Of a DNA stretch of 34,020 nucleotides, positions 1 through 34,020 are shown one piece after another. Source of the stretch: Clostridia bacterium. GTDB lineage: Bacteria; Bacillota; Clostridia; Oscillospirales; Acutalibacteraceae. Both the position numbers and the translations under genes were made by a program. The notes beneath the pieces were generated by a model. The model saw nothing but the letters and a program-made list of their open reading frames with translations. It had not been told where the DNA came from and did no database searches. Position 1 is the stretch's first letter. Each line of letters opens with the position of its first letter. The stretch spans positions 1-34,020 of the forward strand of contig JAFQKB010000015.1 of the NCBI GenBank assembly GCA_017397125.1, in the 5' to 3' direction.

Positions 1-785
1 TCCACGTTGATGTAGCCGTTATGCATCCAATAGCGGGCAAAGGGCACCCCGTTGCAGCACTCGCTCTGGGCGATCTCATTCTCGTGGTGGGGGAAGATCA
101 GGTCCTGGCCGCCGCCGTGGATGTCGATGCTCTCACCCAGATAGCGCCGGGCCATGGCGGAGCACTCGATGTGCCAGCCGGGACGACCGTCGCTCCAGGG
201 GGACGACCAGCTGGGCTCGCCGGGCTTGGCCGCCTTCCACAGGGCAAAGTCCAGAGGATCCTCCTTGACCTCGCCCACGGCGATACGGGCGCCGGACTCC
301 AGATCGTCCAGGGGCTGATGGGACAGCTTGCCGTACCCGTCAAAGCGGCGGGTGCGGAAATACACGTCACCATTCTCCGCCCGATAGGCGTAGCCCTTTT
401 CCACCAGAGTGGACACGATCTGCTCGATCATATCCATATTCTCGGTGGCCTTTGGGTGGGTGGTGGCGGGGCGCACCCCCAGGCCCTTGGCGTCGGTCCA
501 GAACTCCTCGATGTATTTCTCCGCCACCGCCTGGAAGGTGGTGCCCTCCTCGTTGGCCCGGCGGATGATCTTGTCGTCGATGTCGGTGAAATTCTGCACA
601 AAGTTCACCTCATACCCCCGCCACTCCAGATAGCGGCGCAGGGTGTCGAACACCACCAGGGGGCGGGCATTGCCGATGTGGATGAAGTTATACACCGTGG
701 GGCCGCAGGCATACAGCCGCACCTTGCCCTCCTCGATGGGGATAAACTCGTCCTTTTGTCTGGTCAGGGTGTTGTAGATACGCAT
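1..785 (-). CDS. cysS: Cysteine--tRNA ligase, C-terminus beyond left edge
   Basis: Charges tRNA-Cys with cysteine in the cytoplasm. Translating the minus strand from the ATG at 783-785 gives about 261 residues, so only the N-terminal half is present and the frame stays open to the edge. The class I synthetase HIGH-type motif appears as HIGN (about residues 36-39). It follows ACGPTVY, whose Cys27 is the first zinc ligand of CysRS; further on are ECSAMA and [10 protein letters not shown], which carry the other zinc ligands. The start is preceded by a TAAGGAGG-type ribosome site. The gene lies 12 bases after cysE and shares its T-box leader, so enzyme and amino-acid supply are co-regulated. Identification is firm from the motifs; the KMSKS loop and anticodon domain lie outside the window. 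Confidence 0.96.
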
Positions 786-797
786 ACTATGTCCTCC

Positions 798-1415
798 TTA
801 CTGTTTTTGCTCCAATTGTTCGATCCGCTCCTCCAGCCGGCGCAGCTCCTGGGCCACCGGGTCGGGGATGTGGATCTGATCCAGCTCCTGCACCTTTTCG
901 CCGCCCCGGCGCACCACCCGGGCGGGGATGCCCACGGCAGTACAGTTGTCCGGGATGTCGGTGAGCACCACCGCGCCGGCCGCGATGCGCACGTTGTTGC
1001 CGATGGTGATGGGTCCCAGCACCTTGGCGCCGGCGCCCACCATCACCCGGTTGCCCAGGGTGGGGTGGCGCTTACCGGTGTCCTTGCCGGTGCCGCCCAG
1101 GGTGACCCCCTGATAGATGGTGCAGTCGTCACCGATCTGGGTGGTCTCGCCGATCACCACACCGGTGCCGTGGTCGATAAAGAACCGGCGCCCGATGGTG
1201 GCGGCGGGATGGATCTCGATGCCGGTGCGGCGCACGCACCGCTGGCTGATCCACCGGGCCAGAAAATACAGCCCGTGGCGGTACAGCCAGTTGGCACGCC
1301 GATGGGAGCGCAGCGCCTTGTAGCCATTATACAGCGCCCACGCCTCAAACCCCGACCGGGATGCGGGGTCCCGCTCCCGGATGGTGGCGATGTCCTCTCT
1401 GAATTGTCTGAACAT
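798..1415 (-). CDS. cysE: Serine O-acetyltransferase
   Basis: Transfers acetyl from acetyl-CoA to serine, giving O-acetylserine, the first committed step of cysteine synthesis. The 205-residue protein has a short N-terminal helical part and a left-handed beta-helix of hexapeptide repeats. The CysE signature HGTGVVIGETTQIGDD is followed by YQGVTLGGTGK and a C-terminal coiled tail (LEERIEQLEQKQ). The open frame extends upstream to 1568, but the extension is the translated T-box terminator region. The ATG at 1413-1415 (MFRQFREDIA) matches the family start and has a GGGAG ribosome site. The short N-terminus is typical of Gram-positive CysE. It is the first gene of a cysE-cysS operon under a Cys-specific T-box. 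Confidence 0.95.
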   Translation of the reverse strand: MFRQFREDIATIRERDPASRSGFEAWALYNGYKALRSHRRANWLYRHGLYFLARWISQRCVRRTGIEIHPAATIGRRFFIDHGTGVVIGETTQIGDDCTIYQGVTLGGTGKDTGKRHPTLGNRVMVGAGAKVLGPITIGNNVRIAAGAVVLTDIPDNCTAVGIPARVVRRGGEKVQELDQIHIPDPVAQELRRLEERIEQLEQKQ

Positions 1416-1510
1416 ACGATCACTCCCAAAGAAAACCTTGCAAAAACAAACAGGGTAAAAAGCACAGAAATTTGCCGCTTTGAGGCGGGTTCGGATATTT
1501 CGCTCTACCC

Positions 1511-1555
1511 TAACAAAAGAAAACACCTCCGTTGCCCCGTGGGGCAACGGAGGTG
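1511..1555 (-). terminator. T-box regulated terminator
   Basis: A 15-bp inverted repeat pairs 1524-1538 with 1541-1555; its upper part, GTTGCCCC/GGGGCAAC, is perfect. On the minus strand it is followed by TTTTCTTTTGTT. Its 5' half overlaps the CTCCG arm of the T-box antiterminator, so the two folds exclude each other. Confidence 0.92.
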
Positions 1556-1775
1556 AGTATGTACTCACGGTTCCACTCCGTCATTCACTCATAGGCTCCC
1601 AGCAGAGCCCGGCCCGGTAACGGGGGCTTTCCGCCGCAGGATACTGCGGCCGCAGCCGGTTCCCCCACGGAGCGGACGGGTGCATTTCGCCGGGTCGTGC
1701 GTCAGGGTGCTCACAGCCAAAGGCAGCCCCTCTCTGTCACGCCGTGTCCGGGTACTTCTCCCATCCATCGCTTTA
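1511..1775 (-). promoter_or_regulatory. Cysteine T-box riboswitch leader
   Basis: On the minus strand this 5' leader shows the ordered parts of a T-box. Near the start is GGGAGAAGTACCC with the AGTA motif, then a distal stem with a CAGAGAGGGG...GTGAGCACCC pattern. A specifier segment CGAAATGCACC follows, with codon TGC (Cys) at 1682-1684. The T-box core TGGAACCG is at 1566-1575, inside an antiterminator closed by CGGAG/CTCCG. The alternative structure is a strong terminator (1511-1555). Uncharged tRNA-Cys would pair with the specifier and T-box and favour the antiterminator, raising cysE-cysS expression. The Cys specifier agrees with the downstream genes. The stem pairings were drawn by eye, not folded. 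Confidence 0.9.
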
Positions 1776-1780
1776 CTAAC

Positions 1781-1808
1781 ATTATATACGGATTTTGTGA
1801 TTTGTCTA
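1781..1808 (-). promoter_or_regulatory. Promoter of cysE-cysS leader
   Basis: Minus-strand hexamers are TAGACA (1803-1808) and a perfect TATAAT (1781-1786) with a 16-base spacer. Transcription would start near 1774, at the 5' end of the T-box. No terminator is seen between pgsA and this promoter, so read-through from the recA-recX-rimO-pgsA unit is possible. Confidence 0.8.
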
Positions 1809-1816
1809 CTGTTTTT

Positions 1817-2392
1817 TTAATTTTCCTTAAAATAGTGGCGCAGCGCCCACACGTACTGGACGCCGGACACCACCGTGGCGATCACCGACACCCAGATAAA
1901 GATCACGCCCATAACCAGCAGCACCCGATACAGCCCCATGGCGGCGTCCGGCAGCAGATCCCGCAGCTGCAGCAGCGCCAGCATATAGATGATGGCCACC
2001 ATCTGCATAACCGTCTTGAGCTTACCGGCGAAGGAGGCAGCCACCACCACGCCGTCCTTGGCGGCCAGCAGGCGCACCGAGGTGACCGCAAACTCACGGG
2101 CCAGGATGAGAAACACCGCCCAGCACATCATATCGCCGCCGCCCCGGGTCATCAGGCCCAAAAAGGCCGCGGTGGTCAGGGCCTTGTCCGCCAGAGGATC
2201 CAGGAACTTGCCCAGATTGGTCACCAGATTCTGCTGACGGGCAATCTTGCCGTCGAAATAGTCGGTCAGGGACGCGGCGATAAACACCAGCAGCGCCGCC
2301 CCATAGTGGAAGGGAAACTCCGCCAGCATGAGAAACAGAAAAATCGGGGTGAGGATGCAGCGCACCAGAGTCAGTTTGTTGGGCAAATTCAT
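1817..2392 (-). CDS. pgsA: CDP-diacylglycerol--glycerol-3-phosphate phosphatidyltransferase
   Basis: Integral membrane enzyme that joins CDP-diacylglycerol and glycerol-3-phosphate to make phosphatidylglycerophosphate, the precursor of phosphatidylglycerol. The CDP-alcohol phosphotransferase signature D-G-x2-A-R...G-x3-D-x3-D is complete: DGKIAR, then NLGKFLDPLADK. Several hydrophobic helices fit a 191-residue PgsA. A longer open frame reaches 2539, but the ATG at 2390-2392 (MNLPNKLTLVR) is the family start. It overlaps the rimO stop by four bases (ATGA), suggesting translational coupling. It is the last gene of the recX-rimO-pgsA run. Confidence 0.95.
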   Translation of the reverse strand: MNLPNKLTLVRCILTPIFLFLMLAEFPFHYGAALLVFIAASLTDYFDGKIARQQNLVTNLGKFLDPLADKALTTAAFLGLMTRGGGDMMCWAVFLILAREFAVTSVRLLAAKDGVVVAASFAGKLKTVMQMVAIIYMLALLQLRDLLPDAAMGLYRVLLVMGVIFIWVSVIATVVSGVQYVWALRHYFKEN

Positions 2393-3717
2393 TCGGTCAT
2401 CTCTCCTATCAGATCCCAGTCCATGGTATCGGTAATTTTGATCTGTACAAAGTCGCCGGGCTGCACCCGCCGGGTGGCGGCAAAGAACACCTTGCCGTCG
2501 ATGTCGGGGGCATCCCCCTCGGTGCGGCCGAACCAGCACTCGGCGTATTTATCAAAGCTCTCCACCAGCACGGTGAGGGTGCGCCCCACCTGCTGCTCGT
2601 TGTAGGCGTCGGAGATGCGGCTCTGCTCCTCCATCACGATGTCCCGGCGGCGGCATTTTACCTTGTCCGGGATCTGGTCGGGCAGGTCGTAGGCGGGGGT
2701 GCCCTCCTCCGGGGAGAAGGCAAAGCAGCCCAGCCGCTGGAACTGCGCTTCCTTGATGAACTCGCACAATTCCTCAAAGTCCGCCTCGGTCTCGCCGGGG
2801 AAGCCGGTCATGACGGTGGTACGCAGGGTGATGCCCGGCACCTTGTCCCGCATACGCCGGATGAGGGCGGTCAGGCTCTGCCGGTCGCCGGGGCGGTTCA
2901 TACGCCGCAGCACCGCACCGCTGGCGTGCTGCAGAGGGATGTCCATATAGGGCAGCACCTTCTCCTCGGCAGCCATCACGTCCAGCAGCTCGTCGGTGAT
3001 GTGCTCGGGATAACAATAGAGCAGCCGAATCCACCTGAGATCCTCGATCTTACACAGCTCAGTGAGCAGGTCCGGAAGGCGGCTCTCACCGTAGAGATCC
3101 TGCCCGTACACGGTGGTATCCTGGGCCACCAGCACCAGCTCCCGCACCCCGGCGGCCACCAGCTTGTGTGCCTCGGCCACCACCGTCTCCATCCGGCGGC
3201 TGCGCAGGCCGCCCCGGATGCCGGGGATGGCGCAGTATGTACAGCGGTTGTCGCAGCCGTCCGCAATGCGCAGATAGGCAAAGAAGTGGGGGGTGGTCAG
3301 CATCCGGTCGCCGTCCAGACACCAGGCACTCTTGGGCGGGAAGGAACGGACCGTCTCCCCCGCCATCACCCGATTGACCGCCTCCACGATGTCGCCGTTG
3401 GCGCCCAGACCCAGCACCGCATCGCACTCCGGCATCTCATCCGCCAGCTCCTGCTGATACCGCTCGGCCAGGCAGCCGGTGACGATGATCTTTTTAATTT
3501 GCTTTTCCTTTTTCAGCTGGGCAAACTCCAGAATGTTGTCGATGGATTCCTGCTTGGCATCCTCGATAAAGCCGCAGGTGTTGACGATCACCACCTGGGC
3601 CAGACCGCTCTCGGCGGTGATCTCAAAGCCCGCCAGCTCCAGCTTAGCCAGCATCAATTCGGCATCCATTTGGTTTTTGGGACAGCCCAGGGATACCATA
3701 CCTACTTTTACAGCCAT
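2389..3717 (-). CDS. rimO: Ribosomal protein S12 methylthiotransferase
   Basis: Radical-SAM enzyme that adds a methylthio group to an aspartate of ribosomal protein S12. The 442 residues show the usual order. The N-terminal MTTase domain begins MVSLGCPKNQMDAE and carries further cysteines in VNTCGFIEDAK and GCLAERY, the ligands of the auxiliary cluster. The radical-SAM motif CDNRCTYC (C-x3-C-x2-C) follows, and a C-terminal TRAM-like domain starts around residue 375. The CPKNQ N-terminus and TRAM ending favour RimO over the tRNA enzyme MiaB. It overlaps recX by 10 bases and pgsA by 4. Confidence 0.96.
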   Translation of the reverse strand: MAVKVGMVSLGCPKNQMDAELMLAKLELAGFEITAESGLAQVVIVNTCGFIEDAKQESIDNILEFAQLKKEKQIKKIIVTGCLAERYQQELADEMPECDAVLGLGANGDIVEAVNRVMAGETVRSFPPKSAWCLDGDRMLTTPHFFAYLRIADGCDNRCTYCAIPGIRGGLRSRRMETVVAEAHKLVAAGVRELVLVAQDTTVYGQDLYGESRLPDLLTELCKIEDLRWIRLLYCYPEHITDELLDVMAAEEKVLPYMDIPLQHASGAVLRRMNRPGDRQSLTALIRRMRDKVPGITLRTTVMTGFPGETEADFEELCEFIKEAQFQRLGCFAFSPEEGTPAYDLPDQIPDKVKCRRRDIVMEEQSRISDAYNEQQVGRTLTVLVESFDKYAECWFGRTEGDAPDIDGKVFFAATRRVQPGDFVQIKITDTMDWDLIGEMTE

Positions 3718-4340
3718 TCTTCTGTCTCCTCGTCGTCGGCGGCGCCGTATGCCTCCATAGCACGGCGGATCGCCCCATAGGTAAACCCACGCCGGGCCAG
3801 GGCAGCGGTCACCCGCTGCCGATCCTCGGCGGATTTCATCTTATTATAATATTTTTTCTCGATCAATGCAAGTGCTTGTTGAAAATCCTCTCCATCCAGC
3901 CCGGATACCGCCTCCTGGGCAATAAGTGGGTCGATGCCCCGGCGGCGCAGCTCCTGCTCCACCCGGCGGCGGGGATACTGCTTTTGCTCGGTCAGGCTTT
4001 TGGCCAGGCGGCAGGCATACCGTCCGTCGTCCAACAGTCCCACCTCCTGCAGGCGGGCCACCACCGCCGCCGCGATCTCGGGGGTCGCCTCGGCATACAG
4101 CTTCTGCTCCAGCTCCCGGCAGGCATAGTCCCGCAGCCCCAGCAGATACAACGCCCGGTCCCGGGCACGGTTGTACTGAGAGCGCGCAAGCAGGCTGTCC
4201 AGTTGTTCTTCCGTTATCTCGCCGCCGGCGGCATAGCCGGACTCGTCAAAGGTCTGCCGGTCCACCGGCATCTCCCGACCGTCCTCCAGCCGCAGCAGGT
4301 ACAACCGACGGCGGCGTACCGCGGCCTCTGTGATCCTCAT
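3708..4340 (-). CDS. recX: Regulatory protein RecX
   Basis: Small helical protein that binds RecA filaments and modulates recombinase activity. The sequence has the RecX three-helix repeats: ARDRALYLLGLRDYACRELEQKL, then the DDGRYACRLAKSLTEQKQYPRRRVEQELRRRGI region, with a third repeat at the end (RVTAALARRGFTYGAIRRAM). The ATG at 4338-4340 (MRITEAAVRR) is chosen; in-frame starts at 4352 and 4364 would add four or eight residues next to the recA terminator. It lies just downstream of recA, as in many Firmicutes, behind a hairpin terminator, so it probably depends on read-through. It overlaps the rimO start by 10 bases. Confidence 0.9.
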   Translation of the reverse strand: MRITEAAVRRRRLYLLRLEDGREMPVDRQTFDESGYAAGGEITEEQLDSLLARSQYNRARDRALYLLGLRDYACRELEQKLYAEATPEIAAAVVARLQEVGLLDDGRYACRLAKSLTEQKQYPRRRVEQELRRRGIDPLIAQEAVSGLDGEDFQQALALIEKKYYNKMKSAEDRQRVTAALARRGFTYGAIRRAMEAYGAADDEETEEWL

Positions 4341-4359
4341 ACACTCACCCATCCAAAAG

Positions 4360-4390
4360 CACAAACAGGCAGGAGAGCCCTCTCCTGCCT
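4360..4390 (-). terminator. recA-recX intergenic terminator
   Basis: A perfect 10-bp stem pairs AGGCAGGAGA (4367-4376) with TCTCCTGCCT (4381-4390) around GCCC. On the minus strand it is followed by GTTTGTGCTTTTGG, a modest T-rich tail. It probably gives high recA and lower recX-rimO-pgsA mRNA. Confidence 0.8.
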
Positions 4391-4403
4391 TGTTTTTGTG
4401 TTA

Positions 4404-5567
4404 TTAATCGTCTACCACAATATCGATCTGGGCCTTGGCCGCCGCGCTGGTCACCTGGGGCGCCGCCGCCAGAGGGATCTCCACCGGCGCCGGGGCCGCG
4501 CTCACCGCCGGGCGGGAGCCGGGCACCAGCTTGTGCATATTCTCCCGCACCTTGGCCTCGATCTCGGCTGCGATCTCCGGGTGCTCCCGGAGATAATCCC
4601 GGGCGTTGTCACGACCCTGGGCCAGGCGCTCGCCGCCGTAGCCGAACCAGGATCCGGATTTTTCGATGATGTCCAGCTTGACCGCCAGATCCAGCAGCTC
4701 GCTCTCCTTAGAGATGCCGATGCCGTACAGCACGTCAAACTCCGCCTGCTTAAAGGGGGGCGCCAGTTTATTCTTGACCACCTTGACCCGGGTGTGGGAG
4801 CCCACGGCGTCGGCGCCGTTCTTGATGGTCTCGGTGCGGCGCACGTCCAGGCGCACCGAGGCGTAATACTTGAGGGCGTTGCCGCCGCTGGTCACCTCGG
4901 GGTTGCCGTAGACAATACCCACCTTCAGACGCAGCTGGTTGATGAACAGGGCGATGCAATTGGACTTGGACACCGCCGGCGCCAGCTTGCGCATAGCCTG
5001 GGACATAAGACGGGCCTGCAGACCCACGTGGGCATCGCCCATCTCGCCCTCGATCTCGGCCCGGGGCACCAGCGCCGCCACCGAGTCCAGCACCACGATA
5101 TCCACGGCGCCGGAGCGGATGAGGGCCTCCATGATCTCCAGAGCCTGCTCGCCGGTGTCCGGCTGGGACACCAGCAGCGAGTCCACGTCCACGCCCAGCG
5201 CACGGGCATACACGGGGTCCAGAGCGTGCTCCACGTCGATAAAGGCCGCCTCGCCGCCCTTTTTCTGACACTCAGCCACGGCATGGAGAGCCAGCGTGGT
5301 CTTACCGGAGGCCTCGGGGCCGTAGATCTCTACGATACGGCCCCGGGGCAGGCCGCCGATACCCAGCGCCGCATCCAGCGCCATAGAGCCGGTGGGCACT
5401 GCGTCCACGTTCATCTTGATATTCTCGCCCAGGCGCATCACAGAGCCCTTGCCATACTGCTTTTCGATCTGGGCCAGCGCCATATCCAGCGCCTTCTGGC
5501 GCTCGGTGCGGTCGCCCGCTACCGTTTCTGTCTTTTTCTTATCCGCCTTCGTTGCCAATTCGGTCAT
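4404..5567 (-). CDS. recA: Recombinase A
   Basis: ATP-dependent strand-exchange protein for homologous recombination and coprotease for LexA/DinR self-cleavage in the SOS response. The 387-residue sequence has Walker A GPEASGKT (about residues 83-90), Walker B ([15 protein letters not shown]), the L1/L2 region around [19 protein letters not shown], and the [18 protein letters not shown] stretch. The C-terminus ends in an Ala/Pro-rich, acidic tail (DIVVDD). A GTG upstream at 5588 would add seven residues, but the ATG at 5565-5567 has a GGAAAGGG site and is preferred. It has its own promoter and a DinR box. prmC ends about 100 bases upstream. Confidence 0.98.
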
Positions 5568-5583
5568 CCCTTTCCGCGAAAAT

Positions 5584-5600
5584 GCCACCCACAGGGTGGC
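5584..5600 (-). other. Hairpin in recA 5' untranslated leader
   Basis: Perfect inverted repeat GCCACCC-ACA-GGGTGGC between the recA promoter and its ribosome site. No T-run follows, so it is not a terminator. It could affect mRNA stability or access to the ribosome site; the function is inferred only. Confidence 0.5.
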
Positions 5601-5611
5601 TCATTGACACC

Positions 5612-5640
5612 ATTTTAGCACAGGTTTTACCAAAATGCAA
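5612..5640 (-). promoter_or_regulatory. recA promoter
   Basis: Minus-strand TTGCAT (5635-5640), 17-base spacer, TAAAAT (5612-5617), with an extended TGC just before the -10. It lies directly upstream of recA. Confidence 0.85.
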
Positions 5641-5648
5641 GAGTTTTT

Positions 5649-5662
5649 CGAACATTTGTTTG
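5649..5662 (-). promoter_or_regulatory. DinR/LexA-type SOS box
   Basis: CGAACATTTGTTTG matches the Gram-positive DinR consensus CGAACRNRYGTTYG at 13 of 14 positions. It ends 9 bases upstream of the recA -35 hexamer. This placement fits SOS repression of recA. Confidence 0.85.
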
Positions 5663-5668
5663 GATTTT

Positions 5669-6505
5669 TTATTTTGTGCCCAGCACCACTCGGGGTATGC
5701 CCGCCAGGTCCGGGACAATCTCTATATCCTTCAGGCTGGCGGCGGCAAACAGAGCCGCCACATCCGCCGCCTGACCGATCCCCACCTCCACGGCGCAGAA
5801 GCCGCCAGGGGCCAGCTTTCGGCACCACTGTTCGGCGATCACCCGGTAAAAGCGCAGGCCGTCGGCGCTGCCGTCCAGCGCCATCCGCGGCTCACGCCGC
5901 ACCTCCCGCTGCAGACCCGGCAGGTCGCCGGTGGGGATATAGGGCGGGTTGGACAGGATGGCGTCCCACCCCGCCGGATAGGCGTCCCAGTCGGCCAGCA
6001 CGTCCCCCTGCCGCACGGTCACGTCCAGCGCCGGATAGCGGCGTACGTTCTCCCGCAGATAGGGCAGGGCGTCCCCGGACAGCTCTACGGCGGTCACCGC
6101 CGCACCGGGGGTCAGAGATGCCACCCCCAGCCCCACACAGCCGGTGCCGGCGCACAGGTCCAGCACCCGGGGTGCGCTCTTGCCCTGCAGCCGCCGGGCC
6201 GCCGTCTCGCACAGCAGCTCCGTGTCCGGGCGGGGGATCAGCACCCCCTCCCCCACCCGCAGGGTGAGGGCGAGAAAATCCCACTGGCCCAGTATGTATT
6301 GAAGCGGCCGTCCCGCGGACCGTTGAGTCAGGGCGGTGTCCAAGGCCTCTGCCTGAGACACGGTCAGCGGCGTATCGTCCGCCGCCCCGCCCCGGGGCAG
6401 TCCGCCCAGGTCCTCCAGCAGGCACCGGGCGTCAAAGGCGCCGTCCTCGCAGCCGGCCGCCGTCAGGGCGGCCACGGCGGTGGTCAGCCATTGGCGGCGG
6501 GTCAC
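5669..6505 (-). CDS. prmC: Peptide chain release factor glutamine methyltransferase
   Basis: SAM-dependent methyltransferase that modifies the glutamine of the GGQ motif in release factors RF1/RF2. The 278-residue sequence has an N-terminal helical domain. The Rossmann SAM-binding motif VLDLCAGTGCVGLG and the substrate-binding NPPY signature (LSNPPYIPTGDL) follow. The GTG at 6503-6505 is taken as start; it overlaps the TGA of the DUF1385 gene, suggesting coupling. The open frame upstream of it is a shadow of that gene. DUF1385-prmC order is common in Firmicutes, where prfA often follows; here recA follows instead. Confidence 0.94.
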   Translation of the reverse strand: MTRRQWLTTAVAALTAAGCEDGAFDARCLLEDLGGLPRGGAADDTPLTVSQAEALDTALTQRSAGRPLQYILGQWDFLALTLRVGEGVLIPRPDTELLCETAARRLQGKSAPRVLDLCAGTGCVGLGVASLTPGAAVTAVELSGDALPYLRENVRRYPALDVTVRQGDVLADWDAYPAGWDAILSNPPYIPTGDLPGLQREVRREPRMALDGSADGLRFYRVIAEQWCRKLAPGGFCAVEVGIGQAADVAALFAAASLKDIEIVPDLAGIPRVVLGTK

Positions 6506-7539
6506 CACTGATCCGCCTCCGGGTTGTCGGGGATGACCTCCTCCAGCGCCCGGATGGCGCACTCGATCATGCCGTCGTCCGGCTCGATGGTGGTGATGCG
6601 CTGCATCCACTGGCCGGGGGCGGAGATGATGCGGGTCAGCCGGTTGTCGTAGCGGCCGGCCAGCTTGATGAGCTCATAGCCGATGCCCATGGTCAGGGGC
6701 AGCAGCAGCAGCTTCACCGCCGTGCGCAGAACGGGGTTATCAATAGGAATGAGAATAGAGATCACAATACCCACGATCAGCATCAGCACCATAAAGGAGG
6801 TGCCGCAACGGGGATGGAACCGGCTCTGGGGGCGGACGTTCTCCACCGTCAGGGGCAGGCCCTTTTCGTAGCAGAAGATGGACTTATGCTCCGCACCGTG
6901 GTACTGGAAGGTGCGGCGGATGTCCTTCATCCGGGATACCGCCAGCATATACGCCAGGAAGATGAGGATGCGCATCACGCCCTCGAACACGCCCCGGATG
7001 TACGGATTATCCAGCACCGGAAAGGCGCCGCTGAGCCAGCGGAACAGCTGAATGGGCAGCCACATAAACAGAATGAGGGACAGGCCCACACCCAGCACCG
7101 CACCGATGACCATCACCACGTTCATCAGGATACCGGCCTTTTTCTTGGCCTGCTCGGTATTTGGTTTTTCCTCAACGGCAGCTTCGGCAGGAGCTTCGGC
7201 GGTGTCGGGGGTGTCCCCGGCAGCGGCCGCCTTGGCGGCCTTTTCCTCCGCCATAGCCTCCTCCAGCTCCTCCTCCATGCCGCTCAGCTCCGCCGAGCGC
7301 ATCAGGCACTTATAGCCATAGGTCATGGAGAAGATGAAGTTAAAAATGCCGCGGACCAGCGGCCATTTGGCAAAGCCGGGCAGCTTTTGCTTGGGGTTGT
7401 CCCAGCTTTCCATCCGGATCTCGCCGGAGGTGTGGCGCACCGCCATGGCGGTACGCTCCGGGCCGCGCATCATAACACCCTCGATGAGGGCCTGGCCGCC
7501 GATGGAGGTCTTTTTCAGTACACATTCCTGTTTGCTCAT
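6502..7539 (-). CDS. DUF1385 (YqhQ-like) polytopic membrane protein
   Basis: Conserved membrane protein of unestablished biochemical role. The N-terminus IGGQALIEGVMMRGPE is the DUF1385 hallmark. Predicted membrane segments lie near residues 136-168, 183-202, 247-267 and 276-296. The conserved FQYHGAEHKSI and FHPRCGTSFM motifs hold invariant His and Cys residues that could bind metal. An unusual Ala/Glu-rich low-complexity insert occupies residues 88-133, between the N-terminal part and the first long helix. The ATG at 7537-7539 has an AGAAAGGA ribosome site. It starts 33 bases after the histidine kinase and overlaps prmC, so it may be read from the promoter at 11059-11088. Confidence 0.9.
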   Translation of the reverse strand: MSKQECVLKKTSIGGQALIEGVMMRGPERTAMAVRHTSGEIRMESWDNPKQKLPGFAKWPLVRGIFNFIFSMTYGYKCLMRSAELSGMEEELEEAMAEEKAAKAAAAGDTPDTAEAPAEAAVEEKPNTEQAKKKAGILMNVVMVIGAVLGVGLSLILFMWLPIQLFRWLSGAFPVLDNPYIRGVFEGVMRILIFLAYMLAVSRMKDIRRTFQYHGAEHKSIFCYEKGLPLTVENVRPQSRFHPRCGTSFMVLMLIVGIVISILIPIDNPVLRTAVKLLLLPLTMGIGYELIKLAGRYDNRLTRIISAPGQWMQRITTIEPDDGMIECAIRALEEVIPDNPEADQW

Positions 7540-7572
7540 ACGATATGGTTCCTTTCTTGGGGTAGAATGATC

Positions 7573-9027
7573 TTATATAGTCGGGCCGGTGGGCAGCCAC
7601 ACCGTTACGGTGGTGCCGACGCCCGGCTCACTGTCGATATCCAGACTGCCGCCGTGCAGGCGCAGTATCTCCACAGCCAGCGCCAGGCCGATACCGGCGC
7701 CGGCGGCAGGCTCTGCCTGATAGAATTTTCGGGTCACCAGGGGCAGATGCTCCGGAGCGATGCCCACGCCGGTATCGCTGAACACCACCTGCACGCCCCC
7801 GGACATACGGGCGGCCTCCACCCGCACCCGGTCACCGGCGCGGGAATACTTGACCGCGTTGTCCAGCAGATTGACAAACACCTGCTTGATGCGGGCGCCG
7901 TCCCCTCGCACCGGGGGCAGGCTGCGCCGCTGCACCAGCTCCAGATGGATGCCGGCCCGCTGAGCCTTATCCCGGAAGAGGAACACCGCCTCCTCCAGCT
8001 CGGCGGATATATCCACCCGCTCCGGCCGCAGGGATACGTGGCCGCTCTCCATGCGGGAAAAATCCAGCAGCTCCTCCACGATGCCGGTCAGACGCTGGGC
8101 CTCCTTGCCAATGACCGCCAGACCCTGGGCGGTCAGCTCTCGGTCCTCGGTCTCGTTCTGCAGAGTTTCGGTCCAGCCCTTGATGGCGGTCAGCGGGGTG
8201 CGCAGCTCGTGGGACACCGAGGAGATAAACTCGTTTTTCATCTTTTCGGCGGCGGCGATCTCCCCGGCCATAAAATTGACCGTATCGCACAATTCGCCGA
8301 TCTCGTCGTTATATTGCTTTTCCAGGCGGGCGTCGTATTCGCCCATGGCGATGCGGCGGGCGGTGGCGCTGATGGCGGCCACCGGGGTGACGATGGAATT
8401 GATGAAATACATGCCCGACAGGGACACAAAGAACACGATCAGCAGCATAAAGCCCAGCAGCAGCAGGGACAGCAGCAGGATCTGCCGGTCCACCGCCGCC
8501 AGGGACACCACGTACCGCAGTGCGCCTATGACGGCGCCGTCCGCACTTTTTTCCAGCATGGTCAGCGCCATCACCGACTCGCCGGTGGCGCTGTGCCCGC
8601 TCCAGCTGCCGATGCCGTCGGCCGCCGCCTTGGCCCGGCTGAAGTCCGGGATGCGCTCCACCTCCGGCACAAAGCCGGTAGAGGACAGCAGCACCTGGCC
8701 GTCGGCGCTGACCAACTGCAGTTCGATCTTATCCTTATCGCTAAAGGCGGCCACGATCTCGCGGCTGCCGGTATCGTAGGCCAGCGTCTCCACGCCCAAG
8801 CTCATCTCGATGGTGCGGTGGTGTATCTGCGCCCGGCTCTCCAGGGCGTTTTCCACACTCTGATAATAATAGAACCGGAGCATCACCGTAAACAGGATCT
8901 GCAGCACCAGCAAAAACAGCACGATGAGGAAAAAGGCGTTGCGCAGCCAGCGACGGGTCAGTCCGTTCTGGGGCGCCAGCCGCCGGAAAAACCGGCGCAG
9001 GCGTCCTCCTCGCCTTATCCGTTCCAT
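7573..9027 (-). CDS. Sensor histidine kinase, PhoR-like
   Basis: Membrane two-component sensor that autophosphorylates on histidine and passes phosphate to the adjacent regulator. From the chosen ATG at 9025-9027 (MERIRRGG): a basic cytoplasmic start, TM1 about 31-50, an extracellular sensor region about 55-180, TM2 about 183-206, and a HAMP linker to about 260. HisKA SSVSHELRTPL has the phospho-His near 273. An HATPase domain follows with an N-box (NLLDNAVKYS), G1 (DTGVGIAPEHL) and G2 (GAGIGLALAVEI). It overlaps the response regulator end by 13 bases. All catalytic motifs are intact. The signal sensed is not evident; the upstream lipoprotein is a candidate partner. Confidence 0.95.
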   Translation of the reverse strand: MERIRRGGRLRRFFRRLAPQNGLTRRWLRNAFFLIVLFLLVLQILFTVMLRFYYYQSVENALESRAQIHHRTIEMSLGVETLAYDTGSREIVAAFSDKDKIELQLVSADGQVLLSSTGFVPEVERIPDFSRAKAAADGIGSWSGHSATGESVMALTMLEKSADGAVIGALRYVVSLAAVDRQILLLSLLLLGFMLLIVFFVSLSGMYFINSIVTPVAAISATARRIAMGEYDARLEKQYNDEIGELCDTVNFMAGEIAAAEKMKNEFISSVSHELRTPLTAIKGWTETLQNETEDRELTAQGLAVIGKEAQRLTGIVEELLDFSRMESGHVSLRPERVDISAELEEAVFLFRDKAQRAGIHLELVQRRSLPPVRGDGARIKQVFVNLLDNAVKYSRAGDRVRVEAARMSGGVQVVFSDTGVGIAPEHLPLVTRKFYQAEPAAGAGIGLALAVEILRLHGGSLDIDSEPGVGTTVTVWLPTGPTI

Positions 9028-9695
9028 TGATATCCTCGCCCCCATACGGTCAGCAGGTGATGGGGGGCGGACGGATCTGCCTCCACCTTCATCCGCAGGC
9101 GGCGGACGTTCACGTCCACCACCTTATCGTCCACGTAGGCTTCGTTGCGCCACACCTGCTCCAGTATCTCACTGCGGGTCAGCAGGCGGCCGGGGTTGCG
9201 GAAGAAATATTCCATCATCTGGTATTCGATCTGGGTCAGCTCCACCGGCTGGCCCTCCACCAGCAGGCAGTGGGCGTGCCGATCCAGGGTGAACACGCCG
9301 GAGTGCAGCTGCTCCGCCTCTGTGGGCACCTGGAGACGCCGGTACAGCGCCTCCACCCGGGCCAGCAGCTCGGCGATGCCAAAGGGCTTGGTGACGTAGT
9401 CGTCCGCACCCACCCGCAGGCCGTTGACCTTTTCCTCCTCCCGGGTCAGGGCGGTGAGCATAATGATGCCCATGGTGCTGCTCTGCTCCCGCAGCCGGCG
9501 GCAGGTCTCAAAGCCGTCGATGCCCGGCAGCATCACGTCCAAAAGGGCTATAGCAAAGGTGGGATCTGCCTCGTACAGGGCCAGAGCCTCCTCGCCGGAG
9601 CCCACCTCGGCCACCTCGTAGCCCACCCGGCGCAGATTGAACACCACAAAGGAGCGGATGGAGACCTCGTCCTCACATACCAATATCTTTTTCAT
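9015..9695 (-). CDS. OmpR/PhoB-family response regulator
   Basis: DNA-binding regulator phosphorylated by the neighbouring kinase. The receiver domain begins MKKILVCEDE (acidic pocket). The phospho-acceptor Asp is near residue 53 in LLDVMLPGIDG, the switch Thr in LTAL, and Lys near 103 in VTKPFG. A C-terminal winged helix follows, with EYQMMEYFFRNPGRLLTRSEIL and VDVNVRRLRMKVE. The ATG at 9693-9695 is chosen because AGGAGG lies 9 bases upstream; the TTG at 9704 overlaps that site. It starts just after the lipoprotein stop (9701-9703) and overlaps the kinase start. The target genes are unknown. Confidence 0.95.
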   Translation of the reverse strand: MKKILVCEDEVSIRSFVVFNLRRVGYEVAEVGSGEEALALYEADPTFAIALLDVMLPGIDGFETCRRLREQSSTMGIIMLTALTREEEKVNGLRVGADDYVTKPFGIAELLARVEALYRRLQVPTEAEQLHSGVFTLDRHAHCLLVEGQPVELTQIEYQMMEYFFRNPGRLLTRSEILEQVWRNEAYVDDKVVDVNVRRLRMKVEADPSAPHHLLTVWGRGYQWNG

Positions 9696-9700
9696 GGGGG

Positions 9701-11023
9701 TCAACCTCCTACTCCGGTCAGGCGGGATACCATATACCGGACCTTTTCCGCCTTGAGCACCTGGGGGTCGTACCAGGCGGTGCAGCCGGGGCGGCGGTCA
9801 TCGGCAGAGAACACGGTGATGGACCGCATCTCCTCCGGCTCCGACCAGTCGGCGTTCTCACCCACGGTCAGCCGCAGCCACACCCGGCCGGTGCCGGTGT
9901 CCAGCAGATCCAGGGTGCGGGTGACGGTATCGTACGCCGTGTCCAGAGTGCGCACCTGGTCCCCGTTGAGGGTGATGACATAGCCGTCCTCGGTATTCAC
10001 CACCGTATGGGCGCGCACGCTCCAGGAGCGGGTGACGTAATCCCACACCCGCCATACGGTGACGGCGCCCCCCACCTGGTTGACGGTATGGCCGGGAATC
10101 AGCTGGGAATAGGGCACCTCCACCATGGCGTCGCCGTCAATATCCCGGGCCGCCAGACGGCCGGGCCGGGTGGTGGCGGCGGAGGTGTTTGTGGCAGGAT
10201 CGTAAAAGGGCACCTGCAGCCCCGTATCGTCGTAATAGATCAGCTCGGTGACGGTGTCACCGCTCTCTTTATAGCCCTCTACAAACAGGCCGTGGACCCC
10301 CTCGGCCAGACGGCACAGGGTCATACCGCCGAATTGCTGGATGCCGCCGTCCAGGGATGCGGTGTCCAGCACCTCCAGGGTGTCCCCCTGCAGGCGGTTA
10401 AGGGTGGCGGTCACGGTACGGGGCGCACTGTGGAGCAGCAGCAGGCTGTCGCCGCCGGTGGCGGTCACGTCCCCCACAAACAGAGAGGTATACACCCGGT
10501 CACCGGACACGGTGCGCAGACCGTCCGCGGTGGAGTACACCGTCAGCTGGTGGGTGTGGCTGCTGTAGGTGCTCCAGCCGGTGATGATCTCCGCCCGGCC
10601 GTCTCCGTCCAGGTCGCCAAAGGCCACCTGGCGGATGGCCACACCGGCGCCCACCGCGTCGGCCACCGACACCCACTCGCCCGTATCCCAACGCAGCAGG
10701 TTGATGTGGATCTCCTCCGGGGCGGAGGCCAGAGCATAAAAGGCCACCGCCATCCGGGCGTCCTGCTCCTCTTCCAGAGAAAAGCCCTGCTCGTCGCACA
10801 GGGAAAAAGCCGCCGTATGAGCACCCTCCACCGGGTACTTGAGCACGTACCGGGCACCGGCACCGCTCCTGTCCCGGATATAGGTCTCCAGAGCGGCCTG
10901 CACCGCCTGCTGCTCACCCTGCACCCGGGGCGGCTGCAAAAAGGATTCCACGTCCAGGCTGCACCCGGCGCAGGTCAGCACCAGCGCACACACAAGCGCC
11001 GCTACCCGCAGACAGCGTCCCAT
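9701..11023 (-). CDS. Lipoprotein with VCBS/FG-GAP-like segments, first gene of two-component operon
   Basis: A 440-residue secreted lipoprotein of no recognised family. A signal peptide (hydrophobic residues 5-18) ends in a lipobox (LTCAGC, Cys21). The mature part is mostly beta-strand-like. It contains DLDGDGRAEIITG near residue 140 and DIDGDAMVEVPYS further on, which resemble the Asp-rich calcium loops of VCBS/FG-GAP repeat proteins. There is no catalytic motif I recognise. It is first in a lipoprotein-regulator-kinase operon with its own strong promoter and an AGGAGG site. By position it may present a ligand to the kinase or be an envelope-stress substrate; that is inference. Confidence 0.85.
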   Translation of the reverse strand: MGRCLRVAALVCALVLTCAGCSLDVESFLQPPRVQGEQQAVQAALETYIRDRSGAGARYVLKYPVEGAHTAAFSLCDEQGFSLEEEQDARMAVAFYALASAPEEIHINLLRWDTGEWVSVADAVGAGVAIRQVAFGDLDGDGRAEIITGWSTYSSHTHQLTVYSTADGLRTVSGDRVYTSLFVGDVTATGGDSLLLLHSAPRTVTATLNRLQGDTLEVLDTASLDGGIQQFGGMTLCRLAEGVHGLFVEGYKESGDTVTELIYYDDTGLQVPFYDPATNTSAATTRPGRLAARDIDGDAMVEVPYSQLIPGHTVNQVGGAVTVWRVWDYVTRSWSVRAHTVVNTEDGYVITLNGDQVRTLDTAYDTVTRTLDLLDTGTGRVWLRLTVGENADWSEPEEMRSITVFSADDRRPGCTAWYDPQVLKAEKVRYMVSRLTGVGG

Positions 11024-11058
11024 TCGACGACCTCCTATCCATCCGTAAATTACTCTAT

Positions 11059-11088
11059 ATTATACCTCATACAGGGCGGCTCTGTCAA
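11059..11088 (-). promoter_or_regulatory. Strong promoter of the lipoprotein-two-component operon
   Basis: Consensus TTGACA (11083-11088) and TATAAT (11059-11064) on the minus strand with an 18-base spacer. The -35 overlaps the stop codon of the upstream metallopeptidase gene (11085-11087). Confidence 0.88.
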
Positions 11089-11606
11089 TCCCGCAGGAGT
11101 GCCTGCCGCCGCCGGTAATCCGGCATGGTCCGCTCCACACAGCCCCAAAAGGCCGGGCTGTGATCGTGGTGGCGGATGTGGGCCAGCTCGTGGACCACCA
11201 CGTAGTCCACCGCCTCCATAGGATACTGCATCAGCCGCCAGGAAAAGCACAGACTGTTTTTTCCGCTGCAGCTGCCAAAGCGCTTCTGCGCACCGGTGAT
11301 ACGTACCCCCGTCGGGGTCACCCCCATCCGGGCGGCGTACACCGCCACCCGCTGCGGGATGATCTCTACCGCCCGGCGACGCAGCTCGGCCTCCTGCTCC
11401 GGGGTGACCTGTCGGGCGGCCCGGGCGGCCTGGCGCCGGCGCTGCACCTCCAGATGGCGGTCGATCCAGTCCCCGTGTGCCGCCACAAAGCGGTCGATAT
11501 CCGGCTGGCGGCACCGCCGCGGTGCCCGCACCACCACCGTCAGATCGGGGGTGATCTCCAGCCCCAGGGTGCGCCGGTCGGAACGGATGAGGGTGTACTC
11601 AATCAC
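11085..11606 (-). CDS. YgjP-like (M48/DUF45) metallopeptidase domain protein
   Basis: A 173-residue soluble protein of the YgjP/DUF45 family, probably a zinc-dependent hydrolase; its substrate is unknown. The zinc motif is complete: HELAH at residues 139-143, then a third His at 149 in the context HDHSPAFW, which is typical of this family. The start is GTG at 11604-11606, overlapping the WYL gene's stop by eight bases, so expression probably follows the regulator. An RFGSCS segment before the catalytic helix is also family-typical. No membrane segment is seen. Confidence 0.88.
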   Translation of the reverse strand: MIEYTLIRSDRRTLGLEITPDLTVVVRAPRRCRQPDIDRFVAAHGDWIDRHLEVQRRRQAARAARQVTPEQEAELRRRAVEIIPQRVAVYAARMGVTPTGVRITGAQKRFGSCSGKNSLCFSWRLMQYPMEAVDYVVVHELAHIRHHDHSPAFWGCVERTMPDYRRRQALLRD

Positions 11607-12591
11607 AGCCGTACCCCTCCAATATATCCGTCAGATACTGGGTATACTGCTCCACCACGGGGACGGGGCTCTCCAGGCGGATGTCGGTGCCAAAGCCGGA
11701 CAGCCACGCAAAGAACGGAGGACTGACCACCACCGGAACCCGCAGGGTAAAGGCGTCCTCGCCGGCGGGCACCAGCGCCACGTCCTGCCCGAACCGGTCC
11801 AGCACGATGCCCGCCATAGACGCCCGGCATCGCAGGCTCACGGTCTGCTCCGTGCCGCCGAACATACCAAAGGTCTTGCGGGTGTACAGGGCCATATCCT
11901 GCTTGCGGAATACCTCCCGCCCATCCCGGGGGCGGTCGGTCAGCCGGATGCGGAGCATCCGGTCCACCCGATAGTGGCGGATAGAGCCGGACTCGGCCTC
12001 ATAGGCGATGAGATAGTAGTTTTCGTCGTCCCAGGTCAGGGCCCAGGGGCTGACAGTGTACAGCGCACCGCCCCGGCGCAGATGCTGTTTTTTGTCTGCA
12101 CCCCAGTCAAAGTACTGGAATTTCACCTGCCGCTCCGCCGCGATGGCGTTCTGCAGGCTGTCCACGTTGTAGTAGATGCTCTCGTTCATATTCTTGATGC
12201 GGCCGGACACCAGCACCTGGCGCTGGAGCTGACCGGCCAGATGGCGGCTGGTCAGGCTCTCCAGACGGCGGATGAGCTCGGTGCTCTTTTTGTGGGTAAT
12301 GAACTTGGAGGACTGGACCGCGTCCACCAGCAGCCGCAGCTGGGGCATATCCAGGGTGCGGTCGCCGATATAATAGCGCACGGTGGTGTCCCGCACGGTG
12401 ACGATGTCCTCACCCAGCAGCCGCAGCTGCTCCAGGTCGTCGTACAGGCTTTTGCGCTCCGCTGAGACGCCCCGCTGCGCCAACAGCTCGGTGATCTGCT
12501 GTAGGGTCAGGGGGTGCTCCTCATCGGTCTCCCGGTGCAGGATCTCCCGCAGATAGATAAGCTTCAGTTTTTGATTGGCCTGCCGTGCCAT
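11599..12591 (-). CDS. WYL-domain transcriptional regulator
   Basis: Predicted DNA-binding regulator of the DeoR-like HTH/WYL type. The N-terminus has a winged-helix region (LQQITELLAQRGVSAERKSLYDDLEQL), then a central region. The WYL core reads YTVSPWALTWDDENYYLIAYEAESGSIRHYRVDRM, with a C-terminal WCX-like extension (FGTDIRLESPVPVVEQYTQYL). WYL domains sense nucleic acid or other ligands; the ligand here is not known. The ATG at 12589-12591 is chosen because AGGAGG is 7 bases upstream, while the ATG at 12597 almost abuts that site. It is divergent from mtnN and overlaps the metallopeptidase gene. Confidence 0.9.
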   Translation of the reverse strand: MARQANQKLKLIYLREILHRETDEEHPLTLQQITELLAQRGVSAERKSLYDDLEQLRLLGEDIVTVRDTTVRYYIGDRTLDMPQLRLLVDAVQSSKFITHKKSTELIRRLESLTSRHLAGQLQRQVLVSGRIKNMNESIYYNVDSLQNAIAAERQVKFQYFDWGADKKQHLRRGGALYTVSPWALTWDDENYYLIAYEAESGSIRHYRVDRMLRIRLTDRPRDGREVFRKQDMALYTRKTFGMFGGTEQTVSLRCRASMAGIVLDRFGQDVALVPAGEDAFTLRVPVVVSPPFFAWLSGFGTDIRLESPVPVVEQYTQYLTDILEGYGCD

Positions 12592-12700
12592 GGTCATTCC
12601 TCCTCGGGATCAGCATTGTCCGGTTTATATCCCTTTCAGTATACCACATTCCGTTCCGAAAGAAAAGTGCATTTTGCGCTTTTTTCAAAGAAATTAAGGA

Positions 12701-12729
12701 TTGAAATAAGCGGGAATATATGGTAGAAT
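12701..12729 (+). promoter_or_regulatory. mtnN promoter
   Basis: TTGAAA (12701-12706), 17-base spacer, TAGAAT (12724-12729), 31 bases before the mtnN start. An AAAGGAG ribosome site follows at 12747-12753. Confidence 0.82.
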
Positions 12730-12760
12730 AAAAGGCAGTTTGTTGTAAAGGAGCAGTTGT

Positions 12761-13471
12761 ATGACCCGTATCGGAATCATCGGGGCTATGGACTCCGAGG
12801 TGGACAACCTCATCGCCCGTATGGAAAACACCGCCGTGTGCCAATACGCCGGGCGGCGGTTCGTATCCGGCTGGCTGGCCGGCAAGGACGCCGTGGTGGT
12901 GCAGAGCGGCATCGGCAAGGTGGCCGCCGCCATCACCGCCCAGATGCTCATCGACCGATTCGGGGTGGACACCCTGCTCAATACCGGCATGGCCGGCGGC
13001 CTGGACCCCCGGCTGCAGGTCAAGGACCTGGTGGTGGCCACCGCCGCCCTCCAGCACGATTTTGACCTGACCGCCTTTGGCCACGTCCGGGGCTTCCTCT
13101 TCGGCGAGGACGACACGGTGCCCACTCGGTTTGCCGCCGACCCCACCCTGGTGGAGCGGGCGGTGGAGGCCGCCGGGCAGGTGCTTCCCGCCGGCAGCAA
13201 GGCCATCACCGGCGTGGTGGCCTCCGGCGACGATTTTGTGGACGACAGCGGGCTCAAGGCCACCCTGCGGGACGCCTTTGGTGCCGCCGCCGCCGAGATG
13301 GAGGGCGCCGCCATCGCCCAGACCGCCGTATCCAACGGCGTCCCCTTTGTGATCCTGCGCACCATCTCCGACCTGGCGGAGCACCAGGCCCACGTCTCCT
13401 TTGACGAGATGGAGCGGTACGCAGGACAGCTGGCCGAGGACATCACCGTGGCCCTGCTCAGCACCCTGTAA
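12761..13471 (+). CDS. mtnN: 5'-methylthioadenosine/S-adenosylhomocysteine nucleosidase
   Basis: Hydrolyses methylthioadenosine and S-adenosylhomocysteine to adenine and the thioribose sugars, clearing by-products of SAM use. The 236-residue sequence starts IGIIGAMDSEV with the catalytic-site Glu13. It has the phosphorylase-like NTGMAGGLD stretch, the substrate-binding EMEGAAIA, and the catalytic Asp in RTISDLA near the C-terminus. The length is normal for the family. It has its own promoter and a good ribosome site. A hairpin lies between it and the M16 gene pair downstream. Confidence 0.96.
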   Translation: MTRIGIIGAMDSEVDNLIARMENTAVCQYAGRRFVSGWLAGKDAVVVQSGIGKVAAAITAQMLIDRFGVDTLLNTGMAGGLDPRLQVKDLVVATAALQHDFDLTAFGHVRGFLFGEDDTVPTRFAADPTLVERAVEAAGQVLPAGSKAITGVVASGDDFVDDSGLKATLRDAFGAAAAEMEGAAIAQTAVSNGVPFVILRTISDLAEHQAHVSFDEMERYAGQLAEDITVALLSTL

Positions 13472-13488
13472 CCACATAAAAGCCCCCG

Positions 13489-13515
13489 CCGGGTGCAGAC
13501 TAATCCTGCGCCCGG
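13489..13515 (+). other. Intercistronic hairpin between mtnN and the M16 pair
   Basis: A 10-bp stem with one G-T wobble pairs CCGGGTGCAG with CTGCGCCCGG around a 7-base loop. It is followed by AAAAC rather than a T-run, so it is not a classical terminator for the plus strand. It may be an mRNA stabilising or processing element. Confidence 0.45.
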
Positions 13516-13550
13516 AAAACATACGCTATTACACGGAAGGAGAATCTCAC

Positions 13551-14831
13551 ATGCGACCCAATCCCATCTCCCTATCCCACGATATGACCCTGTTGCATCT
13601 GACCGAGCAGCGCTTTCGCACCGACCGGCTGACCGGTGTGTTCGCGGTGCCGCTGCAAAAGGACACCGCCGCCGGCTACGCCATTCTGCCGGGTCTGCTG
13701 ACCCGCAGCTGTGAGGACTATCCCACCATGGCGGCCTTCAGCCGCCGGCTGGATGAGCTGTACGGCGCCACCGTCCAGGGCCACATCTACCGTCTGGGTG
13801 GCTGGCAGCTGATCGCCTTTTCCATCAGCTATCTCAACCGCCGCTACACCCTGGACGGCAGCGACCTGACCGCCGACTGCACCCGTCTGCTGCTGGATAT
13901 GCTGTTCCGCCCCGTGCTGGAGGACGGCGTATTCCCGGCGGACGCCTTTGCCCAGGAGCAGCGCTGCCTGCTGGAGCGGCTGCAGGGCGAGATGAACGAC
14001 AAGCGGATGTACGCCCGGCAGCGGTGCGAGGAGGTGCTCTGCCCGGACCATCCCTTCAGCCTCAATCCCAACGGCACCGAGGAGACGGTGGCGGCCCTGA
14101 CCCCGGCAGCGGCCACCGAGTCCCTGTCCCGTCTGCTGACCGACTCCCACATCCACTGGCTGTACCAGAGCGGTGACGACCCGGCACCTCTGGTGGCGGC
14201 GCTGGAGGAGCGCTTCGCCACCCTGCCCTATCGCCGCCCCGCCGCCGTCAAGGCGGACGCCTCCTTCACCATCAAGGAGAGCGCCCTGACCGAGTATATG
14301 CCCCTGCGCCAGGCCAAGCTGGTGCTGGGCTTCCGCATCGCAGTGACCGAGCCGGAGGGTCCGGTCCAGGCAGCCCAGCTGATGAACACCCTGTGGGGTG
14401 GCTGCGCCACCTCTCTGTGCTTTACCCACGTGCGGGAGGAGCAGAGCCTGTGCTATTACTGCGCCTCCTCCTACGATAAATTCCAGGGGGTGCTGCTGGT
14501 GGACAGCGGCGTCCAGCCGGAGAATGCCCAGCGCACCAAGGAAGAGGTGCTCAAGCAGCTGGACGCCATCCGGGAGGGCAGCTTCTCCGACGAGGAACTG
14601 GAGGCCGCCCGCCGCAGCCTGATCCAGCGGTACGTATCCGCCGCGGACCACCCGGAGGCCCTGGAGAATTTCTATATCAGCCAGACCCTCTACGACACCT
14701 ACCGCACCCCGGAGGATATGGCCCAGCGCCTGTCCGCCATCACCCGGGAGGACGTGTGCCGTGCCGCCCGGCTGACCCACTTTGATACCACCTATCTGCT
14801 GATGCCCGATGACGAGGAGGTGACCGCATGA
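13551..14831 (+). CDS. M16 peptidase-like protein, non-catalytic (YmfF-like)
   Basis: A 426-residue M16-fold protein that lacks the HxxEH zinc motif; the expected region reads EDYPTMAAFSRRLDELYG. The C-terminal half keeps M16 features, such as the SLCFTHVREEQSLCYYCASSYD segment typical of the substrate-side domain. In Firmicutes such a protein is usually encoded beside an active partner (YmfH), and the two are thought to form a heterodimer. The ATG at 13551 has a GAAGGAG ribosome site; an upstream in-frame start lies inside mtnN. It overlaps the next gene by four bases (ATGA). Confidence 0.88.
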   Translation: MRPNPISLSHDMTLLHLTEQRFRTDRLTGVFAVPLQKDTAAGYAILPGLLTRSCEDYPTMAAFSRRLDELYGATVQGHIYRLGGWQLIAFSISYLNRRYTLDGSDLTADCTRLLLDMLFRPVLEDGVFPADAFAQEQRCLLERLQGEMNDKRMYARQRCEEVLCPDHPFSLNPNGTEETVAALTPAAATESLSRLLTDSHIHWLYQSGDDPAPLVAALEERFATLPYRRPAAVKADASFTIKESALTEYMPLRQAKLVLGFRIAVTEPEGPVQAAQLMNTLWGGCATSLCFTHVREEQSLCYYCASSYDKFQGVLLVDSGVQPENAQRTKEEVLKQLDAIREGSFSDEELEAARRSLIQRYVSAADHPEALENFYISQTLYDTYRTPEDMAQRLSAITREDVCRAARLTHFDTTYLLMPDDEEVTA

Positions 14832-16087
14832 CCGCCGTAAAGCATCCCCTGCTGGGAGATACGCTGTATACCTGCACCCATCCCACCGGCCTGCCCATCG
14901 TGGTGTGGCCCCAGCCGAAGGCCAGCTCGGTCTATGCGGTGTTCGCCACCCGCTACGGCTCGGTGCACAACACCCTGCCCACCGCCGACGGCGGCATCGA
15001 AGAGGTTCCGGCGGGCATCGCCCACTATCTGGAGCACAAGCTGTTTGAGAGCGAGAGCGGCGACGCCTTCACCCGGTACGCCAAGACCGGCGCCTCCGCC
15101 AACGCCTACACCACCTTTGACCGCACCGCCTATCTGTTCCACGCCACCGAAAACGTCCTGCCCAGCCTGGAGATCCTGCTGGACTTTGTCCAGGACCCCT
15201 ATTTCACCCAGGAGACGGTGCAAAAGGAGCAGGGCATCATCGGCCAGGAGATCCGTATGGGCGAGGATCAGCCCGGCCGCCGGGTGTTCTTCAACCTGCT
15301 GCGGGGTCTGTTCGCCCAGCATCCCGTGCGCATCGACATCGCCGGTACGGTGGAGTCCATCGCCTGCATCACCCCGGACCTGCTGTACCGGTGCTACAAC
15401 CAATACTACAACCTACACAATATGGTGCTGGTGGTGGCGGGCAACATCACCCCTGAAGAGGTGCTGGAGACTGCCGACCGCCTGCTCAAGCCCGCCCCCG
15501 CGCTGATCCCGGCACCCCTTACCTGCCACGAACCGGCCGGCGTGCTGGAGGAGCTGGTGGAGGATTCTATGCCGGTGGCGGCGCCCCTGTTCTATCTGGG
15601 CTTTAAGGAGCCGGCGCTGGAGCAGACCCCGGCCCTGATGGCCGGATCCCGGGTGCTGGTGGAGCTCATCGCCGGCAAATCCAGCCCCCTGTACACCCGT
15701 CTGATGGACGAGGGGCTGATCAACGACCAGTTTGAGGTGGAGTATTTCGCCGGACCCGGCTACGGTGCCTGGCTGGTGGGCGGCGAGTCCGCCAACCCCC
15801 AGCGCATCAAGGAGCTGGTGCAGGAGGAGCTGCGCCGCCTGCAAAAGGAGGGGCTGGACCCCGCCGCCGCAGAGGCGGTGCGCCGGGGTGCCTATGGCCG
15901 GCTGGTGGCCGGCCTGGACGACCCCTCCGACTGCGCCGAGCTGATCCTGTCCCATCTGGTGGACGGCATCCGGCCCCTGTCCGAGCTGGACGCCCTGGCG
16001 GCCATCACCCTGGAGGAGCTGGAGACCCAGCTGCGCACCCGCATCGATCCCGACGTCTGCACCCTGTCGGTGGTCAACCCCCTGTAA
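14828..16087 (+). CDS. M16 family zinc peptidase (YmfH-like)
   Basis: The likely catalytic partner of the preceding gene: 419 residues with the inverted zinc motif HYLEH (HxxEH, residues 66-70). The downstream acidic helix (KEQGIIGQEIRMGEDQP) should supply the third ligand. RYAKTGASANAYTTFDRTAY matches the M16 substrate-binding region. The four-base overlap with the YmfF-like gene supports stoichiometric expression. The natural substrate is not known from sequence. No signal peptide is seen, so it is probably cytoplasmic. Confidence 0.92.
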   Translation: MTAVKHPLLGDTLYTCTHPTGLPIVVWPQPKASSVYAVFATRYGSVHNTLPTADGGIEEVPAGIAHYLEHKLFESESGDAFTRYAKTGASANAYTTFDRTAYLFHATENVLPSLEILLDFVQDPYFTQETVQKEQGIIGQEIRMGEDQPGRRVFFNLLRGLFAQHPVRIDIAGTVESIACITPDLLYRCYNQYYNLHNMVLVVAGNITPEEVLETADRLLKPAPALIPAPLTCHEPAGVLEELVEDSMPVAAPLFYLGFKEPALEQTPALMAGSRVLVELIAGKSSPLYTRLMDEGLINDQFEVEYFAGPGYGAWLVGGESANPQRIKELVQEELRRLQKEGLDPAAAEAVRRGAYGRLVAGLDDPSDCAELILSHLVDGIRPLSELDALAAITLEELETQLRTRIDPDVCTLSVVNPL

Positions 16088-16091
16088 TCCC

Positions 16092-16106
16092 GGGGCGCCG
16101 CGCCCC
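16092..16106 (+). other. Short GC hairpin before lgt
   Basis: GGGGCG-CCG-CGCCCC lies between the M16 stop and the lgt ribosome site (AAAGGAGG). No T-run follows, so termination is unlikely. Confidence 0.35.
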
Positions 16107-16133
16107 CATACATAAAAGAAAGGAGGAACTATT

Positions 16134-17174
16134 ATGTTCCTGCTGAAGCTGGCCCACTACATCGAATTTCCCAACCTGGGTTGGAAATTCCCCCTCAACG
16201 ACACCCTGGCTGAGTTCGAGTTGTTCGGTAACCCCATTATCATCAAATGGTACGGTGTACTCATCGCCATCGGCTATCTGCTGGCGGTGCTGTACGGTCT
16301 CAAAAACGCCCACCGCTACGGCATCGACCCCGACCGGATGATCGACGTGGCGCTGGTCACCACTCTGGTGGCCTTTATCGGCGCCCGTCTCTACTACGTA
16401 CTGTTCAGCGACAGTCTCAGCGACTATCTGGCCAACCCCATCACCATACTGCAGGTATGGAACGGCGGTCTGGGCATCTACGGCGGTATCATCATGGCCT
16501 TTGTGTTCGGCCCGCTGATGTGCAAGATCAAAAAAGTGAACACCTTGGCTATGTTCGACATTGCCTCTCTGGGCTTCCTCATCGGCCAGAGCGTGGGCCG
16601 CTGGGGCAACTTCTTCAACCAGGAGGCCTTCGGCGGCAACACCGACCTGCCCTGGGCCATGACCGGCGATATCATCGCCTCCGGCGTCAACGGCACCGGC
16701 TACGACGTGACCAAGCCGGTGCATCCCACCTTTTTGTACGAATCCCTGTGGTGCATCCTGGGCTTTGTGCTGCTGCACATTCTGTCCAAGCGAGCCTATA
16801 AGTTCAAGGGGCAGCTCTTCTGTGGCTACATCGTGTGGTACGGCGTGGGCCGCTTCGCCATCGAGAGCCTGCGCACCGACAGCCTGATGGCGGGCACCAT
16901 GCGCACCTCCCAGCTGGTGGCGGTGCTGGCGGTTGTGGGCGGCATCGTCCTGTTCCTCTTCCTGCGGCGGCGGGCTATGTCCCTGCCCATGACCCTGGAG
17001 GAGATCGCCGAAGAGCTGGCGGCGGAAACCCTGTCGATCGAAAAAGAAGAAGCCGTCGAGGCCGAGAAGGAGACCACCGTAGCCGAGGAGATCGCCGCCG
17101 AGGAAACCACCGATGAAGAGATCGCCGATGCCCCGGCAGAACCTCAGGAGGAAGATCATGGCACTGAGAATTGA
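16134..17174 (+). CDS. lgt: Prolipoprotein diacylglyceryl transferase with acidic C-terminal tail
   Basis: Membrane enzyme that transfers diacylglycerol from phosphatidylglycerol to the lipobox cysteine of prolipoproteins, the first step of lipoprotein maturation. Several membrane segments are visible. The Lgt signature [14 protein letters not shown] (about residues 155-168) holds conserved Arg and Asn/Glu residues, and [12 protein letters not shown] lies near the end of the core. Unusually, residues about 283-346 form a Glu/Ala/Thr-rich, strongly acidic tail beyond the last helix. The tail's coding sequence contains the ribosome site of folD and overlaps folD by 17 bases. Substrates in this window are the lipoproteins at 9701 and 28971. 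Confidence 0.95.
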
Positions 17175-18012
17175 CGGAAAGGCCATCGCCGCCGCTCTGC
17201 GGGGCGAGATAGCCGCCGAGGTAGAGACCCTCAAGGCCCGGGGCATTACCCCCGGCCTGGCGGTCATTCTGGTGGGCGAGGACCCCGCCTCCCAGACCTA
17301 TGTACGCAACAAGCAAAAGGCCTGCCAGGAGGTAGGCTTTTACGCCGAGCAGATCGATCTGCCCGCCACCACCACCCAGGAGGAGCTGCTGGCGGTGGTG
17401 GACCGGCTCAACCACCGGGACGATATCCACGGCATTCTGTGCCAGTTGCCCCTGCCCCGGGGGCTGGACGACAGCGCGGTGATCGCCGCCATCTCCCCGG
17501 ATAAGGACGTGGACGCCTTTCACGCCGAGAACGTGGGCCACATCATGATCGGTGACCAGCGTTTTCTCCCCTGCACCCCCGCGGGTGTGATGGAGCTCAT
17601 CCACCGCAGCGGCATCTCGGTTGAGGGCAAGCACTGCGTGGTCATCGGCCGCAGCAACATCGTGGGCAAGCCCATGGCCATGCTGCTCTTACAGGAGAAC
17701 GGCACCGTCACCATCTGCCACTCCCGCACCAAGGGGCTGGCGGATATCTGCCGCCAGGCGGACATTCTGGTGGCCGCCGTGGGCCGGGCCAAATTCGTCA
17801 CCGCCGATATGGTCAAGGCGGGTGCCACCGTCATCGATGTGGGCATCAACCGGGACGAAAACGGCAAGCTCTGCGGCGACGTGGATTTTGCGGCGGTGGA
17901 GCCCATTGCCGGCGCCATCACCCCGGTGCCCGGCGGCGTCGGCCCCATGACCATCGCACTGCTGCTCAAGAACACCCTCACCGCTGCCAAGCAACAAAAC
18001 GGCGTAGAGTAA
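17158..18012 (+). CDS. folD: Bifunctional methylene-THF dehydrogenase/cyclohydrolase
   Basis: Interconverts 5,10-methylene-, methenyl- and 10-formyl-tetrahydrofolate for one-carbon metabolism. The 284-residue protein has the catalytic Tyr48/Lys52 pair in [10 protein letters not shown], the QLPLPRG segment, [12 protein letters not shown], and the NADP-binding [21 protein letters not shown] near the C-terminus completes the family pattern. The ATG at 17158 follows CAGGAGG, which lies inside the lgt reading frame; an upstream frame from 17113 is a shadow. It ends at a bidirectional terminator shared with the convergent kinase-like gene. Confidence 0.97.
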
Positions 18013-18021
18013 AAGACAGCA

Positions 18022-18062
18022 AAAGAGCCAGCGGACTTGAATTGGTCCGCTGGCTCTTTCTT
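18022..18062. terminator. Bidirectional terminator, folD / cytidylate kinase-like gene
   Basis: A perfect 15-bp stem pairs AAAGAGCCAGCGGAC (18022-18036) with 18045-18059 around an 8-base loop. T-rich ends lie on both strands. It separates two convergent genes. Confidence 0.93.
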
Positions 18063-18070
18063 GTCATTGT

Positions 18071-18694
18071 TTATTCCGGGAATCGCAGGTCCGCGTAGGC
18101 GGCGATGAGCTCCACCGTCTTGTCAATACCGGTGCGCAGGCTGTCCACCACCAGGTCGTAGCCCTCTGCACTGCCCCACCGACTGTCAGAATAGAAATTG
18201 TAATAGGCGGCGCGGCGCTTATCCGTCTTGACCATCTGATCGGCCGCCTTTTTCTCGGTCAGGTCGCTGTACTGCTCCACCAGACGCCGCACCCGGGCCT
18301 GTGGGTCCGCCTTGAGAAAGACCTTCACCACCTGCTCCCGCTCCCGCAGGGCATAGTCGGCGCAGCGGCCGATGATGACGCAGCTCTCCCCCTTGTCTGC
18401 CAGGGCCTGGATGGCCTCAAACTGGGCCAGAAACACCTTTTGGTGGATGGGCATATCGTACTGGCCCAGCATCACGCCGTGGTTGCCCAGGGACAGGGAA
18501 TACAGCAGGCTGCTGGTGGGCACCTCGTCGTACAACTCAAAATTCTCCGGTGCCAGACCGCTCTGCTGTGCCGCCAGACGCAGCAGCTCCCGGTCGTAAA
18601 AGGGTATGCCCAGCTTCTGCGCCAGCTTTTGGCCGATCTCCCGACCGCCGCTGCCGCACTGCCGCCCAATGGTGATGATGGTGCCCCGTTTCAT
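18071..18694 (-). CDS. Cytidylate kinase-like family protein
   Basis: A 207-residue P-loop protein of the Cytidylate_kin2 type. The N-terminus ITIGRQCGSGGREIGQKLA is its atypical P-loop. PFYDRELLRLAA and CVIIGRCADYALRE are family motifs, and a basic lid-like region follows (LTEKKAADQMVKTDKRRAAYY). It differs from the essential Cmk and its substrate is not established; such proteins are common as extra copies in Clostridia. The start at 18692-18694 is preceded by AGGGGGA. A promoter (TGTACA, 17 bases, TATACT) lies upstream, divergent from pfkA. Confidence 0.87.
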   Translation of the reverse strand: MKRGTIITIGRQCGSGGREIGQKLAQKLGIPFYDRELLRLAAQQSGLAPENFELYDEVPTSSLLYSLSLGNHGVMLGQYDMPIHQKVFLAQFEAIQALADKGESCVIIGRCADYALREREQVVKVFLKADPQARVRRLVEQYSDLTEKKAADQMVKTDKRRAAYYNFYSDSRWGSAEGYDLVVDSLRTGIDKTVELIAAYADLRFPE

Positions 18695-18727
18695 ACGCTG
18701 TCCCCCTAATAATGGATTTACAATATC

Positions 18728-18756
18728 AGTATAGCAGACTTTTCACCATTTGTACA
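18728..18756 (-). promoter_or_regulatory. Probable promoter of cytidylate kinase-like gene
   Basis: Minus strand TGTACA (18751-18756), 17-base spacer, TATACT (18728-18733). The -35 matches 4 of 6 consensus bases; the -10 is good. Confidence 0.6.
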
Positions 18757-18831
18757 GCCTTTCTGAACAAAATAATGCACACAAACAGCCTGGTATGCAA
18801 CAAATATCCATCGCTGTGCCATAAATTTCCA

Positions 18832-18860
18832 TTGTCATAGCCACTCTCTGGGGATAGAAT
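18832..18860 (+). promoter_or_regulatory. pfkA promoter
   Basis: TTGTCA (18832-18837), 17-base spacer, TAGAAT (18855-18860), followed by an AAAGGAG ribosome site before the pfkA ATG. Confidence 0.8.
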
Positions 18861-18908
18861 AGTATCCGTACAAGTTTGTTTTCACCCGTGGCAAAGGAGC
18901 GAAAAACT

Positions 18909-19871
18909 ATGAAAAAAATTGCTGTTTTAACCAGTGGCGGCGATGCCCCCGGTATGAACGCGGCGGTCCGTGCCGTAGTGCGTACTGCGCTCAACGCCGG
19001 CATCGAGGTATACGGTGTCATCCGTGGCTATAACGGCCTCATCCGGGACGAGCTGGTGCCCATGACCCTGCGCTCGGTCTCCAACATTCTGCAGCAGGGC
19101 GGTACCATGCTGTACACCGCCCGCAGCCCCGAATTCATGACCCTGGAGGGCCAGCAAAAGGCCGCCGAGGTCTGCCGCAAGCACGGCATCGAGGGCGTGG
19201 TGGTCTGCGGCGGCGACGGCTCCTTCCGCGGCGCCCAAAAGTTGTCCCAGCAGGGCATCCCCTGCATCGGCATCCCCTGCACCATCGACAACGACATCGG
19301 CTGCTGTGAGTACACCATCGGCTACGACACCGCCACCAACACCGTGGTGGATATGGTGGACAAGCTCCGCGACACCTGCCAGTCCCACGACCGCTGCAGC
19401 GTGGTGGAGATCATGGGCCGTCACGCCGGCTGGCTGACCCTGGGCTCCGGCATCGGCGTGGGCGCCACCAGCATCCTGGTGCCCGAGATCCCCTACGATT
19501 TCCAGAGAGACATCGTGGACCGGATGAAATACACCGCCTCTCTGGGCAAGCATCACTTCATCGTGATGGTGGCCGAGGGCATCGGCGACGTACAGCATCT
19601 GGCCGAGGACATCGAGGCCGCTACCGGCGTAGAGACCCGCGCCACCGTGCTGGGTCACGTGCAGCGCGGCGGTCGTCCCTCTGCCCGGGACCGCATCCTG
19701 GCCAGCCAGATGGGCCACTATGCCGCCCACCTGCTGATGGAGGGCAAGACCGAGCGCGTGGTCGCGGTCAACAACAACGTGCTGATGGACTTCGACATCG
19801 ACGAGGCCCTGGCCATGAAAAAGCCCTTCAAGTCCCATATGTTCCGTATGGCCGCCGAGATCTCCATCTGA
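18909..19871 (+). CDS. pfkA: ATP-dependent 6-phosphofructokinase
   Basis: Phosphorylates fructose-6-phosphate to fructose-1,6-bisphosphate, the committed step of glycolysis. The 320-residue protein has TSGGDAPGMNA at the N-terminus, GGDGS at residues 101-105, TIDND at 125-129 with catalytic Asp127, and the MGRHAGWL substrate segment. Gly104 in GGDGS is the ATP-type residue; PPi-dependent enzymes have Asp there. The ATG at 18909 (MKKIAVLTSGG) follows AAAGGAG; an in-frame start at 18876 is upstream of that site. It is monocistronic, closed by a strong terminator. Confidence 0.97.
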   Translation: MKKIAVLTSGGDAPGMNAAVRAVVRTALNAGIEVYGVIRGYNGLIRDELVPMTLRSVSNILQQGGTMLYTARSPEFMTLEGQQKAAEVCRKHGIEGVVVCGGDGSFRGAQKLSQQGIPCIGIPCTIDNDIGCCEYTIGYDTATNTVVDMVDKLRDTCQSHDRCSVVEIMGRHAGWLTLGSGIGVGATSILVPEIPYDFQRDIVDRMKYTASLGKHHFIVMVAEGIGDVQHLAEDIEAATGVETRATVLGHVQRGGRPSARDRILASQMGHYAAHLLMEGKTERVVAVNNNVLMDFDIDEALAMKKPFKSHMFRMAAEISI

Positions 19872-19878
19872 TTTTCTG

Positions 19879-19910
19879 CAACCGCCCACCCGCTGGGCGG
19901 TTGTTTTTTT
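19879..19910 (+). terminator. pfkA terminator
   Basis: A perfect 10-bp stem (CAACCGCCCA with TGGGCGGTTG, 19879-19888/19894-19903) is followed by seven T residues. Confidence 0.95.
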
Positions 19911-19930
19911 GTGTTTTTCCGTTTTTGTAT

Positions 19931-19996
19931 TTCAACCCACAGTTGAAAAACATCGTTTGACAAGTTATTGTCAGCAACACCCCTCCCTGCTATACT
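19931..19996 (+). promoter_or_regulatory. Promoter with two palindromes before the XRE regulator
   Basis: TTGTCA (19968-19973), 17-base spacer, TATACT (19991-19996). Two perfect inverted repeats overlap or precede the -35: TTCAAC-n5-GTTGAA (19931-19947) and TGACAA-n4-TTGTCA (19958-19973). The second includes the -35 itself, a good position for autorepression by the encoded HTH protein. The operator role is inferred. Confidence 0.7.
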
Positions 19997-20045
19997 GGAA
20001 TTGAGCTCAACAACAAGCGCGCGACCATATTTAGGAGGTATCCAA

Positions 20046-20828
20046 ATGAACATTGGAAATAAGATCAAAGAGTTGCGCAAGCAGCGCGGAATCACTCAAG
20101 AGCAGTTAGCAGACAGCATCGGTATTTCTTTCCAGGCTGTCAGTAAATGGGAAACCAATATCGCTCTTCCCGACATTACTCTGGCTCCTGTTTTGGCAAA
20201 CTTTTTCGGTGTATCTATGGACGAATTGTTCGATTTCAATCTTAATGAAATGGAATGTGCTGTCGAACGCATCACTGCGGAAGCTTATCAGTACAGAGAG
20301 AGCAACCCCACAGAGAGCAGACGAATACTAGAGGAGGGACTCAAAGAATATCCTGAAAACGATATTCTGCTGAACAACCTGCTTTATGTCCTGAATTATT
20401 CAGAAAAACCGGATGAAACAATCACTATCGCCAGTAAGTTGGTGGGAAAAACCTGCCACAACGAAGTAAAATACGATGCACTTCGATTCCTGGCCTACGC
20501 CTATAAGGCAAAAGGGGATATCGAAAGTGCCAAGGCCGCCATTGAACAGATTCCGGAAATATATTTCACCAAACTGACGGAAATTGCTTTTCTTTTATCC
20601 GGCGACGCCAAACGGGAAGCCGCCGAAAAGCAAAAATGGATCTCTTTTGAGAACCTGCTTCAAATGATGGAGAAGATCGCCGAACACTATGAAGAAAGTG
20701 GCGATAACGCCAAAGCAATTGAAGAGATCAAAAGAGCGATGGCTCTCATCCCCATCCTCGGCAATGACTGCTTCGATATGTATACAAACTTTTTCAACAA
20801 ACAGATTTCTCGTCTGAAAGGTAAATAA
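20046..20828 (+). CDS. XRE-family regulator with TPR-like helical C-terminus
   Basis: A 260-residue predicted regulator. Residues 1-64 are an XRE helix-turn-helix: KIKELRKQRGITQEQLADSIG, then SFQAVSKWETNIALPDI and LANFFGVSMDELF. The rest is a run of amphipathic helices (ESNPTESRRILEEGLKEYPEND, YKAKGDIESAKAAIEQIPE) resembling tetratricopeptide repeats, as in regulators that bind peptides or partner proteins. The ATG at 20046 has AGGAGG at 20033-20038; an upstream frame from 19968 crosses the promoter. Its base composition is clearly AT-richer than pfkA and ispDF, suggesting acquired DNA. The target is unknown; palindromes at its own promoter suggest autoregulation. Confidence 0.88.
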   Translation: MNIGNKIKELRKQRGITQEQLADSIGISFQAVSKWETNIALPDITLAPVLANFFGVSMDELFDFNLNEMECAVERITAEAYQYRESNPTESRRILEEGLKEYPENDILLNNLLYVLNYSEKPDETITIASKLVGKTCHNEVKYDALRFLAYAYKAKGDIESAKAAIEQIPEIYFTKLTEIAFLLSGDAKREAAEKQKWISFENLLQMMEKIAEHYEESGDNAKAIEEIKRAMALIPILGNDCFDMYTNFFNKQISRLKGK

Positions 20829-20864
20829 CAATCGTTATTATCATCACTCATCTCATTTTTAACG

Positions 20865-20903
20865 ATAGGGTTATCTCCTGTTTTGGGGATAACTCTATTT
20901 TTC
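20865..20903 (+). terminator. Terminator of the XRE regulator
   Basis: A 14-bp stem with wobbles pairs 20865-20878 (ATAGGGTTATCTCC) with 20885-20898 around TGTTTT. A T-rich tail follows. Confidence 0.85.
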
Positions 20904-20969
20904 GTATATAACTTGAAAAGCATAGGAAAAGATGATATAGTTAAAATATTCAATTGGAAGCGCGCCCCG

Positions 20970-20991
20970 CAAGGCCCCCTTGCCTAAAGGG
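20970..20991 (+). repeat. Outer inverted repeat, left
   Basis: 22 bases beginning CAAGGCCCCCTTGCC, exact reverse complement of 21517-21538. It also folds on itself with the following bases (GCCCCCTT with AAGGGGGC). Confidence 0.95.
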
Positions 20992-20997
20992 GGCTGG

Positions 20998-21012
20998 CAC
21001 AGCGAAGCTGTG
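20998..21012 (+). repeat. Left-arm hairpin
   Basis: CACAGC-GAA-GCTGTG, a perfect 6-bp stem with a three-base loop. It occupies the place held by a different stem (GTCAAAACC-TCC-GGTTTTGAC) in the right arm. Confidence 0.85.
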
Positions 21013-21026
21013 ACTGGGGGATACTT
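21012..21026 (+). repeat. Inner inverted repeat, left
   Basis: GACTGGGGGATACTT, an exact reverse complement of 21413-21427, directly before the DUF559 gene's leader. Confidence 0.93.
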
Positions 21027-21051
21027 CTAAATAATTCGGGAGGGATAACTT

Positions 21052-21414
21052 ACGGATCGGAAACACAACTCTGCCCTGACACGCAATGCTAAAATGCTCC
21101 GAAAAAATATGACCAAAGAAGAACGTCATTTGTGGTACGATTTCTTGCGTTCCTATCCCATCCGCTTTCTTCGTCAAAAGGTAATTGACAATTATATTGT
21201 CGATTTCTATTGTCACGAAGCACGAATCATTATTGAATTGGATGGCTCACAGCATTACCAAACCAAAGAAATGATGAAAGATAAAACTCGCACCGAAAAA
21301 ATCGAGAATCGAGATTTGACCGTTATTCGCATACCAAACAATGAAATCCACAATAACTTCAAAGGCGTCTGCGAATACATCGATATACAGGTAAAAACAG
21401 CCTTACAGCGTTAA
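21052..21414 (+). CDS. DUF559 endonuclease-like protein, start codon apparently ACG
   Basis: Vsr-like restriction-endonuclease-fold domain (DUF559). The family core is clear: LRKNMTKEERHLWYDFLR, the PIRFLRQKVIDNYIVDFYC segment with a conserved Asp, and IIELDGSQH with the Glu/Asp/His cluster, then VIRIPNNEI. The usual start codons give only a start at 21094 (106 residues) with no ribosome site. Read upstream in the same frame, the protein continues with TDRKHNSALTRNAK, which resembles the normal family N-terminus. An SD-like GGGAGGG (21038-21044) sits 7 bases before an ACG at 21052. The ancestral ATG may have mutated to ACG, leaving a weakly translated or dead gene. The function is unproven. 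Confidence 0.72.
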   Translation, partial: TDRKHNSALTRNAKMLRKNMTKEERHLWYDFLRSYPIRFLRQKVIDNYIVDFYCHEARIIIELDGSQHYQTKEMMKDKTRTEKIENRDLTVIRIPNNEIHNNFKGVCEYIDIQVKTALQR

Positions 21415-21427
21415 GTATCCCCCAGTC
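21413..21427 (+). repeat. Inner inverted repeat, right
   Basis: AAGTATCCCCCAGTC, the complement of 21012-21026. Its first two bases are part of the DUF559 stop codon. Confidence 0.93.
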
Positions 21428-21512
21428 AAAACCTCCGGTTTTGACAGCTCGCTCGCCGCGAAGCGGCCCCCTTTTGTCCGCCATGCGGACATTTCCCCCG
21501 CATGCGGGGGAA
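21425..21512 (+). repeat. Right-arm hairpin cluster
   Basis: Four consecutive hairpins or palindromes: GTCAAAACC-TCC-GGTTTTGAC (21425-21445), CCGC-GAA-GCGG (21456-21466), TGTCCGC-CAT-GCGGACA (21475-21491), and a perfect 20-base palindrome at 21493-21512 (TTCCCCCGCA and its complement). The last two interrupt the CCCCCTTT/AGGCAAGG sequence that is continuous in the left arm. Confidence 0.88.
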
Positions 21513-21516
21513 TCTG

Positions 21517-21538
21517 CCCTTTAGGCAAGGGGGCCTTG
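21517..21538 (+). repeat. Outer inverted repeat, right
   Basis: 22 bases ending GGCAAGGGGGCCTTG, the exact reverse complement of 20970-20991. It ends 40 bases before the ispDF start. Confidence 0.95.
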
Positions 21539-21578
21539 ATGCGTTACCCCACACACATACGAAAGGAAGGTCATTCCT

Positions 21579-22748
21579 ATGCCTTATACCGTGATGATGG
21601 TGGCGGCCGCCGGCGGCTCCACCCGGATGGGACGACCCAAACAGCATATACTTCTGGGACAGCACCCGGTGCTGATCCATACGCTTATGGCCCTGCAGCA
21701 GGTGGATGCCATCGACGAGTTGCTGCTCATCGCCCGGGCGGAGGACACCGCCCATTTCGCCGCCCTGGCGGCTCAAGCGGGGGTGACCAAGCTGCGCACC
21801 GTGGTGGCCGGCGGCCACAGCCGCCAGCAGTCGGTGGCCAACGGCCTGGCGGCTCTGCCGGCAGAGACCACCCTGGTGGGGGTCCACGACGGCGCCCGCC
21901 CCCTGGTGGACCCGGCCACCGTCGCCGCCGTCATCCAGGCCGCCGCCCGCACCGGAGCCGCCGCCGTGGCGGTGCCGGTCAAGGACACCCTCAAGCGCAC
22001 CGACCACAGCGGCTACATCATCGATACCCCCGACCGGGCCAATCTGTGGCGGGTGCAGACCCCCCAGGTCTTTGACCGGGCGGCCCTGTGCGCCGCCATG
22101 GAGGCTGCCCAGGCAGCCGGCGTGGACTATACCGACGACTGCCAGCTGATGGAGGCCGCCGGCCGGCGGATACAGCTGGTACCCGGCCTGGATACCAATC
22201 TCAAGCTGACCACACCGGAGGATATCCGGCTGGCCCGGGCCATTCTCAACACACAAAAGGAGGCAGCCCCTATGCGCATCGGACACGGCTACGACGTACA
22301 CCGCCTGGTGGAGGACCGTCCTCTCATCCTGGGCGGGGTCACCATCCCCTACGAAAAGGGCCTCCTGGGTCACTCCGACGCCGACGTGCTCACCCATGCG
22401 GTGATGGACGCCCTGCTGGGTGCCGCCGCCCTGGGGGATATCGGCAAGCTGTTCCCGGACAACGACCCCGCCTATGCCGGGGCGGACAGCGTGGCGCTGC
22501 TGGACCGGGTGGTGGAGCGGATCACCGCCGAGGGCTACACCATCGGCAATATCGACGCCACCGTGCTGTGCCAGCGCCCCAAGCTGGCCCCCCACATCCC
22601 CCAGATGCGGGACAACCTGGCCGCCGCCTGCGGCGTGCCCGCTGCCCGGGTCAGCGTCAAGGCCACCACCGAGGAGGGCCTGGGCTTCACCGGCACCGGC
22701 GAGGGCATCGCCGCCCACTGCGTGTGTTTGCTCACCGCCGCAAACTGA
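21579..22748 (+). CDS. ispDF: Fused IspD-IspF isoprenoid enzyme
   Basis: Bifunctional enzyme of the MEP isoprenoid pathway: the cytidylyltransferase step (IspD) and the later cyclodiphosphate synthase step (IspF). Residues 1-230 are Isp[15 protein letters not shown] nucleotide-binding loop, VHDGARPLV, and QTPQVFD. Residues 232-389 are Isp[10 protein letters not shown] with metal-binding Asp and His, [29 protein letters not shown], and a C-terminal [17 protein letters not shown]. The domains are joined by a short linker (NTQKEAAP) whose DNA is a full Shine-Dalgarno sequence. The ATG at 21579 has GAAAGGAAGG upstream. No terminator separates it from the DUF559 element. Confidence 0.97.
22255..22274 (+). 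promoter_or_regulatory. Internal ribosome site and start for IspF inside ispDF
   Basis: AAAAGGAGG (22255-22263) sits 8 bases before an in-frame ATG at 22272 (residue 232, MRIGHGYDV), exactly where a free IspF would start. It probably allows separate IspF to be made, or is a relic of once-separate genes. Confidence 0.7.
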
Positions 22749-22803
22749 CAAAAGCCGCCGGCTTTTTCGCCGGCGCCCATCATACGAGCCGAAGCGACGG
22801 ATA

Positions 22804-22820
22804 GTGTCGTCGGTCGACAC
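22804..22820 (+). promoter_or_regulatory. Palindrome resembling degenerate Spo0A boxes upstream of spoIIA
   Basis: GTGTCG-n5-CGACAC is a perfect inverted repeat. Its halves, TGTCGTC and GTCGACA, differ from the 0A-box (TGTCGAA/TTCGACA) at two and one positions. It lies about 110 bases upstream of spoIIAA, before a terminator. A Spo0A role is a guess from context. Confidence 0.3.
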
Positions 22821-22845
22821 CACCGTTTTCGTGCCAAACGCGCGT

Positions 22846-22882
22846 AAAGCCTCTATCCTTATGGGTAGAGGCTTTTTCTTTG
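22846..22882 (+). terminator. ispDF terminator
   Basis: A 13-bp stem with one wobble pairs 22846-22858 with 22863-22875 (AAAGCCTCTA...TAGAGGCTTT) around TTAT, followed by TTCTTT. It separates ispDF from the spoIIA operon. I saw no confident sigma-A or sigma-H promoter between it and spoIIAA. Confidence 0.88.
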
Positions 22883-22930
22883 CATACCGTGGAAAAAGTT
22901 GGAAATACTATCCCGAAAGGATGTGACCTT

Positions 22931-23272
22931 ATGCAACTGGAACTGGAGCGGGAGGGCGGCACCCTCACCGCGCTCCTCATCGGCGAGTTGGATCACCACG
23001 CCGCCTCGGACATCCGCCGCCGCATCGACACGGCGGTGCTGTCCTGCCGGTGCAACCACCTACGGCTGGATCTGTCCCGGCTGTCCTTTATGGACTCCTC
23101 CGGCATCGGTCTGATCATGGGCCGCTACCGCCTGATGACCTCCATGGGCGGCCGGCTGACGGTGGAAAACGCCGGCGACCGGCTGGAGCGGATGATCCGG
23201 CTGGCGGGCCTGGACCGCCTGCCGGTCTGGAACGAAACACAAGAAAGGAATGATGCCTGTGAAACCCATTAA
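22931..23272 (+). CDS. spoIIAA: Anti-sigma-F factor antagonist
   Basis: STAS-domain protein that, when unphosphorylated, removes the anti-sigma factor SpoIIAB from sigma-F in the forespore. The 113-residue sequence carries the conserved phosphorylation site in FMDSSGIGLIMGRY, matching the regulatory Ser of SpoIIAA. The ATG at 22931 (MQLELEREGG) follows AAAGGA; the frame extends to 22880 without a better start. It is the first gene of a three-gene operon in the canonical order, overlapping spoIIAB by 14 bases if the GTG start of that gene is used. Confidence 0.95.
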   Translation: MQLELEREGGTLTALLIGELDHHAASDIRRRIDTAVLSCRCNHLRLDLSRLSFMDSSGIGLIMGRYRLMTSMGGRLTVENAGDRLERMIRLAGLDRLPVWNETQERNDACETH

Positions 23273-23702
23273 CGAAATGAAGATGACCTTCCTCAGCCGG
23301 TCCGCCAACGAGGGCTTTGCCCGGGCGGCGGTGGCGGCCTTTGCCGCCCAGCTGGACCCGGCGGTGGACGAGCTGGCGGACCTGCGCACCGCCGTATCCG
23401 AGGCGGTGACCAACGCCATCGTCCACGCCTATCCCGACCGGCTGGGGCCGGTGACCCTCACCGTCAAGCTGTATGAAAACGGCTGTGTCAGCGTGCAGGT
23501 GCGGGACCGGGGCACCGGCATACCGGACGTGGCCCGGGCCATGGAGCCCCTGTACACCACCGGCGGCGAGGAGCGGTCGGGGCTGGGCTTTTCGGTGATG
23601 CAGTCCTTCACCGACCGGCTGCGGGTGCGCTCCGCCCCGGGTAAGGGCACCGCCGTCACCATGGAGAAATACATAGCGCCCCGGGTCAAGGGTCGGGTAT
23701 GA
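23259..23702 (+). CDS. spoIIAB: Anti-sigma-F factor and SpoIIAA kinase
   Basis: Serine kinase of the GHKL fold that holds sigma-F inactive and phosphorylates SpoIIAA. The N-box is TAVSEAVTNAIVHAY; G1 is VRDRGTGIPD; a G2-like region reads GGEERSGLGFSVMQSF. The GTG at 23259 (VKPINEMKMTF) is preferred because AAAGGA (23244-23249) lies 9 bases upstream, and the resulting start resembles known SpoIIAB. ATGs at 23250 and 23253 are too close to that site. It overlaps sigF by four bases, so the three proteins are made together. Confidence 0.95.
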   Translation: MKPINEMKMTFLSRSANEGFARAAVAAFAAQLDPAVDELADLRTAVSEAVTNAIVHAYPDRLGPVTLTVKLYENGCVSVQVRDRGTGIPDVARAMEPLYTTGGEERSGLGFSVMQSFTDRLRVRSAPGKGTAVTMEKYIAPRVKGRV

Positions 23703-24352
23703 GCCGGGACGATTTTATCTGCGAGAATATGGGGCTGGTGCACACCTGCGCCCGGCGGTTTGCCGGCCGGGGCGTGGAGTACGACGACCTGTTTCAGGCC
23801 GGATGTGTGGGGCTCATCAAGGCGGTGGACGGCTTTGATCCCCAGCGGGGGCTGTGCTTTTCCACCTATGCGGTGCCGTTGATATTGGGGGAGATCCGCC
23901 ATCTCTTCCGGGAGGGGGGCGCCATCAAGGTCAGCCGCTCCCTCAAGAGCCTCTCCTATCGGGCGGGCCGTGTCCGGGAGCAGCTCTCCGCCCAATATGG
24001 GCGAGAGCCCACGGTGGAGGAACTGGCCCGGGAGCTGGACGTGGAGCCGGCCCTGGCGGCCCAGGCGGTGTGCGTGGCGCTGCCGCCCCTGTCCCTGACC
24101 CGACAGGAGGAGGGCGAGGAGGGCCAGATCGACCTGCCCACCGACTCGCCGGAGGAGCAGATCACCGACCGGCTGGCTCTGCATCAGGTGCTGGAGCGGC
24201 TGGAGCCCCGGGACCGGCAGCTGATCCACCTGCGGTATCTGCAGCACCGCACCCAACAGGCCACCGCCGTCGCCCTGGGTATGACCCAGGTGCAGGTGTC
24301 CCGCCGGGAGCGGGTGCTGCTGCGTAGTCTGCGGGAGCATCTCTCCGGCTAG
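23699..24352 (+). CDS. sigF: RNA polymerase sigma-F factor
   Basis: Sporulation sigma factor that directs early forespore transcription. The 217-residue protein has region 2 (YDDLFQAGCVGLIKAVDGFDPQRG, FSTYAVPLILGEIRHLFRE), a region 3 helix (GREPTVEELARELDVE), and region 4 (ERLEPRDRQLIHLRYL, then the HTH QATAVALGMTQVQVSRRER). The ATG at 23699 overlaps the spoIIAB stop (ATGA). Its place after spoIIAA-spoIIAB identifies sigma-F rather than the related sigma-G. It is the clearest sign that the organism, or its recent ancestors, forms endospores. Confidence 0.96.
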   Translation: MSRDDFICENMGLVHTCARRFAGRGVEYDDLFQAGCVGLIKAVDGFDPQRGLCFSTYAVPLILGEIRHLFREGGAIKVSRSLKSLSYRAGRVREQLSAQYGREPTVEELARELDVEPALAAQAVCVALPPLSLTRQEEGEEGQIDLPTDSPEEQITDRLALHQVLERLEPRDRQLIHLRYLQHRTQQATAVALGMTQVQVSRRERVLLRSLREHLSG

Positions 24353-24357
24353 ATACC

Positions 24358-24399
24358 AAAAAAGGCACCCTCCGTCCAACAGGCGGAGAGTGCCTTTTT
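24358..24399. terminator. Bidirectional terminator, sigF / membrane protein gene
   Basis: GGCACCCTCCG (24364-24374) pairs with CGGAGAGTGCC (24384-24394) with one mismatch. It is flanked by A-run and T-run on the two sides. Confidence 0.9.
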
Positions 24400-24403
24400 C
24401 CAT

Positions 24404-25222
24404 TCATTCTTCTGTATTGCTGTCCTCCTCCAGAGCTGGCAAAAAATGCCGCAGCACCCGGCCGCTGCGGCCGGTGCCCCGCCCCCGGATATACACGTAG
24501 CCCAGGGCGCTGAACACCACCGCACCGATGAAATTGACGAACAGGTCCGCCATGGTGTCGTGCAGACCGATGTCCAGATAGCCCTCCACGCCCAGCTCCC
24601 GGCCGTTGACCGTCACCGAGGAGATCTCCTCCAGCGCCGTGACCGGCCCGGCGCCCAGCGAGGCGCTGAACACCGACCCAATGACCGTATCCTTTTGCAT
24701 ATCCGTGTGGAACAGCACGTCCATCCCGTACTCAAAAAACTCCCACAGCACGCCGATGGTCATGGAAAAGCAAAAGGCCACCAGCGCCACGTACAGAGGG
24801 GACAGCCGGAATTTCTCCTGCTTGTTGCGGGTGAGGATGTCGATGAGCGAAAAGCCCACCGCCGCACAGAGAAACCCGTTGACCGTGTGCAGCATGGTAT
24901 CCCAATAGGGATACTGCAGATAATAACTTTCTAATTCCCCCAATATCTCCGCCGCAAAGATAAACAGCAGGATCACCACCTCCATCACCGACGGAATGTC
25001 GATGCGCAGGCGCCGCTCCAAAGCAGAGGGAATCATAAACAAAACCAGCGCTAAACCACATATGAAAGCGCTTTCATACTCCTTTTGCAGGATGTTGAGC
25101 ACCAACATGGTGATGACGATCACCCGCAGCACCACGTATATGGCGGTCAAGCCGGGAGACCGGCGTGCCCCCAGGCGACTCTGCTCCCAAGACCCCCGGG
25201 CTGCCCGCCCGTTCTTTTTCAT
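24404..25222 (-). CDS. Polytopic membrane protein, DUF2238/YjdF-like
   Basis: A 272-residue inner-membrane protein of uncertain function. About six hydrophobic segments are visible, among them LTAIYVVLRVIVITMLVLNIL, FICGLALVLFMIPSAL, VMEVVILLFIFAAEILGE, MLHTVNGFLCAAVGFSLIDIL and ALVAFCFSMTIGVLWEFFEYGMD. DTMADLFVNFIGAVVFSALGY is the last. Conserved-looking polar residues inside helices (WDTMLH, LWEFFEYGMD, DTMADL) recall DUF2238 membrane proteins; the match is by memory only. The ATG at 25220-25222 follows AAAGGGG; a TTG at 25246 would start inside the preceding gene. It follows the lipid kinase gene by 13 bases. Confidence 0.7.
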   Translation of the reverse strand: MKKNGRAARGSWEQSRLGARRSPGLTAIYVVLRVIVITMLVLNILQKEYESAFICGLALVLFMIPSALERRLRIDIPSVMEVVILLFIFAAEILGELESYYLQYPYWDTMLHTVNGFLCAAVGFSLIDILTRNKQEKFRLSPLYVALVAFCFSMTIGVLWEFFEYGMDVLFHTDMQKDTVIGSVFSASLGAGPVTALEEISSVTVNGRELGVEGYLDIGLHDTMADLFVNFIGAVVFSALGYVYIRGRGTGRSGRVLRHFLPALEEDSNTEE

Positions 25223-25235
25223 AGGCCGTCCCCTT

Positions 25236-26120
25236 TCACTTGACAATACGGATCGCGTCCTTAAGATTGCGGATCTCCACCTGCTGTGCGCCGCCGCCGA
25301 ATTCGCCGTCCAGGGTCCACTCCATCTCCGGCTCTGCCGTCACCGTGAGGTGACCGGCGCTGCAAAAGGTGAGAGCCGGGCTGTCGTACCGTTGCTCCAC
25401 CAGAGCCCGGATGCACTCGTTGAGCTCCGCCGGGGTACGGGGCGTTTTGACCAGCAGCAGCTCTAGCAGGCCATCGTTCATATCCACCGCCTTGGGGTCC
25501 AGGGTCAGCACCCCACCCAGAGAGGTGCTGTTGCTGACCGCACCGAATATATAATCCCCCTCCAGCACCGTATCATCCACCTCAAAGCGCACGTGCCAGG
25601 GGCGAATTTTGGATATCTCCTTGATGCCCTCCAGCACGTAGGCCAGATGGCCCAGGGCGTTCTTTACGTCCTGGGATGCGGCATAGGAGGCGTGGGTAAA
25701 GGCGCCAAAGGACGCCACGTAGGAGAAATACCGATTTCCAAACATACCCACGTCGTAGGTGTGGATATCCCCGTTCAGGATAGCCTTGGTGGCAGCGGGG
25801 ATGGTCTTTTTCAGGCCGATGCTGCCGGCAAAATCGTTGGTGCTGCCACAGGGGATGTACCCGATGGGTGTAGTGTGCCCGGCAGACAGCAGACCGGACA
25901 CCACCTCGTTGAAGGTGCCGTCGCCGCCCAGACAGACCACCAGGTCCACCCCTCCGCCGTGCTGTGCTGCCAGCCGGGTGGCGTGGCCGCGGCCGGTGGT
26001 CACGTACACCAGCGGGTCGTAGTCCGCCAGGCAAAAGGACTCCAGCACGTTGGCCAGATGCCGCTTGCCCGCCATCATCCCGGACCGGGGATTGAGGATC
26101 AAAAGCATTTTTTTGCCCAT
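25236..26120 (-). CDS. Diacylglycerol kinase-family lipid kinase
   Basis: Cytoplasmic or membrane-associated lipid kinase of the YegS/BmrU/DagK type, likely phosphorylating diacylglycerol or a related lipid. The 294-residue sequence shows LILNPRSGMMAG, the nucleotide-binding GGDGT (residues 65-69), YIPCGSTNDFAGS, the CxSTN-type loop, and a C-terminal EWTLDGEFGG. This is the expected catalytic order. It heads a two-gene unit with the membrane protein downstream. It has a promoter with perfect -10 and an AGGAGAGAAGGA ribosome region. Whether it is the housekeeping DgkB is not certain. Confidence 0.93.
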   Translation of the reverse strand: MGKKMLLILNPRSGMMAGKRHLANVLESFCLADYDPLVYVTTGRGHATRLAAQHGGGVDLVVCLGGDGTFNEVVSGLLSAGHTTPIGYIPCGSTNDFAGSIGLKKTIPAATKAILNGDIHTYDVGMFGNRYFSYVASFGAFTHASYAASQDVKNALGHLAYVLEGIKEISKIRPWHVRFEVDDTVLEGDYIFGAVSNSTSLGGVLTLDPKAVDMNDGLLELLLVKTPRTPAELNECIRALVEQRYDSPALTFCSAGHLTVTAEPEMEWTLDGEFGGGAQQVEIRNLKDAIRIVK

Positions 26121-26158
26121 ATTCGTCCTTCTCTCCTATGTTTATGCTCGTATTCCAT

Positions 26159-26187
26159 ATTATACCGCTGCTTTCCAAAAATTACAA
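26159..26187 (-). promoter_or_regulatory. Promoter of the lipid kinase unit
   Basis: Minus-strand TTGTAA (26182-26187), 17-base spacer, TATAAT (26159-26164). Confidence 0.82.
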
Positions 26188-26209
26188 TGTCTGAGAAACA
26201 GAGTTCACA

Positions 26210-26250
26210 AAAATATAAAAATTTACAGCACCCGGCCGATACCGGGTGCT
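26210..26250 (-). terminator. Terminator of the PRPP synthetase-like gene
   Basis: AGCACCCGG (26227-26235) pairs with CCGGGTGCT (26242-26250). On the minus strand it is followed by GTAAATTTTTATATTTTTG. Confidence 0.85.
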
Positions 26251-26270
26251 GTACAACAGAAATCCATTGA

Positions 26271-27413
26271 TTACCGATATTTTTCCAACAGCTGTTGGAT
26301 CTTGTCGTGAGAATCGATCAGGGCGCTGATGGAAATATTGTGGTTGAGGGCTGCAATGTAATAGGCCACGTACTTGGAGCAGTCCACCTCGTGGAACCAG
26401 TCGCGCTGCAGCAGCTCGGGGGTGCGATAGGTCAGGTTGGTGCCGAACACGCCGTCCAGCACCCCGTCCGCCACCGCCTTGTCCATCTTATCCAGGCCGG
26501 CGGTGAAGATGGCGTAGGTGGCATAGGCAAAGATGCGACGGGCCTTGCGCTTTTTCAGCTCGTAGGCGATGTCCAGCATAGACTCACCGGAGGCGATGAT
26601 GTCGTCGGCGATGAAGATATCCTTGCCCTCCACCGAGGGGCCCAGATACTCGTGGGCCACGATGGGATTGCGGCCGTTGACCACGCGGGAATAATCGCGG
26701 CGCTTGTAGAACATACCCATCTCAACGCCCATATTCACCGCATAGTACATATTGCGGTTGAGGGCGCCCTCGTCGGGGCTGACCACCATCAGATGGTCGC
26801 GGTCGGGGCGCAGATCGGGGATGTCGCGGAACATAGCCTTCATCACCTGATAGGAGGGCATCATATTGTCAAAACCCATCATGGGCACGGCGTTGCACAC
26901 GCGGGGGTCATGGGCGTCAAAGGTGACGATGTTGTCCACGCCCATAGCCTGCAGCTCCTGCAGGGCCACGGCACAGTCCAGGCTCTCCCGGTAGCTGCGG
27001 CGGTGCTGACGGCCGCCGTACAGGTTGGGCATAATAACGTTGATGCGGTGTGCCTTGCCGCTGGTGGCCTGGATGATGCGGCGCAGATCCTGGTAGTGGT
27101 CGTCCGGGGACATAGCGTTCTCAAAGCCGTACATCTTATACTTGCAGTTGTAGTTGCCCACGTCCACCAGAATGTACAGGTCGGTACCGCGGATGGAGGA
27201 CTTGATCAGGCCCTTGGCGTCGCCGGAGGAGAAACGGGGGCAATCCACCCCAATGGAAAAGCTCTCCTCCTCCTTGCCGCAGCGATGCGCCCAGCGCAGC
27301 AGATGATCCTCGATCTTTTTGCCCAGCTCCTGGGCGCCGTTCATGGAGATGATCCGCAGAGGCGCCACGTTGGCCTCCAACTTAAAGACGTTCTCACTGG
27401 TGATTTTTTCCAT
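26271..27413 (-). CDS. Ribose-phosphate pyrophosphokinase-like enzyme, clostridial long form
   Basis: Probably makes PRPP from ribose-5-phosphate and ATP for nucleotide synthesis. At 380 residues it is longer than the usual 310-320. Family features are the ATP-loop-like MPNLYGGRQHRRS (about residues 128-140), FDAHDP near 165-170, and VSPDEGALNR at 211-220. The PRPP-binding loop reads IFIADDIIASGESM (267-279), where the usual form is DD..DTGGT. The divergent loop and longer N-terminus mark a distinct subclass seen in Clostridia. The start at 27411-27413 is preceded by GAGAGGGG. It has its own promoter and terminator, so it is monocistronic. A related phosphoribosyltransferase role cannot be excluded. 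Confidence 0.82.
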   Translation of the reverse strand: MEKITSENVFKLEANVAPLRIISMNGAQELGKKIEDHLLRWAHRCGKEEESFSIGVDCPRFSSGDAKGLIKSSIRGTDLYILVDVGNYNCKYKMYGFENAMSPDDHYQDLRRIIQATSGKAHRINVIMPNLYGGRQHRRSYRESLDCAVALQELQAMGVDNIVTFDAHDPRVCNAVPMMGFDNMMPSYQVMKAMFRDIPDLRPDRDHLMVVSPDEGALNRNMYYAVNMGVEMGMFYKRRDYSRVVNGRNPIVAHEYLGPSVEGKDIFIADDIIASGESMLDIAYELKKRKARRIFAYATYAIFTAGLDKMDKAVADGVLDGVFGTNLTYRTPELLQRDWFHEVDCSKYVAYYIAALNHNISISALIDSHDKIQQLLEKYR

Positions 27414-27464
27414 TTCCGTATCCCCTCTCCCGGATTTTGTGTGGCGCCATACGCCATTTTGTTA

Positions 27465-27493
27465 ATTGTACCACAATCTTTTCCGTATTTCCA
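27465..27493 (-). promoter_or_regulatory. Promoter of the PRPP synthetase-like gene
   Basis: Minus strand TGGAAA (27488-27493, 4 of 6), 17-base spacer, TACAAT (27465-27470). Confidence 0.65.
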
Positions 27494-27598
27494 TACCCAA
27501 AACGCAATTCACCGACAAAATTTCGCAAGATTTTCGGGGCCGGAATGGGGAACTTTGCACAAGTGTATGTTCCAAAACAAAAAAGAGCCGAATTTTTC

Positions 27599-27627
27599 TT
27601 GTAGTAGCGGCGGGGATGTGCTAGAAT
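27599..27627 (+). promoter_or_regulatory. hflX promoter
   Basis: TTGTAG (27599-27604), 17-base spacer, extended TGC-TAGAAT (27622-27627), then AAAGGAGG before the ATG at 27660. Confidence 0.8.
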
Positions 27628-27659
27628 AATACAAACAGCCGAAAAGGAGGGATCCACCT

Positions 27660-28913
27660 ATGGAACTGCACGAGATCGAGCAAAACGCCCCGGAGCGGGT
27701 GCTGCTGGTATCGGTGGACACCGGCGAGTTCGACTGCCAGGTATCCCTGGATGAACTGGCAGAGCTGGTGGACACCGCCGGCGGCGTGGTGGTGGACACC
27801 GCCACCCAGAAAAAAGAATCCCCGGACAAGGCCACCTGTCTGGGCAGCGGCCGGGCGGAGGAGATCGCCCTCCAGTGCCAGGCCCAGGACATCGACCTGG
27901 TGGTGATGGACCGGGAGCTGTCCCCCACCCAGCTGCGCAATCTGGAGGAGATATTCCCCTGCCGTCTCATCGACCGCACCATGCTGATACTGGACATCTT
28001 TGCCGGCCGGGCTCGCTCTGCGGAGGGCCGCCTGCAGGTGGAGCTGGCCCAGCTGCAGTATATGCTGCCCCGGCTGACCGGCCAGGGCACGGCCCTGTCC
28101 CGGCAGGGCGGCGGCATCGGCACCCGCGGCCCCGGCGAGACCAAGCTGGAGAGCGACCGACGCCATATCCGCCGGCGGCTGAGTGCCATCCGGGAGCAGC
28201 TGGAAAAGGTGGAGAGCCAGCGCAAGCTGCGCCGGGAGCGCCGCCACAAGGACGGCGTCTCCACCGTGGCGCTGGTGGGCTACACCAACGCCGGCAAGTC
28301 CACCCTGCTCAACCGGCTCACCGACGCCGGCGTACTGGCAGAGGACAAGCTGTTTGCCACCCTGGACCCCACCGCCCGGGCTCTGCGTCTGCCGGACGGG
28401 CGTGAGGTGATGCTGGTGGACACCGTGGGCTTTGTGCGGCGGCTGCCCCACCAGCTGGTACGCGCCTTCCACTCCACCCTGGAGGAGGCGGTGGACGCGG
28501 ACGTGATCCTCAATATCTGCGACGCCTCCAGCCCCCACGCCGCCGAGCACCTGCAGGTGACCGACGACCTGCTGGCCGAGCTGGGCTGCGGCGACACCCC
28601 CATATTGCGGGTGATGAACAAATGCGATCTGGCGCCGGACATCCCCACCGGCGGCCACCCCAACAATCTGTGCATCAGCGCCCGCACCGGCGCCGGCATC
28701 GACGCCCTGCTGGATGCGATTGCGGCAGCCCTGCCCCCGGACCGCCGACGGGTAAAACTGCTGCTCCCCTTCTCCAAGGGCGCTCTGGCGGAGAAATGCC
28801 GCCGGGACGGCCAGGTGGAGAGCGAAGAATATGTCCCCGAGGGACTGGCTATGACGGTGGTGCTGGGTGCCCGCCTACTGGCAGAGACCGCCCCCTACGT
28901 GGTGGAGGAATAA
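27660..28913 (+). CDS. hflX: GTPase HflX
   Basis: Ribosome-associated GTPase that splits or rescues stalled 70S ribosomes, often in stress. The 417-residue sequence has the HflX N-terminal domain with DKATCLGSGRAEEI, the DRELSPTQLRNLE segment, and the linker GGGIGTRGPGETKLE. A basic coiled stretch (RRRLSAIREQLEKVESQRKLRRERR) follows. The G domain has GYTNAGKST (P-loop), DTVGF (G3) and NKCD (G4). The C-terminal extension is normal. It is monocistronic, with its own promoter and a terminator shared with the convergent solute-binding gene. Confidence 0.97.
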   Translation: MELHEIEQNAPERVLLVSVDTGEFDCQVSLDELAELVDTAGGVVVDTATQKKESPDKATCLGSGRAEEIALQCQAQDIDLVVMDRELSPTQLRNLEEIFPCRLIDRTMLILDIFAGRARSAEGRLQVELAQLQYMLPRLTGQGTALSRQGGGIGTRGPGETKLESDRRHIRRRLSAIREQLEKVESQRKLRRERRHKDGVSTVALVGYTNAGKSTLLNRLTDAGVLAEDKLFATLDPTARALRLPDGREVMLVDTVGFVRRLPHQLVRAFHSTLEEAVDADVILNICDASSPHAAEHLQVTDDLLAELGCGDTPILRVMNKCDLAPDIPTGGHPNNLCISARTGAGIDALLDAIAAALPPDRRRVKLLLPFSKGALAEKCRRDGQVESEEYVPEGLAMTVVLGARLLAETAPYVVEE

Positions 28914-28917
28914 GCAA

Positions 28918-28957
28918 AAAGAGCCTGCGAACAAAACGGTTCGCAGGCTCTTTCATT
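28918..28957. terminator. Bidirectional terminator, hflX / solute-binding protein
   Basis: A 15-bp stem pairs AAAGAGCCTGCGAAC (28918-28932) with 28939-28953 around AAAACG, with A/T-rich flanks. Confidence 0.93.
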
Positions 28958-28970
28958 TAATTGGTTTTTA

Positions 28971-30620
28971 TCAGCCGATCATTTCGCTCTCAATCTTATC
29001 GATATTGGCCTCCGCCACGCTGTACCAGGAATCCAGATTGCTCTTCAGCGAGGAGATGGAAGCGCCGTCACCCAGAATCTCATACTGCAAGCCGGCCGCA
29101 GTGTACTCACCGCCGTAGCCGAACACGCCCATAGAGTTGAAAGACTGGACCTTCTGATTCCACATCCAGTTCATAACCTCCCAGCACTCGTCCTTCGAAT
29201 AGAACTCCGGATCGCCGTATTGCGTATCATCCAGCCAGTAACGGATGTACCACGCAGCCGCCTGCAGCTTGTCGTCCTTGATGCGGCTGGGGAAGCCCCA
29301 CACGGTACCTTCGCAACCGGCCACGGTGTCCATACCCTTGGGAGACGGGAAAGGAGCCACGCCCCAGTCCGCCTTCATAGCCTGAGGAATATAGCCCTCA
29401 TGCTCCGCCTGCATCAGATAGCTGCCGGTGGCGAACATAGCGGCGGTACCCGCCAGGAAGGGAGTCTTATCGGTAAAGGTGGTATCCACTACCTTGTAGG
29501 TGTTGATCATATGCCAGGCGTGGGTCCAGGCATCCAGAATCACGGGGTTTGTCACGTTGTTCACCAGACCATCTTTGCTGTTCAGCACGAAGTCCTGACC
29601 GGTAGACAGCATCCAATAGGTCTGCCAGTGCACAGAAATACCGGACAAGCCTTTGGCGTAATCGGTACACTTCTGGGCGATCTCCAGACAGGTATCCCAG
29701 TTCCAATTACCCTCTTTCCACAGCTGATAGGGATCCTTGGTGACGCCTCTCTGCTTAAGCAGATCTTTGTTGAACATCAGCACGTTGAAGGTGGTCATGG
29801 TAGAACCCTTCAGAGCGATACCGTAATACTTTCCCTTATAAGCAAACTGCTCCATCAGATTGGTGGCGTAGATCTTCTCGGTGAAATCCCAGCCGGTATT
29901 CTCGATGGGCTGCATCAGGCCGCGGGTAATAGGCTGAGGATACCACTCGGAGATGATGGCTGCACAAGAAGGGGCGTTGTTGCCCATGATCATAGCGGAC
30001 AGACGAGTCTGGTACATATCCGCCGAGATGGACTCATGCACAACGGAAATACCGGTCTCATCGGTAAATTTCTCGGCGTGTCTCTTATCGCCTTCGCCCA
30101 CAGGCCACCATATCAGCACCTTTACCTTCTGCTTAGACAGAGATTCCGGCACCTTGGACAGAACATCGTTCTCAGAACCGGAGTTCACCGTGGTCTTGGT
30201 GCCGGTGGTGGTGGTGGTTTTTTTGGTGGTGGAGGTAGTGGTCGCGAACGGGCTCTTAGTAGTGGAGCCAGGTGCCATCGTGCCGCTGGGTCTTACGTTA
30301 CCGGTGGGCTTTTTGGTACCGGATGTGGTAGAGCCCGCGGCGCCGGTGGAACCAGGTGTACCGGTGGTGTCACCGGATACGTCACTGCCGGTAGTGGTGT
30401 CGTCGGACACATCGCTGCCGGTGGTGGTGTCGTCACCACCCACGGTGCTGTTGTCGCTCTCGTCCTCACTGCCGCTCAGATCGGTGCTCACGTCACCGGA
30501 CTGCACCGGCTTAGAGGTGTCCGGCTCCGGCTTCTGGCCGCAAGCCATCATAGACAACAGCATCATCAGCACCAACGCCAAAGCACCCAAGGAACGAAGC
30601 ATTCTCTTGTTACTGGTCAT
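28971..30620 (-). CDS. Extracellular solute-binding lipoprotein with long Thr/Ser/Gly stalk
   Basis: Surface lipoprotein of the ABC solute-binding type (family 1-like, usually sugars). A signal peptide ends in the lipobox LSMMAC (Cys27 from the chosen start). Residues about 28-150 form a low-complexity stalk rich in Thr, Ser, Gly and Asp, including a tandem DDTTTGSDVS repeat and TTSTTKKTTTTTG. The binding domain follows: VKVLIWWPVGEGDKRHAEKF, GISVVHESI, FNVLMFNKDLL, and PFLAGTAAMFATGSY. A mucin-like stalk of this length is unusual; it would lift the domain through the wall. The ATG at 30618-30620 has AAAGGAG 8 bases upstream. No permease genes are adjacent; it follows the CBM surface-protein gene. 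Confidence 0.92.
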   Translation of the reverse strand: MTSNKRMLRSLGALALVLMMLLSMMACGQKPEPDTSKPVQSGDVSTDLSGSEDESDNSTVGGDDTTTGSDVSDDTTTGSDVSGDTTGTPGSTGAAGSTTSGTKKPTGNVRPSGTMAPGSTTKSPFATTTSTTKKTTTTTGTKTTVNSGSENDVLSKVPESLSKQKVKVLIWWPVGEGDKRHAEKFTDETGISVVHESISADMYQTRLSAMIMGNNAPSCAAIISEWYPQPITRGLMQPIENTGWDFTEKIYATNLMEQFAYKGKYYGIALKGSTMTTFNVLMFNKDLLKQRGVTKDPYQLWKEGNWNWDTCLEIAQKCTDYAKGLSGISVHWQTYWMLSTGQDFVLNSKDGLVNNVTNPVILDAWTHAWHMINTYKVVDTTFTDKTPFLAGTAAMFATGSYLMQAEHEGYIPQAMKADWGVAPFPSPKGMDTVAGCEGTVWGFPSRIKDDKLQAAAWYIRYWLDDTQYGDPEFYSKDECWEVMNWMWNQKVQSFNSMGVFGYGGEYTAAGLQYEILGDGASISSLKSNLDSWYSVAEANIDKIESEMIG

Positions 30621-30656
30621 TGTATACACTCCTTTTTTTAGTTTGAGAACTCCCCA

Positions 30657-30684
30657 GCGGCAACGGGCATTCTTCCGTTGCCGC
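30657..30684 (-). other. Intercistronic hairpin between the CBM protein and solute-binding genes
   Basis: GCGGCAACGG pairs perfectly with CCGTTGCCGC (10 bp) around an 8-base loop, in an 83-base gap. No T-run follows on the minus strand and no separate promoter is seen. It may stabilise or process a shared mRNA, giving unequal protein levels. Confidence 0.55.
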
Positions 30685-30703
30685 CGGAGACCAAAATCGG
30701 ATC

Positions 30704-33700
30704 TTACAGATTGCTCATCTCAATTACCCAATAGCCGTTGGCATCTACGTAGTTGCCGGCAACCCAGGTATCGTAGACCATACGACCGTTGCTATCCAGA
30801 TAGCACCAGCCGCCGGTGCTGTCCTGAATCCAGTTGTCGGTCACGCAATAGCCATCCGCACCAATGTAGCACCAGCCGACGGAGTCCTTGACCCACTTAT
30901 TGGTGACCATACGGCCGCTGCCGTCCAGATAGCACCAGCCCTGAGAGTCGGCGACCCATTTGTTAGTGACGCAATAGCCATCAGCGCCGACGTAGCACCA
31001 ACCCTTGGAATCCTTGATCCACTTATTGGTGGCCATACGACCATTCTCGTCCAGATAGCACCAGCCCTGAGAGTCAGCGACCCACTTGTTGGTGATGCAG
31101 TAACCGTCAGCGCCGACATAGCACCAGCCAACACTATCCTTGACCCATTTGTTGGTGACCATACGACCGTTTCCATCCAAATAGCACCAGCCCTGAGAGT
31201 CGGCGACCCATTTGTTAGTGACGCAATAGCCATCAGCGCCGACATAGCACCAGCCCACGGAATCACGGATCCACTTGTTGGTCAGCATATAGCCTTGGTC
31301 TCCCAGATAGCACCAACCAATGCTGTCCTTTTTCCAGGTAGACTTGACCATCGTATTGTTCTCGTAATAGTACCACTTGTTGTCCTTTTCAACCCAACCA
31401 TTTTGGATGTATTCATCCTCCACGTCGATGCCCTTATCCGTTTCAAAGATGCGGATGTTATCGATCAGTGCCTCGCCGCCCTTATCCAGAATACAAATTC
31501 CGATGCGGTCATACAAGCCGGTATTGAAGTTCAGGCAGTACTGAATCCAATCCTCACCAAAGATATCCCGGTTAAAGGTCAGCATCACAAAGGGAGAAGG
31601 CTTAGTGGTCTTGCTGTCCAGCAACTCCAAGCAGCCCTCACCGTCGGCCTGCACCAGCAGGTTTGCGGAGAAGGTGTAGTTGGTGTTGGGCTTGACGTCA
31701 ATCCACTTGATGTAACGGACACCCACCGGGGTAGCGCTCTCCACATAGTGCAGAGAGTTGCGGTAGCCGGTTTCGCTCTCACAGATGCCGATGAAATCGT
31801 TCTTCCAGCCGTAACCGGTAGACCAGAAATCGTCGACATCGGCCTCCATATTAAAGTTGCCTACCAGATTGTCCTCCGGAGCGCAGCCGGCATACTCGGT
31901 GTCGATGGTTGTAGTGATCAGACCGACGTTGCGCGGATCGGTATACTTGGCCGACTCGGTATTCTTATACAGAGCCATGCTGTCCAGATACATCTGAGAG
32001 CCGCAGCCATACACCGCAATACCTACGGTCTTCTTCTCACCGCTATTGAAGGAGACGCTGCGCAGATGCCACTCGTTATCCCAGGAGGGAGGCACCAGCT
32101 GATAGTCGTCCTTGGAGTTTTTGCCACGCTCATCAGGGTAGATCATAAAGGTCTCGGTATCCGGGTCCACCACGCCGAAGGTGGCGGTGCACTGGTTCTG
32201 CGCCGACCAATAGGCGCCCTTGACAAAGGCCGAGAAGGTGTAGTTGGTGTCGGGCTCTACCGACACCCAGAATACATACTTGGTATCGACATTCGAGGCA
32301 GAGCTGTTGAAATACAGCATTTTCTCGCCCTCACGGGCATCAGAGCTCTGCACAACAGAGACATCTTGGCCCAAGAAAGTGCCGGTATTCCACTGAGCGC
32401 CCTCCTGAGACTCGAAACCACCGTTGACAATCAGGTTGGCCGCTTCTGTTCTGGGACGGTTGTTAGCCGCCCACATGGAGGTCAGCTTCAGCGGCATCAC
32501 ATCGGGTTTTACATACTTTTCCACATAGATGGCGTCAATGAGCACTTCGTCGCCATTATCCATCATACCGAACAGCACGTCTACCGATGTCTGATCATAG
32601 CTGTTGAAGATATGCTCAACCTTCATCCAGCCGTCCGTCACGTTAACATCGAATTTCAGACCGATCTCTTCTCCGGCAGGATCCACCAGATTGTTGTCGC
32701 CATTCTTCAGCCACAAGGCAATCTGGTTAAAGCCGGCTACGCGCTTGACATAGAAAGAGACCTTATATTCGGTATTCTTGATCGTCGCGATGGTCTGGCG
32801 TACCGCAGACCACTGACGGCCCTTAAGAGCCAGGGCATAGGAGCCCTCCTGGGGATCGGTGCTGACCACCTCGGAATCCGAGCCAACGTTCTCCCAATCG
32901 GTCATATCGCCGGTTTCGAAGTCGCCGTTGGAGATCAGACCGTTGGTGCTGATCGGCTTTCCTTTTACCATGGAAACGGCGTCCACATAGGCGGTATTTT
33001 GGGAATTGTCGGCCATCAGAAGAATGTGACCCTCAGGATACTCACCGGTGTTGAAGGTGATGACGTACTTAGTCCACTTATCGGTGGGATCAATATAGAA
33101 ACTCTCTACGTTCTTGGTCTCGTTCTTATCCTTATACAAAACAGCAAACTTACCGTTGCCACTGGCCTTCTTCGCCCACAGCACCACCGAATAATCGGTA
33201 TTGGCCTCAGTAGGGACCGACTGGCCTATATTTGCGTAGTTGTCACCCTTTACGTGGATGGCATAGGTGCCGTCGTAGGCGTCGGTGACGATATCAAAGG
33301 CACCGCCACCATCCCACTTGGCCTTGTCACCGGTCTCAAAGCTGCCGTTGTACAGGAATCCGTCGAACTGCACCTCACCAAGAGGAGCAAAGGTAATGTC
33401 ATCGTATACCAGAGCGGATTCTTTGGAAGCCGTGACCTTAAACGATATCAACAGTTTGGTCTGATCGCCGCTGTTAATGACGTACTCGTACTTGATCCAG
33501 CCGGCGCTCTTGCCCGGCTTAACATCATAAATAAACAGGTTCTTAGAAGCCTTGCCATCCATAATGTAGCAACCTTGGGAGTTAGAGCCGGATTCATAGC
33601 GGGCCCAGAAGGTGAGCTTATAATCCGTATCGGGAGTTACGTCCACATACTGGCCGATACCGGACCACTGACCGCCGGTCACCTTGGCCGCATACTGGCC

Positions 33701-34020
33701 GCCGTGTACGTCATCGGTGACGATCTCCATCTTGTTGCCGCCCTCCCAGGGCTCGAATTCGCCGGTTTCGAAACCGCCGTTGGTGAGCAACGGCTTATTA
33801 TCGTCTCCGTCATCAGGGGGGGCCGACATCTTGCGAATAACAAAGTTATCAAAGGTCTTGTCGTTGGCACCAATAATATCATCGGTCACGATCACCAACC
33901 GTATTCTGGTTTGATTTTTGCCAATGTAGAATGTGCCATTGTAATGCTGCCACATACCGCCGGTGTTCCCCAAACGGCCGGTGCTGTAAAATTTGTCCGT
34001 TTCATCCGATCGAACCAGAA
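30704..34020 (-). CDS. Large multimodular surface protein: CBM4/9-like domains and cell-wall-binding repeats, N-terminus beyond right edge
   Basis: At least 1105 residues; the frame is open to the edge, so the signal peptide and any catalytic domain are unseen (the in-frame TTG at 33973 is unlikely to be the true start). Residue numbers count from that TTG. Five jelly-roll-type modules each begin N-G-x-F-E-like: LTNGGFETGEFEPWEGG near 63, LYNGSFETGDKAKWDGG near 207, LISNGDFETGDMTDWENV near 346, LIVNGGFESQEGAQWN near 514, and a diverged one near 703. They show the D-x-x-Y-x-x-S/T-F-W/Y pattern of CBM4/9-like domains. From about 859, roughly ten 21-residue repeats (KW-DS-GWCY-x-GxM/C-TN) of the CW-binding/glucan-binding type follow. 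It likely binds polysaccharide and wall polymers. GC content is lower than upstream genes. Confidence 0.85.
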   Translation of the reverse strand, partial: LVRSDETDKFYSTGRLGNTGGMWQHYNGTFYIGKNQTRIRLVIVTDDIIGANDKTFDNFVIRKMSAPPDDGDDNKPLLTNGGFETGEFEPWEGGNKMEIVTDDVHGGQYAAKVTGGQWSGIGQYVDVTPDTDYKLTFWARYESGSNSQGCYIMDGKASKNLFIYDVKPGKSAGWIKYEYVINSGDQTKLLISFKVTASKESALVYDDITFAPLGEVQFDGFLYNGSFETGDKAKWDGGGAFDIVTDAYDGTYAIHVKGDNYANIGQSVPTEANTDYSVVLWAKKASGNGKFAVLYKDKNETKNVESFYIDPTDKWTKYVITFNTGEYPEGHILLMADNSQNTAYVDAVSMVKGKPISTNGLISNGDFETGDMTDWENVGSDSEVVSTDPQEGSYALALKGRQWSAVRQTIATIKNTEYKVSFYVKRVAGFNQIALWLKNGDNNLVDPAGEEIGLKFDVNVTDGWMKVEHIFNSYDQTSVDVLFGMMDNGDEVLIDAIYVEKYVKPDVMPLKLTSMWAANNRPRTEAANLIVNGGFESQEGAQWNTGTFLGQDVSVVQSSDAREGEKMLYFNSSASNVDTKYVFWVSVEPDTNYTFSAFVKGAYWSAQNQCTATFGVVDPDTETFMIYPDERGKNSKDDYQLVPPSWDNEWHLRSVSFNSGEKKTVGIAVYGCGSQMYLDSMALYKNTESAKYTDPRNVGLITTTIDTEYAGCAPEDNLVGNFNMEADVDDFWSTGYGWKNDFIGICESETGYRNSLHYVESATPVGVRYIKWIDVKPNTNYTFSANLLVQADGEGCLELLDSKTTKPSPFVMLTFNRDIFGEDWIQYCLNFNTGLYDRIGICILDKGGEALIDNIRIFETDKGIDVEDEYIQNGWVEKDNKWYYYENNTMVKSTWKKDSIGWCYLGDQGYMLTNKWIRDSVGWCYVGADGYCVTNKWVADSQGWCYLDGNGRMVTNKWVKDSVGWCYVGADGYCITNKWVADSQGWCYLDENGRMATNKWIKDSKGWCYVGADGYCVTNKWVADSQGWCYLDGSGRMVTNKWVKDSVGWCYIGADGYCVTDNWIQDSTGGWCYLDSNGRMVYDTWVAGNYVDANGYWVIEMSNL
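30707..31399 (-). repeat. Tandem 63-bp coding repeats (cell-wall-binding domain)
   Basis: About ten units of 63 bp, alternating in a 126-bp pair: one type ends NGRMVTN, the other ADGYCVTN. Units in the middle (about 30840-31270) are near-identical in DNA, so unequal recombination may vary copy number. Each unit codes WCY and half also code GYC. Confidence 0.88.

Follow-up and report, generated by a model that had tools for sequence, protein, structure and literature searches.

A compact unit at positions 20970-21538 of a clostridial contig raises the question of why a single nuclease-like gene should lie between perfect inverted repeats, and whether gene and repeats together form a mobile element. 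The window, by which we mean the whole analysed stretch of 34,020 nucleotides, is contig C83 of an 89-contig, 1.8-Mb assembly from the family Acutalibacteraceae. Within it, the unit sits between pfkA and ispDF and follows a helix-turn-helix gene (names read from the open reading frames, except for DUF559). The initial annotation described a 22-bp outer and a 15-bp inner inverted repeat, nested around an AT-rich gene for a DUF559-type protein in a GC-rich chromosome, and proposed either a miniature element moved by its own nuclease or a hairpin-processing system comparable to REP/RAYT pairs. Its repeats, its dispersed copies and its likeness to REP/RAYT are retained here, whereas the stem/stem/tail anatomy of the repeats and the triplex mirror that this anatomy contains had been missed.

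The outer repeats (20970-20991 and 21517-21538) are complementary at 22 of 22 positions, and the inner repeats (21004-21026 and 21413-21435) extend over 23 nt at 87%, with the 15-bp perfect core inside them. Rather than being a nested pair, both repeats are the outer and inner parts of one ~55-bp arm pair, which looks like two repeats because a 68-bp insert (21449-21516) interrupts the right arm. A reading as nested miniature elements was dropped, since this insert accounts for the double repeat.

Structurally, each arm is composed of a first stem (a 5ˊ pyrimidine strand and a 3ˊ purine strand), a short linker, a second stem and a purine tail. The left arm (20970-21026, plus strand) includes outer bases, stem 1 (GCCCCCTT at 20974-20981 and AAGGGGGC at 20987-20994), the linker, stem 2 (20998-21012) and the tail (TGGGGGAT at 21015-21022). 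A covariance model termed R1, built from 14 arms of which this is one, matches it at 20972-21025 with E=6.5e-16, and the DNA fold of the arm has a z-score of -4.25. The right arm is on the minus strand. Its inner part (21413-21448) contains the tail (21417-21424, which reads ATCCCCCA on the plus strand), stem 2 (21425-21445) and the foot of stem 1, and its outer part (21517-21538) contains the remainder of stem 1 and the outer bases. The insert between these parts, also on the minus strand, is a second class II triplex repeat. It represents another subfamily with the same stem/stem/tail plan (TTCCCCC...GGGGGAA...AAAGGGGG), in which stem 1 is at 21493-21512, stem 2 at 21475-21491 and the tail AAAGGGGG at 21467-21474. 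The same type of insert is located within stem 1 of arms at L176 and L179 (minus strand near 1306; congeners G104 and G107). Overall, three genomes have this subfamily inserted in arms of the first kind, and the insertions occupy two distinct genomic sites.

The GC content within the DUF559 gene is ~0.37 compared to 0.64-0.78 in ispDF, which agrees with the AT-rich gene noted initially, but the low GC content starts further upstream, across the helix-turn-helix gene at 19968-20828. This AT-rich gene adjoins the unit and is absent from the pfkA-ispD junction in four congeners. It might therefore have been acquired separately from the unit or jointly with it.

The tail is a mirror of the purine strand of stem 1, and is neither a direct nor an inverted copy of that strand. 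This mirror order matches a purine-motif intrastrand triplex in which stem 2 occupies the second loop. Because the tail mirrors the purine strand and also co-varies with it across families, we consider the arms to be class II intrastrand-triplex motifs of the PIT/BoxC/TM kind, whose folding into triplexes is predicted from anatomy and covariation. The arms have the class II order (pyrimidine-loop-purine-loop-third purine strand, with G.GC, A.AT or T.AT). They depart from the exact TMECO consensus with its 3-nt second loop, as the window arms carry a second-loop hairpin and have other stems.

Covariation was evaluated with arms that had been parsed by their two stems alone, which yielded 185 best matches in the flanks of 112 loci. 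A pyrimidine rule dropped 37 of these. The 148 arms that were kept represent 32 distinct stems, including a few that are misparsed. When the 32 distinct stems are scored against their own tails, allowing C-G, T-A or T-T at the best of seven offsets, the mean match is 0.820. Tails shuffled among stems and scored alike give 0.640 (sd 0.020), and none of 5000 shuffles reaches the value for the true combinations. A more specific count used 30 distinct stem/tail combinations, with the register for each linker type picked after inspecting the parsed arms, and with 15 arms (by stem or linker) and two duplicate loci left out. In this count, C faces G in 118 of 128 cases, and T faces A in 48 of 75 and T in another 18 (66 in total). 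At the stem foot of the same combinations, 12 of 13 G positions face T, a base that tolerates a C-G inversion in a triplex, and 15 of 16 C positions face G. Examples of co-changed stems and tails are CCTCTCTT with GGAGAGAT (L107), GCTTCCTC with TGAAGGAG (L112), and CCCTCCTT with GGGAGGAT (L041). Either A or T facing T-A pairs is permitted by the purine motif (PMC4666352) and differs from the requirement of a pyrimidine-motif triplex read on the other strand.

These scores bear on the possibility that the arms are mere terminators or G-quadruplex tracts, in which case the mirror would arise incidentally from purine richness. Stem-loops are often found near gene ends, the G-runs of BoxC could in principle form a quadruplex (PMC4666352), and tails scored in the reversed orientation give 0.678, slightly above the shuffled mean. 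However, the arms' own tails match far better than shuffled tails, families of the CTCTCCC/GAGAGGG type would not have enough G-runs to build a quadruplex within a single molecule, and NMR analysis of BoxC revealed a triplex, not a quadruplex (PMC4666352). The quadruplex reading was dropped on the basis of the NMR result and the G-poor families, and the explanation as a whole is highly improbable.

Repeats with the same class II strand order have been described previously as PIT, BoxC and TMECO elements (Holder 2015, PMC4666352; Hoyne and Maher 2000, cited there). BoxC was already recognized in E. coli in the 1990s and has no assigned function (PMC4666352). According to the available sections of that paper, BoxC oligonucleotides form stable triplexes in vitro, in-cell footprinting did not support a stable triplex, and BoxC was not found to be associated with mobile elements. 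Like PIT and BoxC, the arms occur in two types (assigned by eye in the window), often form an inverted pair, and are dispersed (PMC4666352). Unlike these elements, the clostridial arms have a hairpin of ~11-25 nt in place of the 3-nt second loop and can enclose a DUF559 gene. They represent new families of the PIT/BoxC kind. No enzyme for PIT/BoxC/TM repeats was found in print, and none is reported in the available sections of PMC4666352. Likewise, no paper connecting these repeats with DUF559 or YcjD was among the matches listed from open-licence PMC articles, a collection that holds no preprints and thus gives weak evidence of absence.

The enclosed gene (21049-21414, plus strand, with an open frame from 21049) encodes the DUF559-type protein recognized initially. 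Its product matches PF04480 with E=1.1e-28 and 99.7 bits, compared to a Pfam gathering cut-off of 20.6, and this is its only Pfam match; the HUH Y1 domain PF01797 is not present. The stop codon ends 2 bp before the right-arm tail. At the other end of the gene, a start at the first ATG (21094) would truncate the conserved N-terminus. An ACG is present at 21052, 14 codons before this ATG, at a position where six of the 12 relatives printed have ATG and three others (L036, L038 and L040) also have ACG, such that ACG recurs here among the nearest relatives of the window copy.

Against the YcjD equivalog model NF007294, the window protein scores 72.7 bits, which is below the cut-off of 218, compared to 267.8 for E. 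coli YcjD. The nearest solved structures by sequence are 3hrl (endonuclease-like, E 4e-17) and 3r3p (a mobile intron protein that we take to be I-Bth0305I, E 0.003), and further structure matches at E>=0.08 were taken for chance. Residues E25, D52, E63, D65 and H69 are invariant in 49 aligned sequences. The nuclease has a distant sequence kinship with Vsr and with EDxHD homing endonucleases as represented by 3r3p, and YcjD has been grouped earlier with Vsr in the PD-(D/E)XK superfamily (PMC1189080). Unlike the situation for those enzymes, no intron or intein was recognized at the locus, and triplex arms flank the gene.

Given this kinship, the gene might instead encode a Vsr-like mismatch or defence nuclease that is flanked by repeats by chance. 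A Caulobacter DUF559 protein, VsrA, has been assigned a mismatch-repair-like role (PMC12907096). In addition, one Deinococcus protein matches the Vsr family TIGR00632 at 1e-4, below the family cut-off, and the window protein has weak PADLOC matches, the best at 5e-7. On the other hand, the window protein has no match to TIGR00632 at E<=0.001, no methyltransferase was recognized by eye among the open reading frames of 18000-24500 near the gene, and this explanation leaves the cognate arms unaccounted for. We give it very little credence.

The linkage of gene and arms is general among clostridial loci. There are 110 non-duplicate DUF559 loci, and 103 of them have enough flanking sequence for analysis. 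Of these 103, 102 have a triplex motif no more than 250 bp from the gene, and 76 have motifs on both sides, whereas shifted windows taken from the same loci contain a motif in 18 of 253 cases. The sole exception, L035, is a weak partial DUF559 match, and after thinning of similar genes the motif is still found within 250 bp at 98 of 99 loci. A best orientation could be assigned on both sides at 69 of the thinned loci, and the motifs point inward on both sides at 58 of these (in/in) and outward on both at two (out/out). Furthermore, the best inverted match between the two flanks scores at least 30 at 81 of 105 loci compared to one of 263 shifted windows; these 105 are the loci with enough flank among the 112, including two duplicates (L008 of L002, and L018 of L038). 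Protein similarity also correlates with arm similarity (Mantel r 0.78 for left arms and 0.64 for right arms; 0 of 2000 permutations), although this would be expected from common descent of the linked unit alone.

Outside this set, 29 further DUF559 loci were listed for the phylum. The two strong matches carry arms, whereas among the 27 weaker matches a clear array near the gene was seen by eye in L254 only. Reading frames longer than 1000 residues contain 11 of the 29. The idea that all DUF559 genes are linked to arms was rejected, because distant or fused homologues are mostly without them, and the link thus belongs to the short YcjD-like branch. DUF559 genes lacking such arms had been named at the outset as an observation that would speak against the proposal. 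Such genes do exist, but only as distant or fused homologues.

Within the host genome there are five DUF559 genes, and the window copy shares 43-61% identity with the remaining four. Repeats of one plan adjoin all five. A repeat finder reports inverted arms at four of these genes, with the match at L003 obtained by alignment alone, and the tail faces the gene at four of the five loci, whereas L003 has both orientations on both sides. Using R1, at least 54 arms are detected in this genome at E<=0.05, which is a lower bound because the model misses CTCTCCC-type arms that a pattern finds. By our reading, five of the 54 flank DUF559 genes. Nine gene-less inverted pairs are arranged tail to tail, and at least 11 of the 54 arms are within 200 bp of a contig end, as is expected of repeats that break assemblies. 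The dispersed copies predicted initially, both with and without the gene, are therefore present.

This distribution resembles that of REP/REPIN sequences and their RAYT (TnpA-REP) enzymes, and the analogy with REP/RAYT drawn in the initial annotation is apt as a matter of function. In both systems, short palindromic repeats occur as solo copies and as gene-less inverted pairs, and one cognate single-domain nuclease gene is flanked by the repeats. The systems differ in that the nuclease is of the PD-(D/E)XK type (DUF559) instead of HUH Y1, and in that the ends carry a mirror third strand. Also, no GTAG/CGTC tags are apparent in the arms printed. MITEs are similar in having gene-less pairs with inverted ends, but the unit carries no transposase of a known class, and no target duplication was found.

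Across 100 genomes of the family, drawn from 99 genera, DUF559 matches are patchy and occur in 33. Arms are present in 25 of the 26 genomes with a strong DUF559 match, compared to 21 of the 74 without (Fisher p=5e-10, with kinship ignored), and the counts are 24 of 25 and 21 of 74 when the window genome is left out. For this comparison, the seven genomes that have weak DUF559 matches only were counted as negative, and arm counts are lower bounds due to stricter filters. The one DUF559-positive genome without an R1 arm match is G057. Ten DUF559-negative genomes hold at least five arms, five of the ten are at least 98% complete, and two of the ten (G018 and G087) have weak DUF559 matches that were counted as negative. 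G034 (98% complete, 26 arms) and G074 (100% complete, 18 arms) are without a DUF559 match, which might reflect another enzyme or a lost gene.

The existence of genomes that have arms but no DUF559 gene is compatible with a scheme in which some other enzyme, such as a Y1/HUH transposase, moves the repeats, and DUF559 is either carried along as cargo or acts as a selfish homing gene with the repeats as its insertion sites. The distant relationship of DUF559 to the mobile-intron protein 3r3p, and the insertion of one repeat family in the arms of another, could be viewed in the same way. However, the Y1 transposase, which is the family examined and is found in 46 of the 100 genomes, is not associated with arms (23 of 46 versus 23 of 54; Fisher p=0.55, rho 0.09), and it was dropped as the mover for this reason. 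Moreover, arm type follows DUF559 type, and arms occur at nearly every copy of the gene in Clostridia as well as at most loci sampled elsewhere. Such a passenger role for DUF559 is thus improbable.

Comparisons with congeners reveal sites that do not have the unit. The initial annotation had anticipated empty sites between pfkA and ispDF in relatives, and this was borne out in four of nine congeners. Specifically, ispD is present in all nine congeners searched, and pfkA directly precedes it in G027, G102, G104 and G107, where the junction contains neither the helix-turn-helix gene nor DUF559. The remaining five have other genes upstream of ispD. By eye, the junction of G104 holds a lone arm-like repeat. 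None of the nine yielded a match to the left flank of the window unit. A second informative site is that of a gene-less pair located beside a gene that is presumably pyrK, and this site is present in eight of the nine congeners. The element is absent in four (G105, G101, G103 and G027), a short scar-like stretch is present in one (G106), and other pairs are found in three (G102, G104 and G107). No target-site duplication or target consensus was found, with the empty sites at the two loci being too diverged to give exact ends, and no excision, insertion or cleavage events were seen.

Beyond Clostridia, we examined 18 DUF559 loci, comprising E. coli K-12 and 17 plasmid-collection records that were hand-picked from 34 for diversity and hence are not a random sample; gene bounds at six of the 17 are estimates. 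The loci represent E. coli (ycjD), Deinococcus, cyanobacteria and other proteobacteria. A short-loop motif is located within 250 bp of the gene at 14 of the 18, compared to three of 171 control 850-bp windows from three plasmids. The strong cases include Deinococcus L117 and L120 and Sphingomonas L123. Three BoxC sequences at 10/10 are present at the S. meliloti locus (L207), and motifs at 12/12 at the Pseudanabaena locus (L209), whereas the motif at L126 is weak. No short-loop motif is found at L122, L125, L206 or L208, although L122 has motifs with a 12-nt loop. BoxC-type motifs with a 3-nt loop occur in E. coli, S. meliloti and at some of the cyanobacterial loci. In Deinococcus L117 and L120 the tails point outward, which is opposite to the inward orientation in most Clostridia. 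No relatives of the YcjD and Deinococcus queries were found in viral contigs.

Two loci outside Clostridia have unusual arrangements. In Pseudanabaena galeata (L209, 801-1073), the DUF559 domain and the 12-triplet arms are contained within one long annotated open reading frame, resembling an in-frame insertion of the element into a gene. On a Photobacterium plasmid (L127, 1151-1844), alternating triplex motifs recur approximately every 150 bp downstream of DUF559.

In E. coli K-12, the ycjD gene is annotated as DUF559. A full BoxC is located 167 bp downstream, and a shortened BoxC can be recognized by eye at the gene end. Given 23 BoxC sequences in MG1655 (PMC4666352), the chance of finding one within 250 bp of ycjD is ~0.4%. 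In E. coli HYM1, this second BoxC is nearly complete, with nine of 10 triplets, and runs into the 3ˊ end of a ycjD gene that is 12 nt longer, in agreement with a 12-nt difference described for ST69 and ST182 (PMC12817139). The 3ˊ end of the K-12 gene is partly duplicated downstream (L115, 11321-11465; 39 nt, 90%), and this copy may be what is left of a second DUF559 unit.

Among 5426 E. coli genomes, 3362 carry at least 80% of the 831-bp ycjD region, which is found between sapF and fabI in the rows listed. In four strains that lack ycjD, the position upstream of fabI is instead occupied by an efflux gene and a regulator (the eef operon), and consequently these are not clean empty sites. Among the rows listed, ycjD-less E. 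coli tend to have fewer further BoxC-like places, in a sample that is confounded by phylogroup. The prevalence of ycjD in this species, along with the description of RAYT enzymes as domesticated (PMC8266576), would be consistent with a domesticated pair, wherein DUF559, as a host enzyme, would not move the arms but would trim or resolve the structures formed at these genomic repeats, as part of replication or repair housekeeping. Several observations from Clostridia argue against this possibility, including the patchy presence of DUF559 in the family, the five diverged copies in one genome, the placement of the gene between its own inverted arms, and the pfkA-ispD junctions that are without the unit in four congeners. 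For these reasons we consider domestication to be unlikely.

Our preferred explanation is that the unit is probably a REPIN-like single-gene mobile element, whose own Vsr-type DUF559 nuclease recognizes its triplex ends. Presumably, when the DNA becomes single-stranded in the cell, for example at a replication fork, each end would fold into a triplex hairpin. DUF559, as a Vsr-like PD-(D/E)XK nuclease, might then bind its cognate ends and nick at or near them. Transfer or loss would be completed by host replication and repair, and the element, the gene-less pairs and the solo arms could spread along with these processes. To our knowledge, no PD-(D/E)XK nuclease makes a covalent link to DNA, and strand joining would therefore come from the host. 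Since purine-motif triplexes cannot form in RNA (PMC4666352), the likely substrate is DNA.

More tentatively, short YcjD-like DUF559 proteins may constitute a separate class of mobile-element nucleases that read intrastrand triplex ends, and they could be the missing enzymes of PIT/BoxC-type repeats across bacteria, with ycjD as a tractable member. The linked nuclease gene offers a concrete candidate enzyme for BoxC-type repeats, which can be approached in E. coli K-12 through ycjD and BoxC. The protein could be a naturally occurring example of DNA triple-helix recognition, and the unit could represent a type of mobile element whose nuclease fold and end structure are unlike those of the transposases known to us.
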